In this document: positions 1 through 64,000 of the stretch, in pieces | Position numbering within the stretch: position 1 is the first letter of the stretch | Layout: every line of letters starts with the position of its first letter | Source of the DNA: Natroniella sulfidigena | Lineage (GTDB): Bacteria; Bacillota; Halanaerobiia; Halobacteroidales; Halobacteroidaceae | Direction of reading: 5' to 3' | Assembly: GCF_023223645.1 (NCBI RefSeq) | Contig: NZ_JALKBY010000001.1 | Span: 186,001 to 250,000, forward strand | Length of the DNA: 64,000 nucleotides | Program-made: the position numbers and the translations under genes | The notes under the pieces: generated by a model | Told to the model about the DNA's origin: nothing | Database searches by the model: none | What the model saw: the letters and a program-made list of their open reading frames with translations, nothing else

Positions 1-1
1 G

Positions 2-691
2 TCTGATTTAACAGAGTATACTTCATTAGTGTTAAGTCCTCAGATTAAAAAGAGTATCTTTCGTCATTTACAATTAATTCCGATTGCAAGTAAGAAAATT
101 TTAATAGTATTGGTTACAGATACAGGATTGATTAGAAATAAGGTGATAGATATTCCTGTAGCTATTGCTCCAGAAGAGTTAGAGAAGATATCACGTTTTT
201 TAAATGAAAGGCTGTATGGTTTAGCACTACATCAAATTAATGATCAACTGTTAGAGGAAATTAATAAACAGCTTGTCAGTAGATTTGATTTGGCTGAAAG
301 ATTGAAATTACTGAATAAGGAGATCTTTGAGAATAATTTTTCTACATCTGGGAAAATATATTTAGGAGGAACTGCTTATATATTAGATCAGCCCGAATTT
401 AGTGATATTAAAAAGTTAAGGACTGTATTAGAAATTTTGGAGCAGAAAAAGTTATTACGTGATGTATTAGCGAACTATGAAGAAAATTCAGAGCTTAAAA
501 TACTGATAGGAAGTGAAAATAATTTTGAGGAGATCAAAGATTGTAGTATGGTGATAGCTACCTATCATTTAAATAATAGGCCAATTGGAAAGATAGGAGT
601 ATTAGGGCCAACAAGGATGGAATATCCTAAAGTAGTAGGTTCTGTTAAGTATGTGGCTGAAATTTTGAGTAATATCTTAACAAATCAATAA
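2..691 (+). CDS. hrcA: Heat-inducible transcription repressor HrcA (5' end cut by window)
   Basis: Repressor of class I heat-shock genes, which binds CIRCE operators and is kept active by GroEL. Only the C-terminal about 229 residues lie in the window: the frame is open from base 2, so the GTG at 29 is an internal codon. The stretch reading LTEYTSLVLSP near the edge and the C-terminal GAF-like part ending in IGVLGPTRMEYPKV are typical of HrcA (family length about 340). It stands first in an hrcA-grpE-dnaK-dnaJ order, which supports the call. Any CIRCE element would lie upstream, outside the window; none is seen before dnaK. Confidence 0.93.
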   Translation, partial: SDLTEYTSLVLSPQIKKSIFRHLQLIPIASKKILIVLVTDTGLIRNKVIDIPVAIAPEELEKISRFLNERLYGLALHQINDQLLEEINKQLVSRFDLAERLKLLNKEIFENNFSTSGKIYLGGTAYILDQPEFSDIKKLRTVLEILEQKKLLRDVLANYEENSELKILIGSENNFEEIKDCSMVIATYHLNNRPIGKIGVLGPTRMEYPKVVGSVKYVAEILSNILTNQ

Positions 692-711
692 TGAGGAAGT
701 AGGTGATAGTG

Positions 712-1311
712 ATGGAGGAGAAAGAAAAGAAAGAAGAGCTTCAACAAGAGCAGGTTGAAGAAGTTGAAGAGGATGAAGTAGAAGCTGAGGATACAACTGA
801 TGAAAATGAAGTAGATTCTGAAGAGGGGATCAAGAAGTTAGAAGGAGAAATTAAAGGGTTAGAAGAAGAGCTGGCCTCTGCAAAAGAGGAAAAAGAGAAA
901 TATTTACAACGAGTAAAGAGGTTAAAAGCTGATTTTTCTAATTATAAAAAGAGGATGACTAAGGAAAAAGAGAAGATAGTCAGCAATGCTAACCAAGAGC
1001 TTCTCTTAGATTTATTACCTGTAATTGATAATTTTGAGCGTGCTTTAGCAAGCTCTAAGAATAGTGATGATTCTTCTGATGTCTTGCAGGGAGTAGAGAT
1101 GATCTATAAGCAACTGTTCAAAGTATTAACTACTAATGGGGTTGAAGAGATTGAAGCTGTGGGAGAAGAATTTGATCCTAATTATCATGAAGCAGTAGGT
1201 AAGGTAGAGAGTGAAGAATATGATTCAGGAATAGTTGCAGAAGAGATGCAGAAAGGGTATTTATTTAATGGTGTGTTACTTAGACCAGCAATGGTTAGAG
1301 TAGCACAATAA
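712..1311 (+). CDS. grpE: Nucleotide exchange factor GrpE
   Basis: Cochaperone that releases ADP from DnaK. The protein is about 199 residues: a very acidic, low-complexity N-terminus, a long coiled coil (about residues 40-95), then the beta-domain with FEEVGEEFDPNYHEAV-like spacing and the C-terminal sequence GYLFNGVLLRPAMVRVA, diagnostic of GrpE. Candidate starts are GTG 703, GTG 709 and ATG 712; ATG 712 follows GAGGAAG at 693-699 and is preferred, though the spacing is long. It sits 20 bases after hrcA in the heat-shock operon. Confidence 0.95.
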   Translation: MEEKEKKEELQQEQVEEVEEDEVEAEDTTDENEVDSEEGIKKLEGEIKGLEEELASAKEEKEKYLQRVKRLKADFSNYKKRMTKEKEKIVSNANQELLLDLLPVIDNFERALASSKNSDDSSDVLQGVEMIYKQLFKVLTTNGVEEIEAVGEEFDPNYHEAVGKVESEEYDSGIVAEEMQKGYLFNGVLLRPAMVRVAQ

Positions 1312-1427
1312 AGAGAAAGTAATGCAATTGCTTGGTCTAGGAATATTAATAATAGCAATCAAATTACAACCAATACAACTAGGGTGTTTTTTATCCTAGG
1401 TGGGTTAGAGTAGCAGAATAAAGAGAA
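1293..1427 (+). repeat. Direct repeat of the grpE 3' end
   Basis: The segment spanning the last codons and stop of grpE (1293-1318, GGTTAGAGTAGC followed by A/T-rich bases) recurs exactly 110 bases downstream (1403-1427) with about two differences. The second copy lies in the otherwise gene-free 218-base gap before dnaK and would again read VRVA-stop, without an open frame upstream. It looks like a decayed partial duplication. Confidence 0.6.
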
Positions 1428-1489
1428 GTACATAAATCATTTTAAATCTGAAAGTGTTAGGTGAGAAAGTTAAAATTAACTTATATAGA

Positions 1490-1495
1490 TATAAT
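1490..1495 (+). promoter_or_regulatory. Possible -10 element before dnaK
   Basis: TATAAT lies 35 bases before the dnaK start in an AT-rich tract. No good -35 hexamer is found 17 bases upstream, and no CIRCE-like inverted repeat is present, so this is only a weak candidate for an internal dnaK promoter. Confidence 0.25.
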
Positions 1496-1529
1496 ATATA
1501 AATGTTAGTAATAAGGAGGATGATGGAAA

Positions 1530-3389
1530 ATGGGAAAAATAATTGGTATTGATTTAGGAACGACTAATTCTTGTGTTGCAGTTATAGAAGGTGGGGAGCC
1601 TAAGGTTATCCCTAATAAACAAGGAGCAAGAACGACTCCTTCAGTTGTTGGTTATTCTAAAAAGGACGAAAGATTGGTTGGAGAACCTGCTAAACGACAG
1701 GCAATTACTAATCCTGAGCAGACAGTACAATCTATTAAAAGGCATATGGGAGAAGATCATAAAGTTGAGTTAGGTGGCAAGGAGAGAACTCCACAAGAGG
1801 TTTCGGCAATGATTTTACAAGATTTAAGAAGTTATGCTGAAGATTATCTAGGAGAAGATGTCAAAAAAGCTGTAATTACAGTTCCTGCTTACTTTAGTGA
1901 TGCTCAGCGACAAGCTACTAAAGATGCTGGAAAAATTGCAGGATTGGAAGTAGAGCGGATTATTAATGAGCCGACTGCAGCATCTTTAGCCTATGGTTTA
2001 GAGGATGACAAAGACCAGACAGTTTTAGTTTATGATCTTGGTGGAGGTACTTTTGATGTTTCTATTTTAGAACTTGGTGGCGGTGTATTTGAGGTAGTTG
2101 CCACTCATGGTGATAATAAGCTTGGTGGAGATGACTTTGATGAAAAGATTATTGATCATCTTGCTCAAGAGTTTGAAAAAGAACATGGCATCGATTTAAG
2201 AAAAGATGAGATGTCATTACAGCGTCTAAAGGATGCAGCAGAAAAAGCCAAAATTGAATTATCCAGTGTAGCTACAACAAATGTTAACTTACCATATATT
2301 ACTCAAACTGATGAAGGGCCAAAGCACTTAGATGTAGATATTACAAGATCTCAGTTTGAAAAAATGATCTCTGGGTTAATTGACCAAACGATAAAAGCAA
2401 CTCAGCGTTCATTAAATGATGCTGGTTTATCTAAATCTGAAATTGATCAAGTCTTGTTGGTGGGTGGTTCTACTCGAATTCCAGCAGTTCAAGAAGCAGT
2501 TGAAAATAAGATCGGAAAAGTTCCTAATAAGGGGATCAATCCTGATGAATGTGTAGCAATGGGTGCTGCTATTCAAGGTGGGGTTTTAAATGATGAAGTT
2601 GATGATATAGTTTTATTAGATGTAACTCCACTATCTTTAGGAATTGAAACAATGGGAGGAGTATTTACTAAATTAATTGATCGAAATACTACAATCCCAA
2701 CTGAAAAGAGTAAGGTCTTCTCTACTGCTGCTGATAATCAAACAACGGTTGATATTCATGTCTTACAAGGAGAAAGAGAGATGGCCAGAGATAATAAGAC
2801 ATTGGGTAGATTCCAATTAACAGATATTCCACCTGCACCACGAGGAGTACCGCAAATTGAGGTAGCTTTCAAGATAGATGATAATGGTATTGTTCATGTT
2901 TCTGCTACAGATAAGGGAACAGGAAATGAACAGGATATTACAATTAAATCTGAGACAGGGTTATCGGATGAAGAGATTGAAGAGATGGTTAAGGAAGCCG
3001 AAGAGCATGCAGAAGAAGATAAGAAGAAGAAGGAAGCTGTTGAAACAGTGACCGGTGCAGATAGTTTAGTACATCAGGTTGAAAAGACACTAGAAGAGGC
3101 TGGTGAGCAGGTCGATCAATCCGTAGTAGGTGAGATTGAAACTGCTAAAGATGACTTGCAAGAAGCTTTAGAGGGTGTTGATTTGCATAATATCAATCCA
3201 GATGAAGTTGATGTTGAACAGATTAAAGAAAAGCAAGAAGCATTAAGTCAAAAGCTACATGAATTAACAACTCAAATGTATCAACAAGCTGAGCAAGCTC
3301 AACAAGCAGCAGGAGCTGCAGGAGCTCAACAGCAAGATGATGATGATGTGGTAGATGTTGATTATGAAGAGGTTGATGATGAAGAGTAA
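1530..3389 (+). CDS. dnaK: Chaperone protein DnaK (Hsp70)
   Basis: ATP-dependent Hsp70 chaperone working with DnaJ and GrpE in the cytoplasm. The 619-residue protein starts [17 protein letters not shown] (phosphate-1 motif), has [13 protein letters not shown] (phosphate-2), the adenosine motif [13 protein letters not shown], the interdomain linker [14 protein letters not shown] and ends in an acidic EEVDDEE-type tail. An AAGGAGGATG ribosome site precedes the ATG. It is separated from grpE by 218 bases and followed by a strong hairpin, so dnaK and dnaJ may be expressed at different levels. Confidence 0.98.
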
Positions 3390-3417
3390 AACCAATTTAG
3401 ATTAATTTAGAATCAGT

Positions 3418-3456
3418 AGGGTCAAAGCCAAAAATTTTGGCTTTGACTCTGTTTTT
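3418..3456 (+). terminator. Hairpin terminator/attenuator between dnaK and dnaJ
   Basis: Perfect 13-base arms (GTCAAAGCCAAAA and its complement, 3421-3447) are followed by CTCTGTTTTTAT. The T-tract makes it a probable rho-independent terminator that would limit read-through into dnaJ. Confidence 0.75.
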
Positions 3457-3487
3457 ATGACCAATTATTTGAAAGGCGGTGACTAAA

Positions 3488-4618
3488 ATGGCTAAGAAAG
3501 ATTATTATGAAATATTGGGTGTAGATCGTAATGCTGATAAGAAAGAGATCAAAAAAGCATATCGGAAATTAGCTAAAAAATACCATCCCGATGTAAGTGA
3601 CCATCCTAATGCTGAAGAAAAGTTTAAAGAGGTAGCAGAAGCGTATGAAGTCTTAAGTGATGAAGAAAAGAGATCTAGATATGATCAATTTGGCCATGCA
3701 GGTGTAGATCAAGATGGAGGATTTGGTCAAGGCGGTTTTGGTGGTCAAGGTGGATTTGGTGGTGGTTTTGATGATATTTTTGATATGTTTTTTGGAGGGG
3801 GTAGAGGACGTAGGCGTAAGAATGCCCCTCGTAAAGGAGCAGATTTAAAATATAATTTGACTGTTGAGTTCGAAGAAGCTGCTTTTGGAGCAGAAAAAGA
3901 GATAACTGTTCCTCGGACAGAGGAATGTTTTAGTTGTAATGGTTCTGGTGCTCAAAATAGTGATGATGTAGAAAGTTGTGCTAAATGTAATGGAACAGGT
4001 GAAATCAAGTTTAAGCAGAATACTCCATTTGGACAGATGGTTCAAACAAGTACTTGTGATCGTTGTAATGGAACAGGAAAGTTTATCAACAATCCATGTT
4101 CTGAGTGTAATGGTCAAGGTAAAGTAAAGAAAAGAAGAAAGATAACAGTTAATATTCCGGCTGGTGTTAGTGATGGCTCTAGATTAAGAATGTCAGGAGA
4201 AGGTGAATCAGGTAAGAATGGTGGGCCTAATGGCGATCTATATATTGTAATTAATGTTAAGCCTCATGAAATCTTTGAACGAAAAGGTGATGAGATAATT
4301 TGTGAGGTTCCTATTAGTTTTGTGCAAGCTACTTTGGGAGATGAGATTAAAGTACCGACATTGGATGGTCGGGTCAAATTTGAAATTCCTGAAGGAACTC
4401 AACCAGGAACTTCCTTTAGATTAAAAGACAAAGGGGTCCCTCATTTGAATAGAAGAGGACGTGGAGATCAGCATATTAAAGTTAAGGTTATAATTCCTGA
4501 ACAGTTAGATCAAGAGCAAAAAGAATTATTACGAAAATTTGCTGATATAAGTGGTGAAGAGATAAACCCTGAACAGAAAGGATTTTTGCAAAAAATCAAA
4601 GATGCTTTTGGCATGTAA
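3488..4618 (+). CDS. dnaJ: Chaperone protein DnaJ (Hsp40)
   Basis: Type I J-protein that delivers substrates to DnaK and stimulates its ATPase. The 376 residues show the J domain with HPD at about residues 33-35, a Gly/Phe-rich stretch (about 75-110), four CxxCxGxG zinc-binding repeats ([32 protein letters not shown]) and the C-terminal substrate-binding beta domains. ATG 3488 is chosen over GTG 3479 because AAAGGCGGTGA lies at the right distance. Confidence 0.97.
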
Positions 4619-4633
4619 AGTGAGGTAATTGAG

Positions 4634-5524
4634 ATGAAATGGAAAGAATTGGAGATTAGCACGACTTATCAAGCTTTTGCAGCGATTACTAATCTGTTAG
4701 ATGAATTTGGGATTGGAAGTATTTTTAAAGAAGCGCTATCTCAAGAAAGTGAAGATGAAATTTTAGTTAAAGCTTATTGTGATGAGGATTCCTTTTCTTC
4801 ACGCAAGTTTGCTGAATTAAAAAAGAAGATAACTAATTTAAAAGAGTATGATTTAGATATTGGTAGTGGTAAACTAAGAGTAAATGAGCTCCAAGAAGAG
4901 GATTGGGCCAACAACTGGAAAGAAAATTTTAAGCCACTTAAGGTGACGGACAAGATCGTAATCAAGCCAACATGGGAGGACTATCAAGCCAGTGCAGACG
5001 AAATCATAATTGAGATTGACCCTGGGCAAGCCTTTGGAACGGGCCAACATGAGACGACCACCTCTTGTTTGGAAATGATTGAAAAATATCTTAAGCCAGA
5101 AATGAATTGTTTAGATATTGGAACAGGAACAGGAATCTTGGCCATTGCTGCTGCTAAGTTAGAGGCTGGAGCTACTGTGGGAATCGATATTTCCCCAGTA
5201 GCTATTACAGCTGCTCAAGAGAATGCTCAGTTGAATCAAGTAGCAGACGAGATAGAGTTTCTAGAAGGGGATTTGGTTGAAGTTGTAGACCAAGATTATG
5301 ATCTAGTAATTGCTAATATTTTACCCCATATAATTTTAGATTTAATTCCTGATCTTAAAGAAGTAATCAAGCCTGATGGAAAGTTTATTTTATCAGGGAT
5401 TGTTGAAGAGAAGTTGGATAGAGTTAAGGAAAGATTACAAGAATATCAGTTTAAGGTTGAGGAAGTAGTTCAGAAGAATGAATGGGTGACGATTGTTGGG
5501 AGCCAAAAAATAGTTGACAGTTGA
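4634..5524 (+). CDS. prmA: Ribosomal protein L11 methyltransferase
   Basis: SAM-dependent methyltransferase that methylates ribosomal protein L11. The 296-residue protein has the N-terminal substrate-recognition domain, then the Rossmann motif LDIGTGTGILAIAAAK (about residues 158-173), PGQAFGTGQHETT just before it, and the catalytic NILP-type motif ANILPHII. The standard position after dnaJ supports the call. The last four codons and the TGA stop fall inside a 7-bp periodic repeat element that begins at 5513, so the native C-terminus was probably altered by the element's arrival. Confidence 0.95.
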   Translation: MKWKELEISTTYQAFAAITNLLDEFGIGSIFKEALSQESEDEILVKAYCDEDSFSSRKFAELKKKITNLKEYDLDIGSGKLRVNELQEEDWANNWKENFKPLKVTDKIVIKPTWEDYQASADEIIIEIDPGQAFGTGQHETTTSCLEMIEKYLKPEMNCLDIGTGTGILAIAAAKLEAGATVGIDISPVAITAAQENAQLNQVADEIEFLEGDLVEVVDQDYDLVIANILPHIILDLIPDLKEVIKPDGKFILSGIVEEKLDRVKERLQEYQFKVEEVVQKNEWVTIVGSQKIVDS

Positions 5525-5720
5525 CAGTGTACAGTGGATAGAAAAAAATCTAAGAGCGGATTTTTTCATCACGAAGGGTTCAAAGAGCCCGAAGGATAAA
5601 TTTAAAAACTAATAAAACAAAGTCCTGAAAAGCCATATGCCTACAGGATTATAGTGCTTTTTGATTTTAAGACTTTAATGGTCTGCAACTGTCAACTGTA
5701 AACCGTAAACTGTAAACTGT
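5513..5720. repeat. Interspersed element with inverted heptamer arms, copy 1
   Basis: The left arm is four 7-bp units (GTTGACA, GTTGACA, GTGTACA, GTGGATA; 5513-5540). The right arm is five units in inverse orientation (CAACTGT twice, AAACCGT, AAACTGT twice; 5686-5720). The 145-base core has a TTTTGATTTTAAGACTTTAA tract, seen in related form in the other copies, and a small AGTCCTG/CAGGATT hairpin. No open frame of use was found in it. It fills most of the prmA-rsmE gap. Confidence 0.7.
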
Positions 5721-5740
5721 AATACGCGGGAGAGGATAAA

Positions 5741-6478
5741 ATGCATCATTTTTTTGTTAAGCCAACTGCTATAGTTGATGGACAAGTTACTATCACTGGA
5801 CAAGATGTTAGGCATATTACTCGTTCTTTAAGGTTGGATTCTGGGGATAAGATAAGTGTCGCTGATGGAGAAGGGAAGAAATATATAGTAGAGTTGGTTG
5901 AATTGACAGATCAATTTGTGAAAGGAAAGGTTCGTCAGGATTTTGTAGCTACTGTAGAACCTGCTACAAAAGTAACTTTGCTACAAGGTCTACCTAAAAG
6001 TAAAAAGATGGATTTGATTGCTCAAAAGACGACTGAGCTAGGTATTGATCAGATTATACCTGTCGAGACAGAGCGAAGTATTGTGAAATTAAAGCCTAGT
6101 AAAGCTAAACGGCGGCAAAAAAGATGGCAGAAGATAGCTAAGGAGGCAGCTAAACAGTCTGGTAGGGCCAAGATACCAGAGGTTAAGGAACTGCTTGATT
6201 TTGAAGAAGCAATCGCCTTAGCTACTGATTATGATCTTGCTTTAATGCCGTGGGAAGAAGAATCAGCAAGTTTAAAAGATGTTATTGTAGGTAATAATAA
6301 AATGGAGCAAGTAATGATTGTCATTGGCCCGGAAGGTGGTTTTAGTGAGCAAGAAGTAGAACGGGCCAACGAAGTAGGAATCAAACCTGTCAGTTTAGGA
6401 CCACGTATTTTGAGGACTGAAACAGCAGGGTTGGCTACTTTATCAATGTTATTATATCAGACTGGAGATTTGGGGTGA
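5741..6478 (+). CDS. rsmE: 16S rRNA (uracil(1498)-N(3))-methyltransferase
   Basis: SPOUT-family methyltransferase acting on 16S rRNA. The 245-residue length, the N-terminal PUA-like domain, and the knot signature IGPEGGFSEQEVERA followed by SLGPRILRTETAGL near the C-terminus identify RsmE. A GGGAGAGGA ribosome site precedes ATG. It follows prmA, as in many Firmicutes, but is separated from it here by a repeat element. Confidence 0.95.
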   Translation: MHHFFVKPTAIVDGQVTITGQDVRHITRSLRLDSGDKISVADGEGKKYIVELVELTDQFVKGKVRQDFVATVEPATKVTLLQGLPKSKKMDLIAQKTTELGIDQIIPVETERSIVKLKPSKAKRRQKRWQKIAKEAAKQSGRAKIPEVKELLDFEEAIALATDYDLALMPWEEESASLKDVIVGNNKMEQVMIVIGPEGGFSEQEVERANEVGIKPVSLGPRILRTETAGLATLSMLLYQTGDLG

Positions 6479-6503
6479 ATTGCTAATTGATTGGAGGTGA
6501 TTT

Positions 6504-7802
6504 ATGAAGCGGATTGCCTTTTATACTTTAGGATGTAAAGTTAATCGCTATGATACTGAGGCGATGATTGCTCAGTTTAAAAAAGCAGGATATCAAATCG
6601 TTGACTTTAAACAGGAGGCCGATATTTACATAATTAATACCTGTACTGTGACTAAGCAAGGGGCAAGTAAATCACGTAAAATAACGCGGCGAGCTAAGCG
6701 AAGAAATCCTGAAGCTTTGGTTGCAGTTGTTGGTTGTTATCCCCAAGTAGATCCTGAGCAGGTAATGGAGATAACAGAGGTTGATTTAGTAGTAGGTACT
6801 AAAGGTCGAAGTAAGATTTTAGAGTTTGTTGAACAAGCTATTAATTCGAAGCATCAACTCAATTTTGTTCAAGAGATGGATGAGGAAGAAGATTTTGAAG
6901 AGGTTCCGATTCAAAACTTTACGGAACGAACTAGAGCAACAATTAAGATTCAAGAGGGTTGTAATCAATTCTGCTCTTATTGTATCATTCCTTATGCTCG
7001 GGGTTCAGTACGAAGTAGAGCGTTAGCAGATGTAATAGCTGAAGTTGAGCGGTTAGTCAAGCATGGTTTTAAGGAGATTGTCTTAACAGGAATTCATTTA
7101 GGGGAGTATGGAGCTGATAAAGAGGATTTAAACCTAGTTAAGTTAATTAAAAATTTATTACCGATAACTGGTCTAAAACGAATTAGACTCAGTTCAATTG
7201 AAGGAACAGAGGTTAGTCAAGAGTTGATTGAGTTGATTGCTGAGTCGGATAAATTATGTCGCCATCTTCATCTACCCTTACAAAGTGGTTCGGATAAGAT
7301 CTTACAAGCTATGAACCGTCCCTATCAAGTTAGAGACTTTAAAGAGATGGTTGCCAGAATAAGAGCGCAGGTGCCAGAGATTGCAATTACAACTGATGTG
7401 ATTGTAGGTTTTCCAGGGGAGAGTGAAGCTGACTTTGAAGAGACTTATCAACTAATGAAAGAGCTTGAATTTAGTGATGCTCATATCTTTAAGTACTCTA
7501 AGCGAGAAGGAACCCCTGCTGCTGGTTATGAAAATCAAGTTCACTCTAAAGTTAAGAAAGAACGAAGCAAGAAGTTGAGGGAGTTGACAGCAGAGTTGGC
7601 CCGTAATTATCAACAGCAGTTTTTTGGACAGAAGTTAAAGGCCTTATTAGAAGAGAGTCGTGATTATAAGACGGGATTATTGACAGGATTAACTGATAAT
7701 TACTTGCGAGTCTTTGTTGATGGGGCAGATGATTTAGCTGGACAATTAGTTGAGGTGAAAATAAGAGGAGAAGCAGGAAGAATAATTGGTAGTTTAGAAT
7801 AA
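6504..7802 (+). CDS. mtaB: tRNA t6A37 methylthiotransferase MtaB
   Basis: Radical SAM enzyme converting t6A to ms2t6A at tRNA position 37. The N-terminal UPF0004 domain carries GCKVN, NTCTVT and VVGCYPQ cysteines for one cluster. The radical SAM motif CNQFCSYCIIPYARG follows at about residue 153, and a C-terminal TRAM-like domain ends the 432-residue protein. It lies 25 bases after rsmE with a TTGGAGGTGA ribosome site, so the pair is probably cotranscribed. Confidence 0.95.
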   Translation: MKRIAFYTLGCKVNRYDTEAMIAQFKKAGYQIVDFKQEADIYIINTCTVTKQGASKSRKITRRAKRRNPEALVAVVGCYPQVDPEQVMEITEVDLVVGTKGRSKILEFVEQAINSKHQLNFVQEMDEEEDFEEVPIQNFTERTRATIKIQEGCNQFCSYCIIPYARGSVRSRALADVIAEVERLVKHGFKEIVLTGIHLGEYGADKEDLNLVKLIKNLLPITGLKRIRLSSIEGTEVSQELIELIAESDKLCRHLHLPLQSGSDKILQAMNRPYQVRDFKEMVARIRAQVPEIAITTDVIVGFPGESEADFEETYQLMKELEFSDAHIFKYSKREGTPAAGYENQVHSKVKKERSKKLRELTAELARNYQQQFFGQKLKALLEESRDYKTGLLTGLTDNYLRVFVDGADDLAGQLVEVKIRGEAGRIIGSLE

Positions 7803-7833
7803 TAATATTAAAATCTGGAAAGGAGGAAACGAG

Positions 7834-8178
7834 ATGGAAGATTGTATTTTTTGTAAGATAATTGCCGGAGAAATGGAGAGTGAGATTCTTTATGAGGATG
7901 AAGAAGTAATCGCCTTCAAGGATATTGAACCACAGGCTCCAATTCACTTTTTGATTGTACCTAAAAAGCATATTCCTACTTTATTGGATATAGAAGAGGG
8001 AGATAATGAATTGATAGGGCATATCCACCAAGTAGCTAATCAACTTGCTCGACAAGAAGGAATTGCAGAGGATGGGTTCCGAATAGTTTCTAATTGTAAT
8101 GAAGCTGGTGGACAGATAGTTGATCATATCCATTATCATTTATTAGGAGGGCGTAATTTACAATGGCCTCCAGGATAA
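7834..8178 (+). CDS. HIT family protein (Hint-like nucleotide hydrolase/transferase)
   Basis: Small 114-residue histidine-triad protein, likely a purine nucleoside phosphoramidase. It has CIFCKIIAGE at the N-terminus (zinc-type cysteines), FLIVPKKHI in the middle and the catalytic triad HIHYHLLGG near the C-terminus, ending in WPPG. A strong AAAGGAGG site precedes ATG. In related genomes rpsU often lies between this gene and yqeY; here no S21 gene is seen. Confidence 0.93.
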   Translation: MEDCIFCKIIAGEMESEILYEDEEVIAFKDIEPQAPIHFLIVPKKHIPTLLDIEEGDNELIGHIHQVANQLARQEGIAEDGFRIVSNCNEAGGQIVDHIHYHLLGGRNLQWPPG

Positions 8179-8205
8179 AATTAAGTTAACTAGGAGGAAA
8201 TTAAA

Positions 8206-8649
8206 ATGTCATTACATGAAAGGCTAGTAGAAGATATGAAAGCTGCTATGAAAGATAAGGACAAGCAGAAGTTATCTGTAATCAGAATGGCTCGAGCAGC
8301 AATTAAAGATCAAGAGATCAATCAACGTAAGGAGTTGACTGATCAGGAGATAGTTGAAGTCCTAGCTAAACTAGTCAAACAGAATAAAGAATCACTGGTT
8401 GAATATGAAAAAGCTGAACAAGAAGAACGGGTAGAAGAGCTTAAGCAGGAGATTGAGATTTTACAGGAGTATCTTCCTGAGCAATTGACTGAAGAGGAGC
8501 TAGAAGAGTTGATCGATGAAGTGATTTCTGAAGTTGGTGCTCAAGATATGAGTGATATGGGCCAAGTAATGGGAGCAATTATGCCTCAAGTAAAAGGGAA
8601 AGCTGATGGGAATATAGTTAATCAATTAGTACGAGAGCGTCTAGGATAG
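8206..8649 (+). CDS. yqeY: GatB/YqeY domain-containing protein
   Basis: 147-residue protein of the YqeY family, related to the tRNA-binding tail domain of GatB; its exact role is unsettled. The signature begins MSLHERLVEDMKAAMKDKD and includes EYLPEQLTEEEL and the glycine-rich MGQVMGAIMPQVKGKADG near the end. The AGGAGG ribosome site is well placed. The gene ends four bases before a perfect palindromic terminator that closes the unit starting at prmA or rsmE. Confidence 0.93.
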   Translation: MSLHERLVEDMKAAMKDKDKQKLSVIRMARAAIKDQEINQRKELTDQEIVEVLAKLVKQNKESLVEYEKAEQEERVEELKQEIEILQEYLPEQLTEEELEELIDEVISEVGAQDMSDMGQVMGAIMPQVKGKADGNIVNQLVRERLG

Positions 8650-8652
8650 AAT

Positions 8653-8696
8653 AAAAAAGAACCTGTTATGTCTGCAGACATAACAGGTTCTTTTTT
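8653..8696 (+). terminator. Rho-independent terminator after yqeY
   Basis: A 44-base perfect palindrome: arms of 22 bases running from AAAAAAGAACCTG to CAGGTTCTTTTTT, with the T-run at 8691-8696. Its symmetry makes it functional in either direction. Confidence 0.9.
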
Positions 8697-8698
8697 AG

Positions 8699-8726
8699 TT
8701 TAAGTTTGAGTCTAAGTTTAAGTAAC
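8699..8726. repeat. Hexamer-periodic repeat arm (TTAAGT family), site A
   Basis: The tract reads as 6-bp units TTAAGT, TTGAGT, CTAAGT, TTAAGT. Only the left-oriented arm is clear; CTCAACCTAAAG at 8732-8743 may be a decayed opposite arm. It lies between the yqeY terminator and yqfC. Confidence 0.5.
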
Positions 8727-8833
8727 AGGAAACTCAACCTAAAGATTAATTCTGCCGAAGCGATCTTTAACAGTTAGTAATTAATAATCAGAGCTTTACA
8801 TATATTTATAAAGTAAATCAAGGAGGAATTTAT

Positions 8834-9112
8834 ATGGGAAGGAAAGAAGAAGTTAAAGCTAAAATTACAGAGATGTTTAACCTTCCTCAAGATGTTGTTT
8901 TAAATTTGCCCCGGTTAGTATTAATTGGAAATTTAGATTTATTGATTGAAAATCATAGAGGTATTATTTATTACTCCCCTGAATTAATCAAGGTTAGAAT
9001 TTATCATGGTCTGATATTGATTGAAGGTAGTGAATTGTTAATTGAAGAGTTAGATAAGGATACTATTGTGATTAATGGAGTGCTAAATGATTTTAGTTTT
9101 AAGTTAGATTAA
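8834..9112 (+). CDS. yqfC: Sporulation protein YqfC
   Basis: 92-residue YabP/YqfC-family protein; in Bacillus yqfC is a sporulation gene under the mother-cell sigma factor. The body reads FNLPQDVVLNLPRLVLIGN then NHRGIIYYSPELIKVRI, typical of the family. The AAGGAGGAA site is well placed. It is followed within 13 bases by yqfD, the usual pair. Confidence 0.88.
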   Translation: MGRKEEVKAKITEMFNLPQDVVLNLPRLVLIGNLDLLIENHRGIIYYSPELIKVRIYHGLILIEGSELLIEELDKDTIVINGVLNDFSFKLD

Positions 9113-9125
9113 GGAGGAAGATACT

Positions 9126-10367
9126 TTGAGAAGACTCTATGATTTAATTCAAGGGTATATTAGATTACAGATTAAGGGAGAAGATTTAGAAAAATTTCTT
9201 AATTATTTAGTTAGAAATGATATAGAGTTATGGAATGTTGTTCGTATAGAGGATATTATTTATGTCAATATTAAACTAAAAGATTTTAAAGAGATTAGAA
9301 AATATGTTAGAGCTTCAAAATGTAAAGTTAGAATTGAAGAAAAAGAGGGAGTGCCTTTTTTAATAAGAAGGTTAATCAATAGACGGATGTTGGTAGTGGG
9401 GGCTATTATCTTAGTGATTGCTATTTATACTTTATCTTCTTTTGTTTTTTTTATTGAAATTGAAGGAGCAACTGTAGAAAATAAAGAAGAAGTTAAGGAG
9501 TTATTAACTGAACTTAAAATTCGTCCTGGAGTATTGAAATCAAGTATAGATTTAGATACGTTAGAGGATTTAATCTTAAAGAAAAGTCCTCAATTTGCTT
9601 GGAGTAATGCTTACTTTCAAGGAACTAAATTAGTAATTGAGCTAGCAGAAAAGGAGTTGATAGAGACAGAGATTACTCCTAGTGATATAATTGCTGATAA
9701 GTCGGGGATTATTACTGAATTGATTGTATTACAAGGAACACCTGCTGTTGAAGAAGGAATGACAGTTAAAGCAGGAGATTTATTAATCAGTAAGGAAGTA
9801 GTAGTGAAGAGTGAAAAAACTGAATCAGATCAAGAGTTAGAGGATGAGGAAGATATAGAAGAAATAGGGGTAGAGACTAAGGAGGTCAAAGCAGAAGGGA
9901 TTGTTAAGGCCAATGTCTGGTATGAAAGTTATGCTGAAATTGAGTTAGATAAATCTTTTTTACAAGCTACTGCTAATGTGAAGCATAATAATATTATCAG
10001 AGTTGAAGATAATGAATTTATTGTTACAGGGCCTAAGGAGCCCCCTTATAGTCAATTTAAGGTTGAAGAAGAAGTTAAATCTCTGCCTGAATGGAGGAAT
10101 ATTGACTTGCCTATCGAATTAGTTAGAAGAAGATATATTGAGCTTAAAGAATTTAAGGTCAAAAAAGATCTTGAAATTGCTAAAGAAGTAGCTAAAGAAA
10201 GGGCGATAGATAATTTATTACAGCAAGTAAGTCAGGAAGCTAAGATATTAAATAGTGAATTGAGATTAATTAATTTAGAAGATGATAATTTAATTAGAGT
10301 TAAAGCTTTATTAGAAGTAGAAGAAGATATTGGGACTAGGAGGGAAGAGGTAATTGAAGTTGACTAA
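9126..10367 (+). CDS. yqfD: Sporulation protein YqfD
   Basis: 413-residue membrane-anchored protein with a hydrophobic segment at about residues 88-112 (MLVVGAIILVIAIYTLSSF) followed by the extracytoplasmic POTRA-like part (EIEGA, KIRPGVLKSSID) and a long charged region. Family members are sporulation stage IV-related. The start is TTG 9126 after AAGGAGGAAGA. The 3' end overlaps phoH by 14 bases. Confidence 0.9.
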   Translation: MRRLYDLIQGYIRLQIKGEDLEKFLNYLVRNDIELWNVVRIEDIIYVNIKLKDFKEIRKYVRASKCKVRIEEKEGVPFLIRRLINRRMLVVGAIILVIAIYTLSSFVFFIEIEGATVENKEEVKELLTELKIRPGVLKSSIDLDTLEDLILKKSPQFAWSNAYFQGTKLVIELAEKELIETEITPSDIIADKSGIITELIVLQGTPAVEEGMTVKAGDLLISKEVVVKSEKTESDQELEDEEDIEEIGVETKEVKAEGIVKANVWYESYAEIELDKSFLQATANVKHNNIIRVEDNEFIVTGPKEPPYSQFKVEEEVKSLPEWRNIDLPIELVRRRYIELKEFKVKKDLEIAKEVAKERAIDNLLQQVSQEAKILNSELRLINLEDDNLIRVKALLEVEEDIGTRREEVIEVD

Positions 10368-11301
10368 AGAGATTAGACTGGATAATAACCATGCAGCACA
10401 GGTTATATTTGGTAAACAAGACCAAAATTTAAAATTAATTGAAGATAATTTTTCTGTTGAGATTGTTGCTAGAGGAATCTTGATTAAGATTACAGGTGCA
10501 GAAGAGGTTATAGATAAAGTAGCTAAGTTATTCAATGAGTTGGAAAAGATAGCTAAGCGAGAAAATAATTTGACTGAAAAAGAGGTTCAGTATGCTATTG
10601 AGATAGCTAAAGAGGGTGATTTTTCATTAGATAAGGTTTATTCTGATGTAGTACAGGTTACTAACTCTGGAAAAAAAATTAGACCTAAGACCTTAGGACA
10701 AAAGGTGTACTTAGATGCTTTACGCCAAGATGATATTGTATTTGGAATTGGTCCTGCAGGAACAGGAAAAACTTATTTAGCAGTAGCAATGGCAACTAAT
10801 GCTTTAATGAGCAATCAAGTCAAGCGGATTATTTTAACCCGTCCTGCAATTGAAGCGGGAGAAAATCTAGGTTTTTTACCAGGAGATTTACAAGAAAAAG
10901 TTGATCCTTATTTACGTCCGTTATATGATTCTTTATATGATATTTTAGGGGTTGAGAAAGTAAATAAATTATTAGAAAGAGAAGTTATTGAAATTGCACC
11001 ATTAGCTTATATGAGAGGGAGAACTTTAAAAAGCTCGTTTGTAATTCTTGATGAAGCACAAAATACTACTAAAGAACAGATGAAGATGCTGTTAACTAGA
11101 TTGGGTTCTAAATCTAAAGCAGTAATTACTGGAGATATTACCCAAGTTGATCTACCGACGAGAAAAGGATCAGGGTTGGCCCATGCTGAAAGTATACTAC
11201 AACAAATAAAGGGTATTAGTTTTGTTTATTTAAGCAACCAAGATATAGTTAGACATAAGTTGGTAAGAGAGATTGTTAAAGCTTATGATGAGAGTGAGTA
11301 A
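10354..11301 (+). CDS. phoH: PhoH family ATPase (PhoL)
   Basis: 315-residue cytosolic P-loop protein of the PhoH/PhoL family, probably RNA-linked. It has a KH-like N-terminal region (about 1-75), the Walker A motif GPAGTGKTYLAVA (about residue 130) and the Walker B motif FVILDEAQNTT. The start is TTG 10354 after AGGAGGGAAGAG; TTG 10360 is an alternative. The position between yqfD and the HD phosphodiesterase is standard. Confidence 0.93.
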   Translation: MKLTKEIRLDNNHAAQVIFGKQDQNLKLIEDNFSVEIVARGILIKITGAEEVIDKVAKLFNELEKIAKRENNLTEKEVQYAIEIAKEGDFSLDKVYSDVVQVTNSGKKIRPKTLGQKVYLDALRQDDIVFGIGPAGTGKTYLAVAMATNALMSNQVKRIILTRPAIEAGENLGFLPGDLQEKVDPYLRPLYDSLYDILGVEKVNKLLEREVIEIAPLAYMRGRTLKSSFVILDEAQNTTKEQMKMLLTRLGSKSKAVITGDITQVDLPTRKGSGLAHAESILQQIKGISFVYLSNQDIVRHKLVREIVKAYDESE

Positions 11302-11321
11302 TGCTTTTAGGAGTGAATATA

Positions 11322-13457
11322 ATGGGATTTTTTAGTGATTTATTGGATAGATTAGATGAAGTTGATTTTTATAAAGAGAAGACCTTTCAAAGAGTCAGCT
11401 GGGGATTATTTGTCTTGATTGCTTTAATAACAATAGTAATTTTTAACTTTTTGCCGGAGAGAGTAGGAGTAGATGTAGGACAAGTTAGTAAAAGGGATAT
11501 AATAGCCCCTAGAACTATAGAGTATATTGATCAAGAAGAGACTGAACAGCGAAAAGAAGAAGCTGCAGAGGCTATAGCAAAAGTATATGAAGAAGATGCA
11601 ACTGTCTGGGATGAAGTGGAGGCTGAAATAAGAGGTTTTTTTGAATTAATAAGAGAGACTAGGGAGTTAGAAGATAAAGAACTAGAGTCACAGCTTGAGA
11701 TTGTAATAAAAGAAGCAGACATAGAATTATCTTCAAAGGAGTTGGAATATTTATTACAAGTTGACCAAGGAATATTGGAGCAACTACAAAGTGATACTTT
11801 GATTTTAGTAAAGAACTATCTAAATCAAGGGATTAAAGATGATTCTTTAGTAGAGATTAAAGAACAAATTAAAGAAGAGAAGGTAGATTTAGAGCAAGAA
11901 GCTGAATATAATGATGTTGCTGCTCAAATCAGTAGTCAAGTTATTCGTCCTAATCTGATCTTTAACCAAGAAGAGACTGAACAGCGAAGAGAGTTAGCAC
12001 GTCAGCAAGTTGAACCGGTTAAGCATGTTGTTTATAAAGGTGAGGTTATTGTTCGACATGGGAAGGTAGTAACAGAAGAAGATGTCAAAGTCTTAGAAGC
12101 ATTAGGCTTAAGGGATCGTAAATTGAATTACTTTAGTTTATTAGGGTATATACTGATTGTATTAATCTTTTTTTCAAGTGTTGCTTTTTATATTTATCAG
12201 TATCAGGCTAAAGTTTTAAAAGATGAAGGAATTATGGCCTTATTAGGCCTGTTGCCAATAATTATTTTATTATTGGCTAAGATAGCTAATTATCTACCGA
12301 TTGAATATCCTTCATTTATTGTCCCAGTAGCTGCTGCTTCGATAATCATTACTATTTTAATCAATACTAGGTTGGCTGTAATCTTTACGATTGGATTATC
12401 ATTTTTAGTAGCGATAGTTAGTGGTGGAGGGATTATTGATGTAGCAGTAGCAATAGTTAGTGGTTTAACAGGAATTTATAGTGTTTCTAAGGTAAGTCAA
12501 CGTTCAGATTTAGTGAGGGCTGGTTTTATTGTTAGTGCCACGAGTGCTTTTACTATTTTAGCGTTTTTATTGATTGAAACCCCTTTAGAAGTTATTAGGC
12601 TTCTAAAAATAGTTCCTTTAGGGATTTTAAATGGTGTATTAGTAGCGATTGTAACTAATGGTTTATTACCTTATATTGAAAATATATTTGGGGTTACTTC
12701 ACCGGTTAAATTGTTGGAATTATCCAACCCAAACCATCAATTATTGAAAAGGTTATTGGTAGAAGCTCCAGGAACTTATCATCATAGTATTATAGTTGGT
12801 AATTTAGCTGAATCAGCTGCTGATCAGGTAAATGCTGACCCATTATTGACTAGAGTAGGTGCTTATTATCATGATATCGGTAAGATTAAGCGGTCTTATT
12901 TTTTTACTGAAAATCAAATTGGTAAAAAGAATCCTCATGATAAATTGTCACCTAATTTGAGTACTCTAATTATTACTTCTCATATTAAGGATGGGATTGA
13001 ATTAGCTCAGGAGCATAAACTGCCTGAAGTAGTAATAGATATTATTACTCAACATCATGGAACCAGTCTTGTATCTTTCTTTTATCAAGAAGCAGTTTAT
13101 GATGAAAAGTATAAGAATGTAGATAAGGATGATTTCAGGTATGATGGTCCTAAACCTCAGACTAAAGAAGCGGCATTAATTATGTTAGCGGATGTGGTGG
13201 AAGCTGCTGTTAGGTCGAATGTTTCAGCACATAATAACCCTGGTAAATTAGAAGGCTTAGTTAGAGACTTGATTAAAAATAAACTAAATAATGAGCAATT
13301 AGATGAGTGTGATTTAACTTTAAAGGATTTAGATAAGATAGCAAATTCTTTTGTGAATATATTACAAGGAATTTTTCATAGTCGGGTTGAATACCCTGAT
13401 GATATTGCTCAACACTTAAAGGAGGAAGAGATTCCTGATGGAGATATTGATCAATAA
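11322..13457 (+). CDS. pgpH: Membrane HD-domain c-di-AMP phosphodiesterase, PgpH/YqfF family
   Basis: Degrades the second messenger c-di-AMP at the membrane. The protein is 711 residues: one N-terminal membrane segment, an extracytoplasmic helical domain (about 50-270), seven or so membrane segments (about 275-460) and a cytosolic HD domain with TYHHSIIVGNLAE, YYHDIGKIKR and TQHHG metal-binding motifs. ATG 11322 is preferred over ATG 11301 because AGGAG lies eight bases before it. Its 3' end overlaps ybeY by 20 bases. Confidence 0.93.
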   Translation: MGFFSDLLDRLDEVDFYKEKTFQRVSWGLFVLIALITIVIFNFLPERVGVDVGQVSKRDIIAPRTIEYIDQEETEQRKEEAAEAIAKVYEEDATVWDEVEAEIRGFFELIRETRELEDKELESQLEIVIKEADIELSSKELEYLLQVDQGILEQLQSDTLILVKNYLNQGIKDDSLVEIKEQIKEEKVDLEQEAEYNDVAAQISSQVIRPNLIFNQEETEQRRELARQQVEPVKHVVYKGEVIVRHGKVVTEEDVKVLEALGLRDRKLNYFSLLGYILIVLIFFSSVAFYIYQYQAKVLKDEGIMALLGLLPIIILLLAKIANYLPIEYPSFIVPVAAASIIITILINTRLAVIFTIGLSFLVAIVSGGGIIDVAVAIVSGLTGIYSVSKVSQRSDLVRAGFIVSATSAFTILAFLLIETPLEVIRLLKIVPLGILNGVLVAIVTNGLLPYIENIFGVTSPVKLLELSNPNHQLLKRLLVEAPGTYHHSIIVGNLAESAADQVNADPLLTRVGAYYHDIGKIKRSYFFTENQIGKKNPHDKLSPNLSTLIITSHIKDGIELAQEHKLPEVVIDIITQHHGTSLVSFFYQEAVYDEKYKNVDKDDFRYDGPKPQTKEAALIMLADVVEAAVRSNVSAHNNPGKLEGLVRDLIKNKLNNEQLDECDLTLKDLDKIANSFVNILQGIFHSRVEYPDDIAQHLKEEEIPDGDIDQ

Positions 13458-13869
13458 TTTACAAGATAAGTTAGAAGTAGAAAAGAAATTAGAAAGGTTA
13501 ATCAGAAAGGTTGTTAAGAAAGTTTTGTTAGAAAAAAATGAACGGAATAAAGAGGTTAGTATTGCTTTAGTGGATAATAAATATATTCAAGAATTAAATC
13601 ATCGCTATCGCGATCAAAATAAAGCTACCGATGTTTTATCTTTTCCCCAAGAAGATGAGTTATTGTTAGGAGATATTATTATCTCTTTAGAAAGGGCAGC
13701 TCAGCAGGCTACAGAGTATAATCATTCATTACAGCGAGAAGTTGGTTTTTTGACGGTTCATGGAATGTTACACCTGCTAGGTTATAATCATTATCAAGCT
13801 GCTGAAAAAAAGATTATGCGTACAAAGGAGGAAGAAATTCTAGCTGGACTAGGATTAACTAGAGAGTAA
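13438..13869 (+). CDS. ybeY: Endoribonuclease YbeY
   Basis: Metal-dependent rRNA maturation and quality-control RNase, 143 residues. The zinc signature HGMLHLLGYNH sits near residue 107, preceded by TDVLSFPQ. AGGAGGAAGAG overlaps the upstream coding end and positions ATG 13438. It is directly coupled to the next gene through an overlapping TAATG. Confidence 0.95.
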   Translation: MEILINNLQDKLEVEKKLERLIRKVVKKVLLEKNERNKEVSIALVDNKYIQELNHRYRDQNKATDVLSFPQEDELLLGDIIISLERAAQQATEYNHSLQREVGFLTVHGMLHLLGYNHYQAAEKKIMRTKEEEILAGLGLTRE

Positions 13870-14567
13870 TGAAATTTATTCAAAGGTTAATTAATAGCTT
13901 TAATTATGCTATTACAGGTATAATTAAGGTTTTAAAGAGCGAATTAAATATGAAGATCCATTTTATCTTTGCAATTTTAGCTTTAAGTAGTGGGGTCTTA
14001 TTTAATTTGTCTAAGGTAGAGGTCTTAATCTTATTTTTGACGATAACATTAGTAATTTTTGCAGAAATGATTAATACAGCTATTGAAGAGTTAAGTGATC
14101 TAGTCTGCCAAGAATTTAATCAACAGATTAAGCTAATTAAAGATATTGCAGCAGGAGCTGTATTGATAACGGCCTTAAATGCTTTAATAGTAGGGTATGT
14201 AATCTTTTTTAGGAATTTTAAACCAGTAACATTGGATTTGTTATACCAAATACATCAGACGCCAATTCATTTAACCTTTGTAGCCTTAGTAGTGGTATTA
14301 TTAATTATAATAGCAGTTAAATCAAGGTTTAATAAAGGAACACCATTACAGGGAGGGATGCCTAGCGGTCATAGTGCAATTGCGTTCTGTTTGATGATTA
14401 TTATTTCTATATTAGCCAATAATGCTTTAGTAGCTACTTTGGCTCTTTTATTAGCTTTACTAGTGGCTCAAAGTAGGGTAGAAGGTCAAATTCATAGTTT
14501 CTGGGAAGTTGTTTGTGGGGCAGTTATAGGTTTAATAGTAGGGATTTTGATTTTTCAATTACTATAA
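13869..14567 (+). CDS. Fused DgkA-type lipid kinase and PAP2 phosphatase
   Basis: 232-residue membrane protein joining two activities. Residues 1-115 match the Gram-positive DgkA/undecaprenol kinase fold (SFNYAITGIIKVLKSELNMKIH, then EMINTAIEELSDL with the catalytic Glu). Residues 140-232 match a PAP2 phosphatase (GGMPSGHSA and SRVEGQIHSFWEV). Known for the families: one phosphorylates, the other dephosphorylates polyprenyl or diacylglycerol lipids. Inference: a self-contained undecaprenol/undecaprenyl-phosphate interconverting enzyme. The start ATG overlaps the ybeY stop. Confidence 0.85.
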   Translation: MKFIQRLINSFNYAITGIIKVLKSELNMKIHFIFAILALSSGVLFNLSKVEVLILFLTITLVIFAEMINTAIEELSDLVCQEFNQQIKLIKDIAAGAVLITALNALIVGYVIFFRNFKPVTLDLLYQIHQTPIHLTFVALVVVLLIIIAVKSRFNKGTPLQGGMPSGHSAIAFCLMIIISILANNALVATLALLLALLVAQSRVEGQIHSFWEVVCGAVIGLIVGILIFQLL

Positions 14568-14608
14568 CAGAGCACAAGCAATATGATGGATTAGGAGGGC
14601 GTAGGTGG

Positions 14609-15913
14609 ATGAGATCAATTGAAATAATGGAGGTAGTTTTATTATTTATACTATTAATTTTATCTGGTTTTTTTTCTGGTGCAGAAACAGCTTTGATGTC
14701 AGTTAATAAGGTTGAGATTAGGCACTTAAGACAAGAAGGAGATCTGCAAGCTAAGGTTGTGGATAAATTATTGAGTAGACCAGATAAGTTATTGATTACG
14801 ATTTTAGTAGGAAATAATTTAGTTAATATAGCTGCTTCTTCGATTGCAACAGCATTGGCAACGGAAGCTTTTGGAGATAAGGGAGTGGGGATTGCAATTG
14901 GAGCAGTTACTTTATTTGTCTTGATTTTTGGTGAGATTACTCCTAAATCTTTTGCCAATAAGGAAGCGACAATATTTTCGATGAAGGTGGCTCGTTATAT
15001 CAAAGTTTGTTATTATTTGTTGGCTCCGATCATTAAACCGTTGACTATTTTGACTAATTTTATGATGAAAAGAAATGAAGATGAAGCAATAAATAAGAAA
15101 TCATTTGTAAGTGAGGAAAAGATCAGGAAATTTTTAGCTGTTGGGGAGCGAGAAGGTACTATTGAAAGTGATGAAAAGAAGATGATTAATAGTATCTTTG
15201 AGTTTGATGATACTTTAGTTAAGGAGATTATGGTTCCTAGAATAGATATGCTTTGTATTGAAATTAATGATGATTTAGAAGGTTTAATAGATATAATTAT
15301 AGAGAAAGGTTTTTCTAGAATTCCAGTTTATAATGAAACTATTGATAATATAGTTGGAGTTGTGTATGCTAAGGATTTATTGCCATTATTAAAAAAAGAA
15401 GAATTCAAAGCAGATATTAAAGAGATTATGCGACCAGCTTATTATGTTCCAGCTACTAAGAAAGTTGATAACTTATTAAGTGAATTGAGAAAAGAAAAGA
15501 TACATATGGCAATTGTGTTGGATGAATATGGGGGAACAGATGGTTTAGTTACAATAGAGGATCTACTAGAGGAGATTGTAGGAGATATTCAAGATGAATA
15601 TGATAAGGAAAAGAAATTAATTAAAGAGATTAATGAAGGTGAAATCTTGGTTGATGGTCGGGTTGATATCGATGAAATTAATGCTTTGTTAGATATTGAG
15701 TTACCAGAAGAGGACTATGAAACAATTAGTGGTTTTATTTTAAGCAAGTTAGGATATGTTCCTGATGAAGAAGAAGAGATTGAGTATCAAAATTTAAAGA
15801 TTATTGTACAAAAAATCGTAAGACGTAGAATTTCTGAGGTAATAGTAAAGAGGTTGAATCAAGCTGTTTTAGAAGAGGTTCAGGAGGATAAAGATGTTCA
15901 AGAAGATACGTAA
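14609..15913 (+). CDS. CNNM/CorC-type transporter-associated protein (HlyC/CorC family)
   Basis: 434-residue membrane protein with an N-terminal CNNM/DUF21 domain of about four membrane segments (EVVLLFILLILSGFFSGAET, then VGNNLVNIAAS), two CBS domains (about 215-335; MVPRIDM, FSRIPVYNETIDNIVGVVYAKDLL) and a C-terminal CorC_HlyC domain (about 350-425). The family is linked to magnesium or cobalt efflux. ATG 14609 follows AGGAGGGCG; upstream codons of the same frame overlap the previous gene. Its end overlaps the next gene by 20 bases. Confidence 0.88.
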   Translation: MRSIEIMEVVLLFILLILSGFFSGAETALMSVNKVEIRHLRQEGDLQAKVVDKLLSRPDKLLITILVGNNLVNIAASSIATALATEAFGDKGVGIAIGAVTLFVLIFGEITPKSFANKEATIFSMKVARYIKVCYYLLAPIIKPLTILTNFMMKRNEDEAINKKSFVSEEKIRKFLAVGEREGTIESDEKKMINSIFEFDDTLVKEIMVPRIDMLCIEINDDLEGLIDIIIEKGFSRIPVYNETIDNIVGVVYAKDLLPLLKKEEFKADIKEIMRPAYYVPATKKVDNLLSELRKEKIHMAIVLDEYGGTDGLVTIEDLLEEIVGDIQDEYDKEKKLIKEINEGEILVDGRVDIDEINALLDIELPEEDYETISGFILSKLGYVPDEEEEIEYQNLKIIVQKIVRRRISEVIVKRLNQAVLEEVQEDKDVQEDT

Positions 15914-16490
15914 TTATCTGATTACAGGACTGATTGTTCTGTTGCCTTTGTTGGCAACTAGCTATATTATTTTGAAGATAGTAAGTTTGGTAGATGGTAT
16001 TTTTAGTCCTATAATCAGGTTAATAATTGGGCGAGAAATTTATGGCTTGGGCTTTATAATTACTTTTGTGATTGTTTTAGGAGTAGGAATAGTAGCAACA
16101 AATGTGTTGGGAAAAAAGATAATTAGTATTGGAGAAAGATTATTAACTAGAATACCTATTGTCAGAAAGATTTATTTAACCATTCAACAGATTTTAGATG
16201 CTTTATTGTTAAAAAAGAAGACTGATTTTCGTAAGGTTGTCTTGGTTGAGTATCCTAAGGAAGGAATTTATCAGCTTGGCTTTTTAACTTATGAAGGTAA
16301 AGGGGAAGTGCAAAATAAGTTGAATAAAAGTGTAGTCAATGTTTTTATGCCTACTACTCCTAATCCTACATCGGGAATGTTAATTTTAGTGCCTACTGAG
16401 GATATAATTTATTTAGATATGACAATTGAAGAAGGTTTAAAATGGGTTATTTCTGGAGGGACAATAGTGCCTGAAAAGGAGGAGCATTAA
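15894..16490 (+). CDS. DUF502 family membrane protein
   Basis: 198 residues with two N-terminal membrane segments (YLITGLIVLLPLLATSYIIL and GFIITFVIVLGVGIVATNVL) and a cytosolic or surface domain containing RIPIVRKIYLTIQQI, PKEGIYQLGF, FMPTTPNPTSG and TIEEGLKWVISGG, all diagnostic of DUF502. Function is not established. It overlaps the preceding CorC-like gene, with AGGAGGATAAAG as ribosome site, so translation is coupled. Confidence 0.88.
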   Translation: MFKKIRNYLITGLIVLLPLLATSYIILKIVSLVDGIFSPIIRLIIGREIYGLGFIITFVIVLGVGIVATNVLGKKIISIGERLLTRIPIVRKIYLTIQQILDALLLKKKTDFRKVVLVEYPKEGIYQLGFLTYEGKGEVQNKLNKSVVNVFMPTTPNPTSGMLILVPTEDIIYLDMTIEEGLKWVISGGTIVPEKEEH

Positions 16491-16492
16491 TA

Positions 16493-16951
16493 GTGGAAGT
16501 TGAGATTAAACAGTTAACAGATCATACTGAACAAGCATTAATTAAAGAAGTAGTGGCGATTGAACGGCAGGCTTTTGGTGAGGGTGCTCTCAATTATTGG
16601 GGAGTAGTTCAGATGATTCATTATGGATTAGTTTATATTATCTATGTTAATAGTAAGCCTGCTGGTTTGGTATATTATATGCGAGAGATGATTAAAGCAG
16701 ATAGTGCTTATTTATATAGTTTAGTAATTGCTGATGAGTATCGTGATAGAGGGTTTGGTAGTCAATTGTTAGACTATTCATTAGCTGAAGTTAAAAAATA
16801 TGGTGTTAAAAGAGTGGAGTTGACAGTAGCTCCTGATCACAAAAAAGCAAATTATCTTTATCAGACTAAATTCGGTTTTAAGAAGAAAGATTTTCGTAAA
16901 GATGAGTATGGGCCAGGGGAAGATAGAGTGATTATGGAACTTAATTTATAA
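16493..16951 (+). CDS. GNAT family N-acetyltransferase
   Basis: 152-residue acetyltransferase with the acetyl-CoA loop ADEYRDRGFGSQLLDYSL (R-x-x-G-x-G type) and the downstream ANYLYQTKFGF element of motif B. GTG start two bases after the previous stop, with AAAGGAGGAGCATTAATA before it. RimI-like proteins look similar, but the N-terminus does not let me assign a substrate. Confidence 0.85.
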   Translation: MEVEIKQLTDHTEQALIKEVVAIERQAFGEGALNYWGVVQMIHYGLVYIIYVNSKPAGLVYYMREMIKADSAYLYSLVIADEYRDRGFGSQLLDYSLAEVKKYGVKRVELTVAPDHKKANYLYQTKFGFKKKDFRKDEYGPGEDRVIMELNL

Positions 16952-17101
16952 TAATTCTTCTTATATAATTGGATTAGCTGGTAATTTATTAGTGGATTTA
17001 ATTATTGAATATCTAGTTTTGCTGAGGGAAAACTAATCTTAAATTTCTAATTAGTATAACAAACTAGAATTATTAATCACTAGAAAGGGGGAGTTAGAAT
17101 A

Positions 17102-18013
17102 GTGGATCAATTAGGAGAAAAAGAGGGGTTTAAATCAGGGTTTATTGCAGTTGTTGGACAACCTAATGTAGGTAAATCAACTTTAATTAATAGTTTGATT
17201 GGAGAGAAGTTGGTAATAACTTCTCGAAAAGCTCAGACTACTCGTAATAAGATTCAGTGTATCTTGACACTAGATGATGCTCAGTTGGTCTTTATTGATA
17301 CGCCAGGAATTCATACTCCAAAAGATAAGATGGGGAAACACTTAAATAGGACAGCATATAATGTACTTAAAGGAATTGATTTGATTTTATTTATGGTTGA
17401 TGTTAATTATCCACCGAATGCTGCAGATAAAAGAATAGCTAATGAATTAGAGAAGTTTGATATTCCTATTTTACTGGTTCTAAATAAGGTGGATGATATG
17501 GACAAATCTAGCTTGGGCCAACGTATCCAAGAGTATGAAAGAATAATACAAGCTAATGATCTGTTGACTATTTCTGCTAAGCAAGAAATAAATTTAGAAG
17601 AGCTAGTGGAGATGATGGTTGATTTTCTTTCTGAAGGACCTCAATACTATCCAGATGAGATGGTAACAGACCAGATTGAGCAGTTTATTATTGCGGAAAT
17701 GATCAGAGAAAAGATTCTTGCTCATACTCATCAGGAAGTACCACACTCTGTGGCAATTGAGATTATAGATTTTGTAGAGCGAGAGGATAAGGAGCTAATT
17801 GAGATCAGGGCCAACATTTATGTTGAGCGGAGCTCACAAAAGGGGATCATAATTGGTAAGAATGGAAGAATGTTAAAGAAAATTGGTACTCAAGCAAGAC
17901 AGGATATAGAAGATTTATTAGGTACTAAGGTCTTTTTAGATTTATGGGTGAAAGTAGAGAAAGATTGGCGTGATGAAGATGATGCATTAAAGATGTTAGG
18001 ATATAAGGATTAA
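17102..18013 (+). CDS. era: GTPase Era
   Basis: Ribosome assembly GTPase that binds the 3' end of 16S rRNA. The 303-residue protein has G1 GQPNVGKSTLIN, G3 DTPGIHTPKDKMG, G4 NKVDD, G5 SAK and a C-terminal KH domain with GKNGRMLKKIG. GTG start after AAAGGGGGAGTTAGAATA. A 150-base gap before it holds a small hairpin near 17010-17035 but no clear promoter. Confidence 0.97.
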   Translation: MDQLGEKEGFKSGFIAVVGQPNVGKSTLINSLIGEKLVITSRKAQTTRNKIQCILTLDDAQLVFIDTPGIHTPKDKMGKHLNRTAYNVLKGIDLILFMVDVNYPPNAADKRIANELEKFDIPILLVLNKVDDMDKSSLGQRIQEYERIIQANDLLTISAKQEINLEELVEMMVDFLSEGPQYYPDEMVTDQIEQFIIAEMIREKILAHTHQEVPHSVAIEIIDFVEREDKELIEIRANIYVERSSQKGIIIGKNGRMLKKIGTQARQDIEDLLGTKVFLDLWVKVEKDWRDEDDALKMLGYKD

Positions 18014-18065
18014 GAAAAGAGGTTTAGCAAAATAAATAACTAAAAGAAGTAGGGGTGTTGTAATC

Positions 18066-18749
18066 GTGGCGATTAAACCTAAAGATATGGCTAAAATGAT
18101 CGACCATACAATTTTAGAGCCAATAGCAACTGTCTATGATGTTAAAGAAAAATGTGATGAGGCTAAGGAATATGAATTTACTTCAGTCTGTGTTAATCCC
18201 TGTTTTGTACCTTTGGCTACTCAATTATTAAAGGAGACTTCTGTTAAGGTTTGTACAGTAATTGGTTTTCCACTTGGTGCTAGTACTCCTGAAACTAAAG
18301 CTTATGAAACTAAAAATGCTGTTAATAATGGAGCTCAAGAGATTGATCTTGCACTCAATGTTGGCCCGATAAGGTCGCATAATTGGGAATTTGTCAAGCG
18401 AGAGGTTAAGGCTGTAGTAGATGCAACTAAAATTGCAGGGGTCACAAAGGATATTATTACAAAAGTAATTATTGAACCTGCTTATTTGAATGAAGATGAG
18501 ATCAAAAAAGTTTCTGAAATTGCTAAAAAGAATGGAGCAGATTTTATTAAGGTCTCAACTGGCTTTGCTTCTAGAGGAGCTACTATGGAAGATGTTAGTT
18601 TAATTAGAAAGACAGTCGGACGTTCGATAGGTGTTAAGGCTGTAGGAGAAATCAAAAACTTTGATGATGCCTTGGATATGTTAGATGCTGGGGCCAATCG
18701 TATTGGAACCAGTCATGGGATAGCAATTGTAACAGGGGAAGATGAATAG
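18066..18749 (+). CDS. deoC: Deoxyribose-phosphate aldolase
   Basis: Cleaves 2-deoxyribose 5-phosphate to glyceraldehyde 3-phosphate and acetaldehyde. The 227 residues include DHTILEP, VCTVIGFPLGA, EIDLALNVG, a lysine in KVIIEP and the Schiff-base lysine in FIKVSTGFASRGAT. GTG start after AGGGGTG. It lies between era and recO where many Firmicutes have cdd, so a nucleoside-salvage theme is kept. A hairpin terminator follows. Confidence 0.95.
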   Translation: MAIKPKDMAKMIDHTILEPIATVYDVKEKCDEAKEYEFTSVCVNPCFVPLATQLLKETSVKVCTVIGFPLGASTPETKAYETKNAVNNGAQEIDLALNVGPIRSHNWEFVKREVKAVVDATKIAGVTKDIITKVIIEPAYLNEDEIKKVSEIAKKNGADFIKVSTGFASRGATMEDVSLIRKTVGRSIGVKAVGEIKNFDDALDMLDAGANRIGTSHGIAIVTGEDE

Positions 18750-18758
18750 CTGAACTTG

Positions 18759-18793
18759 AAATTTGGTACCTTTAAGGGGTGCCAAATTTTTAA
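18759..18793 (+). terminator. Terminator after deoC
   Basis: Arms AAATTTGGTACC (18759-18770) and GGTGCCAAATTT (18778-18789) with one G-U pair and a 7-base loop, followed by TTAATTATT. Confidence 0.7.
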
Positions 18794-18850
18794 TTATTGT
18801 TTATTATATATTGATTTAGCATAAACTATTGATTAAAGGGATTGAGAATT

Positions 18851-19597
18851 ATGTCATTGTTTACTACAGATGCGATTGTGCTTAGAGATTATGAATTAGG
18901 AGAGGCAGATAAGATTGTTCTGTTATTTAGTAAAACAAAAGGGAAGATTAAAGTTGTTGCTAATGGAGCTAGGAAGACTAAAAGTACTTTAGCAGCAGGA
19001 ATGCAACCTTTTATTTATAATCAGATTATTGCTTATCAAGGAAAATCGGAGTTAGCTAAGTTAAGCCAATGTGATATCAAAGAAAACTTTCGTACTTTAT
19101 GTGATGATCTATTTAAAATGGCTTATGCTTCTTATATTGTTGAGTTGATCATTAAATTAACGGTGGATAGAGAGGAAAATCAGTTAGTTTTTAGCTTGTT
19201 ATTATTGACTTTAAGGTTATTAGATCAATTTGATGAGCCAGATTTAATAGTTAAGGCTTTTGAGTTAAAATTGCTCAAGATTTTAGGGTATCGTCCTCAT
19301 CTAAAAGACTGTATTAAATGTAATAGTAAGCTAACTCAAGGGCTTAAATTTGATGCTTTAGCTGGAGGAGTTGTCTGTGCTGACTGTGCTAGTTATACTA
19401 GCAAAAATATAAGTTTAGGAACAGTAAAATTTATGGAACAGTTGCTCAAATTAGATTATAAGAAGCTATTTAGATTGCGGATGACTGCTCAAATTGATCA
19501 AGAACTGTTAATTATAATTCCTCATTATATTCAAACCTTAATCGACAGTAAGTTGGAAACAGTGGCTTTCTTGCGGAGTTTAAGAGACTTAAGTTAA
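18851..19597 (+). CDS. recO: DNA repair protein RecO
   Basis: Mediator of RecF-pathway recombination: anneals DNA and loads RecA with RecR. 248 residues: N-terminal OB fold (TTDAIVLRDYELGEADKIV), helical middle, and a CxxC...CxxC zinc module (CIKCNSKL, CADC). ATG 18851 is chosen over TTG 18842 because AAAGGG lies about 11 bases upstream of it and almost touches the TTG. Confidence 0.93.
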   Translation: MSLFTTDAIVLRDYELGEADKIVLLFSKTKGKIKVVANGARKTKSTLAAGMQPFIYNQIIAYQGKSELAKLSQCDIKENFRTLCDDLFKMAYASYIVELIIKLTVDREENQLVFSLLLLTLRLLDQFDEPDLIVKAFELKLLKILGYRPHLKDCIKCNSKLTQGLKFDALAGGVVCADCASYTSKNISLGTVKFMEQLLKLDYKKLFRLRMTAQIDQELLIIIPHYIQTLIDSKLETVAFLRSLRDLS

Positions 19598-19611
19598 GGA
19601 GGAAGAGGATC

Positions 19612-20025
19612 ATGGAAGATTTAGAGAAGTTAGATGTGATTAAAGAAAGAACGGGAGCTAGTTATGAAGAGGCAATCACTGCTTTGAAAAATAGTAATGG
19701 TGATGTTTTAAAGGCTATAATTCAGCTAGAAGAGGAAAATAGCAAGCAAAATAATACTGATAATTCTTCTAATAATAATTACAATTACTATAAAGAGGAG
19801 TTTCAGGTACAGGGTCAAAAGATATTAGGCAAAGTTAAAGAGTTGATCAAAGAAGGGAATATAACCCGGATTAAGGTCAAGAAAGGTGAAAAGGTATTAG
19901 TTGATATTCCTGCTACTGCAGGGGTGATTGGAACAGTTCTCTATCCTTCATTATTGCTACTAGGTTCAGTAACTGCTTTGGCTACTGAGTGTACAATTGA
20001 GGTAGAGCGAGTAAAGAAGGAATAA
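19612..20025 (+). CDS. UBA-like/DUF4342 protein
   Basis: 137 residues. The first 45 (MEDLEKLDVIKERTGASYEE then ALKNSNGDVLKAIIQLEEE) form a UBA/TS-N-like three-helix module, as in EF-Ts or NAC. An Asn/Ser-rich linker follows, then a DUF4342 domain (VKELIKEGNITRIKVKKGEK) with a hydrophobic stretch IGTVLYPSLLLLGSVTALAT that may contact the membrane. Function unknown. It lies 14 bases after recO with an AAGGAGGAAGAGG site and closes the operon. Confidence 0.8.
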   Translation: MEDLEKLDVIKERTGASYEEAITALKNSNGDVLKAIIQLEEENSKQNNTDNSSNNNYNYYKEEFQVQGQKILGKVKELIKEGNITRIKVKKGEKVLVDIPATAGVIGTVLYPSLLLLGSVTALATECTIEVERVKKE

Positions 20026-20035
20026 TTATAAAATA

Positions 20036-20133
20036 GCTTAAGTCTGAGGTTGAGTTTGAGGTTAAGTCAACCATCAAAATCATAAGGTCTTAGCTCTTAC
20101 TTAAACTTAAACTTAGACTTAACCTTAACCTAA
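20036..20133. repeat. Hexamer-periodic inverted element, site B
   Basis: The left arm (20036-20070) reads CTTAAGT, CTGAGG, TTGAGT, TTGAGG, TTAAGT. The right arm (20096-20133) is the inverse series ACTTAA, ACTTAA, ACTTAG, ACTTAA, CCTTAA. The two arms can pair as one long imperfect hairpin. It lies just downstream of the DUF4342 gene. Confidence 0.65.
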
Positions 20134-20153
20134 AATGGGCAATTGCCCATTTT
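20132..20153 (+). terminator. Palindromic hairpin closing the recO unit
   Basis: Perfect 22-base palindrome AAAATGGGCAA/TTGCCCATTTT followed by GCTCTTT. Probable terminator of the preceding operon, abutting the hexamer element. Confidence 0.6.
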
Positions 20154-20185
20154 GCTCTTTAGATTTTACTAGTCACTAATTCCTA

Positions 20186-20214
20186 TTGACAAATAGAAGA
20201 GAGTTTGATATATT
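20186..20214 (+). promoter_or_regulatory. Sigma-A promoter of the glyQS T-box transcript
   Basis: TTGACA (20186-20191), a 17-base spacer and TATATT (20209-20214). The start point would be near 20221, immediately before the T-box stem I. Confidence 0.85.
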
Positions 20215-20220
20215 TAAGAC

Positions 20221-20440
20221 AAATTTGAATATTCTAGATTATGATGAACAAAAGTAGTAATTAGCCACTGCTATTAAAGCGAGCTAGAGCAGGTGGGAGT
20301 CTAGCATAGTAAGCTAATGAAGGCATTTGGGAGTAATCTTTATAAAGTGGATCCTTAGTGATTGAGGATTAAGCAGGGTGGAACCGCGGGAAACCTCGTC
20401 CCTGATAGTATTAATTATACTATTAGGGAGGGGGTTTTTT
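20221..20440 (+). ncRNA. Glycine-specific T-box riboswitch
   Basis: Leader RNA that reads uncharged tRNA-Gly and allows transcription of glyQS. The conserved T-box sequence AGGGTGGAACCGCG is at 20375-20388. The specifier GGC (Gly) is at 20322-20324 in the context GAAGGCA. The competing terminator (20399-20440) has arms CCCTGATAGTAT and ATACTATTAGGG, then GGGGG and six Ts. The specifier agrees with the downstream genes. Confidence 0.93.
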
Positions 20441-20447
20441 AAGTTCA

Positions 20448-20694
20448 GTTGATAGTGTACAGTGAACAGTGTATAGTTAAAAATCTTAAAGAATTGTGTT
20501 CTTAAAGTTTTTGAATTTGTAGATGTTCAAATTTGAGGTAACGTTTAATTACAATATTGCTTCACTTCAGTTAGTAGTGTATAGGGTATAGTGTATAGTT
20601 GAAAATCTTAAAATCAAGTGCTTTTAAAGTTTTATTTGTAGAGGTTTAAAAGGTTTTGAACTTAACTATCCACTATCAATTATCAACTATACAC
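20448..20694. repeat. Interspersed element with inverted heptamer arms, copies 2 and 3 (nested)
   Basis: There are two left arms: GTTGATA-GTGTACA-GTGAACA-GTGTATA (20448-20475) and GTTAGTA-GTGTATA-GGGTATA-GTGTATA (20570-20597). Each is followed by a similar core (AAAATCTTAAA then TTTAAAGTTTT). Only one right arm is seen: TATCCAC-TATCAAT-TATCAAC-TATACAC (20667-20694). This suggests one element landed in or beside another. It separates the T-box terminator from glyQ; no coding frame is seen in it. Confidence 0.7.
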
Positions 20695-20726
20695 TATTGA
20701 TATAAAGTGAAGCTTTATATCAATAG
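20694..20726 (+). promoter_or_regulatory. Stable hairpin in the glyQ 5' leader
   Basis: Perfect 14-base arms CTATTGATATAAAG and CTTTATATCAATAG around the loop TGAAG, ending about 24 bases before the glyQ start. No T-run follows, so it is not a typical terminator. It may be the edge of the repeat element or an mRNA-stability structure. Confidence 0.5.
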
Positions 20727-20749
20727 TAAACAGGAAAGTGGGGGATTTG

Positions 20750-21634
20750 ATGCAATTTCAAGAAATGATTAATACTTTAACTGAGTACTGGTATCAACAA
20801 AATTGTGTTATTAGACAACCTTATGATGTTGAAGTCGGTGCTGGGACAATGAATCCAGCTACGTTTTTGCGGGCCTTAGGGCCAGAAGATTGGAATGTTG
20901 CTTATGTTGAACCATCTCGTCGACCAGATGATGGACGTTATGGTGATAATCCAAATCGAGTTTATCAACATCATCAATTTCAGGTGATTATGAAACCATC
21001 ACCGGATAATATTCAAGAGTTATACTTAAAGAGTTTGGAAGCTTTAGGGATCGATCCAAAGAAGCATGATATTCGTTTTGTTGAGGATAATTGGGAAGCA
21101 CCTACCCTAGGAGCTTGGGGGCTTGGTTGGGAAGTCTGGTTAGATGGAATGGAGATTACCCAATTCACATATTTTCAACAGGTAGGAGGGCTTGAATGTA
21201 AGCCAGTAGCTGTTGAGATAACTTATGGTTTAGAGCGGATTGCAATGTATTTACAAGAGGTAAATAGTGTTTATGATATTGAGTGGGTTGAAGGAGTAAG
21301 CTATGGAGATGTTCATCACCAAGCAGAGGTTGAACATTCTAAGTATAGCTTTGAAGTAGCAGATATTGAAACATTATTGACGCTTTTTAATCTATATGAG
21401 AAAGAAGCTCAGCGAGCAATTGATGAAGATCTTGTCTTACCTGCTTATGATTATGTTTTAAAGTGTTCTCATACCTTTAATGTCTTAGATGCACGAGGAG
21501 CTATTTCTGTGACAGAGAGGACAAACTATATTAGTAGAGTACGTGATTTAGCTCGCTTATGTGCTCAAGCCTATGTTGAGCAGCGAGAAGAATTAGGGTA
21601 TCCACTTTTGAAAGGAGGTCAAGATAATGAGTAA
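20750..21634 (+). CDS. glyQ: Glycyl-tRNA synthetase alpha subunit
   Basis: Catalytic subunit of the tetrameric (alpha2beta2) bacterial GlyRS. 294 residues with [34 protein letters not shown] and [14 protein letters not shown], near-invariant in the family. ATG 20750 is preferred to GTG 20738 because AAAGTGGGGGA precedes it. Regulated by the T-box upstream and translationally coupled to glyS by an 8-base overlap. Confidence 0.97.
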
Positions 21635-23708
21635 TGACTTATTATTAGAGGTTGGAACTGAAGAGATTCCCGCTGGTTTTATGGAAGGTGCTTTTGAGCA
21701 GTTAGAAAGGTTGGCCCGTGATTTATTTACAGATAATAGAGTTGAAATTGGAGAAGTTAAAGCTACTGGAACTCCACGTAGATTAGCTTTATATATTAAA
21801 GATGTAGCAGAACAACAAAGTGATTTAAAGAAAGAAGTACGAGGTCCTGCTAAAAGTGTTGCATTTGATGAATCAGGAAACCCTACTAAAGCAGGAGCAG
21901 GTTTTGCTAGAGGACAGGGAATTACTCCTGAGGAATTAGAGATTAGAGACACGGAAAATGGAGAGTATGTATTTGCTGTAACTGTAGAAGAAGGAAAAGC
22001 TACTACTGAGTTATTATCTGAATTGTTAGTTAAGATTATCAAAGAGTTAAACTTCCCTAAATCAATGAGATGGGCCAACCAAGAATTGAGGTTTGCTCGA
22101 CCAATTAAGTGGTTGTTAGCTCTGTATGGAACGGAAAAGATAGATCTTTCCTTAGCTGGAGTTGAATCAGATAATTGGACTTTAGGTCATAGATTTTTAA
22201 GTGATGGCCAAGTTAAGATAGATAAAGCAGCTACTTATTTTGATAAATTAGAAGAGGAATATGTAATTGCAGATCATTTACAAAGAAGAGAGATGATTGT
22301 TGAACAGATTAAAGAGATTGGACAGCAACATGATGTAGAGGTAGTTATTGAGGAAGAGCTATTACATGAGGTTAATTTCTTAGTTGAATATCCTACTGCT
22401 TTATGTGGAAAGTTTGAAGAAGAATTTTTGCAATTGCCTGAAGAGGTATTAATTACATCGATGCGGGAGCATCAAAGGTACTTTCCTGTTAAAGATGAAG
22501 CAGGTGAGTTAAAGAATATGTTTGTTACAGTTAGAAATGGAACGGATGAGTATATTGATACGGTTAGAGCAGGAAATGAGAAGGTTTTGCGAGCTCGTTT
22601 ATCTGATGGGATCTTTTTCTATCAAGAGGATCAAAAAGAAAAGTTAGAGGAAAAGCTTGAAGAGTTAAAAGATATTATCTTCCAAAAAGAATTGGGAACT
22701 TTATATGAAAAGGTTGAACGGATGGTCACTTTAGCAGAGGATTTTGGTCAGTTACTGGAGTTGTCCAATGCTGAGATTAAGCAAGCTAAAAGGGCTGCTA
22801 AGTTAGCTAAAGCAGATTTAGTAACAGAGATGGTCAATGAGTTTGCTAAATTGCAGGGAACGATGGGGAAAGAGTATGCTCTCTTAGATGGTGAAGATGA
22901 AGAGGTTGCCCAAGCAATCTTTGAACATTATTTACCACGCCATGCGACAGATCAATTACCTGGATTAGAAATCTCTAGAGTAATTAGTATAGCAGATAAG
23001 ATTGATAATATTGTAGGATGCTTTAGTGTGGGGATTATTCCAACTGGATCTCAAGATCCATATGCTTTACGTAGACAAGCCCAGGGAATAGTTAAGATTA
23101 TTGTTGATGCTGGTTTAAATCTTAAATTAGATCAACTAATCGATACAGCTTTAGATGCATTAGCTGAGCAGGATAAATTAGAAGCTTCAGCAGCAGAAGT
23201 TAAAGAAGAGGTATTAGAATTCTTTAAATTGAGATTAGAGAATCTATTAGAGGAAGCAGAGATTAGATATGATGTATCAGATGCAGTATTAGCGACTAAT
23301 TACTATGATGTTAATGATACTTTAATGAGAGCAGATGCAGTAATGGAGTTTAGAGGAGAAGAAGGGTTTGAAGAGTTGATCACTGCCTTTAATCGAGCAA
23401 GTAATCTGGCAGCTAAAGCAGAAAGTGAGCAACTTGACCCTGAGTTGTTCGAAGCAGAAGCAACAAAAGAGTTATATTCTGCTTATCAGGAGGTTAAAGA
23501 AGAGATTGAAGAGTTGACTACTAAAAAATATTATTTACAAGCTTTACAAGAAGTAGCTAAACTAAAAGGGCCAATTGATAACTTCTTTAACTCTGTAATG
23601 GTGATGACTGATGATCAGCAAGTTAAAAATAACAGATTAGGATTATTAAAGGTTGTTTCACAATTACTATCGAGGATAGCTGATTTGACTAAAATAGTAA
23701 TTGATTAA
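21627..23708 (+). CDS. glyS: Glycyl-tRNA synthetase beta subunit
   Basis: tRNA-binding beta subunit of GlyRS, 693 residues. It starts [15 protein letters not shown], has REHQRYFPV and the HD-like segment [15 protein letters not shown], and ends with a DALR-type anticodon-binding domain (FFNSVMVM). AAAGGAGG lies inside the end of glyQ. A terminator follows. Confidence 0.97.
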
Positions 23709-23716
23709 TCAAGAGA

Positions 23717-23748
23717 GCAATCTAAGTTAAAGCTTAGGTTGCTTTTTT
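23717..23748 (+). terminator. Terminator after glyS
   Basis: Arms GCAATCTAAG and CTTAGGTTGC (one G-U) around TTAAAG, followed by six Ts. Confidence 0.85.
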
Positions 23749-23813
23749 ATTGTTCAGGAAATTATGTTTTTAGAGGCTGCGGATAACTTTTATCAGTTTG
23801 GATTTGTTGGTTT

Positions 23814-23841
23814 TACTTAAACTTAATCTTAGGCTTAAGCT
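23814..23841. repeat. Hexamer-periodic repeat arm, site C
   Basis: ACTTAA, ACTTAA, TCTTAG, GCTTAA: right-oriented arm only. It lies inside the 339-base glyS-glpX gap, which otherwise holds the glyS terminator, a second small terminator and the glpX promoter region. Confidence 0.5.
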
Positions 23842-23843
23842 GA

Positions 23844-23864
23844 GTTGCCTCCGGCAACTTTTTT
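23844..23864 (+). terminator. Short hairpin with T-run (GTTGCC/GGCAAC)
   Basis: GTTGCC-TCC-GGCAAC followed by six Ts. A near-identical hairpin occurs at 45554-45574, also beside a hexamer repeat, so it may be part of that repeat family. Confidence 0.6.
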
Positions 23865-23914
23865 ATGAGTATAATTGTCATAATATTATTAAAATTTAGA
23901 ATTTGAAATATTTG

Positions 23915-23968
23915 TTATAAAGGCAGGAAAAGGTTATTAAATATAGTATTAGTATAATATATATCAAC
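23915..23968 (+). promoter_or_regulatory. glpX upstream region with -10 and shared leader motif
   Basis: TTATAAAGGCAGGAAAA followed by ATATAGTATTAGTATAATATATA; TATAAT is at 23953-23958 without a good -35. A very similar segment precedes the CcpN-like gene (25930-25976), so the two are probably co-controlled. Confidence 0.5.
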
Positions 23969-23980
23969 TAAAGGCAAAAA

Positions 23981-24019
23981 TGTGTTATGTTTTTTGCTTT
24001 ATATTAGATATGTAATACA
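23981..24019 (+). promoter_or_regulatory. Two candidate CcpN-type operator half sites before glpX
   Basis: TGTGTTATGTT (23981-23991) and TATGTAATACA (24009-24019) each differ by one base from the Bacillus CcpN box as I recall it (TRTGHYATAYW). They are 28 bases apart and downstream of the -10. The match is suggestive only. Confidence 0.3.
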
Positions 24020-24047
24020 TTAAATTTTTGAAAGGGGTTAATATTAA

Positions 24048-25037
24048 ATGGAACGAGAATTAGCTTTAGAACTTGTTAGAGTAACGGAAGCTGCTGCTTT
24101 GGCTGCAGCACCATGGATGGGAAAAGGAGATAAGATAGCAGCAGATCAAGCAGCTGTCGATGCAATGCGAGCTACTTTTGATACTGTAAATATGGAAGGG
24201 ACTGTAGTAATTGGAGAAGGAGAGAAGGATGAAGCTCCAATGTTGTATACTGGTGAAGAGCTTGGAGCTGGAGGAGATATTGAATTAGATATCGCAGTTG
24301 ATCCAGTAGAAGGTACTAGGCTAGTAGCTAAAGGTTTGCCTAATTCTTTAGCAGTTGTTGGTGCAGCTGAGAGAGGACATCTACTTAATGCACCTGATAT
24401 GTACATGAAAAAGATTGCTGTTGGCCCGGAAGCTAAGGGAGTAATTGATTTGGAGGCTTCTCCGACTGAAAACTTACAGGCTGTAGCTAAAGCTAAAGGT
24501 AAAGATGTATCAGATTTAACAGTTATTATACTGGATCGACCTCGTCATGAGGAGATAGTTAAGGAGATTAGGGAAGCAGGAGCTAGAATTAAGTTCATAC
24601 TTGATGGAGATGTTGCAGGAGGGATTGCTACTTCTTTAGAGTATACTGGAGTTGATATGCTGATTGGAATTGGTGGAGCACCAGAAGGGGTGTTGACTGC
24701 TGCAGCTCTTAAATGCTTAGGTGGTGACATGCAAGCCCAATTACATTCACGCAATAAAGCTGAAACAGAAAAAGCTTTACAAATGGGGATTGATAACATA
24801 GATCAGATATTTAGTATAGATGATTTGGTAAAAGGAGATGACGCACTCTTTTCAGTAACTGGAATAACAGATGGGGAAATGTTAAATGGAGTTAGATACC
24901 ATGGTGACCAAGCTGAAACACATTCTATTGTAATGAGAAGTAAAACGAGAACAATCAGACATATTAAAGCTAAGCATAGAATTGAGTATAAGCCGTCTTA
25001 CTTTAAAAAAGAGGTTTTAGCTACTAAAGAAATATAA
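24048..25037 (+). CDS. glpX: Fructose-1,6-bisphosphatase class II
   Basis: Gluconeogenic phosphatase converting fructose 1,6-bisphosphate to fructose 6-phosphate. 329 residues with VIGEGEKDEAPMLYTGEE, the metal-binding DPVEGTRLVAKG and IGIGGAPEGVLTAAALK, all typical of GlpX. GAAAGGGG precedes ATG. It heads the cluster with PPDK and its regulators, consistent with a gluconeogenesis role. Confidence 0.95.
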   Translation: MERELALELVRVTEAAALAAAPWMGKGDKIAADQAAVDAMRATFDTVNMEGTVVIGEGEKDEAPMLYTGEELGAGGDIELDIAVDPVEGTRLVAKGLPNSLAVVGAAERGHLLNAPDMYMKKIAVGPEAKGVIDLEASPTENLQAVAKAKGKDVSDLTVIILDRPRHEEIVKEIREAGARIKFILDGDVAGGIATSLEYTGVDMLIGIGGAPEGVLTAAALKCLGGDMQAQLHSRNKAETEKALQMGIDNIDQIFSIDDLVKGDDALFSVTGITDGEMLNGVRYHGDQAETHSIVMRSKTRTIRHIKAKHRIEYKPSYFKKEVLATKEI

Positions 25038-25053
25038 TAATTAAGAATTAATA

Positions 25054-25102
25054 TCTCCCCTGATTTAGTAATATTATGTATTACACTAAATGAAAGGGGA
25101 GA
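25054..25102 (+). promoter_or_regulatory. Hairpin that hides the ribosome site of the next gene
   Basis: TCTCCCCT (25054-25061) pairs with AGGGGAGA (25095-25102), and inside it ATTTAGT (25063-25069) pairs with ACTAAAT (25085-25091). The paired GGGGAG is the ribosome site of the gene at 25107. No T-run follows, so translational control rather than termination is likely. Confidence 0.6.
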
Positions 25103-25106
25103 AAAA

Positions 25107-25883
25107 ATGAAAATTAATTATTATTTGCTTTCAGATTTTTCATTAGAATTTAATTTAGAGAAGGTTTATCGTTGGAGCGGAAGTGAAGACTTAGTAGTTA
25201 ATAATTACTTAGGTAAAGTAACTGAAGATAATATAGAACAAATTATAGAAGGAGCAATTAGGAAAAGAGCAATTTTATTTTATGCTTTCAGTCAAACTTT
25301 ATTAAAAGAGAAAGTAGAGAATATTTTAAATGATACTGATTTAGCTTCTTTTAATTTTTTAGAATTTGGTTTGTGTACACTATTTCAATCATTTAGAGTA
25401 CACAAAAGAGAGCAAATTAAGACTGAGCTTGATTATTTCAAAAAGATAAAGGCAATGGAGTTTTCTTTACAAGCTGATGAACGAGTTAGCTGGGATAAAT
25501 TAGATGAAGCAGATATCATTTTATTAGGAGTCTCCTGTACTGCTAAAACACCTCTTGCTCTGTATTTAGGGTATCTAGGTTATAAGGTTTCTAATCTACC
25601 ATTAGTTCCTGAAATTAGTTTAGATATAGATAAGTTATTACTCTATCAAAATAAAATTGTAGGTTTAACAATTAAGAAAGATTATTTAAAAGAATTACGA
25701 AAGAGAAAAATCAGTGAGTTAGGCCTACCTATTAATTCTAAATATTCACAGGAAAGTAGAATACTAGAAGAAATTGATTATGCTGAAGAAATTTTATCGG
25801 ATTTAGAAGCTCCTGTGATTGATGTTACTGACAAATCAATTGAGAAGTTGGCTATAGAAGTGTTAGAAGCGATTAGATTATAA
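25107..25883 (+). CDS. Divergent PPDK-regulatory-protein (YqfL/DUF299) paralogue
   Basis: 258 residues resembling the kinase/pyrophosphorylase that switches PPDK or PEP synthase. The C-terminal half keeps the P-loop region ADIILLGVSCTAKTPLALYL, the LPLVPE segment, IVGLTI, and the tail EEIDYAEEIL with VIDVTDKSIEKLA. The P-loop has Cys where the normal paralogue at 26715 has Arg (GISRTSKTPLS), and the N-terminal SDSVGKTAENV motif is replaced by SDFSLEFNLEKV. Its target may differ, or it may be a non-catalytic partner. It lies directly after glpX. Confidence 0.75.
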   Translation: MKINYYLLSDFSLEFNLEKVYRWSGSEDLVVNNYLGKVTEDNIEQIIEGAIRKRAILFYAFSQTLLKEKVENILNDTDLASFNFLEFGLCTLFQSFRVHKREQIKTELDYFKKIKAMEFSLQADERVSWDKLDEADIILLGVSCTAKTPLALYLGYLGYKVSNLPLVPEISLDIDKLLLYQNKIVGLTIKKDYLKELRKRKISELGLPINSKYSQESRILEEIDYAEEILSDLEAPVIDVTDKSIEKLAIEVLEAIRL

Positions 25884-25929
25884 AAGATGCCAAAACTTAG
25901 TTGAATTTTTGTTGATAAATTAGATAAAA

Positions 25930-25976
25930 ATTATAAAAGATGCAGGAAAAAAACAATTAGTATAGTATATATAATA
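25930..25976 (+). promoter_or_regulatory. Upstream region of the CcpN-like gene, similar to that of glpX
   Basis: TTATAAAAGATGCAGGAAAA, then CAATTAGTATAGTATATATA; TATAGT (25961-25966) is a possible -10. The arrangement mirrors 23915-23968. Confidence 0.45.
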
Positions 25977-26006
25977 AATAGTTCAACATAAATAATATTA
26001 ATACAA

Positions 26007-26017
26007 CATATAGCATA
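26007..26017 (-). promoter_or_regulatory. Candidate CcpN-type box before the CcpN-like gene
   Basis: CATATAGCATA matches the reverse complement of the recalled CcpN box at 10 of 11 positions. It would allow autoregulation; low confidence. Confidence 0.25.
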
Positions 26018-26067
26018 CAATATATTTGTGGGATAATTTTCAGAGTAATATTTGATTGCAAGGAGGG

Positions 26068-26691
26068 GTGAAGATTAAATTAAATACTAGGCAAAAAAAG
26101 ATAGTTGAAATAGTAAAAAACAATGAACCAATTACAAGTCATAAAATAGCTGAAAAATTGAGCTTGACTAGAGGGGCTTTAAGAGCTGATTTATCTGTAT
26201 TAACTATGACTAATATTTTAAAGGCTAAGCCTAAAGTTGGATATTTTTATTCCAATGAAGATAATAAACTTATAGATTTAGAAAAATTATACGGTAAAAA
26301 AGTAGAAGATATAAAATCAATTCCTGTAGTAGTCAAAGAAGAAACCTCAGTTTATGATGCTATCGTCACCCTTTTTTTTGAGGATGTAGGTTCTTTATTT
26401 GTGATTGATGATCAGCAGGTATTGTTAGGAATTGTTTCTAGAAAAGACTTACTAAAAGTAACCATGGGAGAAAATGATTGTAACCAAATTCCTGTTAGTA
26501 TAACTATGACTAGAATGCCTAATATTATTACAGTAGAAAGAGAAGATACTATTCTTCAAGCTGCTGAGAAGATAGTTAGATATGAGATAGACACTCTACC
26601 AGTAGTTGAAACTAAAGATAATGGAAAAGTAAAAGTAGTTGGTAGGATTAGTAAGACTGATGTAGTTAGGATTTTTGTTGATTTTTATTAG
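26068..26691 (+). CDS. CcpN-like transcriptional repressor (HTH plus two CBS domains)
   Basis: About 207 residues. An N-terminal winged HTH (RQKKIVEIVKNNEPITSHKI, then SLTRGALRADLSVL) with RPxVGYFY-like KPKVGYFYS is followed by two CBS domains (about 85-200) that would sense nucleotides. In Bacillus CcpN represses gluconeogenic genes and is cotranscribed with yqfL, matching this setting. The start is odd: AAGGAGGGG (26060-26068) leaves only GTG 26068, which overlaps its end, or ATT 26074 at a normal distance. TTG 26056 lies before the ribosome site. Confidence 0.85.
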   Translation: MKIKLNTRQKKIVEIVKNNEPITSHKIAEKLSLTRGALRADLSVLTMTNILKAKPKVGYFYSNEDNKLIDLEKLYGKKVEDIKSIPVVVKEETSVYDAIVTLFFEDVGSLFVIDDQQVLLGIVSRKDLLKVTMGENDCNQIPVSITMTRMPNIITVEREDTILQAAEKIVRYEIDTLPVVETKDNGKVKVVGRISKTDVVRIFVDFY

Positions 26692-26714
26692 AGGTATAAG
26701 GAGGCAGACATTCT

Positions 26715-27533
26715 ATGATAAAACCAGATGAGGATTTAATAATTTTTATTATCTCAGATTCTGTGGGTAAAACAGCAGAAAATGTAATTAATGCAGTAAC
26801 TAGTCAATTTGAAACTAATAGGATCGAGATTAAAAAATTTAATAATGTAACTAATATAGCAAAATTATCTAAAGTGATCAATAAAGCTTTGGAAGAAGAT
26901 AATGTCTTATTAGCTTATACAATTATATTACCAGAGTTATGTAAGTATATTGAAAGTGAAGTACAAAGATTAAATCTTCCTAGTGTAGATCTTATAGGGC
27001 CAGCAGTAAATAAAATTTCTGATCTAGTAGGCCAGCGACCCGAAAGAGAACCAGGATTAAATCGTAGGTTAGATCAAGAATATTTCAAACGAATTGATTG
27101 TATAGAGTTTGCTGTTAGATGTGATGATGGGAAGAATATTAGTAAATTAGATCAAGCCGACTTTGTTTTAATTGGCATATCGAGAACATCTAAAACTCCA
27201 TTAAGTATGTATTTAGCTAATCAAGGATATAAACCTGCTAATATTCCTTTAGTCCCTGAAGTAACTCCACCACAGGAGTTATATGAATTACCTTCTAAAA
27301 AAGTAGTAGGTTTGACAATTGATCCTGATAATTTACGAGGAATTAGAGAAGAGCGATTAAGAGTAATGAACTTTAATAAACGGGCCAACTATGCAAGGGT
27401 AAATAGGATATTAGAAGAGCTTACTTTTGCTGAAGAAATCATGAAAAAAGTAGGATGTATGGTGGTTAATGTAACCAATAAGTCAATTGAAGAGACAGCT
27501 AGTAAGATATTAGCAGAAGCTAATGAGTCATAA
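26715..27533 (+). CDS. Pyruvate, phosphate dikinase regulatory protein
   Basis: Bifunctional ADP-dependent kinase and Pi-dependent pyrophosphorylase that switches PPDK off and on by acting on its active-site threonine. 272 residues with SDSVGKTAENV near the N-terminus, the P-loop GISRTSKTPLSMYLA, NIPLVPEV, and the RVNRILEEL/VTNKSIEETA tail. It is the canonical copy, lying 23 bases after the CcpN-like gene (AAGGAGG site) and directly before ppdK. Confidence 0.93.
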   Translation: MIKPDEDLIIFIISDSVGKTAENVINAVTSQFETNRIEIKKFNNVTNIAKLSKVINKALEEDNVLLAYTIILPELCKYIESEVQRLNLPSVDLIGPAVNKISDLVGQRPEREPGLNRRLDQEYFKRIDCIEFAVRCDDGKNISKLDQADFVLIGISRTSKTPLSMYLANQGYKPANIPLVPEVTPPQELYELPSKKVVGLTIDPDNLRGIREERLRVMNFNKRANYARVNRILEELTFAEEIMKKVGCMVVNVTNKSIEETASKILAEANES

Positions 27534-27608
27534 AGAAATAAAAACAGATTGCTTTATAAAAGAGAAGTTTTTTTAATTTAAACATAAATAAAAAGGAGCT
27601 GATAAAAG

Positions 27609-30257
27609 ATGTGTTCTGAAAAAAAGTATGTTTACTCATTTGAAGAAGGATCACTAGAGTTAAAATCATTATTAGGTGGTAAAGGGGCCAACTTAGGTGA
27701 AATGACAAGTTTAGGCTTACCAGTGCCTCCAGGAATGACAGTAACTACAGAAGCATGTAATCTGTATTATGAAAGTGGTGAACAATTACCAGAATTCTCA
27801 AGAGAAGAGATTCGAAGTTATTTAACAGAGTTAGAAGAAAAGATGGATAAGAGTTTTGGTGATGATAATAACCCATTGCTTTTATCAGTTAGATCTGGAG
27901 CAGTAATTTCTATGCCTGGAATGATGGATACCATCTTAAATTTAGGACTTAATGATCAATCTGTAAAAGGTTTAGCTAAAGAAACAGGAGATGAAAAATT
28001 TGCTTATGATTGTTACCGAAGATTTATTCAAATGTTTGGGGAAGTAGTATTAGATGTTGAAGCATATAAATTCAGTCGGAAATTAGATAGCTTAAAAGAA
28101 GAGGTAGGGGCAGAAACAGACATTGATTTGACTGTTGATCACTTAAAAGAGTTGATTGATAAGTTTAAGTTGATTGTTAAAGAGGAAGCTGAAGTTGATT
28201 TTCCTCAAGATCCAATGGAGCAGTTGATTACCGCAGTAGAAGCAGTCTTTGGTTCTTGGAATAATAAGCGGGCAATTGTTTATCGTGATGCTCATGATAT
28301 CGATCATGAGTTAGGAACAGCTGTTAATATTCAGTCAATGGTCTTTGGAAATATGGGCCAAGATTCAGGAACAGGTGTTGTCTTTACTCGTAATCCATCA
28401 ACAGGAGAGAATAAATTATACGGAGAGTATTTATTGAATGCTCAAGGTGAGGATATAGTAGCTGGAATCAGAACTCCTGAAGATATTCAAACTTTCAAAG
28501 ATTCACTACCAGAGGTCTATGAGCAATTAGTAGAGGTGACAGAGACGTTAGAAAAGCATTATAAAGATATGCAGGATATAGAATTTACAGTAGAGAAGGG
28601 TAAATTATATTTATTACAGACTAGAACTGGTAAAAGAACTGCTAAATCTGCAATTAAAATAGCAGCAGATATGGCTGAAGAGGGTTTGATTGATCAGGAT
28701 CAAGCATTATTAAGAGTAGAGCCAGAGCATATAGAAAAAGTATTACATCGCCAAATTGATCCAGAAGCTGAAACAGAAGTAATCGCTAAAGGGTTACCTG
28801 CTTCTCCTGGAGCTGCAGCGGGAACAGTAGTCTTTTCAGCAGATGAAGCTGAAAAGATAGCTGAAAATGGTGAAAAGGTAGTCTTAGTTAGTTTAGAAAC
28901 AACTCCTGAAGATATTCATGGTGTATTAGCTGCTGAAGGTGTATTGACTACTCGTGGTGGTATGACTAGCCATGCAGCAGTGGTAGCTAGAGGAATGGGT
29001 AAGCCATGCGTCTGTGGTTGTGATGAAATTAAGATAGATTTTGAAGCAGGAGAATTTACAGTAGGAGGTCAGACAGTAAAAGAAGGAGAACGCATTACGA
29101 TTAATGGTGGAACTGGAGAAGTTATCTTAGGAAAAGTAAAGATGACTGAAGCTAAGTTGAGTCAAGAGTGTAAAGATATTCTACAGTGGGCTGATGATCG
29201 TAGGGATTTACAGGTGAGAACCAATGCTGATAATGGTACTGATGCTAGTAAGGCTTTTGAATTTGGAGCAGAAGGAATTGGATTATGTAGAACAGAACAT
29301 ATGTTTATGGCAGCTGACCGAGTGCCAATCGTACAAAGATTGATCTTAAGTGAATCCGATCAAGAAAAAAGAGATGCACTAACAGAATTAGAACCGATTC
29401 AGTGCCAAGATTTTGAAGAAATCTTTGCTGAAATGGAAGGGCGAGCAGTAACAGTAAGATTATTAGATCCACCATTACATGAGTTTTTACCTAACTTACC
29501 TGAGTTGATAGAAGAGGTAACAGAGTTGAGAGTAAAAGGTGAGAAAGAGAAATTAAAAGAAAAAGAGAATCTATTAAGAAAAGTAAAGAATATGGATGAA
29601 TCAAATCCAATGTTAGGATTTAGAGGTTGTCGGCTAGGAGTTATCATTCCAGAAATTTATGAAATGCAAGCTAGAGCTCTCTTTAAAGCAGCTATTAAGT
29701 TAGCTACAGAAGAAGATACTAAAACTGAGCTAGAAATTATGATTCCTTTAGTTTCAGAGTTAGCTGAATTTGAGATCTTAAGAGAGAGAATTGAAGAAAT
29801 AGCAGACCAGTTATTGACTGAAGCAAATTTAGAGCTTGATTATAAAGTTGGAACGATGATTGAATTACCACGAGCATGTATGACAGCTGATCAGATTGCT
29901 CAAAAGGCTGATTTCTTCTCCTTTGGAACCAATGATTTAACTCAAACTACTTTTGGTTTCAGTCGAGATGATGCTGAAGGTAAGTTCTTGCATGAGTACT
30001 TAGAAAGAGAAGTAATTGAAGATAATCCATTTATTACATTAGATGCTGCTGGAGTAGGAAAACTAGTTAATTTGGCTGCTAAATCAGGACGTCAAGCTAA
30101 CCCAGATTTAAAAGTAGGTATCTGTGGAGAGCATGGTGGAGAACCAAGATCAATTGCATTATGTCAAGAATATGGTTTAGATTATGTCAGTTGTTCTCCT
30201 TATCGAGTACCTGTAGCTCGATTAGCAGCAGCACAAGCTAAAATTAAAAAATCTTAA
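27609..30257 (+). CDS. ppdK: Pyruvate, phosphate dikinase
   Basis: Interconverts pyruvate, ATP and Pi with PEP, AMP and PPi. 882 residues: ATP-grasp N-terminal domain (GGKGANLGEMTSLGLPVPPG, SVRSGAVISMPGMMDTILNLG), the phosphohistidine domain with GGMTSHAAVVARGMGKPC (catalytic His and the neighbouring Thr regulated by the upstream protein), and the C-terminal PEP/pyruvate barrel (GLCRTEHMF, MIELPRACMTA, SFGTNDLTQTT, GICGEHGG). AAAAGGAGCTG precedes ATG. A terminator closes the cluster. Confidence 0.97.
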   Translation: MCSEKKYVYSFEEGSLELKSLLGGKGANLGEMTSLGLPVPPGMTVTTEACNLYYESGEQLPEFSREEIRSYLTELEEKMDKSFGDDNNPLLLSVRSGAVISMPGMMDTILNLGLNDQSVKGLAKETGDEKFAYDCYRRFIQMFGEVVLDVEAYKFSRKLDSLKEEVGAETDIDLTVDHLKELIDKFKLIVKEEAEVDFPQDPMEQLITAVEAVFGSWNNKRAIVYRDAHDIDHELGTAVNIQSMVFGNMGQDSGTGVVFTRNPSTGENKLYGEYLLNAQGEDIVAGIRTPEDIQTFKDSLPEVYEQLVEVTETLEKHYKDMQDIEFTVEKGKLYLLQTRTGKRTAKSAIKIAADMAEEGLIDQDQALLRVEPEHIEKVLHRQIDPEAETEVIAKGLPASPGAAAGTVVFSADEAEKIAENGEKVVLVSLETTPEDIHGVLAAEGVLTTRGGMTSHAAVVARGMGKPCVCGCDEIKIDFEAGEFTVGGQTVKEGERITINGGTGEVILGKVKMTEAKLSQECKDILQWADDRRDLQVRTNADNGTDASKAFEFGAEGIGLCRTEHMFMAADRVPIVQRLILSESDQEKRDALTELEPIQCQDFEEIFAEMEGRAVTVRLLDPPLHEFLPNLPELIEEVTELRVKGEKEKLKEKENLLRKVKNMDESNPMLGFRGCRLGVIIPEIYEMQARALFKAAIKLATEEDTKTELEIMIPLVSELAEFEILRERIEEIADQLLTEANLELDYKVGTMIELPRACMTADQIAQKADFFSFGTNDLTQTTFGFSRDDAEGKFLHEYLEREVIEDNPFITLDAAGVGKLVNLAAKSGRQANPDLKVGICGEHGGEPRSIALCQEYGLDYVSCSPYRVPVARLAAAQAKIKKS

Positions 30258-30273
30258 ATTAATTATTTACCCG

Positions 30274-30305
30274 GCCGACAATTAATTTTGTCGGCTATTT
30301 TTTTA
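30274..30305 (+). terminator. Terminator after ppdK
   Basis: GCCGACA and TGTCGGC arms around an AT-rich loop, followed by TATTTTTTTAT. Confidence 0.85.
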
Positions 30306-30393
30306 TCAATAAAGGAGTATTGCCTGATTGTATTTAATATATAATAGTTAGTTGCAAACTTAATAAGTTTTAAAAATTGAGGGGGTAATAATA

Positions 30394-30972
30394 ATGAAAA
30401 TAATAGGTGTTAATGGTAGTCCACATCAGGATGGAAATACAGCGTTAATGTTAACTAAGGCATTAGAAGGAGCTAAAAATGAAGGAGCAGAAGTGGAATT
30501 GATCAATATAGCTACTGCCTTAGAAGAATTAGAGGTTCCTTTTTGTGAGCATTGTTCAAGTCCTTGTGCTAAAGTCTGTTATCAAGGAACTTTAGTAGAG
30601 GATTATTTAGAGTTATTAGGGGCAGCCGATGGAGTGATTATTGGGAGTCCAGTTTATTTTGGGACAGTGAGTGGTCAATTAAAGTCATTTTGGGATTTGA
30701 CACGAGCTTTAAGAAGTGAAAAAAGTTTGACCAATACAGTAGGTGGAGCCTTAGCAGTAGGAGCATCACGATTTGGGGGCCAAGAGACTACAGTACGAGC
30801 CTTACAGGATATGATGATGGTACAAGGAATGATTGTAGTAGGTGATGGTACTGTTGAAGATGGTGCAGGTCATCAAGGAGCTTGTGGACAGATGGAAGTT
30901 AAAATAGATCAACAAGCACAGCAACAAGCAATGGTTTTAGGTAAGAGAGTGGCTCGGGTTGCTAAAAAATAG
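30394..30972 (+). CDS. Flavodoxin-like NAD(P)H-dependent FMN reductase family protein
   Basis: 192 residues. IGVNGSPHQDGNTALML is the flavodoxin-like phosphate-binding loop, and GSPVYFGTVSGQLKSFWD is the flavin/quinone segment of this family. A cluster of cysteines (CEHCSSPCAKVC, about residues 47-58) recalls iron-sulfur flavoproteins. Likely a cytosolic oxidoreductase; the substrate is unknown. It stands alone with a GAGGGGG ribosome site. Confidence 0.85.
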   Translation: MKIIGVNGSPHQDGNTALMLTKALEGAKNEGAEVELINIATALEELEVPFCEHCSSPCAKVCYQGTLVEDYLELLGAADGVIIGSPVYFGTVSGQLKSFWDLTRALRSEKSLTNTVGGALAVGASRFGGQETTVRALQDMMMVQGMIVVGDGTVEDGAGHQGACGQMEVKIDQQAQQQAMVLGKRVARVAKK

Positions 30973-31113
30973 ACTTTAAATAGAATAATTTTAATGATTT
31001 TGGAAAAAATACTTTAGAGTAAGAGTTAATTTTAAATTAGAGGAAGGATTTTGCGTAGTATTGTCGAAACAATATTACTGCTGTCAATTATATATAATTC
31101 TAAGGGGAGATTT

Positions 31114-31560
31114 ATGAGAATTTTAATTGATGGGGATTCCTGTCCAGTAAAAGAAGAGATATGTAAGATTGCCAAAACTTATAAGATAGAGGTGCTAATT
31201 TTTAGTAGCACTGCTCATTATACTGATAATAGGCTAGAAGCAAAATATATTACTGTTGATAGTAACTATCAGGCTGTAGATTTAGAGTTAGTCCAACAAT
31301 TGACTAAACAGGATTTAGTGGTAACTAATGATTATGGATTAGCAGCTTTAGTATTGGGTTTTGATGCTGCAGCTATTTCAATTTATGGAAAGGTTTTTAC
31401 TGAAAAAAATATCGATTATTTATTGAGTAGGAATCATTTTATGGGGCGATTAAGGAGGCAGAAAAAATATATTTCTAAAGCTAGTAAATATACTAAAGAA
31501 AAGAGAGAAAGATTCAAAGAGAGTTTGATTAAGCTAATAGAAAATAAGAGTAACATTTAA
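31114..31560 (+). CDS. YaiI/YqxD family protein (DUF188)
   Basis: 148-residue PIN-like protein: ILIDGDSCPVKEEI at the N-terminus, DLVVTNDYGLAALVL in the middle, and the C-terminal HFMGRLRR motif. ATG 31114 after AAGGGGAG is the likely start; the same frame is open upstream to TTG 31051 but without a ribosome site. As in Bacillus, it precedes dnaG-sigA. Confidence 0.92.
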   Translation: MRILIDGDSCPVKEEICKIAKTYKIEVLIFSSTAHYTDNRLEAKYITVDSNYQAVDLELVQQLTKQDLVVTNDYGLAALVLGFDAAAISIYGKVFTEKNIDYLLSRNHFMGRLRRQKKYISKASKYTKEKRERFKESLIKLIENKSNI

Positions 31561-31577
31561 TTAGAGGGTGAAGAAAT

Positions 31578-33410
31578 TTGACTCGTTCCTACAGTGAAGA
31601 GTTTATAGAACAGGTTCGGTTTAGCAATAATATAATTGATATTATATCAGAGTATATTAAGTTAGAGCAAGCTGGTAAAAGTTACAGGGGGTTATGTCCT
31701 TTTCATGATGAAAGGACACCTTCTTTTAATGTTAGCTCTGAGGAGCAATTGTATTATTGTTTTGGTTGTGGAGCTGGTGGAAATATTTTTAATTTTGTAA
31801 TGGAAATTGAGGGGCTCGATTTTGTAGAGGCAGTTAAGTTTTTGGCTGAGAGAGCAGGCTTAGAATTACCAGCTCAGAACCTCTCTCCAAAGATGAAACA
31901 GCAAAAAATGAAGAAAAAAAAGTTATTACAGATCCATAAATTAACGGCTAAATTTTATAATTATTTATTAACTGAATCTGATATTGGAGCGGCAGGACAT
32001 CGCTACTTACAACAACGAGGGTTTAATCAAGAGGTAATTGAGCAGTTTAAATTGGGATTTGCTCCTGACCGCTGGCAGGGATTGTATAGATTTTTACGGA
32101 ATAAGGGTTATTCAGATCAGATCTTAGCGGAATCTGGCTTAGTTATTTCTAGGAAGAAATCAAGTGGTTACTATGATCGATTTCGTAATCGAGTTATCTT
32201 TACTATTTTTAATCATCGTAATCAGGTGATTGGATTTGGAGGTAGAATATTAGAAAATTGTAATCAGCCTAAATATCTTAATTCACCTGAAACCTTACTG
32301 TTTGATAAAAGTAAGAATCTATATGGTTTGAATTCGGCCAAAAAAGAGATTAAAAAACAGGAGGAAGCAATTATAGTAGAAGGATATACAGATGTAATTA
32401 CTGCTTATCAATTTGGAATCAAGAATGTAGTGGCTTCTTTAGGGACAGCATTAACTAAAAAGCAAGCTAGGTTGCTCAAAAGATACTGTCAAGTAGTTTA
32501 TATTGCTTATGATTCCGATACAGCAGGGACAAAAGCTACATTGCGTGGCTTGGATATTTTAAAGGAGGTTGGATTGACTGTTAAAGTTATTGATCTGCCT
32601 GTTGATCAAGATCCCGATTTATTTATTAAGAAAGCAGGAAAAGATGGTTTTGAAAGCTTAAAAAAAGAGGCGAAGACATTAATAGAGTTTAAGTTAGATA
32701 GTATTTTACAGAGAAGGATAGTTAGTAATATAGATGATAAAGTAGAGGTAGTTAATCAAGTTGTTAGGGTATTAGCTAGGATTAAAAATGAAGTTGAGTT
32801 GCTAGAGTATATTAAAAGGATTGCTCAAAAATTGAATATTACAGAAGAGGTACTTAAATCTGAACTAAAAAATTATAAAGCAAAGAACAAAAGGCAGGAT
32901 AGAAAGCAGAAGAATAGGAATAATAAGAATAAGCCAGCTCTTAAAGAAAAACTTAATACTGTCAATTTAAGTGATTATATTGATGCTGTTAATGGATTAT
33001 CAGTTGAAAGGTTATTAAAGATTATTATTAACGAACCTGAATTGATTGAACAGTTGCAGAAGTTTTTAAAACCAACTGATTTTATTAAGCCAGAATATCA
33101 GAATCTATTTGCAGCTATATTTAATTTTTATAAACGACAAGATGAGTTGGATACAAACGACTTATTAGCAGAGTTAAATGGGAAGGAAGAACAAGAGCTG
33201 TTATTGAAGTTAACTGTTGGAGAAGGCATTGATTGTGACTATGAAGGTGCAATAGCTGATTATATAAAAAAAATAAAGGAGTATCGGAACGTAATGAAGA
33301 AAAAACAGTTAGAATCTGAAATTAAGCGGGCAGAGTCGGATGGTAATTTTAAGCAGGTTAGTTCTTTATTAAAAGAATATCAAAACTTATTAAGAAAGGA
33401 GGGTCTGTAA
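31578..33410 (+). CDS. dnaG: DNA primase
   Basis: Makes RNA primers at the replication fork. 610 residues: CHC2 zinc finger (CPFHDERTPSF, CFGCG), the RNAP core with TOPRIM motifs IIVEGYTDVI and AYDSDTAGTKA, a basic Lys/Asn-rich linker (about 430-460) and the C-terminal helicase-binding domain. TTG start after GAGGGTGAAG. It joins rpoD without a gap. Confidence 0.97.
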   Translation: MTRSYSEEFIEQVRFSNNIIDIISEYIKLEQAGKSYRGLCPFHDERTPSFNVSSEEQLYYCFGCGAGGNIFNFVMEIEGLDFVEAVKFLAERAGLELPAQNLSPKMKQQKMKKKKLLQIHKLTAKFYNYLLTESDIGAAGHRYLQQRGFNQEVIEQFKLGFAPDRWQGLYRFLRNKGYSDQILAESGLVISRKKSSGYYDRFRNRVIFTIFNHRNQVIGFGGRILENCNQPKYLNSPETLLFDKSKNLYGLNSAKKEIKKQEEAIIVEGYTDVITAYQFGIKNVVASLGTALTKKQARLLKRYCQVVYIAYDSDTAGTKATLRGLDILKEVGLTVKVIDLPVDQDPDLFIKKAGKDGFESLKKEAKTLIEFKLDSILQRRIVSNIDDKVEVVNQVVRVLARIKNEVELLEYIKRIAQKLNITEEVLKSELKNYKAKNKRQDRKQKNRNNKNKPALKEKLNTVNLSDYIDAVNGLSVERLLKIIINEPELIEQLQKFLKPTDFIKPEYQNLFAAIFNFYKRQDELDTNDLLAELNGKEEQELLLKLTVGEGIDCDYEGAIADYIKKIKEYRNVMKKKQLESEIKRAESDGNFKQVSSLLKEYQNLLRKEGL

Positions 33411-34511
33411 ATGCCAGATAAAAGAGAGTTGATTGAAAAAAAGGTAAAAGGTTTGATTGCTAAGGGTGAAAAAGAAGGCGAACTTAGTTATGAAGAAATA
33501 ATGGATACATTATCTGATGTAGATTTAGATACGGAACAGATTGAGGAGATTTATGAAACCTTCTCTTCAATGGGGATTGAGGTTTCAGATGAAGAAGAGT
33601 CAGAAGCAGAAACAGACGATAAAAAAGAAGCAGATGCGGATACAAGTGATAGTAGTTTAGATTTAAGTGTCCCTAGTGGAGTTGGGATTGATGATCCTGT
33701 CAAAATGTATTTAAAAGAGATAGGTAAGGTTGATTTATTAACTGCAGATGAAGAAAAAGAACTGGCTAAAAGAATGGAAGAAGGCGATGAAGATGCTAAG
33801 CAGATGCTAGCAGCAGCTAATTTAAGGTTAGTTGTAAGTATTGCCAAAAAGTATGTAGGTAGAGGAATGCTATTTTTAGATTTAATCCAAGAAGGTAATT
33901 TAGGTTTGATTAAAGCAGTAGAGAAGTTTGATTATACGAAAGGGTATAAATTTAGTACTTATGCTACATGGTGGATTAGACAAGCTATTACACGTTCTAT
34001 TGCTGATCAAGCAAGGACGATCAGAGTTCCAGTTCATATGGTAGAGACGATTAATAAATTGATTAGAGTATCTCGGCATTTAGTACAGGAGTTAGGTCGT
34101 GAACCAACTGCTGAAGAAATTGCAGAAGAGATGGATATTACTGAAGAGAAGGTGCGTGAGATTAAAAAGATTGCTCAAGAGCCGGTCTCTTTAGAGACAC
34201 CGATTGGTAAGGAAGAAGATAGCTATCTAGGTGATTTTGTTGAGGATGAAGATGCTCCAGCACCTTCTGTAGCTGCCTCTTTTATGCTACTACAGGATCA
34301 ATTAGATGGGGTATTAGATACACTGACTGATCGAGAAAAGAGGGTTTTGGAATTGAGATTTGGAATTGAGGATGGACGTTCTAGAACTTTAGAAGAGGTT
34401 GGAAAAGAGTTTGGAGTAACTAGAGAGAGAATTAGACAGATTGAAGCTAAGGCATTGAGGAAGTTAAGACATCCAAGTAGAAGTAAAAAATTAAAAGATT
34501 ATTTAAATTAA
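33411..34511 (+). CDS. rpoD: RNA polymerase principal sigma factor SigA
   Basis: 366-residue primary sigma factor. It has a short acidic region 1.1, region 1.2 ([13 protein letters not shown]), region 2 ([38 protein letters not shown]), region 3 (HMVETINKL) and region 4 ([27 protein letters not shown]). AAGGAGGGTCTG lies in the dnaG end. It is the last gene of the yqxD-dnaG-rpoD unit and is followed by a terminator. Confidence 0.98.
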
Positions 34512-34524
34512 AGGGTTGTTTTGA

Positions 34525-34546
34525 GAGTGGCATTAGCCACTTTTTT
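34525..34546 (+). terminator. Terminator after rpoD
   Basis: AGTGGC-ATTA-GCCACT followed by TTTTTT. Confidence 0.85.
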
Positions 34547-34584
34547 CCTTGTTGTCTATTTTAAATTGTTAAAAGGAGAAGATT

Positions 34585-35268
34585 ATGAAGTTATCACCTA
34601 GGTTAGCAGCTATCGTTAGAATGATTGACTTACCGACTAAAGTAGCTGATGTTGGAACGGACCATGCATATATACCTATTTATTTGGCCCAAAATACTTC
34701 CTGTTCGACTATAATAGCTAGTGATGCTAAAGAAAACCCTTATCAGTTTGCAATAGAGAATGTAAAGCAGATGGGATTAGCTGATCGAATAGATGTTAGG
34801 TTAGGGTCTGGTTTATCTGTATTGAATGAGGGAGAGGTAGAGACAGTAATTATTGCTGGAATGGGTAGTCAAACGATGCAGGATATAATTACTGCTGATT
34901 ATGAGTTGGCCCAAAATCTAGAACGAATTATTTTACAACCAATGGCAGGAGCTGCTTCTTTAAGGAAGTGGCTAGTCAAGAATAATTTTAAAATTATAGA
35001 TGAAAGTTTAGTTAAGGATGAAAGAATTTATCAAATAATAGTGGTTGAACCAGGAAGTATGGAACTTAATGATCAATTTTTATTAGAGTTAGGGCCAATT
35101 CTGATTCAAAAAAGAGAAGAGTTATGGGAAGAGTATACTACTGAATTGATTAACAAGTGGAACAGGATTAAGAATGAAATTATTGAGAATAATCCTGAAC
35201 ATGCTAAAGTAGCAGAATTGAATGAAAAGATCAAGAAAATTAAAGAAATAAAAGGGATTAAGAAGTGA
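34585..35268 (+). CDS. trmK: tRNA (adenine(22)-N(1))-methyltransferase TrmK
   Basis: 227-residue SAM methyltransferase modifying A22 of tRNA. The N-terminal LSPRLAAIVRMID and the SAM motif VADVGTDHAYIPIYL, followed by IIAGMGSQTM and LQPMAGAASLRKWL, are typical. Its neighbours rpoD and a Nif3 protein are the usual ones. AAAAGGAGAAG precedes ATG. Confidence 0.93.
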   Translation: MKLSPRLAAIVRMIDLPTKVADVGTDHAYIPIYLAQNTSCSTIIASDAKENPYQFAIENVKQMGLADRIDVRLGSGLSVLNEGEVETVIIAGMGSQTMQDIITADYELAQNLERIILQPMAGAASLRKWLVKNNFKIIDESLVKDERIYQIIVVEPGSMELNDQFLLELGPILIQKREELWEEYTTELINKWNRIKNEIIENNPEHAKVAELNEKIKKIKEIKGIKK

Positions 35269-35337
35269 CTAGTGAAGGTATATAATAATGATTTTATTTT
35301 TAGCAGGCTTCATTTTAACAGCGAAGGAGGGGAAATT

Positions 35338-36456
35338 ATGAGTGTTAAGTTACAACAGATAACTAATTTACTTAATCAATTGGCCCCTAAGAATCTAGCA
35401 GCAGATTGGGATAATATTGGTTTACAGCTAGGTGATTATAACCAAGAAGTTAAAAAAGTTTTGGTTAGCTTAGATATCAATCAAGAGATATTACAAGAAG
35501 CAAAGGATGAAGATGTTGATTTAATTATTGCTCATCATCCATTAATCTTTGATAAAATTTCTAAAATTAGATTTGATACACCTTTAGGTAAGATTATTCA
35601 ACAAGCAATCAAAGCAGAAATTTCTATTTATATTGCTCATACTAATTATGATATTGCACCTGGAGGTTTAAATGATATCTTAGCTGCTAAGTTGGAACTT
35701 AATGATTTGGATATTTTAGATATTACCTCGAGAGAGCAGTATAAAAAACTTGTTGTTTTTGTACCTCAAGAAGCAGTAACAGAAGTTAAGGCTGCGTTGG
35801 GAAAAGTAGGAGCAGGTTGGATTGGAAATTATAGTGACTGCTTTTTTGAGCAGCAAGGAATAGGTAGCTTTAGACCGTTAGATGATACTACTCCTTATTC
35901 TGGAGAAAAAGGCAAGATTAATCAAGTTAATGAATCTCGTTTAGAAACAATTGTACCTAGTCAAATTTTAGGTAAGGTAATTAAGGAGTTGATTAAAGTT
36001 CATCCTTATGAAGAAGTTGCTTATGATATCTACCCTGTAGAGAATGAAGGGGAAAAATTTGGCTTGGGTCGGATAGGATACTTAGAACAGAGTCTATCTT
36101 TGCAAGAATATGTTGATTTAATTAAAGAAAGGTTAGCTTTAGATACCGTTAGAATTGTAGGTGATTTAACAAGTTCGGTTAAAAAAGTAGCTTTATGTAG
36201 TGGGAGTGGAGCAGATTATATTAAAACAGCTGCATTTAAAGGAGCTGATCTATTAGTAACTGGAGATTTGAAGTATCATCAGGGCCAACTAGCTCAAGAA
36301 GAGGGATTAGCTGTAGTTGATGCTGGTCATTATGGTACAGAAAAGATTATGGAAGAAGGAGTAGTAGAATACTTAACAGCTGAAATTAAAAGTAATAATT
36401 TAGAGGTAGAAATTATAAGATCAAAAGTGAATACCAATCCATTTCAAGTAATTTAA
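35338..36456 (+). CDS. Nif3-like dinuclear metal-centre protein (YqfO family)
   Basis: 372 residues. Metal-binding motifs HHPLIF, AHTNYDIAPGG and DAGHYGTE mark the Nif3/DUF34 fold, with a PII/CutA-like insert in the middle (about 130-230; VFVPQEAVTEVK to HPYEEVAYDIYP). Often labelled GTP cyclohydrolase 1 type 2, but the activity is unproven. ATG 35338 after AAGGAGGGG is chosen; the frame is open upstream to GTG 35272 without a ribosome site. Confidence 0.92.
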   Translation: MSVKLQQITNLLNQLAPKNLAADWDNIGLQLGDYNQEVKKVLVSLDINQEILQEAKDEDVDLIIAHHPLIFDKISKIRFDTPLGKIIQQAIKAEISIYIAHTNYDIAPGGLNDILAAKLELNDLDILDITSREQYKKLVVFVPQEAVTEVKAALGKVGAGWIGNYSDCFFEQQGIGSFRPLDDTTPYSGEKGKINQVNESRLETIVPSQILGKVIKELIKVHPYEEVAYDIYPVENEGEKFGLGRIGYLEQSLSLQEYVDLIKERLALDTVRIVGDLTSSVKKVALCSGSGADYIKTAAFKGADLLVTGDLKYHQGQLAQEEGLAVVDAGHYGTEKIMEEGVVEYLTAEIKSNNLEVEIIRSKVNTNPFQVI

Positions 36457-36484
36457 GTAGGTCAAAAGCAGACCTGCTTTTTTC
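36455..36484 (+). terminator. Terminator after the Nif3-like gene
   Basis: AAGTAGGTC and GACCTGCTT arms (one G-U) followed by TTTTTTC; the left arm overlaps the stop codon. Confidence 0.75.
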
Positions 36485-36554
36485 TATTATATAAATATTA
36501 TGTTAAAAGGTTGAATTTGCTTGAAAGCACTAAGAAAATATTAGGAGGGATTGA

Positions 36555-37274
36555 ATGAGTAGAGAAGAGTTATATCAATTACAAAAGTTAGATACTGAAA
36601 AAGAAAGGTTAAAGGATTCGATAGAAAATGAATTAATGAACGAAAAGTTATTAAAGCTTACAAAACAATTAAAGCAACTTAAGGCTGAGTTTGAAACTAA
36701 AAAAGAAGAGATTACTAAATTAAAGGCAGAAATTAAAGAAAAGGAATTTGAGGATGCTCGTGTAATAAGAAAAGAAGAAGAGTATAAGAATAAGCTATAT
36801 GGAGAAACAGATCATAGCCCCAAAGAATTAGAAGATTTTCAAAAGAAATTAACGAAGACTGAAGAGAATAAAGAGGAACTAGAAGATGAGATGTTAGAAT
36901 TAATGCTGGATTTAGAGCAAAAAGATGAAGAATTAACAGAGTTAGAAGAAAAGATTAGCAATAAGTCAGGTGAAGTTAAGAAACTAAAAGAAAAATTAAT
37001 GAGCTATGAAGAAGATATTCAAGCAGAACTGAATGAAATAAAGGAGAATAAAGCAGAATTAGAGGATAGAATAGAAGAAGAATTAGTAGAAAAATATAAT
37101 AAACTGTACCTTAATAAGAATGCTAGAGCAGTAGTAAAATTAAAGGATAATTATTGTATGGGCTGTAGAATGACATTACCACGAAATTTGATTAATAAAG
37201 TTAAGCAGAGTGTTGATTTAGTTTTTTGTGAGAATTGTGGTAGAATTTTATATTGGGAAGAGGAGGTAGAATAA
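36555..37274 (+). CDS. Coiled-coil zinc-ribbon protein (C4-type)
   Basis: 239 residues: a long, highly charged antiparallel coiled coil (about 10-185) and a C-terminal C4 zinc ribbon (CMGCRMTLP ... CENCGRILY). The family (CT398/YbgI-neighbour type) is conserved next to Nif3 and RNase H-like genes; no activity is established. AGGAGGGATTG precedes ATG. One base separates it from the next gene. Confidence 0.85.
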   Translation: MSREELYQLQKLDTEKERLKDSIENELMNEKLLKLTKQLKQLKAEFETKKEEITKLKAEIKEKEFEDARVIRKEEEYKNKLYGETDHSPKELEDFQKKLTKTEENKEELEDEMLELMLDLEQKDEELTELEEKISNKSGEVKKLKEKLMSYEEDIQAELNEIKENKAELEDRIEEELVEKYNKLYLNKNARAVVKLKDNYCMGCRMTLPRNLINKVKQSVDLVFCENCGRILYWEEEVE

Positions 37275-37275
37275 T

Positions 37276-37875
37276 TTGACTGAATTAACCATTTATACTG
37301 ATGGAGGTTCACGAGGCAATCCTGGAATTGCTGGAGTTGGGGCTGTTGCTTACGATCAAACTGGAAAAAAGGTTGAAGAGATTGCCAACTATATCGGTCA
37401 AGCAACAAATAATGTAGCTGAATATAAAGCTGTGATTCAAATTTTAGAGAAATTAGAAGCAAAATATAGTGACAGTAGTTTAGAGGTTAGATCTGATAGT
37501 CAATTACTTGTCAAGCAATTGACTGGTGAATATCGAGTTAAAAATAAACGATTGAAGAAGTTGTATGATCGAATTAATAAGCTGGTTGAAGGATTTGCTG
37601 GTGTTGATTTTGTTCATATTCCACGAGAAGAGAATAAAGAAGCAGATCGGTTAGCAAATATTGCTATGGATAGACGCGGGAAAGAAAATTGGGAGCCAGA
37701 AAAGATTATTGAAGAATTATTAGCAGCTCAGAAGAAAGTCAATCTAGCTGCTAAGTATCAAGACTTAATAGCTGAACTGCTTGTCCAAGATGATGATGTA
37801 GAGAATGAGGCTAGTTTTAAACAAGGTATTCATTATGGAATTTTATTAGCTAATAAGTTTGAGGCAGATCTTTAA
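37276..37875 (+). CDS. Ribonuclease HI-like protein
   Basis: 199 residues. The first about 130 are an RNase H fold with the acidic catalytic residues in YTDGGSRGNPG, AEYKAV, SDSQLLVKQL and the late Asp in ENKEADRLAN. A C-terminal extension of about 65 residues (EEASFKQGIHYGI-like) has no assigned function. TTG start after AGAGGAGG. Cleaves RNA in RNA-DNA hybrids if active. Confidence 0.88.
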   Translation: MTELTIYTDGGSRGNPGIAGVGAVAYDQTGKKVEEIANYIGQATNNVAEYKAVIQILEKLEAKYSDSSLEVRSDSQLLVKQLTGEYRVKNKRLKKLYDRINKLVEGFAGVDFVHIPREENKEADRLANIAMDRRGKENWEPEKIIEELLAAQKKVNLAAKYQDLIAELLVQDDDVENEASFKQGIHYGILLANKFEADL

Positions 37876-37902
37876 AATAGAAACTAGAAAAAAAAATTAT
37901 TA

Positions 37903-37931
37903 TTGACAATCAATAATTAGGATGTTATAAT
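37903..37931 (+). promoter_or_regulatory. Consensus sigma-A promoter of rnpB
   Basis: TTGACA (37903-37908), a 17-base spacer and TATAAT (37926-37931): a perfect consensus, as expected for an abundant stable RNA. Confidence 0.95.
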
Positions 37932-37959
37932 CTTAGTCAGCAATTGGATATTAGATAGC

Positions 37960-38323
<364 letters not shown>

Positions 38324-38340
38324 TAAATTTAATAATCATA

Positions 38341-38371
38341 AAACATCCACATTAATGTGGATGTTTTTTTT
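38341..38371 (+). terminator. Terminator of rnpB (bidirectional geometry)
   Basis: Perfect 26-base palindrome AAACATCCACATT/AATGTGGATGTTT followed by TTTTT. It ends 14 bases from the stop of a convergent minus-strand gene and could serve both. Confidence 0.85.
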
Positions 38372-38384
38372 ATAAAAATGAGTA

Positions 38385-38561
38385 TTATCTAAAGATTGAG
38401 AAGTGTTCTTTATCTTCTAACATCATTTGGATTGTTGAAATAGTAATATCAGATAACAATAATAATATAAAGATTAAAAATAATGTATAAGGGTTGGCAG
38501 GGGGATATTTTTTGTAGTCTTCTTCTTTTTGATCATCCTCATCTAGTTTGAAAAAAATCAT
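38385..38561 (-). CDS. Small single-span membrane protein, hypothetical
   Basis: A 58-residue frame on the minus strand, the only minus-strand gene I can support. It has an excellent ribosome site (AATAAGGAGGGAGACAATT before ATG), a charged N-terminus (MIFFKLDEDDQKEEDY), then PPANPYTLFLIFILLLLSD, one clear membrane segment (about residues 24-38), and a polar tail. I do not recognise it; single-span proteins with an NPYTLFLI-like segment could be sporulation or membrane peptides, but this is a guess. Confidence 0.7.
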   Translation of the reverse strand: MIFFKLDEDDQKEEDYKKYPPANPYTLFLIFILLLLSDITISTIQMMLEDKEHFSIFR

Positions 38562-38721
38562 AATTGTCTCCCTCCTTATTAAGTTATTTAGGTAATCTTA
38601 TTATAAAGTATGCCTATAAAAAATAATTGTTCCATTGAATATAATAGTTAGCAAATTTGATAGATAAATCTAATTATTATAAAATATATTTAAAGTTAAT
38701 CAAAATTTAGGAGTGAGAATA

Positions 38722-39579
38722 GTGGATAAATTAGGTTATTTGGGCCCTAAGGGAACTTTTACTGAAATAGCAGCTAAGAAGTATCAGCAAGAGGTAACGG
38801 ACTATGTTCCTTATACTGACATTAGGAGTTTGTTAGAAGCAGTAATTCAGCAAGAAGTAGATCAGGCAATTGTTCCTGTTGAGAATTCTTTAGAAGGTGC
38901 AGTAACATTGACTTTAGATCTGTTAGTAGAGCTAGATGTGAAGATCAATAATGAGGTGATAATTCCAATTGAACATAGTTTATTGGCTAAACAGCAAGTA
39001 AATTTAGACCAGATCAAGCATGTGATTTCACATCGTCAGGCGTTGGCCCAATGTCGTAAATTTTTAGAGAAGAATTTAGTTGATTATCAGATTCATATTG
39101 CAAATAGTACAGCAGAAGCTATTAAGAAGCTCAAAGATTTTAATGGTTGTTGGGCTGCAATTGGTAATCAACAGGCTGCTAATTATTATGATTTAGAAGT
39201 TTTAGCTAATCAAATTCAAGATAATCGTGAGAACTGGACTAGGTTTATTGTATTAGATACTAGTGAGAAGACTAAAGGTAGAAAAGATAAGACTTCAATT
39301 GTCTGTTCTCCGCAAAAGAAAGATCACCCTGGAGCTTTATATGATATTTTACATGAATTTGCAATTAGGGGGATAAACTTGACTCGGATAGAATCTAGGC
39401 CTGCTAGAAAATTATTAGGAGATTATATTTTTTTCATTGATTTTGAGGGGCATTGTGAAGATGCTGAAATTAAAGAGGCTTTGGAAATATTAGCTGTTAA
39501 GACAGCTTGGTGTAAGCTATTAGGTTCTTATCCTCGTTCAACTGTAATTGATGAATATAGTGGTAAGTTAGAGAATTAA
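38722..39579 (+). CDS. pheA: Prephenate dehydratase
   Basis: Converts prephenate to phenylpyruvate in phenylalanine synthesis. 285 residues: GYLGPKGTFTEIAA at the N-terminus, the catalytic NWTRFIVL motif (Thr-Arg-Phe), and a C-terminal ACT domain with GALYDIL and the ESRP motif for feedback by Phe. GTG 38722 follows AGGAG at 38709-38713; GTG 38713 overlaps that site. Alone, with no other aromatic gene nearby. Confidence 0.95.
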   Translation: MDKLGYLGPKGTFTEIAAKKYQQEVTDYVPYTDIRSLLEAVIQQEVDQAIVPVENSLEGAVTLTLDLLVELDVKINNEVIIPIEHSLLAKQQVNLDQIKHVISHRQALAQCRKFLEKNLVDYQIHIANSTAEAIKKLKDFNGCWAAIGNQQAANYYDLEVLANQIQDNRENWTRFIVLDTSEKTKGRKDKTSIVCSPQKKDHPGALYDILHEFAIRGINLTRIESRPARKLLGDYIFFIDFEGHCEDAEIKEALEILAVKTAWCKLLGSYPRSTVIDEYSGKLEN

Positions 39580-39605
39580 AAAATGGTTATAATGTAATAG
39601 TGTTC

Positions 39606-39653
39606 AATAATTTAGAGAGATGTATTGCATGCAATACATCTCTCTAAATTATT
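39606..39653. repeat. 48-base perfect palindrome between pheA and the formate dehydrogenase operon
   Basis: Two 24-base arms meet at TTGCA/TGCAA without a spacer; the outer parts are AATAATTTAGAGAG and CTCTCTAAATTATT. No T-run follows on either strand, so it is not an ordinary terminator. It lies 26 bases after pheA and about 57 bases before the operon's -35. With the promoter and leader it fills the 334-base gap. Confidence 0.75.
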
Positions 39654-39709
39654 TCTAATGACAACATTATTCAAAAAAAGACAAAAAAACTAAAAATTGA
39701 TTTATTATC

Positions 39710-39737
39710 TTGAAATATAAGTTTGTTATGATATAAT
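39710..39737 (+). promoter_or_regulatory. Promoter of the formate dehydrogenase operon
   Basis: TTGAAA (39710-39715), 16 bases, TATAAT (39732-39737). It leaves a leader of about 170 bases before the chosen start codon. Confidence 0.7.
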
Positions 39738-39913
39738 ATCTACAAGAAGTTGTGAATAAATGAGCTTTACATTATTATTTAAATTATCTGAAAATTAACA
39801 ATATTGAAATAATCAAAGTTTTTATTTGAAATAAAAGATTGTCTAGATTTTTAGAAGGTAATAAATTTTATTCACAACTTACAATAACTTATAAAAGTAA
39901 GGAGGGAGTAGAA

Positions 39914-42883
39914 GTGAAAGTTGATCGAAGGACATTTTTAAAGTTAACAGGTGCAGCAGCAACAACGACGACTTTTGCTGGCTTAGGTTTTAATGTGAGT
40001 CAAGCTAAAAACCAAGCAGGTGAATTGAAAACAGTTGATGCTACTGCAACAACGACTACTTGTCATTATTGTAGTGTTGCTTGTGGGATCATTGTTCATA
40101 GTTCAGATAACAAAGTGATTTATACAGAAGGTGATCCTGAAAATCCAAATAATAGGGGGGCATTATGTAGTAAAGGGTCAGCAATGCGTCAGTGGACTGA
40201 TAATGAGCAGAGAGTAACAAAGGTTAAATATCGTGCTCCTGGTAGTACTGATTGGGAAGAAAAGAGTTGGGATTGGGCTTTAGATAAAATTGCTCAGCGA
40301 GTGAAGGATACTCGTGATCAGACTTTTGTTGAAGAAGAAGATGGAATTACAGTCAATCGTACTGAAGGTATTGCCAGTATTGGTTCAGCAGTTTTAGAAA
40401 ATGAGGCTTGTTATTTATTAGTTAAGATGATGCGAGCGATGGGTTTAGTAAATATAGAGCATCATGCCCGTATCTGACACTCTTCCACGGTGGCCGGGCT
40501 TGGCCCCACGTTTGGTAGAGGAGCAATGACTAATAATTGGACAGATTATCAAAATAGTGATTGCTTTTTGATTATTGGTGGTAATCCTGCCGAGAATCAT
40601 CCAATTTCTTTTAAGTGGATTGAAAAGGCTAAAGAAGAAAGAGGAGCAAAGGTGATCAGTGTTGATCCTCGGTTTACTAGAAGTTCTAGCAAAGCCGATC
40701 TCTATGTTCCTATGAGAGCAGGCACTGATATTGCTTTTATCGGTGCGATTATTAATTATGTCTTAGAAAATGAACTCTATGATAAGGAGTATGTAGCTAA
40801 TTATACTAATGCTTCTTTCTTAGTTAATGAAGGCTTTTCTTTTGAAGATGGTTTATTTTCAGGTTATGATGAAGAAGCTCGTTCTTATGATACTTCTAGC
40901 TGGTCTTATCAAAAGGAAGATAATGGAGATTATAAGAAGGATTTAAGCTTGGAGCATCCACAGTCAGTCTTTCAACTCTTAAAAGAGCACTATTCTCGTT
41001 ATGACTTAGATAAAGCAGCAAGAGTTACTGGAGCTTCTAGAAAATTGATTGAAGAAGTAGCAGAGACTTTAGGAGAAATAGCTCTCGATCCTAGTAAGAC
41101 ATCTTCAATCTTGTATGCTATGGGAACGACACAGCATACTTTTGGAACGCAAAATGTACGTAGTTATGCTATGCTTCAATTACTGCTTGGTAATGTAGGT
41201 AAACCAGGTGGTGGAGTAAATGCTATGCGAGGAAAGTGTAATGTACAGGGATCTACTGATATGGCACTTCTGAATCATATACTTCCTGGTTATTTAGGCA
41301 GTCCAGTGGCGGCACCTGAGTATGCTACTTTAGAAGATTACTTAGAAGCTGAAACACCTGATGCGGGTTTTTGGGTCAATACCCCCAACTTCTTTGTCAG
41401 TCAGCTTAAGGCCTTTTGGGGTGATGCAGCAGATGAAGATAATGATTTTGCTTATCATTATTTATCTAAGAGAAAAGCTGGAAAAGATTATTCTCATATC
41501 GGTATCTTTGAGGATATGTATCAGGGTAAGATTAAGGGATTATTTGCTTATGGACAGAATATTATGGTTGATAGTCCTAACCTGAATAGAGTTCATGAGG
41601 CTATGAAGAATTTAGATTGGCTAGTAGTGGCTGATCCTTTTGAAACAGAGACTGCAGCTTTTTGGAAAGAAGAAGCAGGGGTTGAGCCAGAGACTATAGA
41701 TACAGAAGTATTCCTGTTACCAACAGCAGTTTCTTTTGAAAAGGAAGGTTCATATACTGATAGTGGACGTGTAATTCAATGGAAGTGGAAAGCTGTAGAT
41801 CCACCTGGAGAAGCTAAAGAGGATCTTTGGATTATTGATCAGTTGTTTAAGCGGATTAGAGAACAATATCAAGGTAGTGATAAAGAGGCAGATAAGCCAA
41901 TTCTTGAATTAGATTGGGATTATGGTGCTACTCCAGATGCAAATGATGTAGCTAGGGAAATAAATGGTTATGATACTAGAACTGGCAAGCCGATTGCTGG
42001 CTTTGGTAATTTGAAAGATGATGGTACTACTGCTAGTGGTAACTGGATTTATTGTGGTATGTTTACAGAAGATGATGAAAATAGAACAAAGAGTAGAGAT
42101 AATAGTGACCCTAGTGGAATGGGGGTTTATCCAAACTGGGCTTTCGCTTGGCCTGCTAACCGAAGAATTATATACAATAGAGCTTCGGCTGATTTAGATG
42201 GTAAACCTTGGCACAGTGAAAAGGCTTATATTTGGTGGGATGGTTCCGAGTGGACTGGTTATGATGTTCCTGACTTCGGGCCAACAGTTGAGCCTGACAG
42301 TGAAGCTGGAAGAAATCCATTCATTATGCGACCAGAAGGTGTGGGCTGTATTTTTGCCTTAAGAGCAGAAGGACCGTTTCCTGAGCACTATGAGCCTTAC
42401 GAATCACCAACTGAAAATCAGTTTTCTTCAGTACAGTATAATCCAGCAGTCAAGCTTTGGGATGGTTCCAATAGAGGAGAAGCTGATGATTATCCATATG
42501 TAGCTACTACTTATCGTTTATCAGAGCATTATCAAAGTGGTGCTATGTCTCGTAATATTCCGTGGCTAGCTGAGTTAGTACCAGAACTTTTTGTAGAGAT
42601 TGGTACTGAACTAGCAGCACAAAAAGGAATAAAATCTGGTGATAAGGTGGAAGTCAGTTCTATTCGCGGAAAGATTGAGGCTAAAGCATTAGTTACACCT
42701 CGAGTCAAGACAATGTTGATTAATGGCAAAAGAACACATCATGTTGGTATTCCTTGGCACTTTGGCTATAAAGGATTGGTTACTGGAGGATCAGGAAATA
42801 TTTTAACACCAACCATAGGAGATGCCAATACGACGATACCTGAATATAAAGGCTTCCTGGTTAATGTAAGGAGGTTGGGATAA
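39914..42883 (+). CDS. Formate dehydrogenase, selenocysteine-containing catalytic subunit
   Basis: Molybdo/tungsto-pterin enzyme oxidising formate to CO2. About 989 residues when the TGA at 40475-40477 (residue 188) is read as Sec: the frame continues unbroken and the context ARI-U-HSSTVAGLGPTFGRG matches FdnG-type enzymes. A twin-arginine signal (VDRRTFLKLTG) gives export, a [4Fe-4S] motif CHYCSVACG...CSKG follows, and the C-terminal MPT-binding domain ends the chain. GTG 39914 follows AAGGAGGGAG; the frame is open upstream to 39839 without a site. Followed by its partner subunits. Confidence 0.95.
40475..40510 (+). promoter_or_regulatory. UGA selenocysteine codon with bacterial SECIS-like hairpin
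   Basis: Beginning 11 bases after the UGA, CGGTGG (40488-40493) and CCCCACG (40504-40510) plus inner GGCC/GGCC pairs fold into a stem with a G-rich apical loop (GGGCTT). Position and shape fit a SelB-binding SECIS. The selA, selB and selC genes must lie outside this window. Confidence 0.75.
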
Positions 42884-43701
42884 TGCCAAAATCTATACTT
42901 ATTGACGTTAGTAAATGTCATGGTTGTCGGGGTTGTCAGGTTGCTTGTAAGAACTGGAATGACCTAGAAGCAACCCTAACTCAATTTGAAGGCTCGTATG
43001 AAAATCCTACTAGATTGAGTGCTCAAACTTGGACTAGAGTTAGATTTATAGAGCAAACAGATGGTGGATTAAGATTTTTATTTCGAAAAGATACTTGTAA
43101 GCATTGTACTGATGCTAGCTGTATGGCAGTTTGTCCTGCAAATGCGATTTATCGGAAAGATAAAACTGGTGCAGTTATAATTAATAGAGATGAGTGTATT
43201 GGTTGTAAAAATTGTGTTACAGCTTGCCCTTATCAAATACCTCAGTATAGTAAAACAGCAGGTACCGTAGCAAAATGTCACCTTTGTAATGAGGGTGATA
43301 GAGATCGAATTGGTAATGGATTACAGCCAGCTTGTGTAAGTAGTTGTCCTACTGGGGCACTTATTTTTGGAGATAGAGCAGAGTTGCTTAATGATGCTAA
43401 AGCTAGGGTTAATCATTTAGCTCGCCAAGGAACAGAAGCTTATGTCTATGGAGAGAAGGAATTGTCGGGATTGAATGTCTTTTATATCTTAGATGAACCG
43501 TCAGAAACTTATGGCTTACCTGCTAAACCAACATTTACTGATAACGATGTTTTTTGGTTAGCTAAGTGGGCCAACATACTCTTTGGTACTGGTTTGTTAA
43601 CAGCAATTCCTTATTATCTATTCTTCAACAGTGAAGAAGAACCGCAAGATTTAGAAGCAGACGATGAGGAAAGTAATTCTAGTGAAAAGGAGGTTAGTTA
43701 A
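42883..43701 (+). CDS. Formate dehydrogenase iron-sulfur subunit
   Basis: 272 residues carrying electrons from the catalytic subunit to the membrane. Four [4Fe-4S] cysteine sets are visible: CHGCRGCQVAC, CKHCTDASCMAVCP, CIGCKNCVTACP and CHLCNEGD...CVSSCP. A C-terminal membrane span (ILFGTGLLTAIPYYLFF) anchors it, followed by an acidic tail. The start ATG overlaps the catalytic subunit's stop (TAATG). Confidence 0.95.
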   Translation: MPKSILIDVSKCHGCRGCQVACKNWNDLEATLTQFEGSYENPTRLSAQTWTRVRFIEQTDGGLRFLFRKDTCKHCTDASCMAVCPANAIYRKDKTGAVIINRDECIGCKNCVTACPYQIPQYSKTAGTVAKCHLCNEGDRDRIGNGLQPACVSSCPTGALIFGDRAELLNDAKARVNHLARQGTEAYVYGEKELSGLNVFYILDEPSETYGLPAKPTFTDNDVFWLAKWANILFGTGLLTAIPYYLFFNSEEEPQDLEADDEESNSSEKEVS

Positions 43702-43702
43702 G

Positions 43703-44554
43703 ATGGAATGGGGTTTTAGTATTGCTAGTTATATGGTTTTGAGTGGATTGGCTGCTGGTACTTTTTTTAGCGGGACTATGGCAGAAATCTTTAGTAAGGG
43801 CAAGTATAAGAGATTGCAAAAATATGCCTCCTACACTAGTTTGGTTTTAATGCCAATAGCTCTGTTGATATTAGCAATCCACTTGGGTCAGACTTTTCGT
43901 TTTTGGCGGGTAATGACTAATTTCAATTCAACATCAGTCATTTCTCTTGGAGCTTGGATAAGTACGGTCTTTACTATTTGTGTCTTTCTTAGTGCAGCAA
44001 GTTGGTATCTAGGTTGGAAAGATGGATTGCGTAAACTATTTTCCTATATTGCATTACCTTTTTCTTTTTTAGTTGCTGGTTATACAGGAAATCTATTAAG
44101 CCATACCGCTGTTCCATTGTGGAGAGCTACTCCTTATTTAGGAGTTCTGTTTATGATTTCATCTGCTGCTGCTGGTTTGGCTGTCTTGCTTGCTGTGGCT
44201 ACTTCTGCTGGTGATGTTAAAGAGCGAACTTTAGGGCTTATGGCTCGAGCAACTATAGCAACAGTTATTATTAAAATAGTAGTTAATGTAGTCTTTATTA
44301 ATATTTTAGCATTAACTAATCTTGAATTATTATCTTCAGGACAAGTGACGGGTCAAGTAATTGGCTTTTTATTGAGTATAATAGCTATAGTTATTCTTGC
44401 TCCTTTAGCTAAAGATTTATTTCATGAACGGGTTAATCCAGCTAATATGCCGAAAGTATCGACTCTGATTACATTAGCTGCAATGATAATATTAGTTGAG
44501 GCATTTCTCTTGCGATATGAGATATTGACTGCTCAATTATATTGGTTTAATTAA
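43703..44554 (+). CDS. NrfD-type membrane subunit of formate dehydrogenase
   Basis: 283 residues with about eight hydrophobic segments, starting MEWGFSIASYMVLSGLAAG, the typical NrfD/PsrC opening. Such subunits pass electrons to the quinone pool or an equivalent carrier without haem. ATG 43703 follows AAAAGGAGGTTAG; the frame is open upstream to ATG-less codons from 43664 that overlap the previous gene. The presence of NrfD rather than a FdnI cytochrome b is notable. Confidence 0.9.
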   Translation: MEWGFSIASYMVLSGLAAGTFFSGTMAEIFSKGKYKRLQKYASYTSLVLMPIALLILAIHLGQTFRFWRVMTNFNSTSVISLGAWISTVFTICVFLSAASWYLGWKDGLRKLFSYIALPFSFLVAGYTGNLLSHTAVPLWRATPYLGVLFMISSAAAGLAVLLAVATSAGDVKERTLGLMARATIATVIIKIVVNVVFINILALTNLELLSSGQVTGQVIGFLLSIIAIVILAPLAKDLFHERVNPANMPKVSTLITLAAMIILVEAFLLRYEILTAQLYWFN

Positions 44555-44559
44555 TCATT

Positions 44560-44593
44560 AAAGAGGAAGGTTGAGATTCAAACCTTCCTCTTT
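44560..44593 (+). terminator. Hairpin between the NrfD gene and fdhE
   Basis: 13-base perfect arms AAAGAGGAAGGTT and AACCTTCCTCTTT around an 8-base loop, with no T-run beyond TTT. Likely an attenuator or processing site lowering fdhE expression relative to the structural genes. Confidence 0.55.
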
Positions 44594-44618
44594 AACAATC
44601 AAAGGGGGTTGATTTAAT

Positions 44619-45491
44619 TTGAATACTGAACTAAAATTGAACATGGTTGAATTACCAACCGAATTGATCAAATTCATTACAGAAACAGAAGATATAACTA
44701 ATCAGATTGAGTTTGAAGTAGAAAAAGAGATAATTGCAGATGAAGTTATTAAGGAGCATAAGGAGAAGAAGACTCCTTTATTTCATCTCCAAACTCCAAA
44801 GATAGAAGGAAGATTGTTTAAAACTGCTTTTTCTAAAGTTTGTGAATTGTTACCTGATAAGCAAGATGATTCTTTAAGTAAGCAATTTAATCAACTTTTA
44901 GCTGAAGATAATCAGTTTTGGGGCCAACTTGGGCGAAAGATGATTTTACAACAAGAAGATGTGATTAAGGAATTAACTATTGAAAAAGAGATTCCAATAT
45001 CTTCACTGCTACTTGTGTTGCTTCAGTCTTTACGAATATTCTTAAAAGAGTATAGTCAATTTTATCAACGCTACCTTGAGCAGGGGGAATGGAAAGAAGA
45101 AAAATGTCCTCTCTGTGGTTGGCCTCCTTTAATCGGACATTTTATTGCTGGAGATGATACTTTTGGTACTCAAAATTCCGCAGGGGCCAAATCTCTTTTC
45201 TGTCCTCTTTGTGATACAGATTGGCTGTATAGTAGGTTACATTGTTCTAGCTGTGGAGAGCAATTTTCCAAAGGTAAGCAGAACTATTTTTATGTAGAAG
45301 GTAATGATGGGTTGATTGTTAACCACTGTTCAAAGTGTAATTCTTATTTGAAGATTTTAGATGAAAGGAAGTTGAACCTTACCTCCCCAAAATCACCTTG
45401 GATGTTATATCTAGAAACACTTCATTTGGATTTTTTAGCTGAGAAAAGAGACTATAGTAGTAATCTTAATCTTTTTAATGAGAAAAATTAG
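44619..45491 (+). CDS. fdhE: Formate dehydrogenase accessory protein FdhE
   Basis: 290-residue cytosolic factor needed for maturation of exported formate dehydrogenases. Four CxxC pairs (CPLCGWPP, CPLCDTDW, CSSCGEQ, CSKCNS) form the paired rubredoxin-like metal sites of FdhE. TTG start after AAAGGGGGTTG. It completes the operon. Confidence 0.92.
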   Translation: MNTELKLNMVELPTELIKFITETEDITNQIEFEVEKEIIADEVIKEHKEKKTPLFHLQTPKIEGRLFKTAFSKVCELLPDKQDDSLSKQFNQLLAEDNQFWGQLGRKMILQQEDVIKELTIEKEIPISSLLLVLLQSLRIFLKEYSQFYQRYLEQGEWKEEKCPLCGWPPLIGHFIAGDDTFGTQNSAGAKSLFCPLCDTDWLYSRLHCSSCGEQFSKGKQNYFYVEGNDGLIVNHCSKCNSYLKILDERKLNLTSPKSPWMLYLETLHLDFLAEKRDYSSNLNLFNEKN

Positions 45492-45507
45492 ATAAATATG
45501 ATTGAAA

Positions 45508-45537
45508 AAGGAGACCAGGTTTTAACCTGGTCTCCTT
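45508..45537 (+). terminator. Strong hairpin after fdhE
   Basis: 14-base perfect arms AAGGAGACCAGGTT and AACCTGGTCTCCTT with a 2-base gap; TT only at the 3' side. Operon end. Confidence 0.65.
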
Positions 45538-45553
45538 ATCAGTAAGGAAATGT

Positions 45554-45574
45554 GTTGCCAGAGGCAACTTTTTT
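45554..45574 (+). terminator. Short terminator GTTGCC/GGCAAC with T-run
   Basis: GTTGCC-AGA-GGCAAC followed by six Ts; near-twin of the hairpin at 23844-23864. The 317-base fdhE-yebC gap also holds a promoter and a hexamer element. Confidence 0.75.
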
Positions 45575-45643
45575 ATTTTAGATTAGATTTATTTAATTGG
45601 ACTAGAATACTTTAAAACAAGGAAGTGGAGGCTAATGATAGGA

Positions 45644-45672
45644 TTGAAAAAGCTAAAAATCTATGTTAAAAT
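45644..45672 (+). promoter_or_regulatory. Candidate promoter of yebC
   Basis: TTGAAA (45644-45649), 17 bases, TAAAAT (45667-45672). Confidence 0.6.
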
Positions 45673-45689
45673 AATAAGGTGAATTTTAA

Positions 45690-45782
45690 TTAAGTTTGAT
45701 TTCAAGTCTAAGTCTGAGTAAAAACTAGAACTTGATCTTTTAGATGGGTGATTTAGCCTCAACCTTAGACTTAAACTTAAGT
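45690..45782. repeat. Hexamer-periodic inverted element, site D
   Basis: The left arm TTAAGT, TTGATT, TCAAGT, CTAAGT, CTGAGT (45690-45719) and the right arm CCTCAACCTTAGACTTAAACTTAA (45757-45780, split here as CCTCAACC, TTAGAC, TTAAAC, TTAA) are in inverse orientation. It sits in the yebC leader, downstream of the candidate promoter. Confidence 0.6.
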
Positions 45783-45808
45783 TATCAATTTAAAGGAGGT
45801 AGAAGATA

Positions 45809-46573
45809 ATGGCTGGACATTCTAAATGGGCCAACATCAAACATAAAAAGGCAAAAGAAGATAAAAGAAGGGCAAAGTTATTTTCTAAGTTAGTTAAAAA
45901 AATTACTGTTGCTGCTAGAGAAGGTGGTGGCGACCCTGAAATTAATAATGATTTAGATTTAGCAATTCAAAAAGCTAAAGATGCTAATATGCCTAAGGAT
46001 AATATTGAACGGGCAATCAAAAGAGGAACTGGTGATTTAGAAGGGGTCAATTATGAACAATTTGTTTATGAAGGTTATGCTCCAGCTGGAGTAGCCTTAT
46101 ATATGGATATCATGACCGATAATCGTAATCGTACTGCTTCTGAGATTAGACATATATTATCTAAAAATGATGGAAACTTAGGAGAGAATGGTTGTGTTTC
46201 CTGGATGTTTGATCGGAAAGGACAATTGATTATTGATCGTAGTCAATTTGAGATTGATGAAGATGAATTGATGCTTGCTGCGTTAGAAGCAGGGGCAGAG
46301 GATATTAATGTTAATCAAGATAGTGTAGAGATTCTAACTGAAGCTGGAGACTTACAAGAAGTTAGAAAGACAATGGAGGCAGATGGTTATAAGTTTGATA
46401 GTGGAGATATAGCTATGATCCCTCAAAATGAAATTGTATTAGATAACTCGACTGATGCTAAGAAAGTATTGAGATTAATGGATCAGTTAGAGGATCATGA
46501 TGATATTCAGGATGTATATGCTAATTTTGATATTCCAGATGAAGTAATGGAAGATATTCAGGATGAAATATAA
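45809..46573 (+). CDS. yebC: YebC/PmpR family regulatory protein
   Basis: 254-residue protein starting GHSKWANIKHKKAKED, with GGGDPEINNDLDLAIQKAK and the acidic C-terminal domain (DDIQDVYANFDIP). The family includes transcription regulators and factors that relieve ribosome stalling at proline runs. Located before ruvAB as usual, but ruvC is not between them. Confidence 0.95.
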   Translation: MAGHSKWANIKHKKAKEDKRRAKLFSKLVKKITVAAREGGGDPEINNDLDLAIQKAKDANMPKDNIERAIKRGTGDLEGVNYEQFVYEGYAPAGVALYMDIMTDNRNRTASEIRHILSKNDGNLGENGCVSWMFDRKGQLIIDRSQFEIDEDELMLAALEAGAEDINVNQDSVEILTEAGDLQEVRKTMEADGYKFDSGDIAMIPQNEIVLDNSTDAKKVLRLMDQLEDHDDIQDVYANFDIPDEVMEDIQDEI

Positions 46574-46610
46574 TTAAGTTTAAGTCTAAGTCCAAGGTTA
46601 AGTAAGAGCT
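46573..46610. repeat. Hexamer-periodic repeat arm, site E
   Basis: TTAAGT, TTAAGT, CTAAGT, CCAAGG, TTAAGT directly after the yebC stop codon; left orientation only. With site D, it places hexamer repeats on both sides of yebC. Confidence 0.55.
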
Positions 46611-46705
46611 AAATCCTATTTTTAGATGGAAAAATCCCCTTGAAAATTAATAATTTATTTAAAAATTGGTTATGCTAGTATTAATTAGGAGTAGGGGGAT
46701 TAAAT

Positions 46706-47350
46706 ATGAAATTGATTCGTAATATCTTATTAATTCCTGTGTTGATTGTGGCAGTTGCTGGTTTGACTTACTTGACCTTAAATTATGTCACTGAATCAGA
46801 TTCAAACGAAGAGATCTCCGAGGTGGAATTAAATGAAGAACAGAATTTTGAGCTTAAGGACTTGATTGAGCAAGAACAAGACCGGATAGAGCAAAAATTA
46901 GATTCTTCTATTGATTTGGATTCAGAAGAGGAGATTGAGTTGGAATTTAATGAAATAGATCAGCAAGATTGGCAGTTGAATCTAAATCAACAAAGTGAGT
47001 TGAAACTTGATACAGAAGGTATTTTAACTGATGAGGTTGAAGACCAAGAGGAAATGAAAGATGAACAACCAACTGATGATCAATTCAATGAACAGCTAGA
47101 AGAGCAAGATACAGAAGAAAAATTAGAGGAAGAAGTAGAAGATAAGTTCTTTTTAGGGATGAAAGATGGTCAAGTAGCAGTTTATAAAGGGGATGCTTTA
47201 GAAGAAAAAGAGTTAGTAGAGGTGATGGAAGAAATACCTTTAGAACATCTTTCTGAAGAAGATATTGAGAGTTTACAAGTAGGATTAGAGGTTGAAAGTG
47301 AAGAGGAATTACTTAGAATCTTAGAAGGGTTTGCTAGTGCTAGAGATTAA
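46706..47350 (+). CDS. Membrane-anchored acidic protein with BofC C-terminal domain
   Basis: 214 residues: an N-terminal signal anchor (about 6-28, NILLIPVLIVAVAGLTYLTL), an extremely Glu/Asp/Gln-rich linker (about 30-145) and a C-terminal domain FFLGMKDGQVAVYKGDAL, then EIPLEHL, ESLQVGLEVESEEELLRILE, which I read as BofC_C. In Bacillus, bofC lies directly before ruvA and its product inhibits SpoIVB signalling between mother cell and forespore. Gene order agrees. The usual BofC N-terminal domain is replaced by the acidic linker. Assignment from memory of the domain. Confidence 0.65.
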   Translation: MKLIRNILLIPVLIVAVAGLTYLTLNYVTESDSNEEISEVELNEEQNFELKDLIEQEQDRIEQKLDSSIDLDSEEEIELEFNEIDQQDWQLNLNQQSELKLDTEGILTDEVEDQEEMKDEQPTDDQFNEQLEEQDTEEKLEEEVEDKFFLGMKDGQVAVYKGDALEEKELVEVMEEIPLEHLSEEDIESLQVGLEVESEEELLRILEGFASARD

Positions 47351-47360
47351 TAGTTGTTGT

Positions 47361-47386
47361 AAACAGTCTTTATAGGCTGTTTTTTC
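47361..47386 (+). terminator. Terminator after the BofC-like gene
   Basis: AAACAGTC and GGCTGTTT arms followed by TTTTC. Confidence 0.6.
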
Positions 47387-47400
47387 TTTTGGACAGGAAA

Positions 47401-47438
47401 ATTTACTCTCCATGTTGAAGTTAGCAATGGGAGTAAAT
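47401..47438 (+). promoter_or_regulatory. Hairpin just before the ruvA ribosome site
   Basis: ATTTACTCTCC (47401-47411) pairs with GGGAGTAAAT (47429-47438) with one bulge, directly abutting TTAAGGAGG. It could modulate ruvA translation; low certainty. Confidence 0.35.
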
Positions 47439-47453
47439 TAAGGAGGACAAATA

Positions 47454-48047
47454 ATGATTGCTTATTTAGAAGGGGAGTTAATTAGAACAGGAATTGATTA
47501 TATCATAATTAATGTAGGAGGAGTAGGCTATAAGGTTTATATTCCGGCTAGTTTAAGTCATAAACTACCGGAAGTGGGAAATGAAGTCCAAGTACATACT
47601 TATAATTATGTTCGGGAAGATAAAATTAGTTTGTATGGTTTTTCTAGTTTAGAAGAGTTAGAGACTTTTGAGCAGTTATTGAGTGTTTCTAGGATTGGCC
47701 CGCAAGTTGCTTTAAATATTTTAGCTACTATTTCAAGTAGAGACTTTAAGTTAGCAATTCTCAATGGTGAAGTTGCAACCTTAAAGAAGGTCAAAGGAAT
47801 AGGAAATAAGACAGCTAAGCGGTTGATTTTAGAGTTGCAAGAAAAAGTAGAGCTTGATAATATAGAAGAAGACGCTAATTTTTCACAAACAGAAGTTGAT
47901 ACTAAAGCAGAAGATGCTATTAAAGCATTAGTTAGTTTGGGTTATCAGCAGGGGCAAGCACGTAAAGTAGTACTTAAGGTAGCTCAAAGAGATGAGGAGT
48001 TGGATGTACAAGGAATAATTAAAACTGCTCTAGCTGATTTAAGTTAA
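47454..48047 (+). CDS. ruvA: Holliday junction helicase subunit RuvA
   Basis: Binds Holliday junctions and targets RuvB. 197 residues: the N-terminal OB fold (IAYLEGELI, VGGVGYKVYIP), two helix-hairpin-helix motifs (SRIGPQVALNIL, KVKGIGNKTAKRLILEL) and the C-terminal RuvB-contacting domain (AIKALVSLGYQQGQARK). Confidence 0.97.
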   Translation: MIAYLEGELIRTGIDYIIINVGGVGYKVYIPASLSHKLPEVGNEVQVHTYNYVREDKISLYGFSSLEELETFEQLLSVSRIGPQVALNILATISSRDFKLAILNGEVATLKKVKGIGNKTAKRLILELQEKVELDNIEEDANFSQTEVDTKAEDAIKALVSLGYQQGQARKVVLKVAQRDEELDVQGIIKTALADLS

Positions 48048-48059
48048 GGGGGTGCAGAA

Positions 48060-49055
48060 ATGGAGGATAGATTTATCTCTCCGACTCAAAAGGAAGAGGA
48101 TTTAGAATACAGTTTACGCCCTAATAGATTAGATGAATATATTGGACAAGAAAAGGTAAAAGAGAACCTTAAGGTGTTCATCCAGGCAGCTAAAGCGAGA
48201 GGAGAGGCTTTAGATCATGTTTTATTATATGGCCCTCCTGGATTAGGGAAGACGACATTGGCTAATATTATTGCAGCTGAAATGGGGGTTGATATCAAGA
48301 CTACCTCTGGGCCAGCTATTGAAAAGCCTGGCGATTTGGCTGCTGTTTTGACCAAGTTAAAACCACAAGATGTCTTATTTATAGATGAGATCCATCGTTT
48401 GAATCGAATTGTTGAAGAAGTTTTATATCCTAGTATGGAGGATTATGCGTTAGATATTGTGATTGGCAATGGCCCTAGTGCTCGTTCAGTCAGATTGGAC
48501 TTGCCTCATTTTACTTTGATTGGGGCAACGACTAAAGCTGGGAATTTATCTTCACCTTTACGGGATAGATTTGGGGTGATCAGTCGATTACAATTTTATA
48601 CAACAGAAGAGTTACAACGGATTGTCATGCGAGCTGCTAAGGTATTACAAGTAGGAATTGAACCAACAGGAGCAAAAGAGATTGCCCTGCGTTCACGAGG
48701 AACTCCTAGAATTGCTAATCGCTTTTTAAAGCGGGTTAGAGATTTTGCTCAGGTAGAGGGTGATGGAATCATTACTGAGGAGATTGCTCAAGAGTCTTTA
48801 GCACGATTAGAGGTTGATCAATTAGGCTTAGATAGGGTCGATCGTAAGATTTTGAATGTGATTATTAAAAACTTCGCCGGTGGTCCGGTTGGTTTATCTA
48901 CCTTAGCTGCAGCAATCAGTGAAGAAGAAGAGACGATAGAGGATGTCTATGAACCTTATTTATTACAGATTGGCTATTTAAATCGAACTCCACGGGGTAG
49001 AATAGCAACTAAGTTGGCTTATCAGCATTTAGGAATCGAGGTGACGGATGAATGA
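48060..49055 (+). CDS. ruvB: Holliday junction branch-migration ATPase RuvB
   Basis: AAA+ motor of branch migration, 331 residues. Walker [14 protein letters not shown], Walker [10 protein letters not shown], sensor GATTKAG, arginine finger region LRDRFG, and a C-terminal winged helix ([12 protein letters not shown]). AAGGGGGTG before ATG; 12 bases after ruvA and overlapping the next gene by four. Confidence 0.98.
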
Positions 49056-49252
49056 GAGATGGTGGAGGTCTTTTAATCTTATTAGGAGTTTTATTAATTG
49101 TGGGAGGATTGATAGTTAGATTAGGCTTTCCATTAGGTAGGTTACCAGGTGATATTCATATTCAACGAGGAAATTTTAGCCTTTACTTACCGATTACAAC
49201 TTCAATACTGCTTAGTGTGATACTCTCATTACTGTTTAGATTATTAAAATAG
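49052..49252 (+). CDS. DUF2905 family small membrane protein
   Basis: 66 residues with two hydrophobic segments flanking [20 protein letters not shown], the DUF2905 signature. Function unknown; usual companion of ruvB. Its ATG overlaps the ruvB stop (ATGA). Confidence 0.9.
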
Positions 49253-49267
49253 AAGGGCTTGATTGAG

Positions 49268-50497
49268 TTGAAAATTAAAGTTTTAGTAGTGCTTATATTA
49301 TTAGTTGTAGCTATAAGTCCAGCCAATGCTGAGGAAAAAGTAATTAAGATTGGTTTATTAGATGGGGTTGAAGAGGTTAAATTAGAAGCTGAATCAGGAT
49401 TTGAACTTTTAAATGCAGATGATAAAGAGAAGTTATTGTCTCAATCAAGATATGAAATTAGTAGAGAAGATGATTATTTGAGTAAAGATGGTAATAATAA
49501 TTTTAAGAAGGAGCAAATTCTTTTTAGGACAGCTGAAAGTGATGACTTAATTGAGGTTAATGGTCAAAAATATCGCGGAGATATAGAAATTTTAAATTCA
49601 GCAGCTGGATTGATTGTGATTAATCATGTTAAAATGAGTGATTACTTAGCTAGTGTAGTAGGTAGTGAGGTTATCTCTAGTTGGCCAACGGAAGTTTTGA
49701 AAGCTCAGGCAATTGTTGCTCGAACTTATGCCTTAAGAAATTTAAATAAATATCAAAGTAGAGGGTATAATTTATCTAATACTGTAAAATGTCAAGTTTA
49801 TAGAGGGGTCAGTGCTGAAACTGAGCGAACAATTAAGGCGGTTGCAGAGACGAAAGGTCAAGTTATTACATATGATGATCAGTTGATTTCAGCAGTTTAT
49901 CATTCTACTGCGGGAGGTAAGACTGCTAACTCCTCTACTGTTTGGAATGGGGGTAGTCCTTATTTAAAGAGTGTAGTGTCAAATGATGAACTATCTCCAC
50001 ATTATAGTTGGCAAGAAGAATATACTAAAGATGAGCTTGAAGATATATTAAGGGCCAACGGACTGGAGATATCTAAGCTGAAAGGGATTTCACTAAAGGG
50101 TGTTGGCCCGTCAGGAAGAGCTAAAGAGGTTATAATTCATGCTAAAAATGATGAATATATTGTTAATAATTCACAAATTAGAGATTGGCTAGAATTAAAG
50201 AGTACTAACTTTTCTATTATTGGAGAAAATATTTTGGAGTTTAATCAGTTTGATGATAGCTTCGACTTTGATTTTAATTTTAGTTGGCTTGATCAAGAGT
50301 ATAATCTGACTCCTAAACAACGGTATTTGTTCAAGGGTTATGGTTGGGGTCATGGTGTAGGGATGAGCCAGTGGGGAGCTTATCAAATGACTGTAAAAGA
50401 AGGGGCCAACTATCGAGAAATATTAAAACATTATTATACAGATGTTGAAATTGGAGAAAATAAAGAGGATAGTGGAGGAATTGCAGATGAAGGTTAA
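49268..50497 (+). CDS. SpoIID/LytB domain protein
   Basis: About 409 residues. A signal peptide ([17 protein letters not shown]) exports it; the SpoIID domain shows [29 protein letters not shown] and [18 protein letters not shown]. Family members are lytic enzymes that remove stem-peptide-free glycans, including SpoIID of engulfment. TTG 49268 is preferred over TTG 49259, which is too near AGAAGGG. This is the ruvB-queA-linked paralogue rather than the classical spoIID locus. Overlaps queA. Confidence 0.9.
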
Positions 50498-51512
50498 AGA
50501 TTTTGATTTTGAACTACCAGATGAATTAATTGCCCAAGAACCAATGGAACCACGAGATGAATCTAGATTAATGGTAATTAATAGAGAAAAAGAAGAGATT
50601 GAAGGTAGAATCTTCAAAGAGATCATCGATTATTTTGAAGCTGGAGATACCTTAGTCAGAAATAATACTAAAGTTATTCCTGCTCGCTTATTTGGCCATA
50701 AGGAAGAGACAGGTGGTAAGGTTGAATTTTTATTATTAAATCGAGTTGAACTAGATAGATGGGAGACCTTGGTTAAGGCTAATGGAAAAGTTAGAGTAGG
50801 TACTAGAGTAGTCTTTGGAACTGGAGAGTTGATTGCTGAAGTCAAAGCAGAAACTGACTTTGGTGGTCGGGTAGTTGAGTTTGAATATACAGGTGTTTTT
50901 GAAGAAATACTAGATAAGTTAGGCAATATGCCTTTACCGCCTTATATTACTAAAGAGTTAGAAGAAGCTGATAAATATCAGACTGTCTATGCTCAAAAAA
51001 GAGGAGCTGCAGCAGCACCAACTGCTGGACTTCACTTTACTGATAAGCTATTAGATAAGATCAAGGCTAAAGGGGTTAATATTATTGACATTACTTTACA
51101 TGTCGGCTTAGGTACCTTTAGACCTGTCAAGGTAGATGAGATTGAGGAGCATGATATGCATTCAGAGTACTATGAAGTATCTCCAGAAGCTGCTGAAGTG
51201 ATCAATCAGACTAAAGAGCAAGGCAAGAAGGTGATCAGTGTTGGAACAACTTCGACCAGAACTTTAGAAACTGTGGCTGATGAAGATGGCACTGTAAAAC
51301 CAGAGAAGGGTTGGACCGATATATTTATCTATCCAGGATATGAATTTAAGGTAGTAGATGCTTTAATCACTAATTTTCACCTGCCACAATCTACCTTATT
51401 AATGTTAGTCAGTGCCTTTGCTAGCCAAGAGTTGGCTTTAAAGGCATATCAACAAGCAGTTAGAGAAGAGTATAGATTCTATAGCTTTGGAGATGGAATG
51501 CTGATTTTATAA
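50487..51512 (+). CDS. queA: S-adenosylmethionine:tRNA ribosyltransferase-isomerase QueA
   Basis: Adds the epoxycyclopentane ring in queuosine synthesis. 341 residues: [68 protein letters not shown] 50487 follows GTGGAGGAA; it overlaps the SpoIID-like gene by 11 bases. Tgt, the previous enzyme of the pathway, follows. Confidence 0.97.
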
Positions 51513-51614
51513 TTGATAGTTGATAGTGTATAGTTTATAGTTAAATTCAAAAACTTAAAATCTTTCTAGTGGTCTTAACTATCAATTATCAATTATCAAC
51601 TATCCACTATACAC
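51512..51614. repeat. Interspersed element with inverted heptamer arms, copy 4 (complete)
   Basis: Left arm ATTGATA, GTTGATA, GTGTATA, GTTTATA (51512-51539); core of 40 bases with AAAACTTAAAATCTTT; right arm TATCAAT twice, TATCAAC, TATCCAC, TATACAC (51580-51614). The compact form shows the unit most clearly and would fold into one long hairpin. It begins at the queA stop codon and fills the queA-tgt gap. Confidence 0.75.
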
Positions 51615-51626
51615 TGAAATTACTGA

Positions 51627-52766
<1,140 letters not shown>

Positions 52767-52837
52767 TTAAATAAAGGATTTATTTAAGAGATAATGAATA
52801 TAAAAATAGAAATGTAAAAAAATAAAGGGGGATGATG

Positions 52838-53122
52838 ATGGATCTATTAGTAAATTTATTGATATGGGCAGGTATTTTTGCTGTGTTTTGGTTTTTGTTT
52901 ATTAGGCCGCAGAAGAAAAAGCAACAAGAACATCAGGAGATGTTATCGGATTTGGAAGTAGGAGATCAGGTGATTACAATTGGAGGGATTAAAGGATCAA
53001 TTACTGCTATTGGTGATGAAGAGGATTTGAAATTAAAGATTGCTCCTGATATAGAGATTGAGGTTACTAAAAGAGCAATTGGTAGATTGGATAATGAACC
53101 TCAAGATAGTATAGAAAATTAA
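52838..53122 (+). CDS. yajC: Preprotein translocase subunit YajC
   Basis: 94-96 residue accessory subunit of SecDF-YajC: one N-terminal span (IWAGIFAVFWFLFIRPQ) and a cytosolic beta domain (VGDQVITIGGIKGSI). Three ATGs stand in tandem (52832, 52835, 52838); 52838 has the best distance from AAAGGGGG. Confidence 0.95.
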   Translation: MDLLVNLLIWAGIFAVFWFLFIRPQKKKQQEHQEMLSDLEVGDQVITIGGIKGSITAIGDEEDLKLKIAPDIEIEVTKRAIGRLDNEPQDSIEN

Positions 53123-53139
53123 GGCAATGGGAGGCCATT

Positions 53140-53688
53140 ATGCTAGTAACTAAAGAAGGTGTTAAAGAATTAGTTGAATCAGTTGTAATTGCAGGGGTTT
53201 TGGCCTTCTTCATTATAACTTTTGTAGTCCAATCATTTGTTGTGCAAGGACATTCGATGGATCCTACATTAAATAGTGGAGAGAGATTATTTGTTAATAA
53301 GTTCACCTATAATTTTAGGGAGCCTGATCGTGGAGAGATAATTGTTTTAGAACCTAAACAAAATCCTGATTATAGATATATAAAGAGGGTCATTGGATTG
53401 CCAGGTGATGAGATTAAGATTGATTCTGGAGAATTAATTATTAATGGAATCAAAATTAATGAAGATTATCTTCCAGAAGAGATGAGAGGAAGTTATGGGC
53501 CTTATCAAGTTCCTGAAGAGCATGTATTTGCTTTAGGTGATAATAGAAATCAAAGTTCAGACAGTAGAATGGAATCTATAGTTGGTTATGTTCCTTATGA
53601 TATGATTGATGGGAAGGCCTTTTGGGTTTATTGGCCTTTGAATCGAATTAGGTTACTAGAAAGTACTTCTTATCCTGAATTAGAATAA
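53140..53688 (+). CDS. lepB: Signal peptidase I
   Basis: Membrane protease that removes signal peptides. 182 residues: one N-terminal span (VVIAGVLAFFIITFVVQSF), the catalytic Ser in GHSMDPTL, the catalytic Lys in YIKRVIGLPGDEI and the box GDNRNQSSDSR. Its place in a secretion gene block (yajC, secD, secF) is fitting. Confidence 0.95.
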   Translation: MLVTKEGVKELVESVVIAGVLAFFIITFVVQSFVVQGHSMDPTLNSGERLFVNKFTYNFREPDRGEIIVLEPKQNPDYRYIKRVIGLPGDEIKIDSGELIINGIKINEDYLPEEMRGSYGPYQVPEEHVFALGDNRNQSSDSRMESIVGYVPYDMIDGKAFWVYWPLNRIRLLESTSYPELE

Positions 53689-53707
53689 CTATTTAGAATA
53701 ACTTTAC

Positions 53708-53736
53708 AAGCTGCCTTGATTTGAGGTGGCTTTTTT
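53708..53736 (+). terminator. Terminator after signal peptidase gene
   Basis: AAGCTGCCT and AGGTGGCTT arms (two G-U) followed by TTTTTT in all. Confidence 0.75.
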
Positions 53737-53778
53737 CACAGCAGTTGATAAGATTCATTAAAAATAGGGAGGAAAGCT

Positions 53779-54444
53779 ATGGGAAAAATTACAGTGATGG
53801 ATATCAAAAAAAATGACAAAGTCAGATCATATATCAGACAAGCTGATAAACATTTAAAGGAAATAGGATTTACAGAGCATGGATTTAGGCATGCTGGATT
53901 AGTAGCTGATACTGCTGGAAATATACTATCAGAACTCGATTATTCAGCAAGAATGGTTGAGTTGGCCCAGATTGCTGGTTATTTACATGATATTGGTAAT
54001 GTTGTTAATAGAGAAAAACATGCCTACTCCTCTGCCTTATTAGCTGAAAGAGTTTTAGATAATTTAGATATGCCCTATGATGAGATTAGTCTGATTATCG
54101 GAGCTATTGGAAACCATGATGAAGGTTGTGGAAAGCCTGTCAATCCAGTTGCTGCGGCCTTAATTATTGCAGATAAATCTGATGTGCATTGTACTAGAGT
54201 GCGAAATAAAGATATTGCTACTTTTGATATTCATGATCGAGTTAATTATGCCGCTAAGAAATCAGTTATTGAGATTGATCAAGAGGCTGAAATTATTTCA
54301 TTAGAGTTGGAAATTGATACAGAAGTGAGTATAGTTATGGAATATTTTGAAATCTTTTTGACTCGGATGTTAATGGCTCGTAAAGCTGCTGAAACTTTAG
54401 ATTGTGATTTTAATTTGATCATTAATGATGTAGATCTATTCTAA
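53779..54444 (+). CDS. HD-domain phosphohydrolase
   Basis: 221 residues of an HD-type metal-dependent phosphohydrolase: HGFRHAGLVADTA, YLHDIGNVVNREKH, IGNHDEG and IIADKSDVH give the four HD motifs. The substrate is unknown; the family lies before secDF in many clostridia. AGGGAGGAAAG precedes ATG. Confidence 0.88.
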   Translation: MGKITVMDIKKNDKVRSYIRQADKHLKEIGFTEHGFRHAGLVADTAGNILSELDYSARMVELAQIAGYLHDIGNVVNREKHAYSSALLAERVLDNLDMPYDEISLIIGAIGNHDEGCGKPVNPVAAALIIADKSDVHCTRVRNKDIATFDIHDRVNYAAKKSVIEIDQEAEIISLELEIDTEVSIVMEYFEIFLTRMLMARKAAETLDCDFNLIINDVDLF

Positions 54445-54456
54445 CTATTGATTCAA

Positions 54457-54485
54457 TTGACAAGCTATTTAAGAAAGGATATAAT
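54457..54485 (+). promoter_or_regulatory. Consensus promoter of secDF
   Basis: TTGACA (54457-54462), 17 bases, TATAAT (54480-54485): perfect sigma-A consensus 59 bases before secD. Confidence 0.9.
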
Positions 54486-54543
54486 TAGAGCGGTAGATAA
54501 TATAAATCTAAGTTAGAGTTAGTGGAAGAAAGGAGTTTAAGCT

Positions 54544-55764
54544 ATGACATGGAAACAAAAACGGAAGTTGAGACTAGCAAGTGTGCTAGTAATTTTACTA
54601 TTAGCAGCATATTTTTTGTATCCTTTAAGTGAAAGTATTAATTTAGGTTTAGATTTACAAGGGGGTACGCAGGTTACTTTAGAAGCACAAGATACTGAAG
54701 ATACTCAAGTAGATGATGATGCAATGAGACGGTCGATGAGTGTAATTCAAAATCGAGTAGATGAGATGGGATTAGCTGAGCCAATCGTTCAGCGTGAAGG
54801 TGAGCGTAGGATTCTTGTAGCTCTACCTGGAGTAGAAGATCCTAATCAGGCAATTGAGACGATCGGTAGAACAGCCCAGCTTCAATTTAAAAATGAAGAG
54901 GGAGAAGTCTTAATGACTGGGGAGCATTTAAATGATGCTAGTGCAGGTCATGAAGCACAGTTTAATCAACCGATTATTTCTTTTCAATTGACGGGAGAAG
55001 GTGGACGTAGGTTTGCTGAAATTACGAGACAGAATATTGGACGTAGATTAGGAATTTATCTTGATGATGAGCTGTTGACCAATCCAGTAATAAATGAAGA
55101 AATTCCTGGAGGAGAAGGTCAAATTACTGGCTTTGAATCTATTGAGGAAGCACAACAGATTGCTTTGATGCTTAGAGCAGGAGCCTTACCGGTTCCAATT
55201 GAGATCATTGAAAATAGAACAGTAGGGCCAACTTTAGGAGCTACTGCAGTTAATCAAAGTATTCAAGCAGCATTAATTGGACTATCCTTAATAATTCTGT
55301 TTATGATCTTTAGTTATAAGTTGCCTGGTTTAGTGGCAGCAATCAGCTTGGGGATTTATAGTATTATTGTACTAGGTATTTTAGCTGGCTTGAATGCTAC
55401 TTTAACCTTGCCTGGGATTGGTGGTTTATTATTATCTATTGGAATGGCAGTAGATGCCAATGTAATTATCTTTGAAAGAATCAAGTATGAATATAGAGAG
55501 GGTAAAGGATTAAAGAGAGCGGTTAATACTGGGTTTAAACGGGCATTTAAGACGATTTTAGACTCTAATGTCACTACTTTAATTACAGCAGCTATTTTAG
55601 CTTATTTTGGAACAGGTATTATTCGAGGGTTTGCTATTACTTTAAGTGTTGGAATAATTGCCAGTATGTTTACAGCAATTATTGTGGCTAAACTGATTAT
55701 GGATTTAGTTTTAGATACAAAATTAGTAGATAATGAGAAGATTTTTGCTCTGTCAAGGAGGTAA
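54544..55764 (+). CDS. secD: Protein translocase subunit SecD
   Basis: Proton-driven partner of SecYEG. 406 residues: first span, INLGLDLQGGTQVTLEAQ, a periplasmic-type domain (RVDEMGLAEPIVQREG, RILVALPGV), then five spans with GMAVDANVIIFERIKYE (motif D4). AAAGGAG precedes ATG. secF follows after five bases. Confidence 0.97.
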   Translation: MTWKQKRKLRLASVLVILLLAAYFLYPLSESINLGLDLQGGTQVTLEAQDTEDTQVDDDAMRRSMSVIQNRVDEMGLAEPIVQREGERRILVALPGVEDPNQAIETIGRTAQLQFKNEEGEVLMTGEHLNDASAGHEAQFNQPIISFQLTGEGGRRFAEITRQNIGRRLGIYLDDELLTNPVINEEIPGGEGQITGFESIEEAQQIALMLRAGALPVPIEIIENRTVGPTLGATAVNQSIQAALIGLSLIILFMIFSYKLPGLVAAISLGIYSIIVLGILAGLNATLTLPGIGGLLLSIGMAVDANVIIFERIKYEYREGKGLKRAVNTGFKRAFKTILDSNVTTLITAAILAYFGTGIIRGFAITLSVGIIASMFTAIIVAKLIMDLVLDTKLVDNEKIFALSRR

Positions 55765-55769
55765 CTAAT

Positions 55770-56630
55770 GTGGATATTATAGGGAAAAGAAAGATCTGGA
55801 TGGCGATGTCAACCATCTTAATTATAATTGGAATTGCTTCATTACTAACTCAAGGATTAAATTTAGGGATAGATTTTCTTGGTGGTACAATCATAGAATT
55901 TGAATTTGAAGATAGAGTAGAGGCTCATGAAATTAATGAGATTTTAGCTGAATTTGACTTAGAAGAAAGAAGTACTGTCCAGCAAGTTGAAGATAATGAT
56001 GTTTTAATCAGAACGGATGAGTTAGAACAAGAAGAATTAGTCAATCTTCAAAATAGAATTCAAGAAGAATTTCCAACTGCAACTTTATTAAGGACAGATG
56101 TTGTTGGCCCTACAATTGGTGAAGAATTAAGTAGGGGTGCCTTATTGTCTTTACTAGTAGCAGCAGTTGCTATTGTGATTTATATTAGTATTCGTTTTGA
56201 ATTTAAATTTGCTATGGCAGCTATTATAGCTTTGCTGCATGATGTTCTAATTGTAGTTGGGGCATTCTCAATCTTAGGGCGGCAAATTAACCAACCATTA
56301 ATCGCTGCTTTATTAACAATAGTTGGATATTCAATCAATGATACGATCGTAATTTTTGATCGGATTCGAGAGAAATTGAACTTTGCTAGTAAGAAAGAGA
56401 CCTTTGCAGAGTCAGCTAATCAAGCTGTTGTAGAGACTTTACCTCGTTCAATTAATACATCTATAACAACTTTATTGCCGATTTTAGCAATCCTATTTTT
56501 AGGTGGTACAACTATTCAGAATTTCATGATTGCTTTATTAGTTGGAATGCTAGCAGGGACTTATTCATCAATCTTTGTAGCAAGTCCAGTCTTAGTAGAG
56601 TGGGATGAAAGAAGTAAAGCTAAAGCTTAA
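55770..56630 (+). CDS. secF: Protein translocase subunit SecF
   Basis: 286 residues with LNLGIDFLGGTIIEFEF, VGPTIGEEL and the SecF motif VGYSINDTIVIFDRIREK in six spans. GTG start after AAGGAGGTAAC in the secD end. Confidence 0.97.
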   Translation: MDIIGKRKIWMAMSTILIIIGIASLLTQGLNLGIDFLGGTIIEFEFEDRVEAHEINEILAEFDLEERSTVQQVEDNDVLIRTDELEQEELVNLQNRIQEEFPTATLLRTDVVGPTIGEELSRGALLSLLVAAVAIVIYISIRFEFKFAMAAIIALLHDVLIVVGAFSILGRQINQPLIAALLTIVGYSINDTIVIFDRIREKLNFASKKETFAESANQAVVETLPRSINTSITTLLPILAILFLGGTTIQNFMIALLVGMLAGTYSSIFVASPVLVEWDERSKAKA

Positions 56631-56633
56631 ATA

Positions 56634-56666
56634 AAAACCTCAGTCTTAATTAGGACTGGGGTTTTT
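56634..56666 (+). terminator. Terminator after secF
   Basis: AAAACCTCAGTCT and GGACTGGGGTTTT arms with G-U pairs and a TTTTT end. Confidence 0.8.
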
Positions 56667-56717
56667 CTGTTAATTTGTTATAAATTTGTTGAGTAATGGA
56701 TAATATTTTTTTAGAAG

Positions 56718-56746
56718 TTGGCAAATTTTCAAGGGTATGATATAAT
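56718..56746 (+). promoter_or_regulatory. Promoter of the phasin-like/UbiB unit
   Basis: TTGGCA (56718-56723), 17 bases, TATAAT (56741-56746), 29 bases before the start codon. Confidence 0.75.
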
Positions 56747-56775
56747 AAATTACAAATATTGGAGGTGTAGAGCCA

Positions 56776-57132
56776 ATGATAAAACTCTTTAAAGAGACAA
56801 TGGTCACTGGGCTAGGTGCGTTATTATTTACAAAAGAAAAAGTAGAGGATATGGTTCAGGAGCTTATTGATGAAGGGGCTGTCAATCGTGAAGAGGCAGA
56901 GCAATTAGTCGATGAAATGATTAGTAAAGCTCAACAACAAAAAAAAGAGATGAGGGAGAAGATTTCGTTGGAAGTAGAAAGAAAATTAGCTAGGACTGGT
57001 TTTGCTAAGAAGGAAGAAGTAGAAGCACTAAGAAAGAAGATTGAGCATTTGGAGTTACATATTCAAGCATTGGAAGAAGAGATTAAGGCAACAAAATCTA
57101 CTGAGAGTATAGAAGTAATAGATGATAATTAA
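56776..57132 (+). CDS. Phasin-superfamily-like coiled-coil protein
   Basis: 118 residues, mostly helical: FKETMVTGLGALLFTKEKVE, DMVQELIDEGAVNREEAEQL, then a charged coiled coil (about 50-108). Such phasin-like proteins are commonly next to AarF/UbiB-family kinase genes, as here; their role is not known. GGAGGTG before ATG. Confidence 0.75.
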   Translation: MIKLFKETMVTGLGALLFTKEKVEDMVQELIDEGAVNREEAEQLVDEMISKAQQQKKEMREKISLEVERKLARTGFAKKEEVEALRKKIEHLELHIQALEEEIKATKSTESIEVIDDN

Positions 57133-57143
57133 AATTCAACTGT

Positions 57144-57174
57144 AGGGTTAGAAGATCAGTTCTAACCCTTTTTA
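57144..57174 (+). terminator. Terminator between phasin-like and UbiB genes
   Basis: AGGGTTAGAA and TTCTAACCCT arms around GATCAG, then TTTTATTG. Confidence 0.75.
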
Positions 57175-57210
57175 TTGATTTGAATGATTATAAAGCGGGA
57201 TGGTGGAGTT

Positions 57211-58881
57211 ATGTTCTTTCGAAGAATCAGCAAGCGTTATAAGCATATTAAGCGTTATAGGGAAATAGTAGAGGTATTGATTAAACATGGTTTTGGTTAC
57301 TTAATAGAGGTAATGGATTTACATCAATTTGTTCCTTTACGCAAAAGAATTAAAAAGTTAAAATCATCTAGTTCTAGTCAAGATTCTAAAGCTATTAGAG
57401 TTAGGAAGGTATTAGAAGAGCTAGGGCCAACCTTTGTTAAATTAGGTCAATTGTTAAGTACTAGACCTGACCTGGTTCCGAAACGTTATATTGAGGAATT
57501 AGAGAAATTACAAGATCAAGTACCACCGATGGAGTTTGAAACGGTGCTAGAAGAGATAGAGCAGGAGTTAGGTACTACTTATCAAGACCATTTTAAAGAG
57601 ATTTCCCCGCTCCCTTTAGCTAGTGCTTCAATTGGACAAGTTCATAAAGCAATTTTAAAGGATGGGCAGAAAGTAGTAATCAAGGTTCAAAGGACGAGTA
57701 TTGAAGGTAGGATGGAAACAGATCTAGAGATTATGTCTGACTTGGCTGTAGTGCTAAAGAATAGAGTTTTTGCTGATGGAGTGATTGATCCAGTTGAAAT
57801 AGTAGATAATTTCTCAAAGTATATCAAACAAGAATTAGATTATCGAATTGAAGCTAAAAATGCCATTAAATTTAATAATAACTTTAGTCAAGAGTCTGAA
57901 GTTAAAATCGCTAAAATATTTTGGGGTTTGACGACTAGAAGAATGTTGACCATGGAATTTATAGATGGAATTAAAATAAATAACCTGACTGAAGAATCAA
58001 AGAAAGGTTATTTGGCTAAACTAATTAGTAAATCCTTTCTAAAACAGATTTTAATTGATGGCTTCTTTCATGCCGACCCTCACCCTGGGAATATTTTGAT
58101 TACTTCTGATTATAAATTAGCGTTAATTGATTTTGGTTTGGTAGGTCAGATGAGTCAAGAAGATCGAGAGAAGGTTGCCAGTTTATTTATAGCTTTGATT
58201 AAAAAAGATATGGAACAAGCAATTGAAGAGTTATTAGAACTTGGAATGATAACTAGGGAAATAGATATTAAAGCTTTAAAACGTGATTTTTATAAATTAA
58301 TAGATCGTTATTATGGTCTAGCAATAAAAGAGATTGAATTTGCTCCTGTTTTAAATCAGATTTTAGAATTATCCTTTAAGTATAAGATAAAATTACCGAT
58401 AGAGTTTATACTATTAGGCAAGTCTTTAATGACGGTTGAAAGGATTGTTACAGAGATAGATCCAGAATTTGATATTTTAGAAGTAGCTAGACCGTTTATT
58501 TATAAGATAATTAAAGAGCGATTACGACCTAAGCGTTTAGCACAGGATATATACAGTCAAATTGAGGATTTAATAACTGTCTTATTCAAATTGCCAGAAG
58601 AGTTACATACTATATTTAAATTAGTTGAAAATGATAATTTGGAAATAACCTTACGTCATATTGGAATTAAGAGATTGATATCTAAATTAGATATAATAAC
58701 TAATAGATTATCTGTTTCAATGATTATTTCAGCTTTAGTGGTTGGTTCTTCTTTGATTATGTTATCTGATCGAGGAGCTACTTTATTGGGGTATCCAATC
58801 ATAGGAATTTCAGGTTATTTAATAGCAGCTTTATTGGGGATTTGGTTAGTAGTTTCTATTATTCGCTCAGGTAGATATTAG
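57211..58881 (+). CDS. AarF/ABC1/UbiB family atypical kinase
   Basis: 556 residues. Kinase-like core: LGPTFVKLGQLLSTRPD, ASIGQVHKA (the Ala-rich loop replacing the Gly-loop), VVIKVQR, ELDYRIEAKN, and DGFFHADPHPGNIL with IDFGLVGQ; two C-terminal membrane spans. In other bacteria the family supports ubiquinone synthesis; here the lipid target is unknown. ATG 57211 is chosen; ATG 57184 lacks a ribosome site. Confidence 0.92.
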   Translation: MFFRRISKRYKHIKRYREIVEVLIKHGFGYLIEVMDLHQFVPLRKRIKKLKSSSSSQDSKAIRVRKVLEELGPTFVKLGQLLSTRPDLVPKRYIEELEKLQDQVPPMEFETVLEEIEQELGTTYQDHFKEISPLPLASASIGQVHKAILKDGQKVVIKVQRTSIEGRMETDLEIMSDLAVVLKNRVFADGVIDPVEIVDNFSKYIKQELDYRIEAKNAIKFNNNFSQESEVKIAKIFWGLTTRRMLTMEFIDGIKINNLTEESKKGYLAKLISKSFLKQILIDGFFHADPHPGNILITSDYKLALIDFGLVGQMSQEDREKVASLFIALIKKDMEQAIEELLELGMITREIDIKALKRDFYKLIDRYYGLAIKEIEFAPVLNQILELSFKYKIKLPIEFILLGKSLMTVERIVTEIDPEFDILEVARPFIYKIIKERLRPKRLAQDIYSQIEDLITVLFKLPEELHTIFKLVENDNLEITLRHIGIKRLISKLDIITNRLSVSMIISALVVGSSLIMLSDRGATLLGYPIIGISGYLIAALLGIWLVVSIIRSGRY

Positions 58882-58972
58882 ATTAAATTGTAGTTCAGGC
58901 AGGAAATTTATTTTGGTTCTAGAATCTATATCAAGGCTATTTAATTTTTAATAGAGCTAATGGAGGGTTAAG

Positions 58973-61900
58973 ATGTTAAGCAAACGGGGAGCACAATGGA
59001 AATTAAAGGATGATGAACAGGAAAATATCAACGATTTGGTCAAGGAGTTAGGATTAGATCCAGTAATAGCCAAAATATTAGCCAATAGAGGTTTAAAAGC
59101 TCCTCAGCAAGTAGAGGAGTTTTTAGATTTTAGTTTAGAAAGGTTAAATGATCCTTACTTATTACCAGATATGAAACAAGCGGTAGCTAGAATTAAAGCG
59201 GCTATAAAAGGTAATGAGCAGATAGTTATTTATGGTGATTATGATGTTGATGGGATTACAGCAACTTCATTATTGGTGGATTATTTAAAAAAAATAGAAG
59301 CTAAAGTTGATTATTATATTCCTAATCGCTTAGAAGAGGGGTATGGTTTGAACGTATCTGCTCTAGAGTCATTAGCCCAGAAAGGTGCTAAGTTAATTAT
59401 TACTGTTGATTGTGGAATCAAAGCCCACCGACAGATAAAGCATGCCAATCAATTAGGATTGGATATGATTATTACCGATCATCATCATGCTCCACAACAG
59501 CTTCCTGATGCTGTAGCAATTGTTAATCCTAAACGAGCTGATTCTTCCTATCCTTTTTCTGAATTAGCAGGAGTTGGAGTTGCTTTTAAATTGGCTGCTG
59601 CTTTGGAATTAGAAGTAAGAAATAAGGATTTAGAGTCATTATATCAAGAGTACTTAGATTTAGTAGCCTTAGGGACAGTAGCTGATATTGTTCCGCTAGT
59701 AAAAGAGAATAGAATTATGGTCAAGCATGGTTTGGTCAAAATTAAAAATACAGCTAAGTTAGGTTTAGCTGCTTTGGTTGAAGTTTCTCAATTGGCGGAT
59801 AAAGAGATCAATACAGGAAGAGTAGGGTATAATTTGGCCCCTAAGATCAATGCTGCTGGTAGAATAGGTGATCCAGCTTTAGCAGTTGAGTTATTATTAG
59901 CTCAAGAAAAATTAGAAGCTAAAAGGTTAGCTAAAAAGTTAGAACAATTAAATAAGCAACGTCAAGAGATAAGTCGGCAGATGTTTGAGGAAGCTGAAGC
60001 GATTATTGAACAACTAGATTTGAAAAAAGAGTGGTTTCTTGTTCTTGCTTCTCCTAATTGGCATCCTGGAATTGCTGGAAATGTAGCCTCTGATATCTGT
60101 GAAAAGTATCATCGTCCTACCATTTTGATTTCTCAAGATAGTGCTGGAAAATGGCAGGGGTCAGGAAGAAGTATTAAAGGGTTTAATATTTATGATGCTT
60201 TATTAGCTAATGAACAACTGTTAGAACGATTTGGAGGGCATAAGCAAGCAGCTGGATTAACAATTACTGAAGAGAATATTAAGAAATTACGAGCTAATTT
60301 AAATGATTATATTAAGCAAAGCTTAGAAGCTAGTGATTTAAAACCTGTATCAAGAGTTGATGTTGAAGTAGGATTTGATCAGCTTGACTTTGCTTTGGTC
60401 AATAAATTAGAACAATTGGCTCCGTTTGGTTTGCGAAATCCTCGTCCTGTATTAATGAGCAAAGATGTTACTGTCAAGAATTTTAGAGTGGTAGGTAAAG
60501 ATGGTAAACATCTTAAATTGACTGTAAGTTCAGCAGGAGAGGTAATTGATGCGATTGCTTTTAACCAAGCAGTCCTAGAAGCAGACTTACTGGAACAAAA
60601 GCAGGGGATTGAAGTGTTATTTAATGTAGAGATTAATCAATGGCAAGGAAATAGCTCATTACAGTTAAAGGTTAAAGATTTTAAGTTTCCTCAATCTGAT
60701 TTTATAACTAATATGTTTATTAGAGGAAGAAGAAAAACAGATGCTGCTCAATTAGTTACACCAAAAAATTGTTATACGGAATTTGTTGAATTATTATCTA
60801 GCACTCCTTCTCAACAGTTGGAAAGTTTGGCCGTTGGGGATAGATTGTTATTAGTTTCTGAAGTAGATGATTTATCAATCAAGGTGTTGACTTTTGAGCA
60901 GAGGATAATTGGTTATTTGAGTGAAAAATTAAGTAGGCAGTTAATCCCTTCTCTTATCTTAGGCATTGAGTATGATGTTGTTATATCTCAAATAATAGAT
61001 CATAATGATGGATTACAGTTAAAGGTTTTTATTCAACAGGCAACAGATAAGGAGCAAATAAGTGAGACTGAACTGGAAAGTGAGCAACAAATTTTAACTG
61101 AGTTTGATTCTCAGCAAATTTATGACAGTTTAATCAAACAGCAGAATACTTTGGCAGTTTGGCCTGCTGAAAAGATTAATTTGAATACGTTAGCAGAAGT
61201 TAGCGCTTTAGAAGTTATAAAACTTGCTCAAATTGTTGTTGTGGTGATTCCATTTGCTAGATTAACTAAGCAGCGTTATCGATTCTTTAAAGAAAAACTA
61301 TCATCTTGGGGTATTAAAGTATTTAGAGGTTCTTCTTCGCTAACTTTAGAGGAGAAGGAGGAATTAAAATTCAGGTTGCATACGGGCCAACTTGATCTCT
61401 TATTAGTTACACCTGAATTTGTTAAATCTCATTTAGAAGCTTTAGATAAAATTAAAGACAAAGTTGGTCTGTTAGCACTAGATTATAATTATGAACTAGA
61501 ATTATCTAGATCGCAATTTCAGCAATTCCATCAAGTAGCATTAAATTTAATTGATTTATTTGCTGAATCATCAATTTTAGCATTGCTTGCTAAAGTTAAT
61601 TCTGAGTTGAAGAAGAAAATAACTACTGAGTTGGAAATTGAAGAAACTGTAATTGCTGATGTTGAACCCAACAACTATTGTTTATTAGATAATAGGAATC
61701 ATTTTAATAAAATAGGTTATATTAAACAGCTTATTGCTCAAGAAGAAAAGGTGATGATCTATGTCAATACTCAACAACAAGCTATAGATTTAGCTATTAA
61801 GCTAAGGGCCAACAATCCAGATGTGACTGATAAGATTATTTATTATCATTCAGCTTTAACTACTACAGAAAAGAATCTAATTAAGGATAAATTTAAAACT

Positions 61901-62479
61901 GGAGAACTAGAGGCTGTTGTGGCTACTGAGCCACTTTGTTTGATTGAAGTTATTAGAGGGGTTAATCATATTATCTTTGTCCAACCACCTTTTAACCAAT
62001 CTGAATTTAATGATTATATTGCTCAAGTTAAAAAGAATGAAGAAGAACTTACAGTTCATCTGTTGTATCAAGACCAGGATTTAGAGACTAATCAAATCTT
62101 GTTGGAGCGATTAAATCCTGGACGAGAGATATTGGTTCAATTATATATCTTGCTGGTTGAAGAGAGTAGTGAAGATGGAGTGTTGGTTATAGCTGAACAA
62201 GAGCTGGTCGATTTATTGGCCCTAAGAGTAGGAGAAAATGTTATCCCTAAGACTATTGTAGCTGGATTAGATATATTTATGGAGTTGAAGTTAATAAATG
62301 TTTTAAAACGAGAGCAACATAACTTGAGGATTAAATTATATCCTCAACCTAAGGCTAAACTAGACTTAGCAAGTTCAATGCGTTATAATGAAGGTGTTAA
62401 GGAAAAAAAGAGATTTGACAAGTTTAAAGAGGCTTTTCTTAATAATCAAACAGAAAAATTAATAAGTTTGATTAATTGA
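58973..62479 (+). CDS. recJ: Single-stranded-DNA exonuclease RecJ with large RecQ-like C-terminal extension
   Basis: 1168 residues, against about 570-800 for usual RecJ. The N-terminal half is normal: GDYDVDG (88-94), TVDCGI (about 145), TDHH (168-171), DHHA1 with ERFGGHKQAAGLT (about 420) and an OB domain (about 460-580). The rest (about 600-1168) has no exact helicase motifs, but the order VVVIPFARLTKQ, LLLVTPEF, LLALDYNY, MIYVNTQQQA, YYHSALTTTEKNLIKDKF, EAVVATEP and VNHIIFVQPPFNQSEFNDYI follows RecQ motifs Ia to VI. The Walker A lysine and DEAH are absent. One continuous frame; AATGGAGGG before ATG. Confidence 0.9.
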   Translation: MLSKRGAQWKLKDDEQENINDLVKELGLDPVIAKILANRGLKAPQQVEEFLDFSLERLNDPYLLPDMKQAVARIKAAIKGNEQIVIYGDYDVDGITATSLLVDYLKKIEAKVDYYIPNRLEEGYGLNVSALESLAQKGAKLIITVDCGIKAHRQIKHANQLGLDMIITDHHHAPQQLPDAVAIVNPKRADSSYPFSELAGVGVAFKLAAALELEVRNKDLESLYQEYLDLVALGTVADIVPLVKENRIMVKHGLVKIKNTAKLGLAALVEVSQLADKEINTGRVGYNLAPKINAAGRIGDPALAVELLLAQEKLEAKRLAKKLEQLNKQRQEISRQMFEEAEAIIEQLDLKKEWFLVLASPNWHPGIAGNVASDICEKYHRPTILISQDSAGKWQGSGRSIKGFNIYDALLANEQLLERFGGHKQAAGLTITEENIKKLRANLNDYIKQSLEASDLKPVSRVDVEVGFDQLDFALVNKLEQLAPFGLRNPRPVLMSKDVTVKNFRVVGKDGKHLKLTVSSAGEVIDAIAFNQAVLEADLLEQKQGIEVLFNVEINQWQGNSSLQLKVKDFKFPQSDFITNMFIRGRRKTDAAQLVTPKNCYTEFVELLSSTPSQQLESLAVGDRLLLVSEVDDLSIKVLTFEQRIIGYLSEKLSRQLIPSLILGIEYDVVISQIIDHNDGLQLKVFIQQATDKEQISETELESEQQILTEFDSQQIYDSLIKQQNTLAVWPAEKINLNTLAEVSALEVIKLAQIVVVVIPFARLTKQRYRFFKEKLSSWGIKVFRGSSSLTLEEKEELKFRLHTGQLDLLLVTPEFVKSHLEALDKIKDKVGLLALDYNYELELSRSQFQQFHQVALNLIDLFAESSILALLAKVNSELKKKITTELEIEETVIADVEPNNYCLLDNRNHFNKIGYIKQLIAQEEKVMIYVNTQQQAIDLAIKLRANNPDVTDKIIYYHSALTTTEKNLIKDKFKTGELEAVVATEPLCLIEVIRGVNHIIFVQPPFNQSEFNDYIAQVKKNEEELTVHLLYQDQDLETNQILLERLNPGREILVQLYILLVEESSEDGVLVIAEQELVDLLALRVGENVIPKTIVAGLDIFMELKLINVLKREQHNLRIKLYPQPKAKLDLASSMRYNEGVKEKKRFDKFKEAFLNNQTEKLISLIN

Positions 62480-62522
62480 GTCTAATATAAAAAGGATATT
62501 TCATTGAAAGGGGAGAAGAAAT

Positions 62523-63035
62523 TTGAATTTAACAGATAAAATTAGAACTATTCCAGATTTTCCAAAGGAAGGAGTCCAATTTAAGGATATTACTACTTTA
62601 TTAAAGGATCCAGCAGCATATCAGGAGGCAATCAATCAATTAGCTGAGCGTTATCAAGAGGATGAGATAGATTATGTGATAGGAATTGAAGCACGTGGTT
62701 TTTTAGTTGGAGCTCCTCTCGCTTTGGAGTTAGATAAAGGCTTTATTCCTGTTAGAAAGGAAGGCAAGTTGCCTGGAGATATTATTAAGATGGAGTATGA
62801 TTTAGAGTATGGTAGTAATATTTTAGAGTTACATAAGGATGCTATTGAAACTGGAGATAAAATATTAGTTGTAGATGATTTATTAGCAACAGGAGGAACA
62901 GTCAAAGCTACATTAGAATTAGTAGAAGAGTTGGGTGGAGAGATTGTAGAAGTTGCTTTCTTAATGGAGTTGGCAGATTTAGATGGTAGAGCGAAGTTAG
63001 AGGATTATGAGGTCTTTTCACTAATTATAGATTAA
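62523..63035 (+). CDS. apt: Adenine phosphoribosyltransferase
   Basis: Salvages adenine to AMP. 170 residues: IRTIPDFPKEGVQFKDITTLL, GIEARGFLVGAPLAL and the PRPP loop VVDDLLATGGT. TTG start after GAAAGGGGAGAAG. Conserved position between recJ and relA. Confidence 0.96.
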   Translation: MNLTDKIRTIPDFPKEGVQFKDITTLLKDPAAYQEAINQLAERYQEDEIDYVIGIEARGFLVGAPLALELDKGFIPVRKEGKLPGDIIKMEYDLEYGSNILELHKDAIETGDKILVVDDLLATGGTVKATLELVEELGGEIVEVAFLMELADLDGRAKLEDYEVFSLIID

Positions 63036-63065
63036 GTAATTTTAAAAATATGGGGGAGCATAAAG

Positions 63066-64000
63066 ATGTCTCTACAAAAATTATTAACGGAGGTAGAATC
63101 TTATACTGAAAATCCTAATTTAGAATTAATTGAAGAAGCTTATCATTATGCTAAAGAGTTTCATCAAGGACAGTATCGGGTTTCAGGGGAGCCCTTTGTC
63201 AGTCATCCCCTGAATGTAGCTCAAATAATGGCTGAACTAGAGTTGGATGTAATCTCAATTGTAGGAGCATTATTGCATGATGTAGTGGAAGATACAGAGG
63301 TGACTGAAGCTGAGTTAGAAAAAGAGTTTGGATCAGAAGTTACATTACTTGTCAGTGGGGTAACTAAACTCAGTAAGATTGACTTTAAGTCGCGAGAAGA
63401 GCATCAAGCTGAAAGCTTGCGAAAGATGTTTTTGGCTATGGCTAAAGATATTCGGGTGATTTTAATAAAATTAGCGGATAGATTGCATAATATGCGTACT
63501 TTACAGTATTTATCTGAGGAAAAACAGAAGATTAAAGCTACGGAGACCCTTGAAATTTATGCTCCTTTGGCCCATAGATTAGGGATGTCTCGTTTGAAAT
63601 GGGAATTAGAAGATCTAAGCTTTAGATATTTAGAACCTAATAAATATTATGAACTAGTTAATAAAGTAGCTAAGAATAGAGATGAGCGAGAAAGCTATAT
63701 AGAAAATGTTATTGATCAAGTAAATAATAAATTACTTGAAGTAGGGATTAAGGCTAAAATATATGGTAGACCGAAACATTTATATAGTATTTATCAAAAG
63801 ATGGTCAAGCAAGATAAAGAATTTAGGGAAATATATGATTTGACGGCTTTAAGGGTGATTGTTAATTCAGTTAAAGAATGTTATCAAACTTTAGGGTTGA
63901 TTCATGATTTGTGGAATCCAATGCCAGGACGGATTAAAGATTATGTAGCAATGCCTAAATCAAATATGTATCAGTCACTACATACAACAGTGATTGGCCC
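63066..64000 (+). CDS. relA: Bifunctional (p)ppGpp synthetase/hydrolase RelA/SpoT (3' end beyond window)
   Basis: Makes and degrades the stringent alarmone. The window holds the first 311 codons. The hydrolase HD domain is seen in HPLNVAQIMAEL, ALLHDVVEDT and LADRLHNMRTL; the beginning of the synthetase domain in GRPKHLYSIYQKM, IYDLTALRVIV and KDYVAMPKSNMYQSLHTTV. ATG 63066 follows GGGGGAG at 63051-63057. The frame is open to the last base. Confidence 0.96.
   Translation, partial: MSLQKLLTEVESYTENPNLELIEEAYHYAKEFHQGQYRVSGEPFVSHPLNVAQIMAELELDVISIVGALLHDVVEDTEVTEAELEKEFGSEVTLLVSGVTKLSKIDFKSREEHQAESLRKMFLAMAKDIRVILIKLADRLHNMRTLQYLSEEKQKIKATETLEIYAPLAHRLGMSRLKWELEDLSFRYLEPNKYYELVNKVAKNRDERESYIENVIDQVNNKLLEVGIKAKIYGRPKHLYSIYQKMVKQDKEFREIYDLTALRVIVNSVKECYQTLGLIHDLWNPMPGRIKDYVAMPKSNMYQSLHTTVIG

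Follow-up and report, generated by a model that had tools for sequence, protein, structure and literature searches.

Formate dehydrogenases (FDHs) with an NrfD subunit have been named FqoABC, tentatively and from genomes, and are called 'uncharacterized' in the paper that names them (Calisto and Pereira 2021, PMC8076601). Its three groups of FqoC are placed in Actinobacteria, Chlorobi, Crenarchaeota, Chloroflexi and Deltaproteobacteria, and the word selenocysteine is absent from its main text. In 2014, a Tat-motif FDH with a 10-helix NrfD-like protein (Desgi_1522-1524), as well as a second, possibly confurcating FDH, was described in Desulfotomaculum gibsoniae (PMC4148979). Energy coupling by NrfD subunits is backed by measurements on QrcABCD and by argument for other complexes (PMC13059093, PMC10772276). 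Formate:quinone enzymes of acetogens are discussed in PMC8578096, whose accessible text never mentions NrfD. In the literature on FDHs with NrfD, or on Halobacteroidaceae with FDH, which included a metagenome paper (PMC4475827), we found no title or abstract about the operon described here.

We analysed a stretch of 64,000 nucleotides from Natroniella sulfidigena (the window; positions 186,001 to 250,000 of contig NZ_JALKBY010000001.1), which carries the operon listed in Table 1. Like FqoABC, the operon has FdnGH-like A and B subunits and an NrfD-like C subunit with eight predicted helices, but it belongs to Bacillota, a phylum that the accessible text of the FqoABC paper does not name among the FqoC groups. 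As in D. gibsoniae, also a Firmicute, a Tat-motif FDH stands beside a membrane protein of the NrfD type and the genome has a second FDH, although the NrfD-like protein there is reported with ten helices and our model has eight. The sequence-only reading had proposed that this combination defines a distinct energy-conserving formate module; the combination was, however, already in print for FqoABC and D. gibsoniae (PMC8076601, PMC4148979). E. coli FDH-N (FdnGHI, 1kqf) resembles the operon in its catalytic subunit, and its FdnH matches FdhB to near the C-terminus, but its anchor is a cytochrome b, whereas the window operon has NrfD and no gamma subunit. The closest named relatives, selenocysteine (Sec) FDHs from Bacillus/Mesobacillus and from Heliorestis (L025-L031), have a catalytic subunit 55-58% identical to that of the window, with TGA, together with FdhB and FdhE-like genes; their third gene, in contrast, is not NrfD, and is a PF01292 cytochrome b in the three that were scanned (L025, L029 and L031).

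Table 1. Features of the operon and its borders (window positions).
Feature	Position	Strand	Basis
Terminator-like palindrome after pheA	39608..39651	+	Inverted repeat with a stem of 20 pairs and a T-rich tail; by match to consensus only
Sigma-70-like promoter TTGAAA-16-TATAAT	39710..39737	+	11/12 matches, TG before second hexamer; consensus match only
fdhA, predicted Tat-exported, Sec-containing FDH catalytic subunit	39914..42883	+	TIGR01553; closest solved chain 1h0h_A
In-frame TGA, predicted Sec 188	40475..40477	+	Aligned to Sec of 1h0h; TGA in relatives
Predicted SECIS element, apical hairpin 40489-40507, bulged U 40491	40472..40530	+	RF01989, codon resampling, covariation
fdhB, four-cluster ferredoxin-like subunit, FdnH-like C-terminal hydrophobic stretch	42883..43701	+	1kqf_B best, 16 Cys
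nrfD, membrane anchor, eight predicted helices	43703..44554	+	PF03916, predicted model, fold comparison
fdhE-like accessory gene	44619..45491	+	TIGR01562, four CxxC, position in relatives
Terminator-like inverted repeats closing operon	45508..45568	+	Inverted repeat; T run

The fdhA frame has 989 codons, with AGGAGGG as a ribosome site ahead of its GTG start, and is interrupted by a single TGA at codon 188; in the mechanical list of open reading frames it appears as two pieces (39839-40477 and 40490-42883). The product is a member of TIGR01553 (formate dehydrogenase-N alpha; 1324.5 bits, cut-off 814.2). It carries a Tat signal (RRTFLK), an Fe4S4 motif (CHYCSVAC plus C85) and R439 in GVNAMRG, and has the Sec/Cys position, Fe4S4 cysteines and Tat signal of FdnG-type Sec enzymes. 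Among solved structures it is closest to D. gigas FdhA (1h0h), with E. coli FdnG also matched, and codon 188 aligns with the X (Sec) of 1h0h, which bears out the sequence-only reading that the only TGA stands at the Sec place of FdnG-type enzymes. This catalytic subunit is common: at E 1e-200, 94 of 398 Bacillota genomes have a match. We compared the window with 140 related loci (141 rows in all, 137 distinct catalytic subunits): the Sec column holds TGA in 128 of them and Cys in 11, and in one (L154), which has an extra stop, the codon was left unread. A smaller set of 80 named relatives divides into 74 with TGA and six with Cys. The lone interruption exactly at this column, the TGA shared with so many relatives and the intact downstream genes all argue against a true stop, or a mutation in a decaying fdhA.

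The full Sec machinery in the genome speaks against decay as well. The sequence-only reading had staked its claim on selB and selC, and both are present on contig 28, clustered with selA, selD and yedF: SelA precedes SelB, tRNA-Sec (selC) lies less than 100 bases behind SelB, and YedF and then SelD follow. SelA (617.6 bits), SelB (391 bits), SelD (401 bits) and tRNA-Sec (67.3) all score above cut-off. SelD is itself a selenoprotein, with an in-frame TGA (SG-U-AAK; L105:11970-13040), and the predicted hairpin behind this TGA has the loop CUCA, with no initial G, unlike the usual bacterial SECIS.

A hairpin with a G-rich loop had been reported 11 bases past the TGA of fdhA, and this proved exact; the apical loop is GGGCUU, or GGCU when the G-U pair that closes it in the predicted fold is counted. 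The bacterial SECIS model, as given in the accessible text of PMC13188914, has an apical loop of 3-9 nt with G at its first or second position, on an upper stem of 4 bp or more, at a distance of 16-37 nt from the UGA. The window agrees with it in the loop in either form, in its GGCC/GGCC stem and in its distance of 18-19 nt past the UGA. Three observations would favour a true stop or decay. The Rfam model SECIS_3 (RF01989) matched at full length (1-59) with 41.7 bits (E 1.4e-8), under its gathering score of 63; the hairpin was not unusual against dinucleotide shuffles at four lengths (z 0.05, -0.70, 0.06 and 1.01); and the loop deviates from GGUCU, having G at position 24, which only one of the 74 relatives shares, where 42 of the 74 have GGUCU (U24). 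In this genome, the second Sec FDH does carry the GGUCU loop.

The shuffle test gave no signal because shuffling retains the G+C composition of the hairpin, which is itself the anomaly: GC3 over the first 12 codons of the hairpin stretch is 0.75, the highest of any 12-codon stretch in the gene, versus 0.239 for the gene. We replaced it by synonymous recoding, keeping the peptide and drawing 5000 times from the gene's own codon usage. None of the 5000 recodings was as stable as the apical part (-10.6 kcal/mol), and five were as stable as bases 1-46 (-15.7 kcal/mol), which suggests that synonymous sites behind the TGA are kept for the hairpin and argues against decay. Pair 18:30, numbered from the U of UGA and formed by two third-codon places, is TA in 17, CG in 15, GC in eight and unpaired in two of the 42 relatives' rows whose loop is GGUCU. 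We also aligned 35 rows (32 distinct) picked for GGUCU-like loops with the window and the second FDH; 18 stem cells changed on both sides, versus 4.6 in shuffles and 0-4 when the stem was slid, an excess to be read with the caveat that kinship among rows can beat shuffles without any structure. Further pair types in this alignment were not in excess (5 versus 4.7 in shuffles). The four-pair stem occurs in 52 of the 74 TGA rows and in none of the six Cys rows, and 20 of the 74 have the sequence GCUCU at the hairpin site, which folds in another register. The sequence thus indicates that a SECIS lies behind the TGA and that UGA 188 is read as Sec; a true stop or a decaying gene seems very improbable to us.

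FdhB matched FdnH (1kqf_B) over residues 6-264 of 272 (E 2.5e-54). In FdnGHI the C-terminal hydrophobic stretch of FdnH accompanies the cytochrome b subunit. In the window, a gene with its own ribosome site follows between fdhB and fdhE; its frame is open from 43664, and AAAGGAGG favours a start at 43703. The product scores 79.7 bits on PF03916 (cut-off 25.8) and is the sole match to this family in the genome. Searching the PDB by sequence, with the single NrfD or with a profile of 11, gave no match, so that fold comparison was needed. The predicted model (AlphaFold) has eight long helices (mean pLDDT 79.7), and the comparison gave three matches at E 0.001 or better. Its fold neighbours, at sequence identities of 11-19%, are chain C of alternative complex III (8k9e_C, 6lod_C, 6f0k_C) and PsrC with menaquinone (2vpw_C), which are the nearest solved folds but serve alternative complex III and polysulfide reductase. 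Arg271 is invariant (19/19 and 11/11 NrfD rows), and may correspond to the arginine known in the literature as the 'gatekeeper' (PMC10772276). At residue 60, the NrfD of the window has HLG and nine relatives from one Bacillota family (f17) have DLG; L085 also has His. The FdhE-like product falls below the cut-offs of TIGR01562 (47.5 bits versus 187.65) and PF24859 (24.9 versus 27) despite its four CxxC motifs, and its gene is third after fdhA in many relatives. The proposal of a Tat-exported Sec subunit, NrfD and FdhE in one operon therefore stands in all its parts, with FdhE as a weak, sub-cut-off match.

The genome also encodes TatC, FdhD, MoaA and a MoeA-like protein. Menaquinone, put forward in the sequence-only reading as an electron acceptor to check for, has its synthesis genes here: MenB, MenA, MenD, MenE and MenC each score above a curated cut-off, and an isochorismate synthase is above that of TIGR00543 and below that of NF005459. 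Candidate terminal reductases comprise a DmsA/YnfE type above cut-off and PhsA-like and NapA-like proteins below theirs. The first ~210 residues of the DmsA/YnfE-type protein (L109:895-3876 minus, contig 9) match TorD/DmsD chaperones, making it an apparent fusion of enzyme and chaperone.

We consider it quite likely that the operon encodes an Fdn-like formate:menaquinone oxidoreductase of the FqoABC kind, in which a heme-free NrfD-type subunit serves as anchor and probably ties the enzyme to the membrane quinone pool. SelB and tRNA-Sec would decode UGA 188 as Sec, aided by the hairpin behind it, and FdhE and FdhD would assist the loading and checking of the Mo/W cofactor. The folded FdhAB would be exported via Tat, and formate oxidised outside. 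The Fe4S4 clusters, one in FdhA and four in FdhB, would then carry the electrons to a menaquinone that NrfD binds close to the outer face, and terminal reductases encoded elsewhere would reoxidise the menaquinol. We infer the complex itself, its quinone acceptor, its direction and any proton uptake by NrfD. Counting against this reading are the SECIS score under the gathering threshold, G24 in the loop, the null dinucleotide shuffles, His60 of NrfD, the FdnH-like C-terminus of FdhB, the sub-cut-off FdhE matches and a cytochrome b on contig 12, discussed below.

It is also conceivable, though improbable, that the complex runs chiefly in the opposite direction or needs no quinone, serving to make formate from CO2 or to link formate with hydrogen. 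Such a role would find a parallel in the OHR complex of Dehalococcoides, which has an NrfD-like subunit and no quinones (PMC10772276). It would also fit the second Sec FDH of the genome, on contig 12 (L106:10472-13174 minus), which has NuoE/NuoF-like neighbours and no N-terminal Tat motif. However, the menaquinone genes argue against this role, menaquinol is not a strong enough reductant for CO2, and the Tat signal of FdhA places catalysis outside.

Contig 12 also encodes an orphan FDH-gamma-like cytochrome b (C12:110530-111195; L217:10531-11196), which weakens the earlier claim that the formate system here is separate from the cytochrome b type. This orphan lies near tatC and Mo-cofactor genes. 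Because of it, FdhAB could dock on a cytochrome b in a classic Fdn-type redox loop, with NrfD as an alternative or secondary partner; we consider this unlikely. In favour of docking, FdhB is like FdnH nearly to its C-terminus, and the orphan's 81.8 bits on TIGR01583 are on a par with the 81.5 bits of the cytochrome b linked to the FDH in Bacillus sp. (L025). On a profile built from 53 FDH-linked cytochromes b the orphan reaches 136 bits, and the closest match to FDH alpha on contig 12 lies ~54 kb away. On the other hand, the orphan is under the TIGR01583 cut-off of 115.85 and under all 53 FDH-linked rows on the profile (170.6-305 bits), nrfD with its own ribosome site sits within the operon, and the order fdhB-nrfD-fdhE recurs in 18 other loci.

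We compared anchors over the 141 rows: 53 have cytochrome b and 43 NrfD, neither was found in 34, and in 11 the contig is cut. Genes scanned among the 34 gave no family in L053 and TatC in L066. The 18 loci with the complete order fdhA-fdhB-nrfD-fdhE (two of them the same locus twice) include nine from five genomes of family f17, with short NrfDs of 291-373 residues; the family is not uniform, as L169 carries cytochrome b. In the NrfD tree, the window, the f17 loci and L085 split from 33 other, mostly longer NrfDs with 100/100, the window branch being long, and by these sequences the short NrfD class of the window appears as one apart from the longer class. Trees were built on samples of the 141 rows (85 in the first alpha tree, then 44 chosen for alpha and 37 for alpha plus beta). 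Alpha-only trees put the window among cytochrome-b rows (87/91 in the 44-row tree), a placement that pointed to repeated anchor swapping; a single clade of window and f17 was not rejected by alpha alone (AU p 0.0697), and in the alpha-plus-beta tree the window and the nine f17 loci formed one clade (92/88, not starred). Repeated anchor swapping between the window and f17 was dropped on these last two results.

The enzyme was found in one of 13 genomes of the order at E 1e-150, that of the window itself. The operon is flanked by pheA and yebC, which are direct neighbours in ten of the 12 other genomes; in the remaining two, one of them of the same genus, the contig starts just before yebC. At its end lie a 14-bp perfect inverted repeat (45508-45537) and a terminator-like element with a T run (45554-45568). 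With terminator-like repeats on both sides, a promoter-like site of its own and the empty pheA-yebC gap elsewhere, the operon has the look of an insertion, for which horizontal transfer is the simplest explanation. The window also contains a class A RNase P RNA (37959-38327) and a T-box leader (20235-20406), both above the Rfam gathering score.

Enzymes of this kind were known before. The novelty here lies chiefly in the location, in the pheA-yebC gap of an order where the enzyme was found in one of 13 genomes, in the apparent arrival and in the short NrfD class. We give about even chances to the following, taken as a whole: that FDHs of the Fdn kind gained NrfD anchors more than once, that the Bacillota line, with a short eight-helix NrfD distant from the longer anchors of Geobacter-type FDHs, sits in a clade whose remaining members have cytochrome b, and that a complete selenoprotein operon moved into an order otherwise seemingly without it, where it met a leftover FDH-type cytochrome b. 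The finding overturns nothing known. For the order it brings to light a well-supported selenoprotein and a probable route of formate respiration, and the operon-free sites in relatives make this a clean case in which to ask what an anchor of the NrfD type offers over one of the cytochrome b type.

Follow-up and report, generated by a model that had tools for sequence, protein, structure and literature searches.

The recJ locus and the domains of its product

The window, i.e., the whole stretch of 64,000 nucleotides of Natroniella sulfidigena DNA that was analysed, contains one long open frame (58973..62479, plus strand, ATG start) that encodes a RecJ of 1168 aa, as the preliminary description of this DNA had stated. 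The gene order around it is secD, secF, two other genes, recJ, apt, and relA; the order secD-secF-recJ-apt-relA is the usual place of recJ in Firmicutes. The recJ model TIGR00644 matched residues 29-570 with 617.9 bits (cut-off 396.9), which assigns the protein to this family. All of the nuclease motifs (DYDVDG, DHH, GTVAD, GSGRS, and GGH; sites at residues 89-94, 168-172, 234-238, 396-400, and 421-423) were intact. By its sequence, the protein is a RecJ nuclease with a predicted 5'-3' exonuclease activity on single-stranded DNA (ssDNA). The positions of its domains are listed in Table 1.

Table 1. Domains and replaced motifs of the RecJ protein encoded in the window
Feature	Position in the window	Strand	Basis and remarks
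RecJ core (DHH, DHHA1, OB), residues 1-569	58973..60679	+	TIGR00644, PF01368, PF02272, PF17768; nuclease motifs intact
Post-OB linker	60680..60769	+	Alignment; alike across fusions, reused as start of prophage stand-alone helicase
Degenerate HIRAN, residues 600-690	60770..61042	+	Aligned to PF08797-positive relatives; motif table
RecA1-like domain, residues 705-880	61085..61612	+	DEAD PF00270, recQ models; motifs I, II, and III destroyed
Walker A position, PAEKINL for GTGRGKS	61163..61183	+	Motif table
Motif II position, DYNYE for DESHH	61481..61495	+	Motif table
RecA2-like domain, residues 900-1045	61670..62107	+	Helicase_C PF00271; motifs V and VI destroyed
Motif VI position, FNDYIAQVKKNE for FNQQSGRAGRDG	62006..62041	+	Motif table
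Winged-helix-like domain, residues 1046-1110	62108..62302	+	Alignments; AlphaFold secondary structure
C-terminal tail with LDLxSSxRYNEG motif	62303..62476	+	Alignments; identity comparison

The core is followed by an extension of 599 residues. In Pfam, the extension matched Helicase_C (PF00271) over the cut-off (32.9 bits, 8e-8) and DEAD (PF00270) below it (20.5 bits). The NCBIfam recQ and recQ_fam models matched residues 751-1050 with E-values of about 1e-14 to 1e-15, and with 54 bits the protein lies under the curated RecQ cut-off. Its best PDB match by phmmer was E. coli RecQ (1oyw, 1.5e-4). A profile constructed from nine degenerate extensions, including that of the window, matched RecQ at 99.7% (9.9e-27; reversed control 0.3%). 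The profile alignments and a medium-confidence model with RecQ-family matches recovered a pair of RecA-like lobes with a winged helix behind them; neither the zinc part nor the HRDC part of RecQ could be recognized in the extension.

None of the Walker A, DExH, motif III, and motif VI sequences is left in the window protein, and all of them are present in 32 relatives; in the motif III column, for instance, ALLAKV replaces the AVTATA of the intact form. Since RecQ models and profiles match the extension and every ATPase motif has been replaced, it is correctly labeled as RecQ-like and, as far as the motifs can tell, catalytically dead. The preliminary description had proposed precisely such a module, devoid of nucleotide-binding and hydrolysis residues and ending in a winged-helix-like tail, and both proposals were confirmed (RecQ models at about 1e-15 and replaced motif columns for the former, alignments and AlphaFold secondary structure for the latter). 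Its domain layout was right in these two parts, but it overlooked a worn HIRAN domain at residues 600-690. In this domain the pocket motif N-x-[YHF]-D is lost (SEV----DDLSI stands there), and the window protein itself gave no Pfam match to HIRAN PF08797 (cut-off 24.7 bits). The best retained piece of the extension is the C-terminal tail, which is recognizable down to the RecJ of Bacilli (DL[ST].S..Y).

The AlphaFold model obtained with a four-row alignment was mediocre (pLDDT 60, pTM 0.33) and is used as supporting evidence only, because helicases among the rows bias it towards a helicase fold. Its first part is rich in beta strands; lobes of alternating alpha/beta structure come next (up to 87 in blocks of RecA2), and the end resembles a winged helix. 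Foldseek retrieved with it mostly RecQ-family helicases at E-values of about 1e-11, with low TM scores due to the uncertain packing of the lobes; the model without an alignment was uninformative (pLDDT 32). Thus the profiles and the RecQ-family Foldseek matches of the model both indicate RecA-like folds in the extension, whose absence had been named as an argument against the helicase assignment.

Motif-intact fusions in related genomes

Seven genomes of the same order carry, at the same locus, a RecJ of 1210-1294 aa with an intact helicase part (motifs FR.KQ, GTGRGKS, YPLRALVNDQ, DESHH, AVTATA, and QQSGR[AV]GRDG). A profile search of 398 genomes of the window's phylum revealed 25 further intact fusions, bringing the total to 32 proteins of approximately 1200 aa that span 12 family groups (f1, f2, f22, f36, f61, f64, f85, f90, f97, f107, f122, and f128). 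The secDF-recJ-apt-relA locus is common to the intact, dead, and short forms of RecJ. In L082 (1215 aa), the sole fusion scanned with Pfam, DEAD (87 bits), Helicase_C (92 bits), and, between OB and the motor, HIRAN (57.0 bits, over the cut-off) were found. According to the motif table HIRAN occurs in nearly all intact fusions; among the 32 it is lost or missing in L178 and L179, and L180 is divergent. The DNA pocket of HLTF uses N90/N91 and Y93 (PMC4666394), which in our reading correspond residue by residue to the N-x-[YHF]-D motif of the intact fusions.

The motor cores of the intact fusions scored about 140-210 bits with the RecQ models, i.e., below the cut-offs (219.8 and 640 bits). Judging by their motifs, these proteins are apparently working helicases. 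When a collection of contigs was searched with the degenerate extension, a RecQ of Muribaculaceae was the sole match. The idea that a RecJ had been newly equipped with a pseudo-helicase has to be abandoned: the window protein is a decayed form of the motif-intact RecJ-HIRAN-RecQ-like fusion of its relatives.

Repeated decay of the motor and selection on the remnant

In the RecJ-core trees (80 cores, and a more careful tree of 38), dead and short forms were nested among the intact ones, and well-supported branches of the 38-row tree, which had no outside group for the root, force at least three changes of state. Within the window's own family, the fusion is intact in three genomes (G056-58), the fused motor is dead in the window genus and in two other genera, and L091 (857 aa) has lost HIRAN and RecA1; in a sister family L084 is dead and four others are intact. 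In the helicase tree, the fused motors grouped together, with seven RecQs across a branch of 100% support, and the subclades of fusions agreed with the RecJ-core tree; the placement of dead copies there is unsafe due to long branches. This agreement and the common grouping are as expected of one old, vertically inherited fusion. The data fit a single old RecJ-helicase fusion whose motor and HIRAN pocket would have decayed independently in several lineages.

Intact members from two families shared 64-66% identity in HIRAN and motor versus 45% in the RecJ core. Between the window genus and intact members of the other family, the values were 30-36% in helicase and HIRAN and 50% in the core. It is the motor, and not the nuclease, that has lost constraint. 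When the window protein was compared with L078 of the same genus, a single pair with a fairly high dS, dN/dS was about 0.34 in the extension and 0.13 in the core, and no stops were found; purifying selection thus continues to act on the extension within the genus. In the window lineage, the motor has been eroded more than the winged helix and tail; L085 and L084 showed no better retention of the tail.

Short RecJs and the PF10141 domain

RecJs of about 770-870 aa from the same class match the RecA2 and winged-helix half alone. Profile comparison of the ~820-aa RecJs half by half gave 99.1% (1e-18) for RecA2 and 99.3% (1e-20) for the winged helix, with 0.2% for the cross-pairs. Some of these ~820-aa proteins also match PF10141, the C-terminal domain of Firmicutes RecJ, which is present in B. 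subtilis RecJ; the window protein gave no match to it (cut-off 26.4 bits). A profile was built from eleven PF10141-bearing RecJs of Bacilli, most of which have the same gene neighbors as at the window locus. Its match to the intact fusions reached 91.8% and covered 202 columns that run collinear with RecA2 and the winged helix; with the ~820-aa class it reached 98.1% (reversed controls <1% in both cases). Neither the domains of the ~820-aa class nor PF10141 gave a detectable direct profile match with RecQ; therefore, the link between PF10141 and RecQ needs the intact fusions as intermediates.

From these alignments PF10141 looks like a helicase fossil, a description of which was not found in the open literature. 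The opposite order, with a PF10141-like domain being older and the motor grown around it, appears unlikely as far as an unrooted tree can tell, since a RecQ-like RecA2 would then have had to arise independently. The extension does not simply match the short known C-terminal domain of RecJ, an outcome that the preliminary description had allowed for; rather, the short domain is an apparent remnant of the same module. In family f3, four RecJs of 942-962 aa (L092, L093, L094, and L095) have extensions of 380-400 aa that match the ~820-aa class over the last ~150 residues alone, with the first ~200 residues outside the match.

Separate RecQ, second RecJ, and an apparently captured helicase

The window genome was suspected of lacking a separate recQ, yet it encodes one in a 708-aa frame (G000:C2:53456-54805). 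The presence of a separate RecQ told little about whether the fused motor was intact: 12 of the 32 intact-fusion genomes lacked one over the cut-off, as did 4 of the 11 others. Genomes with an intact fusion and no separate RecQ over the cut-off include G115, G186, G083, G163, G431, G306, G329, G235, G196, and G110, in which the fused motor may be the sole RecQ-type helicase.

A second RecJ of 764 aa is encoded in the window genome outside the secDF-apt-relA locus (G000:C30:39706-41301, minus strand; L113:3086-5380). Its C-terminal domain is weakly similar to the ~820-aa class (72%), and similar second RecJs on a long separate branch occur in several genomes of the class. Another second RecJ, with an in-frame TGA, is located at G044:C11:5893-7560 and is possibly a decaying paralog.

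In G007, a provirus encodes a stand-alone protein of 648 aa with HIRAN (PF08797, 54.6 bits), intact motor, and winged helix (L097:4343-6289; G007:C1:750345-752282), in addition to the genome's own dead RecJ (L086). It starts at the post-OB linker of the fusions. An identical 7.9 kb stretch is present in IMG/VR as a viral contig (L196, IMGVR_UViG_2837169743_000001; helicase at L196:2998-4944), and the neighboring genes encode partition, DnaD-like, and SSB proteins. In the helicase tree this protein was placed among the fusions of its class, with the branching order unresolved. Apparently, a phage acquired this motor from a RecJ; a transfer the other way, from phage helicase to RecJ, seems less likely. 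On another viral contig, a small HIRAN protein of 188 aa (L197:3004-3570) adjoins an XRE/LexA-like repressor gene.

Discussion

In textbooks, resection in the RecF pathway is started by RecJ and RecQ, which act together as separate proteins. According to our reconstruction, the ancestral gene at this locus would have combined in one chain the RecJ 5'-3' exonuclease, OB, HIRAN, a RecQ-like two-lobed motor, and a winged helix. In the window genus, and independently in a number of further lineages, the HIRAN pocket and the capacity to bind and hydrolyze ATP disappeared, with the nuclease remaining fully constrained. The sequence comparisons make an origin of the window protein from such a RecJ-HIRAN-RecQ-like fusion very probable.

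In the intact form, HIRAN and the motor would keep hold of the strand that has its 3' end at a break or gap, and the enzyme would unwind in the 3'-5' direction as RecQ does, so that the 5' end it displaces reaches the nuclease site of the same chain. The HIRAN domain of HLTF binds a free 3' hydroxyl, which Rad5 does not need (PMC7804152). RecQ is a 3'-5' helicase that assists RecJ at ends that are blunt or 3'-tailed (PMC4846377), which leads us to expect both unwinding and digestion in cis from the intact form. From the conserved motifs we infer that the intact fusions have helicase activity.

In the window organism, the separate RecQ would unwind in trans, and the dead module may be kept as a folded docking arm that acts via the winged helix and tail, with SSB as the most likely partner. 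Such an arm would keep RecJ at SSB-coated ssDNA and possibly hold the strand path. We favor docking to SSB because the winged helix and tail are the best retained parts, RecQ contacts SSB primarily through its winged helix (PMC11947617), and RecJ is abundant among the partners of SSB in B. subtilis (PMC3000357). In D. radiodurans, the C-terminal domain of RecJ binds the SSB tail (PMC4846377). By analogy with these proteins, a docking role of the dead module is a tentative assignment, with a little less than an even chance of being right; the explanation as a whole, comprising origin and docking, appears reasonably probable. It is possible that the pseudo-helicase guides or loads resection.

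We rank the SSB-docking arm ahead of three other functional readings. The dead helicase might have been recruited as a strand scanner or clamp, similar to the inactivated domains of AddB and RecC that read Chi on the strand running past them in resection. Chi is bound by the dead SF1 folds of these proteins where ssDNA used to be tracked (PMC4824097), and the fold in the window lineage is also retained under purifying selection; however, the RecJ chain has no active motor, and it is the track-forming RecA1 and RecA2 that have lost most constraint in the dead lineages (0.42-0.57 and 0.44-0.64 of the intact level), which makes a scanner improbable. We give just as little credence to a passive relic without present function that is heading for deletion. 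Constraint on the extension is down by about half in the window lineage, and losses in the family were stepwise, from the disappearance of HIRAN and RecA1 in the 857-aa L091 down to the ~820-aa RecJs. Nevertheless, about 600 codons are open and free of stops in the window genus, L084, and L085, the dN/dS is about 0.34, and a remnant of RecA2 and winged helix persists across the class and, as PF10141, in Bacilli.

Close to the idea of the preliminary description is a dead module that serves as a direct dock for the separate RecQ (or for a different motor) and thereby activates or loads this helicase. RecJ and RecQ do work together (PMC4846377), and a full RecQ is kept by the window genome and by all dead-fusion genomes of its order. 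But RecQ is also retained in those genomes of this order whose fusion is intact, and it is missing from three genomes with a dead or further reduced module (G060, G075, and G096), so that no clear link connects a separate RecQ to the dead module; we find this reading slightly less credible than the previous two. As for a merely chance or compositional resemblance to helicases, single-sequence PDB matches are indeed weak (1.5e-4). Against this stand the RecQ models at 1e-15, the profile match at 1e-26 with reversed controls below 1%, and a continuous series leading to intact relatives at the same locus, which together rule such a resemblance out for practical purposes.

Compared with known systems, the intact fusions share with RecQ (TIGR01389/TIGR00614) a motor core with RecQ-type motifs followed by a winged helix, but they score below the RecQ cut-offs, lack the zinc and HRDC part, and are joined to RecJ and HIRAN; in the window protein, moreover, all motifs are dead. 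With bacterial RecJ (TIGR00644) they have the nuclease core and the locus in common, and PF10141 is apparently homologous to their RecA2 and winged-helix half, whereas the window protein and its relatives retain a far larger extension than the PF10141 RecJs. By description, domain IV of the Deinococcus-Thermus RecJ is similar in being an additional C-terminal domain, with the SSB tail and HerA as binding partners, but it is short (~175 aa) and described as having no defined homolog (PMC4663267). HLTF and Rad5 also join HIRAN to an SF2 motor, and the HIRAN of human HLTF binds 3' ends; unlike the fusions, they are eukaryotic, with an SNF2 motor and no exonuclease. WRN and exonuclease-DinG likewise combine an exonuclease and an SF2 helicase in one chain, but their exonuclease is N-terminal and 3'-5', not a DHH-type 5'-3' RecJ, and the motor is active. 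AddB and RecC place a dead helicase fold inside a machine for DNA-end resection, but this is an SF1 fold in complex with active motors and, as far as tested, not homologous.

In the open literature, we found no description of HIRAN together with RecJ or of a RecJ-RecQ fusion; the RecJ-HIRAN-RecQ-like fusion is apparently undescribed. We rate as new the domain combination and the origin proposed for a known domain, and not the chemistry. A natural single-chain enzyme of this kind would make coupling, polarity, and loading directly testable without SSB-mediated assembly. The motor was switched off repeatedly while the partner nuclease stayed fully constrained, and this opens the role of a pseudo-helicase in resection to experiment. 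The series from intact through dead and half modules to PF10141 offers a likely ancestry for a Firmicutes RecJ domain without an assigned origin. Overall, the ancestor of a large part of the phylum probably possessed a one-chain resection machine that is still whole in many of its members, with PF10141 as the fossil of its motor.
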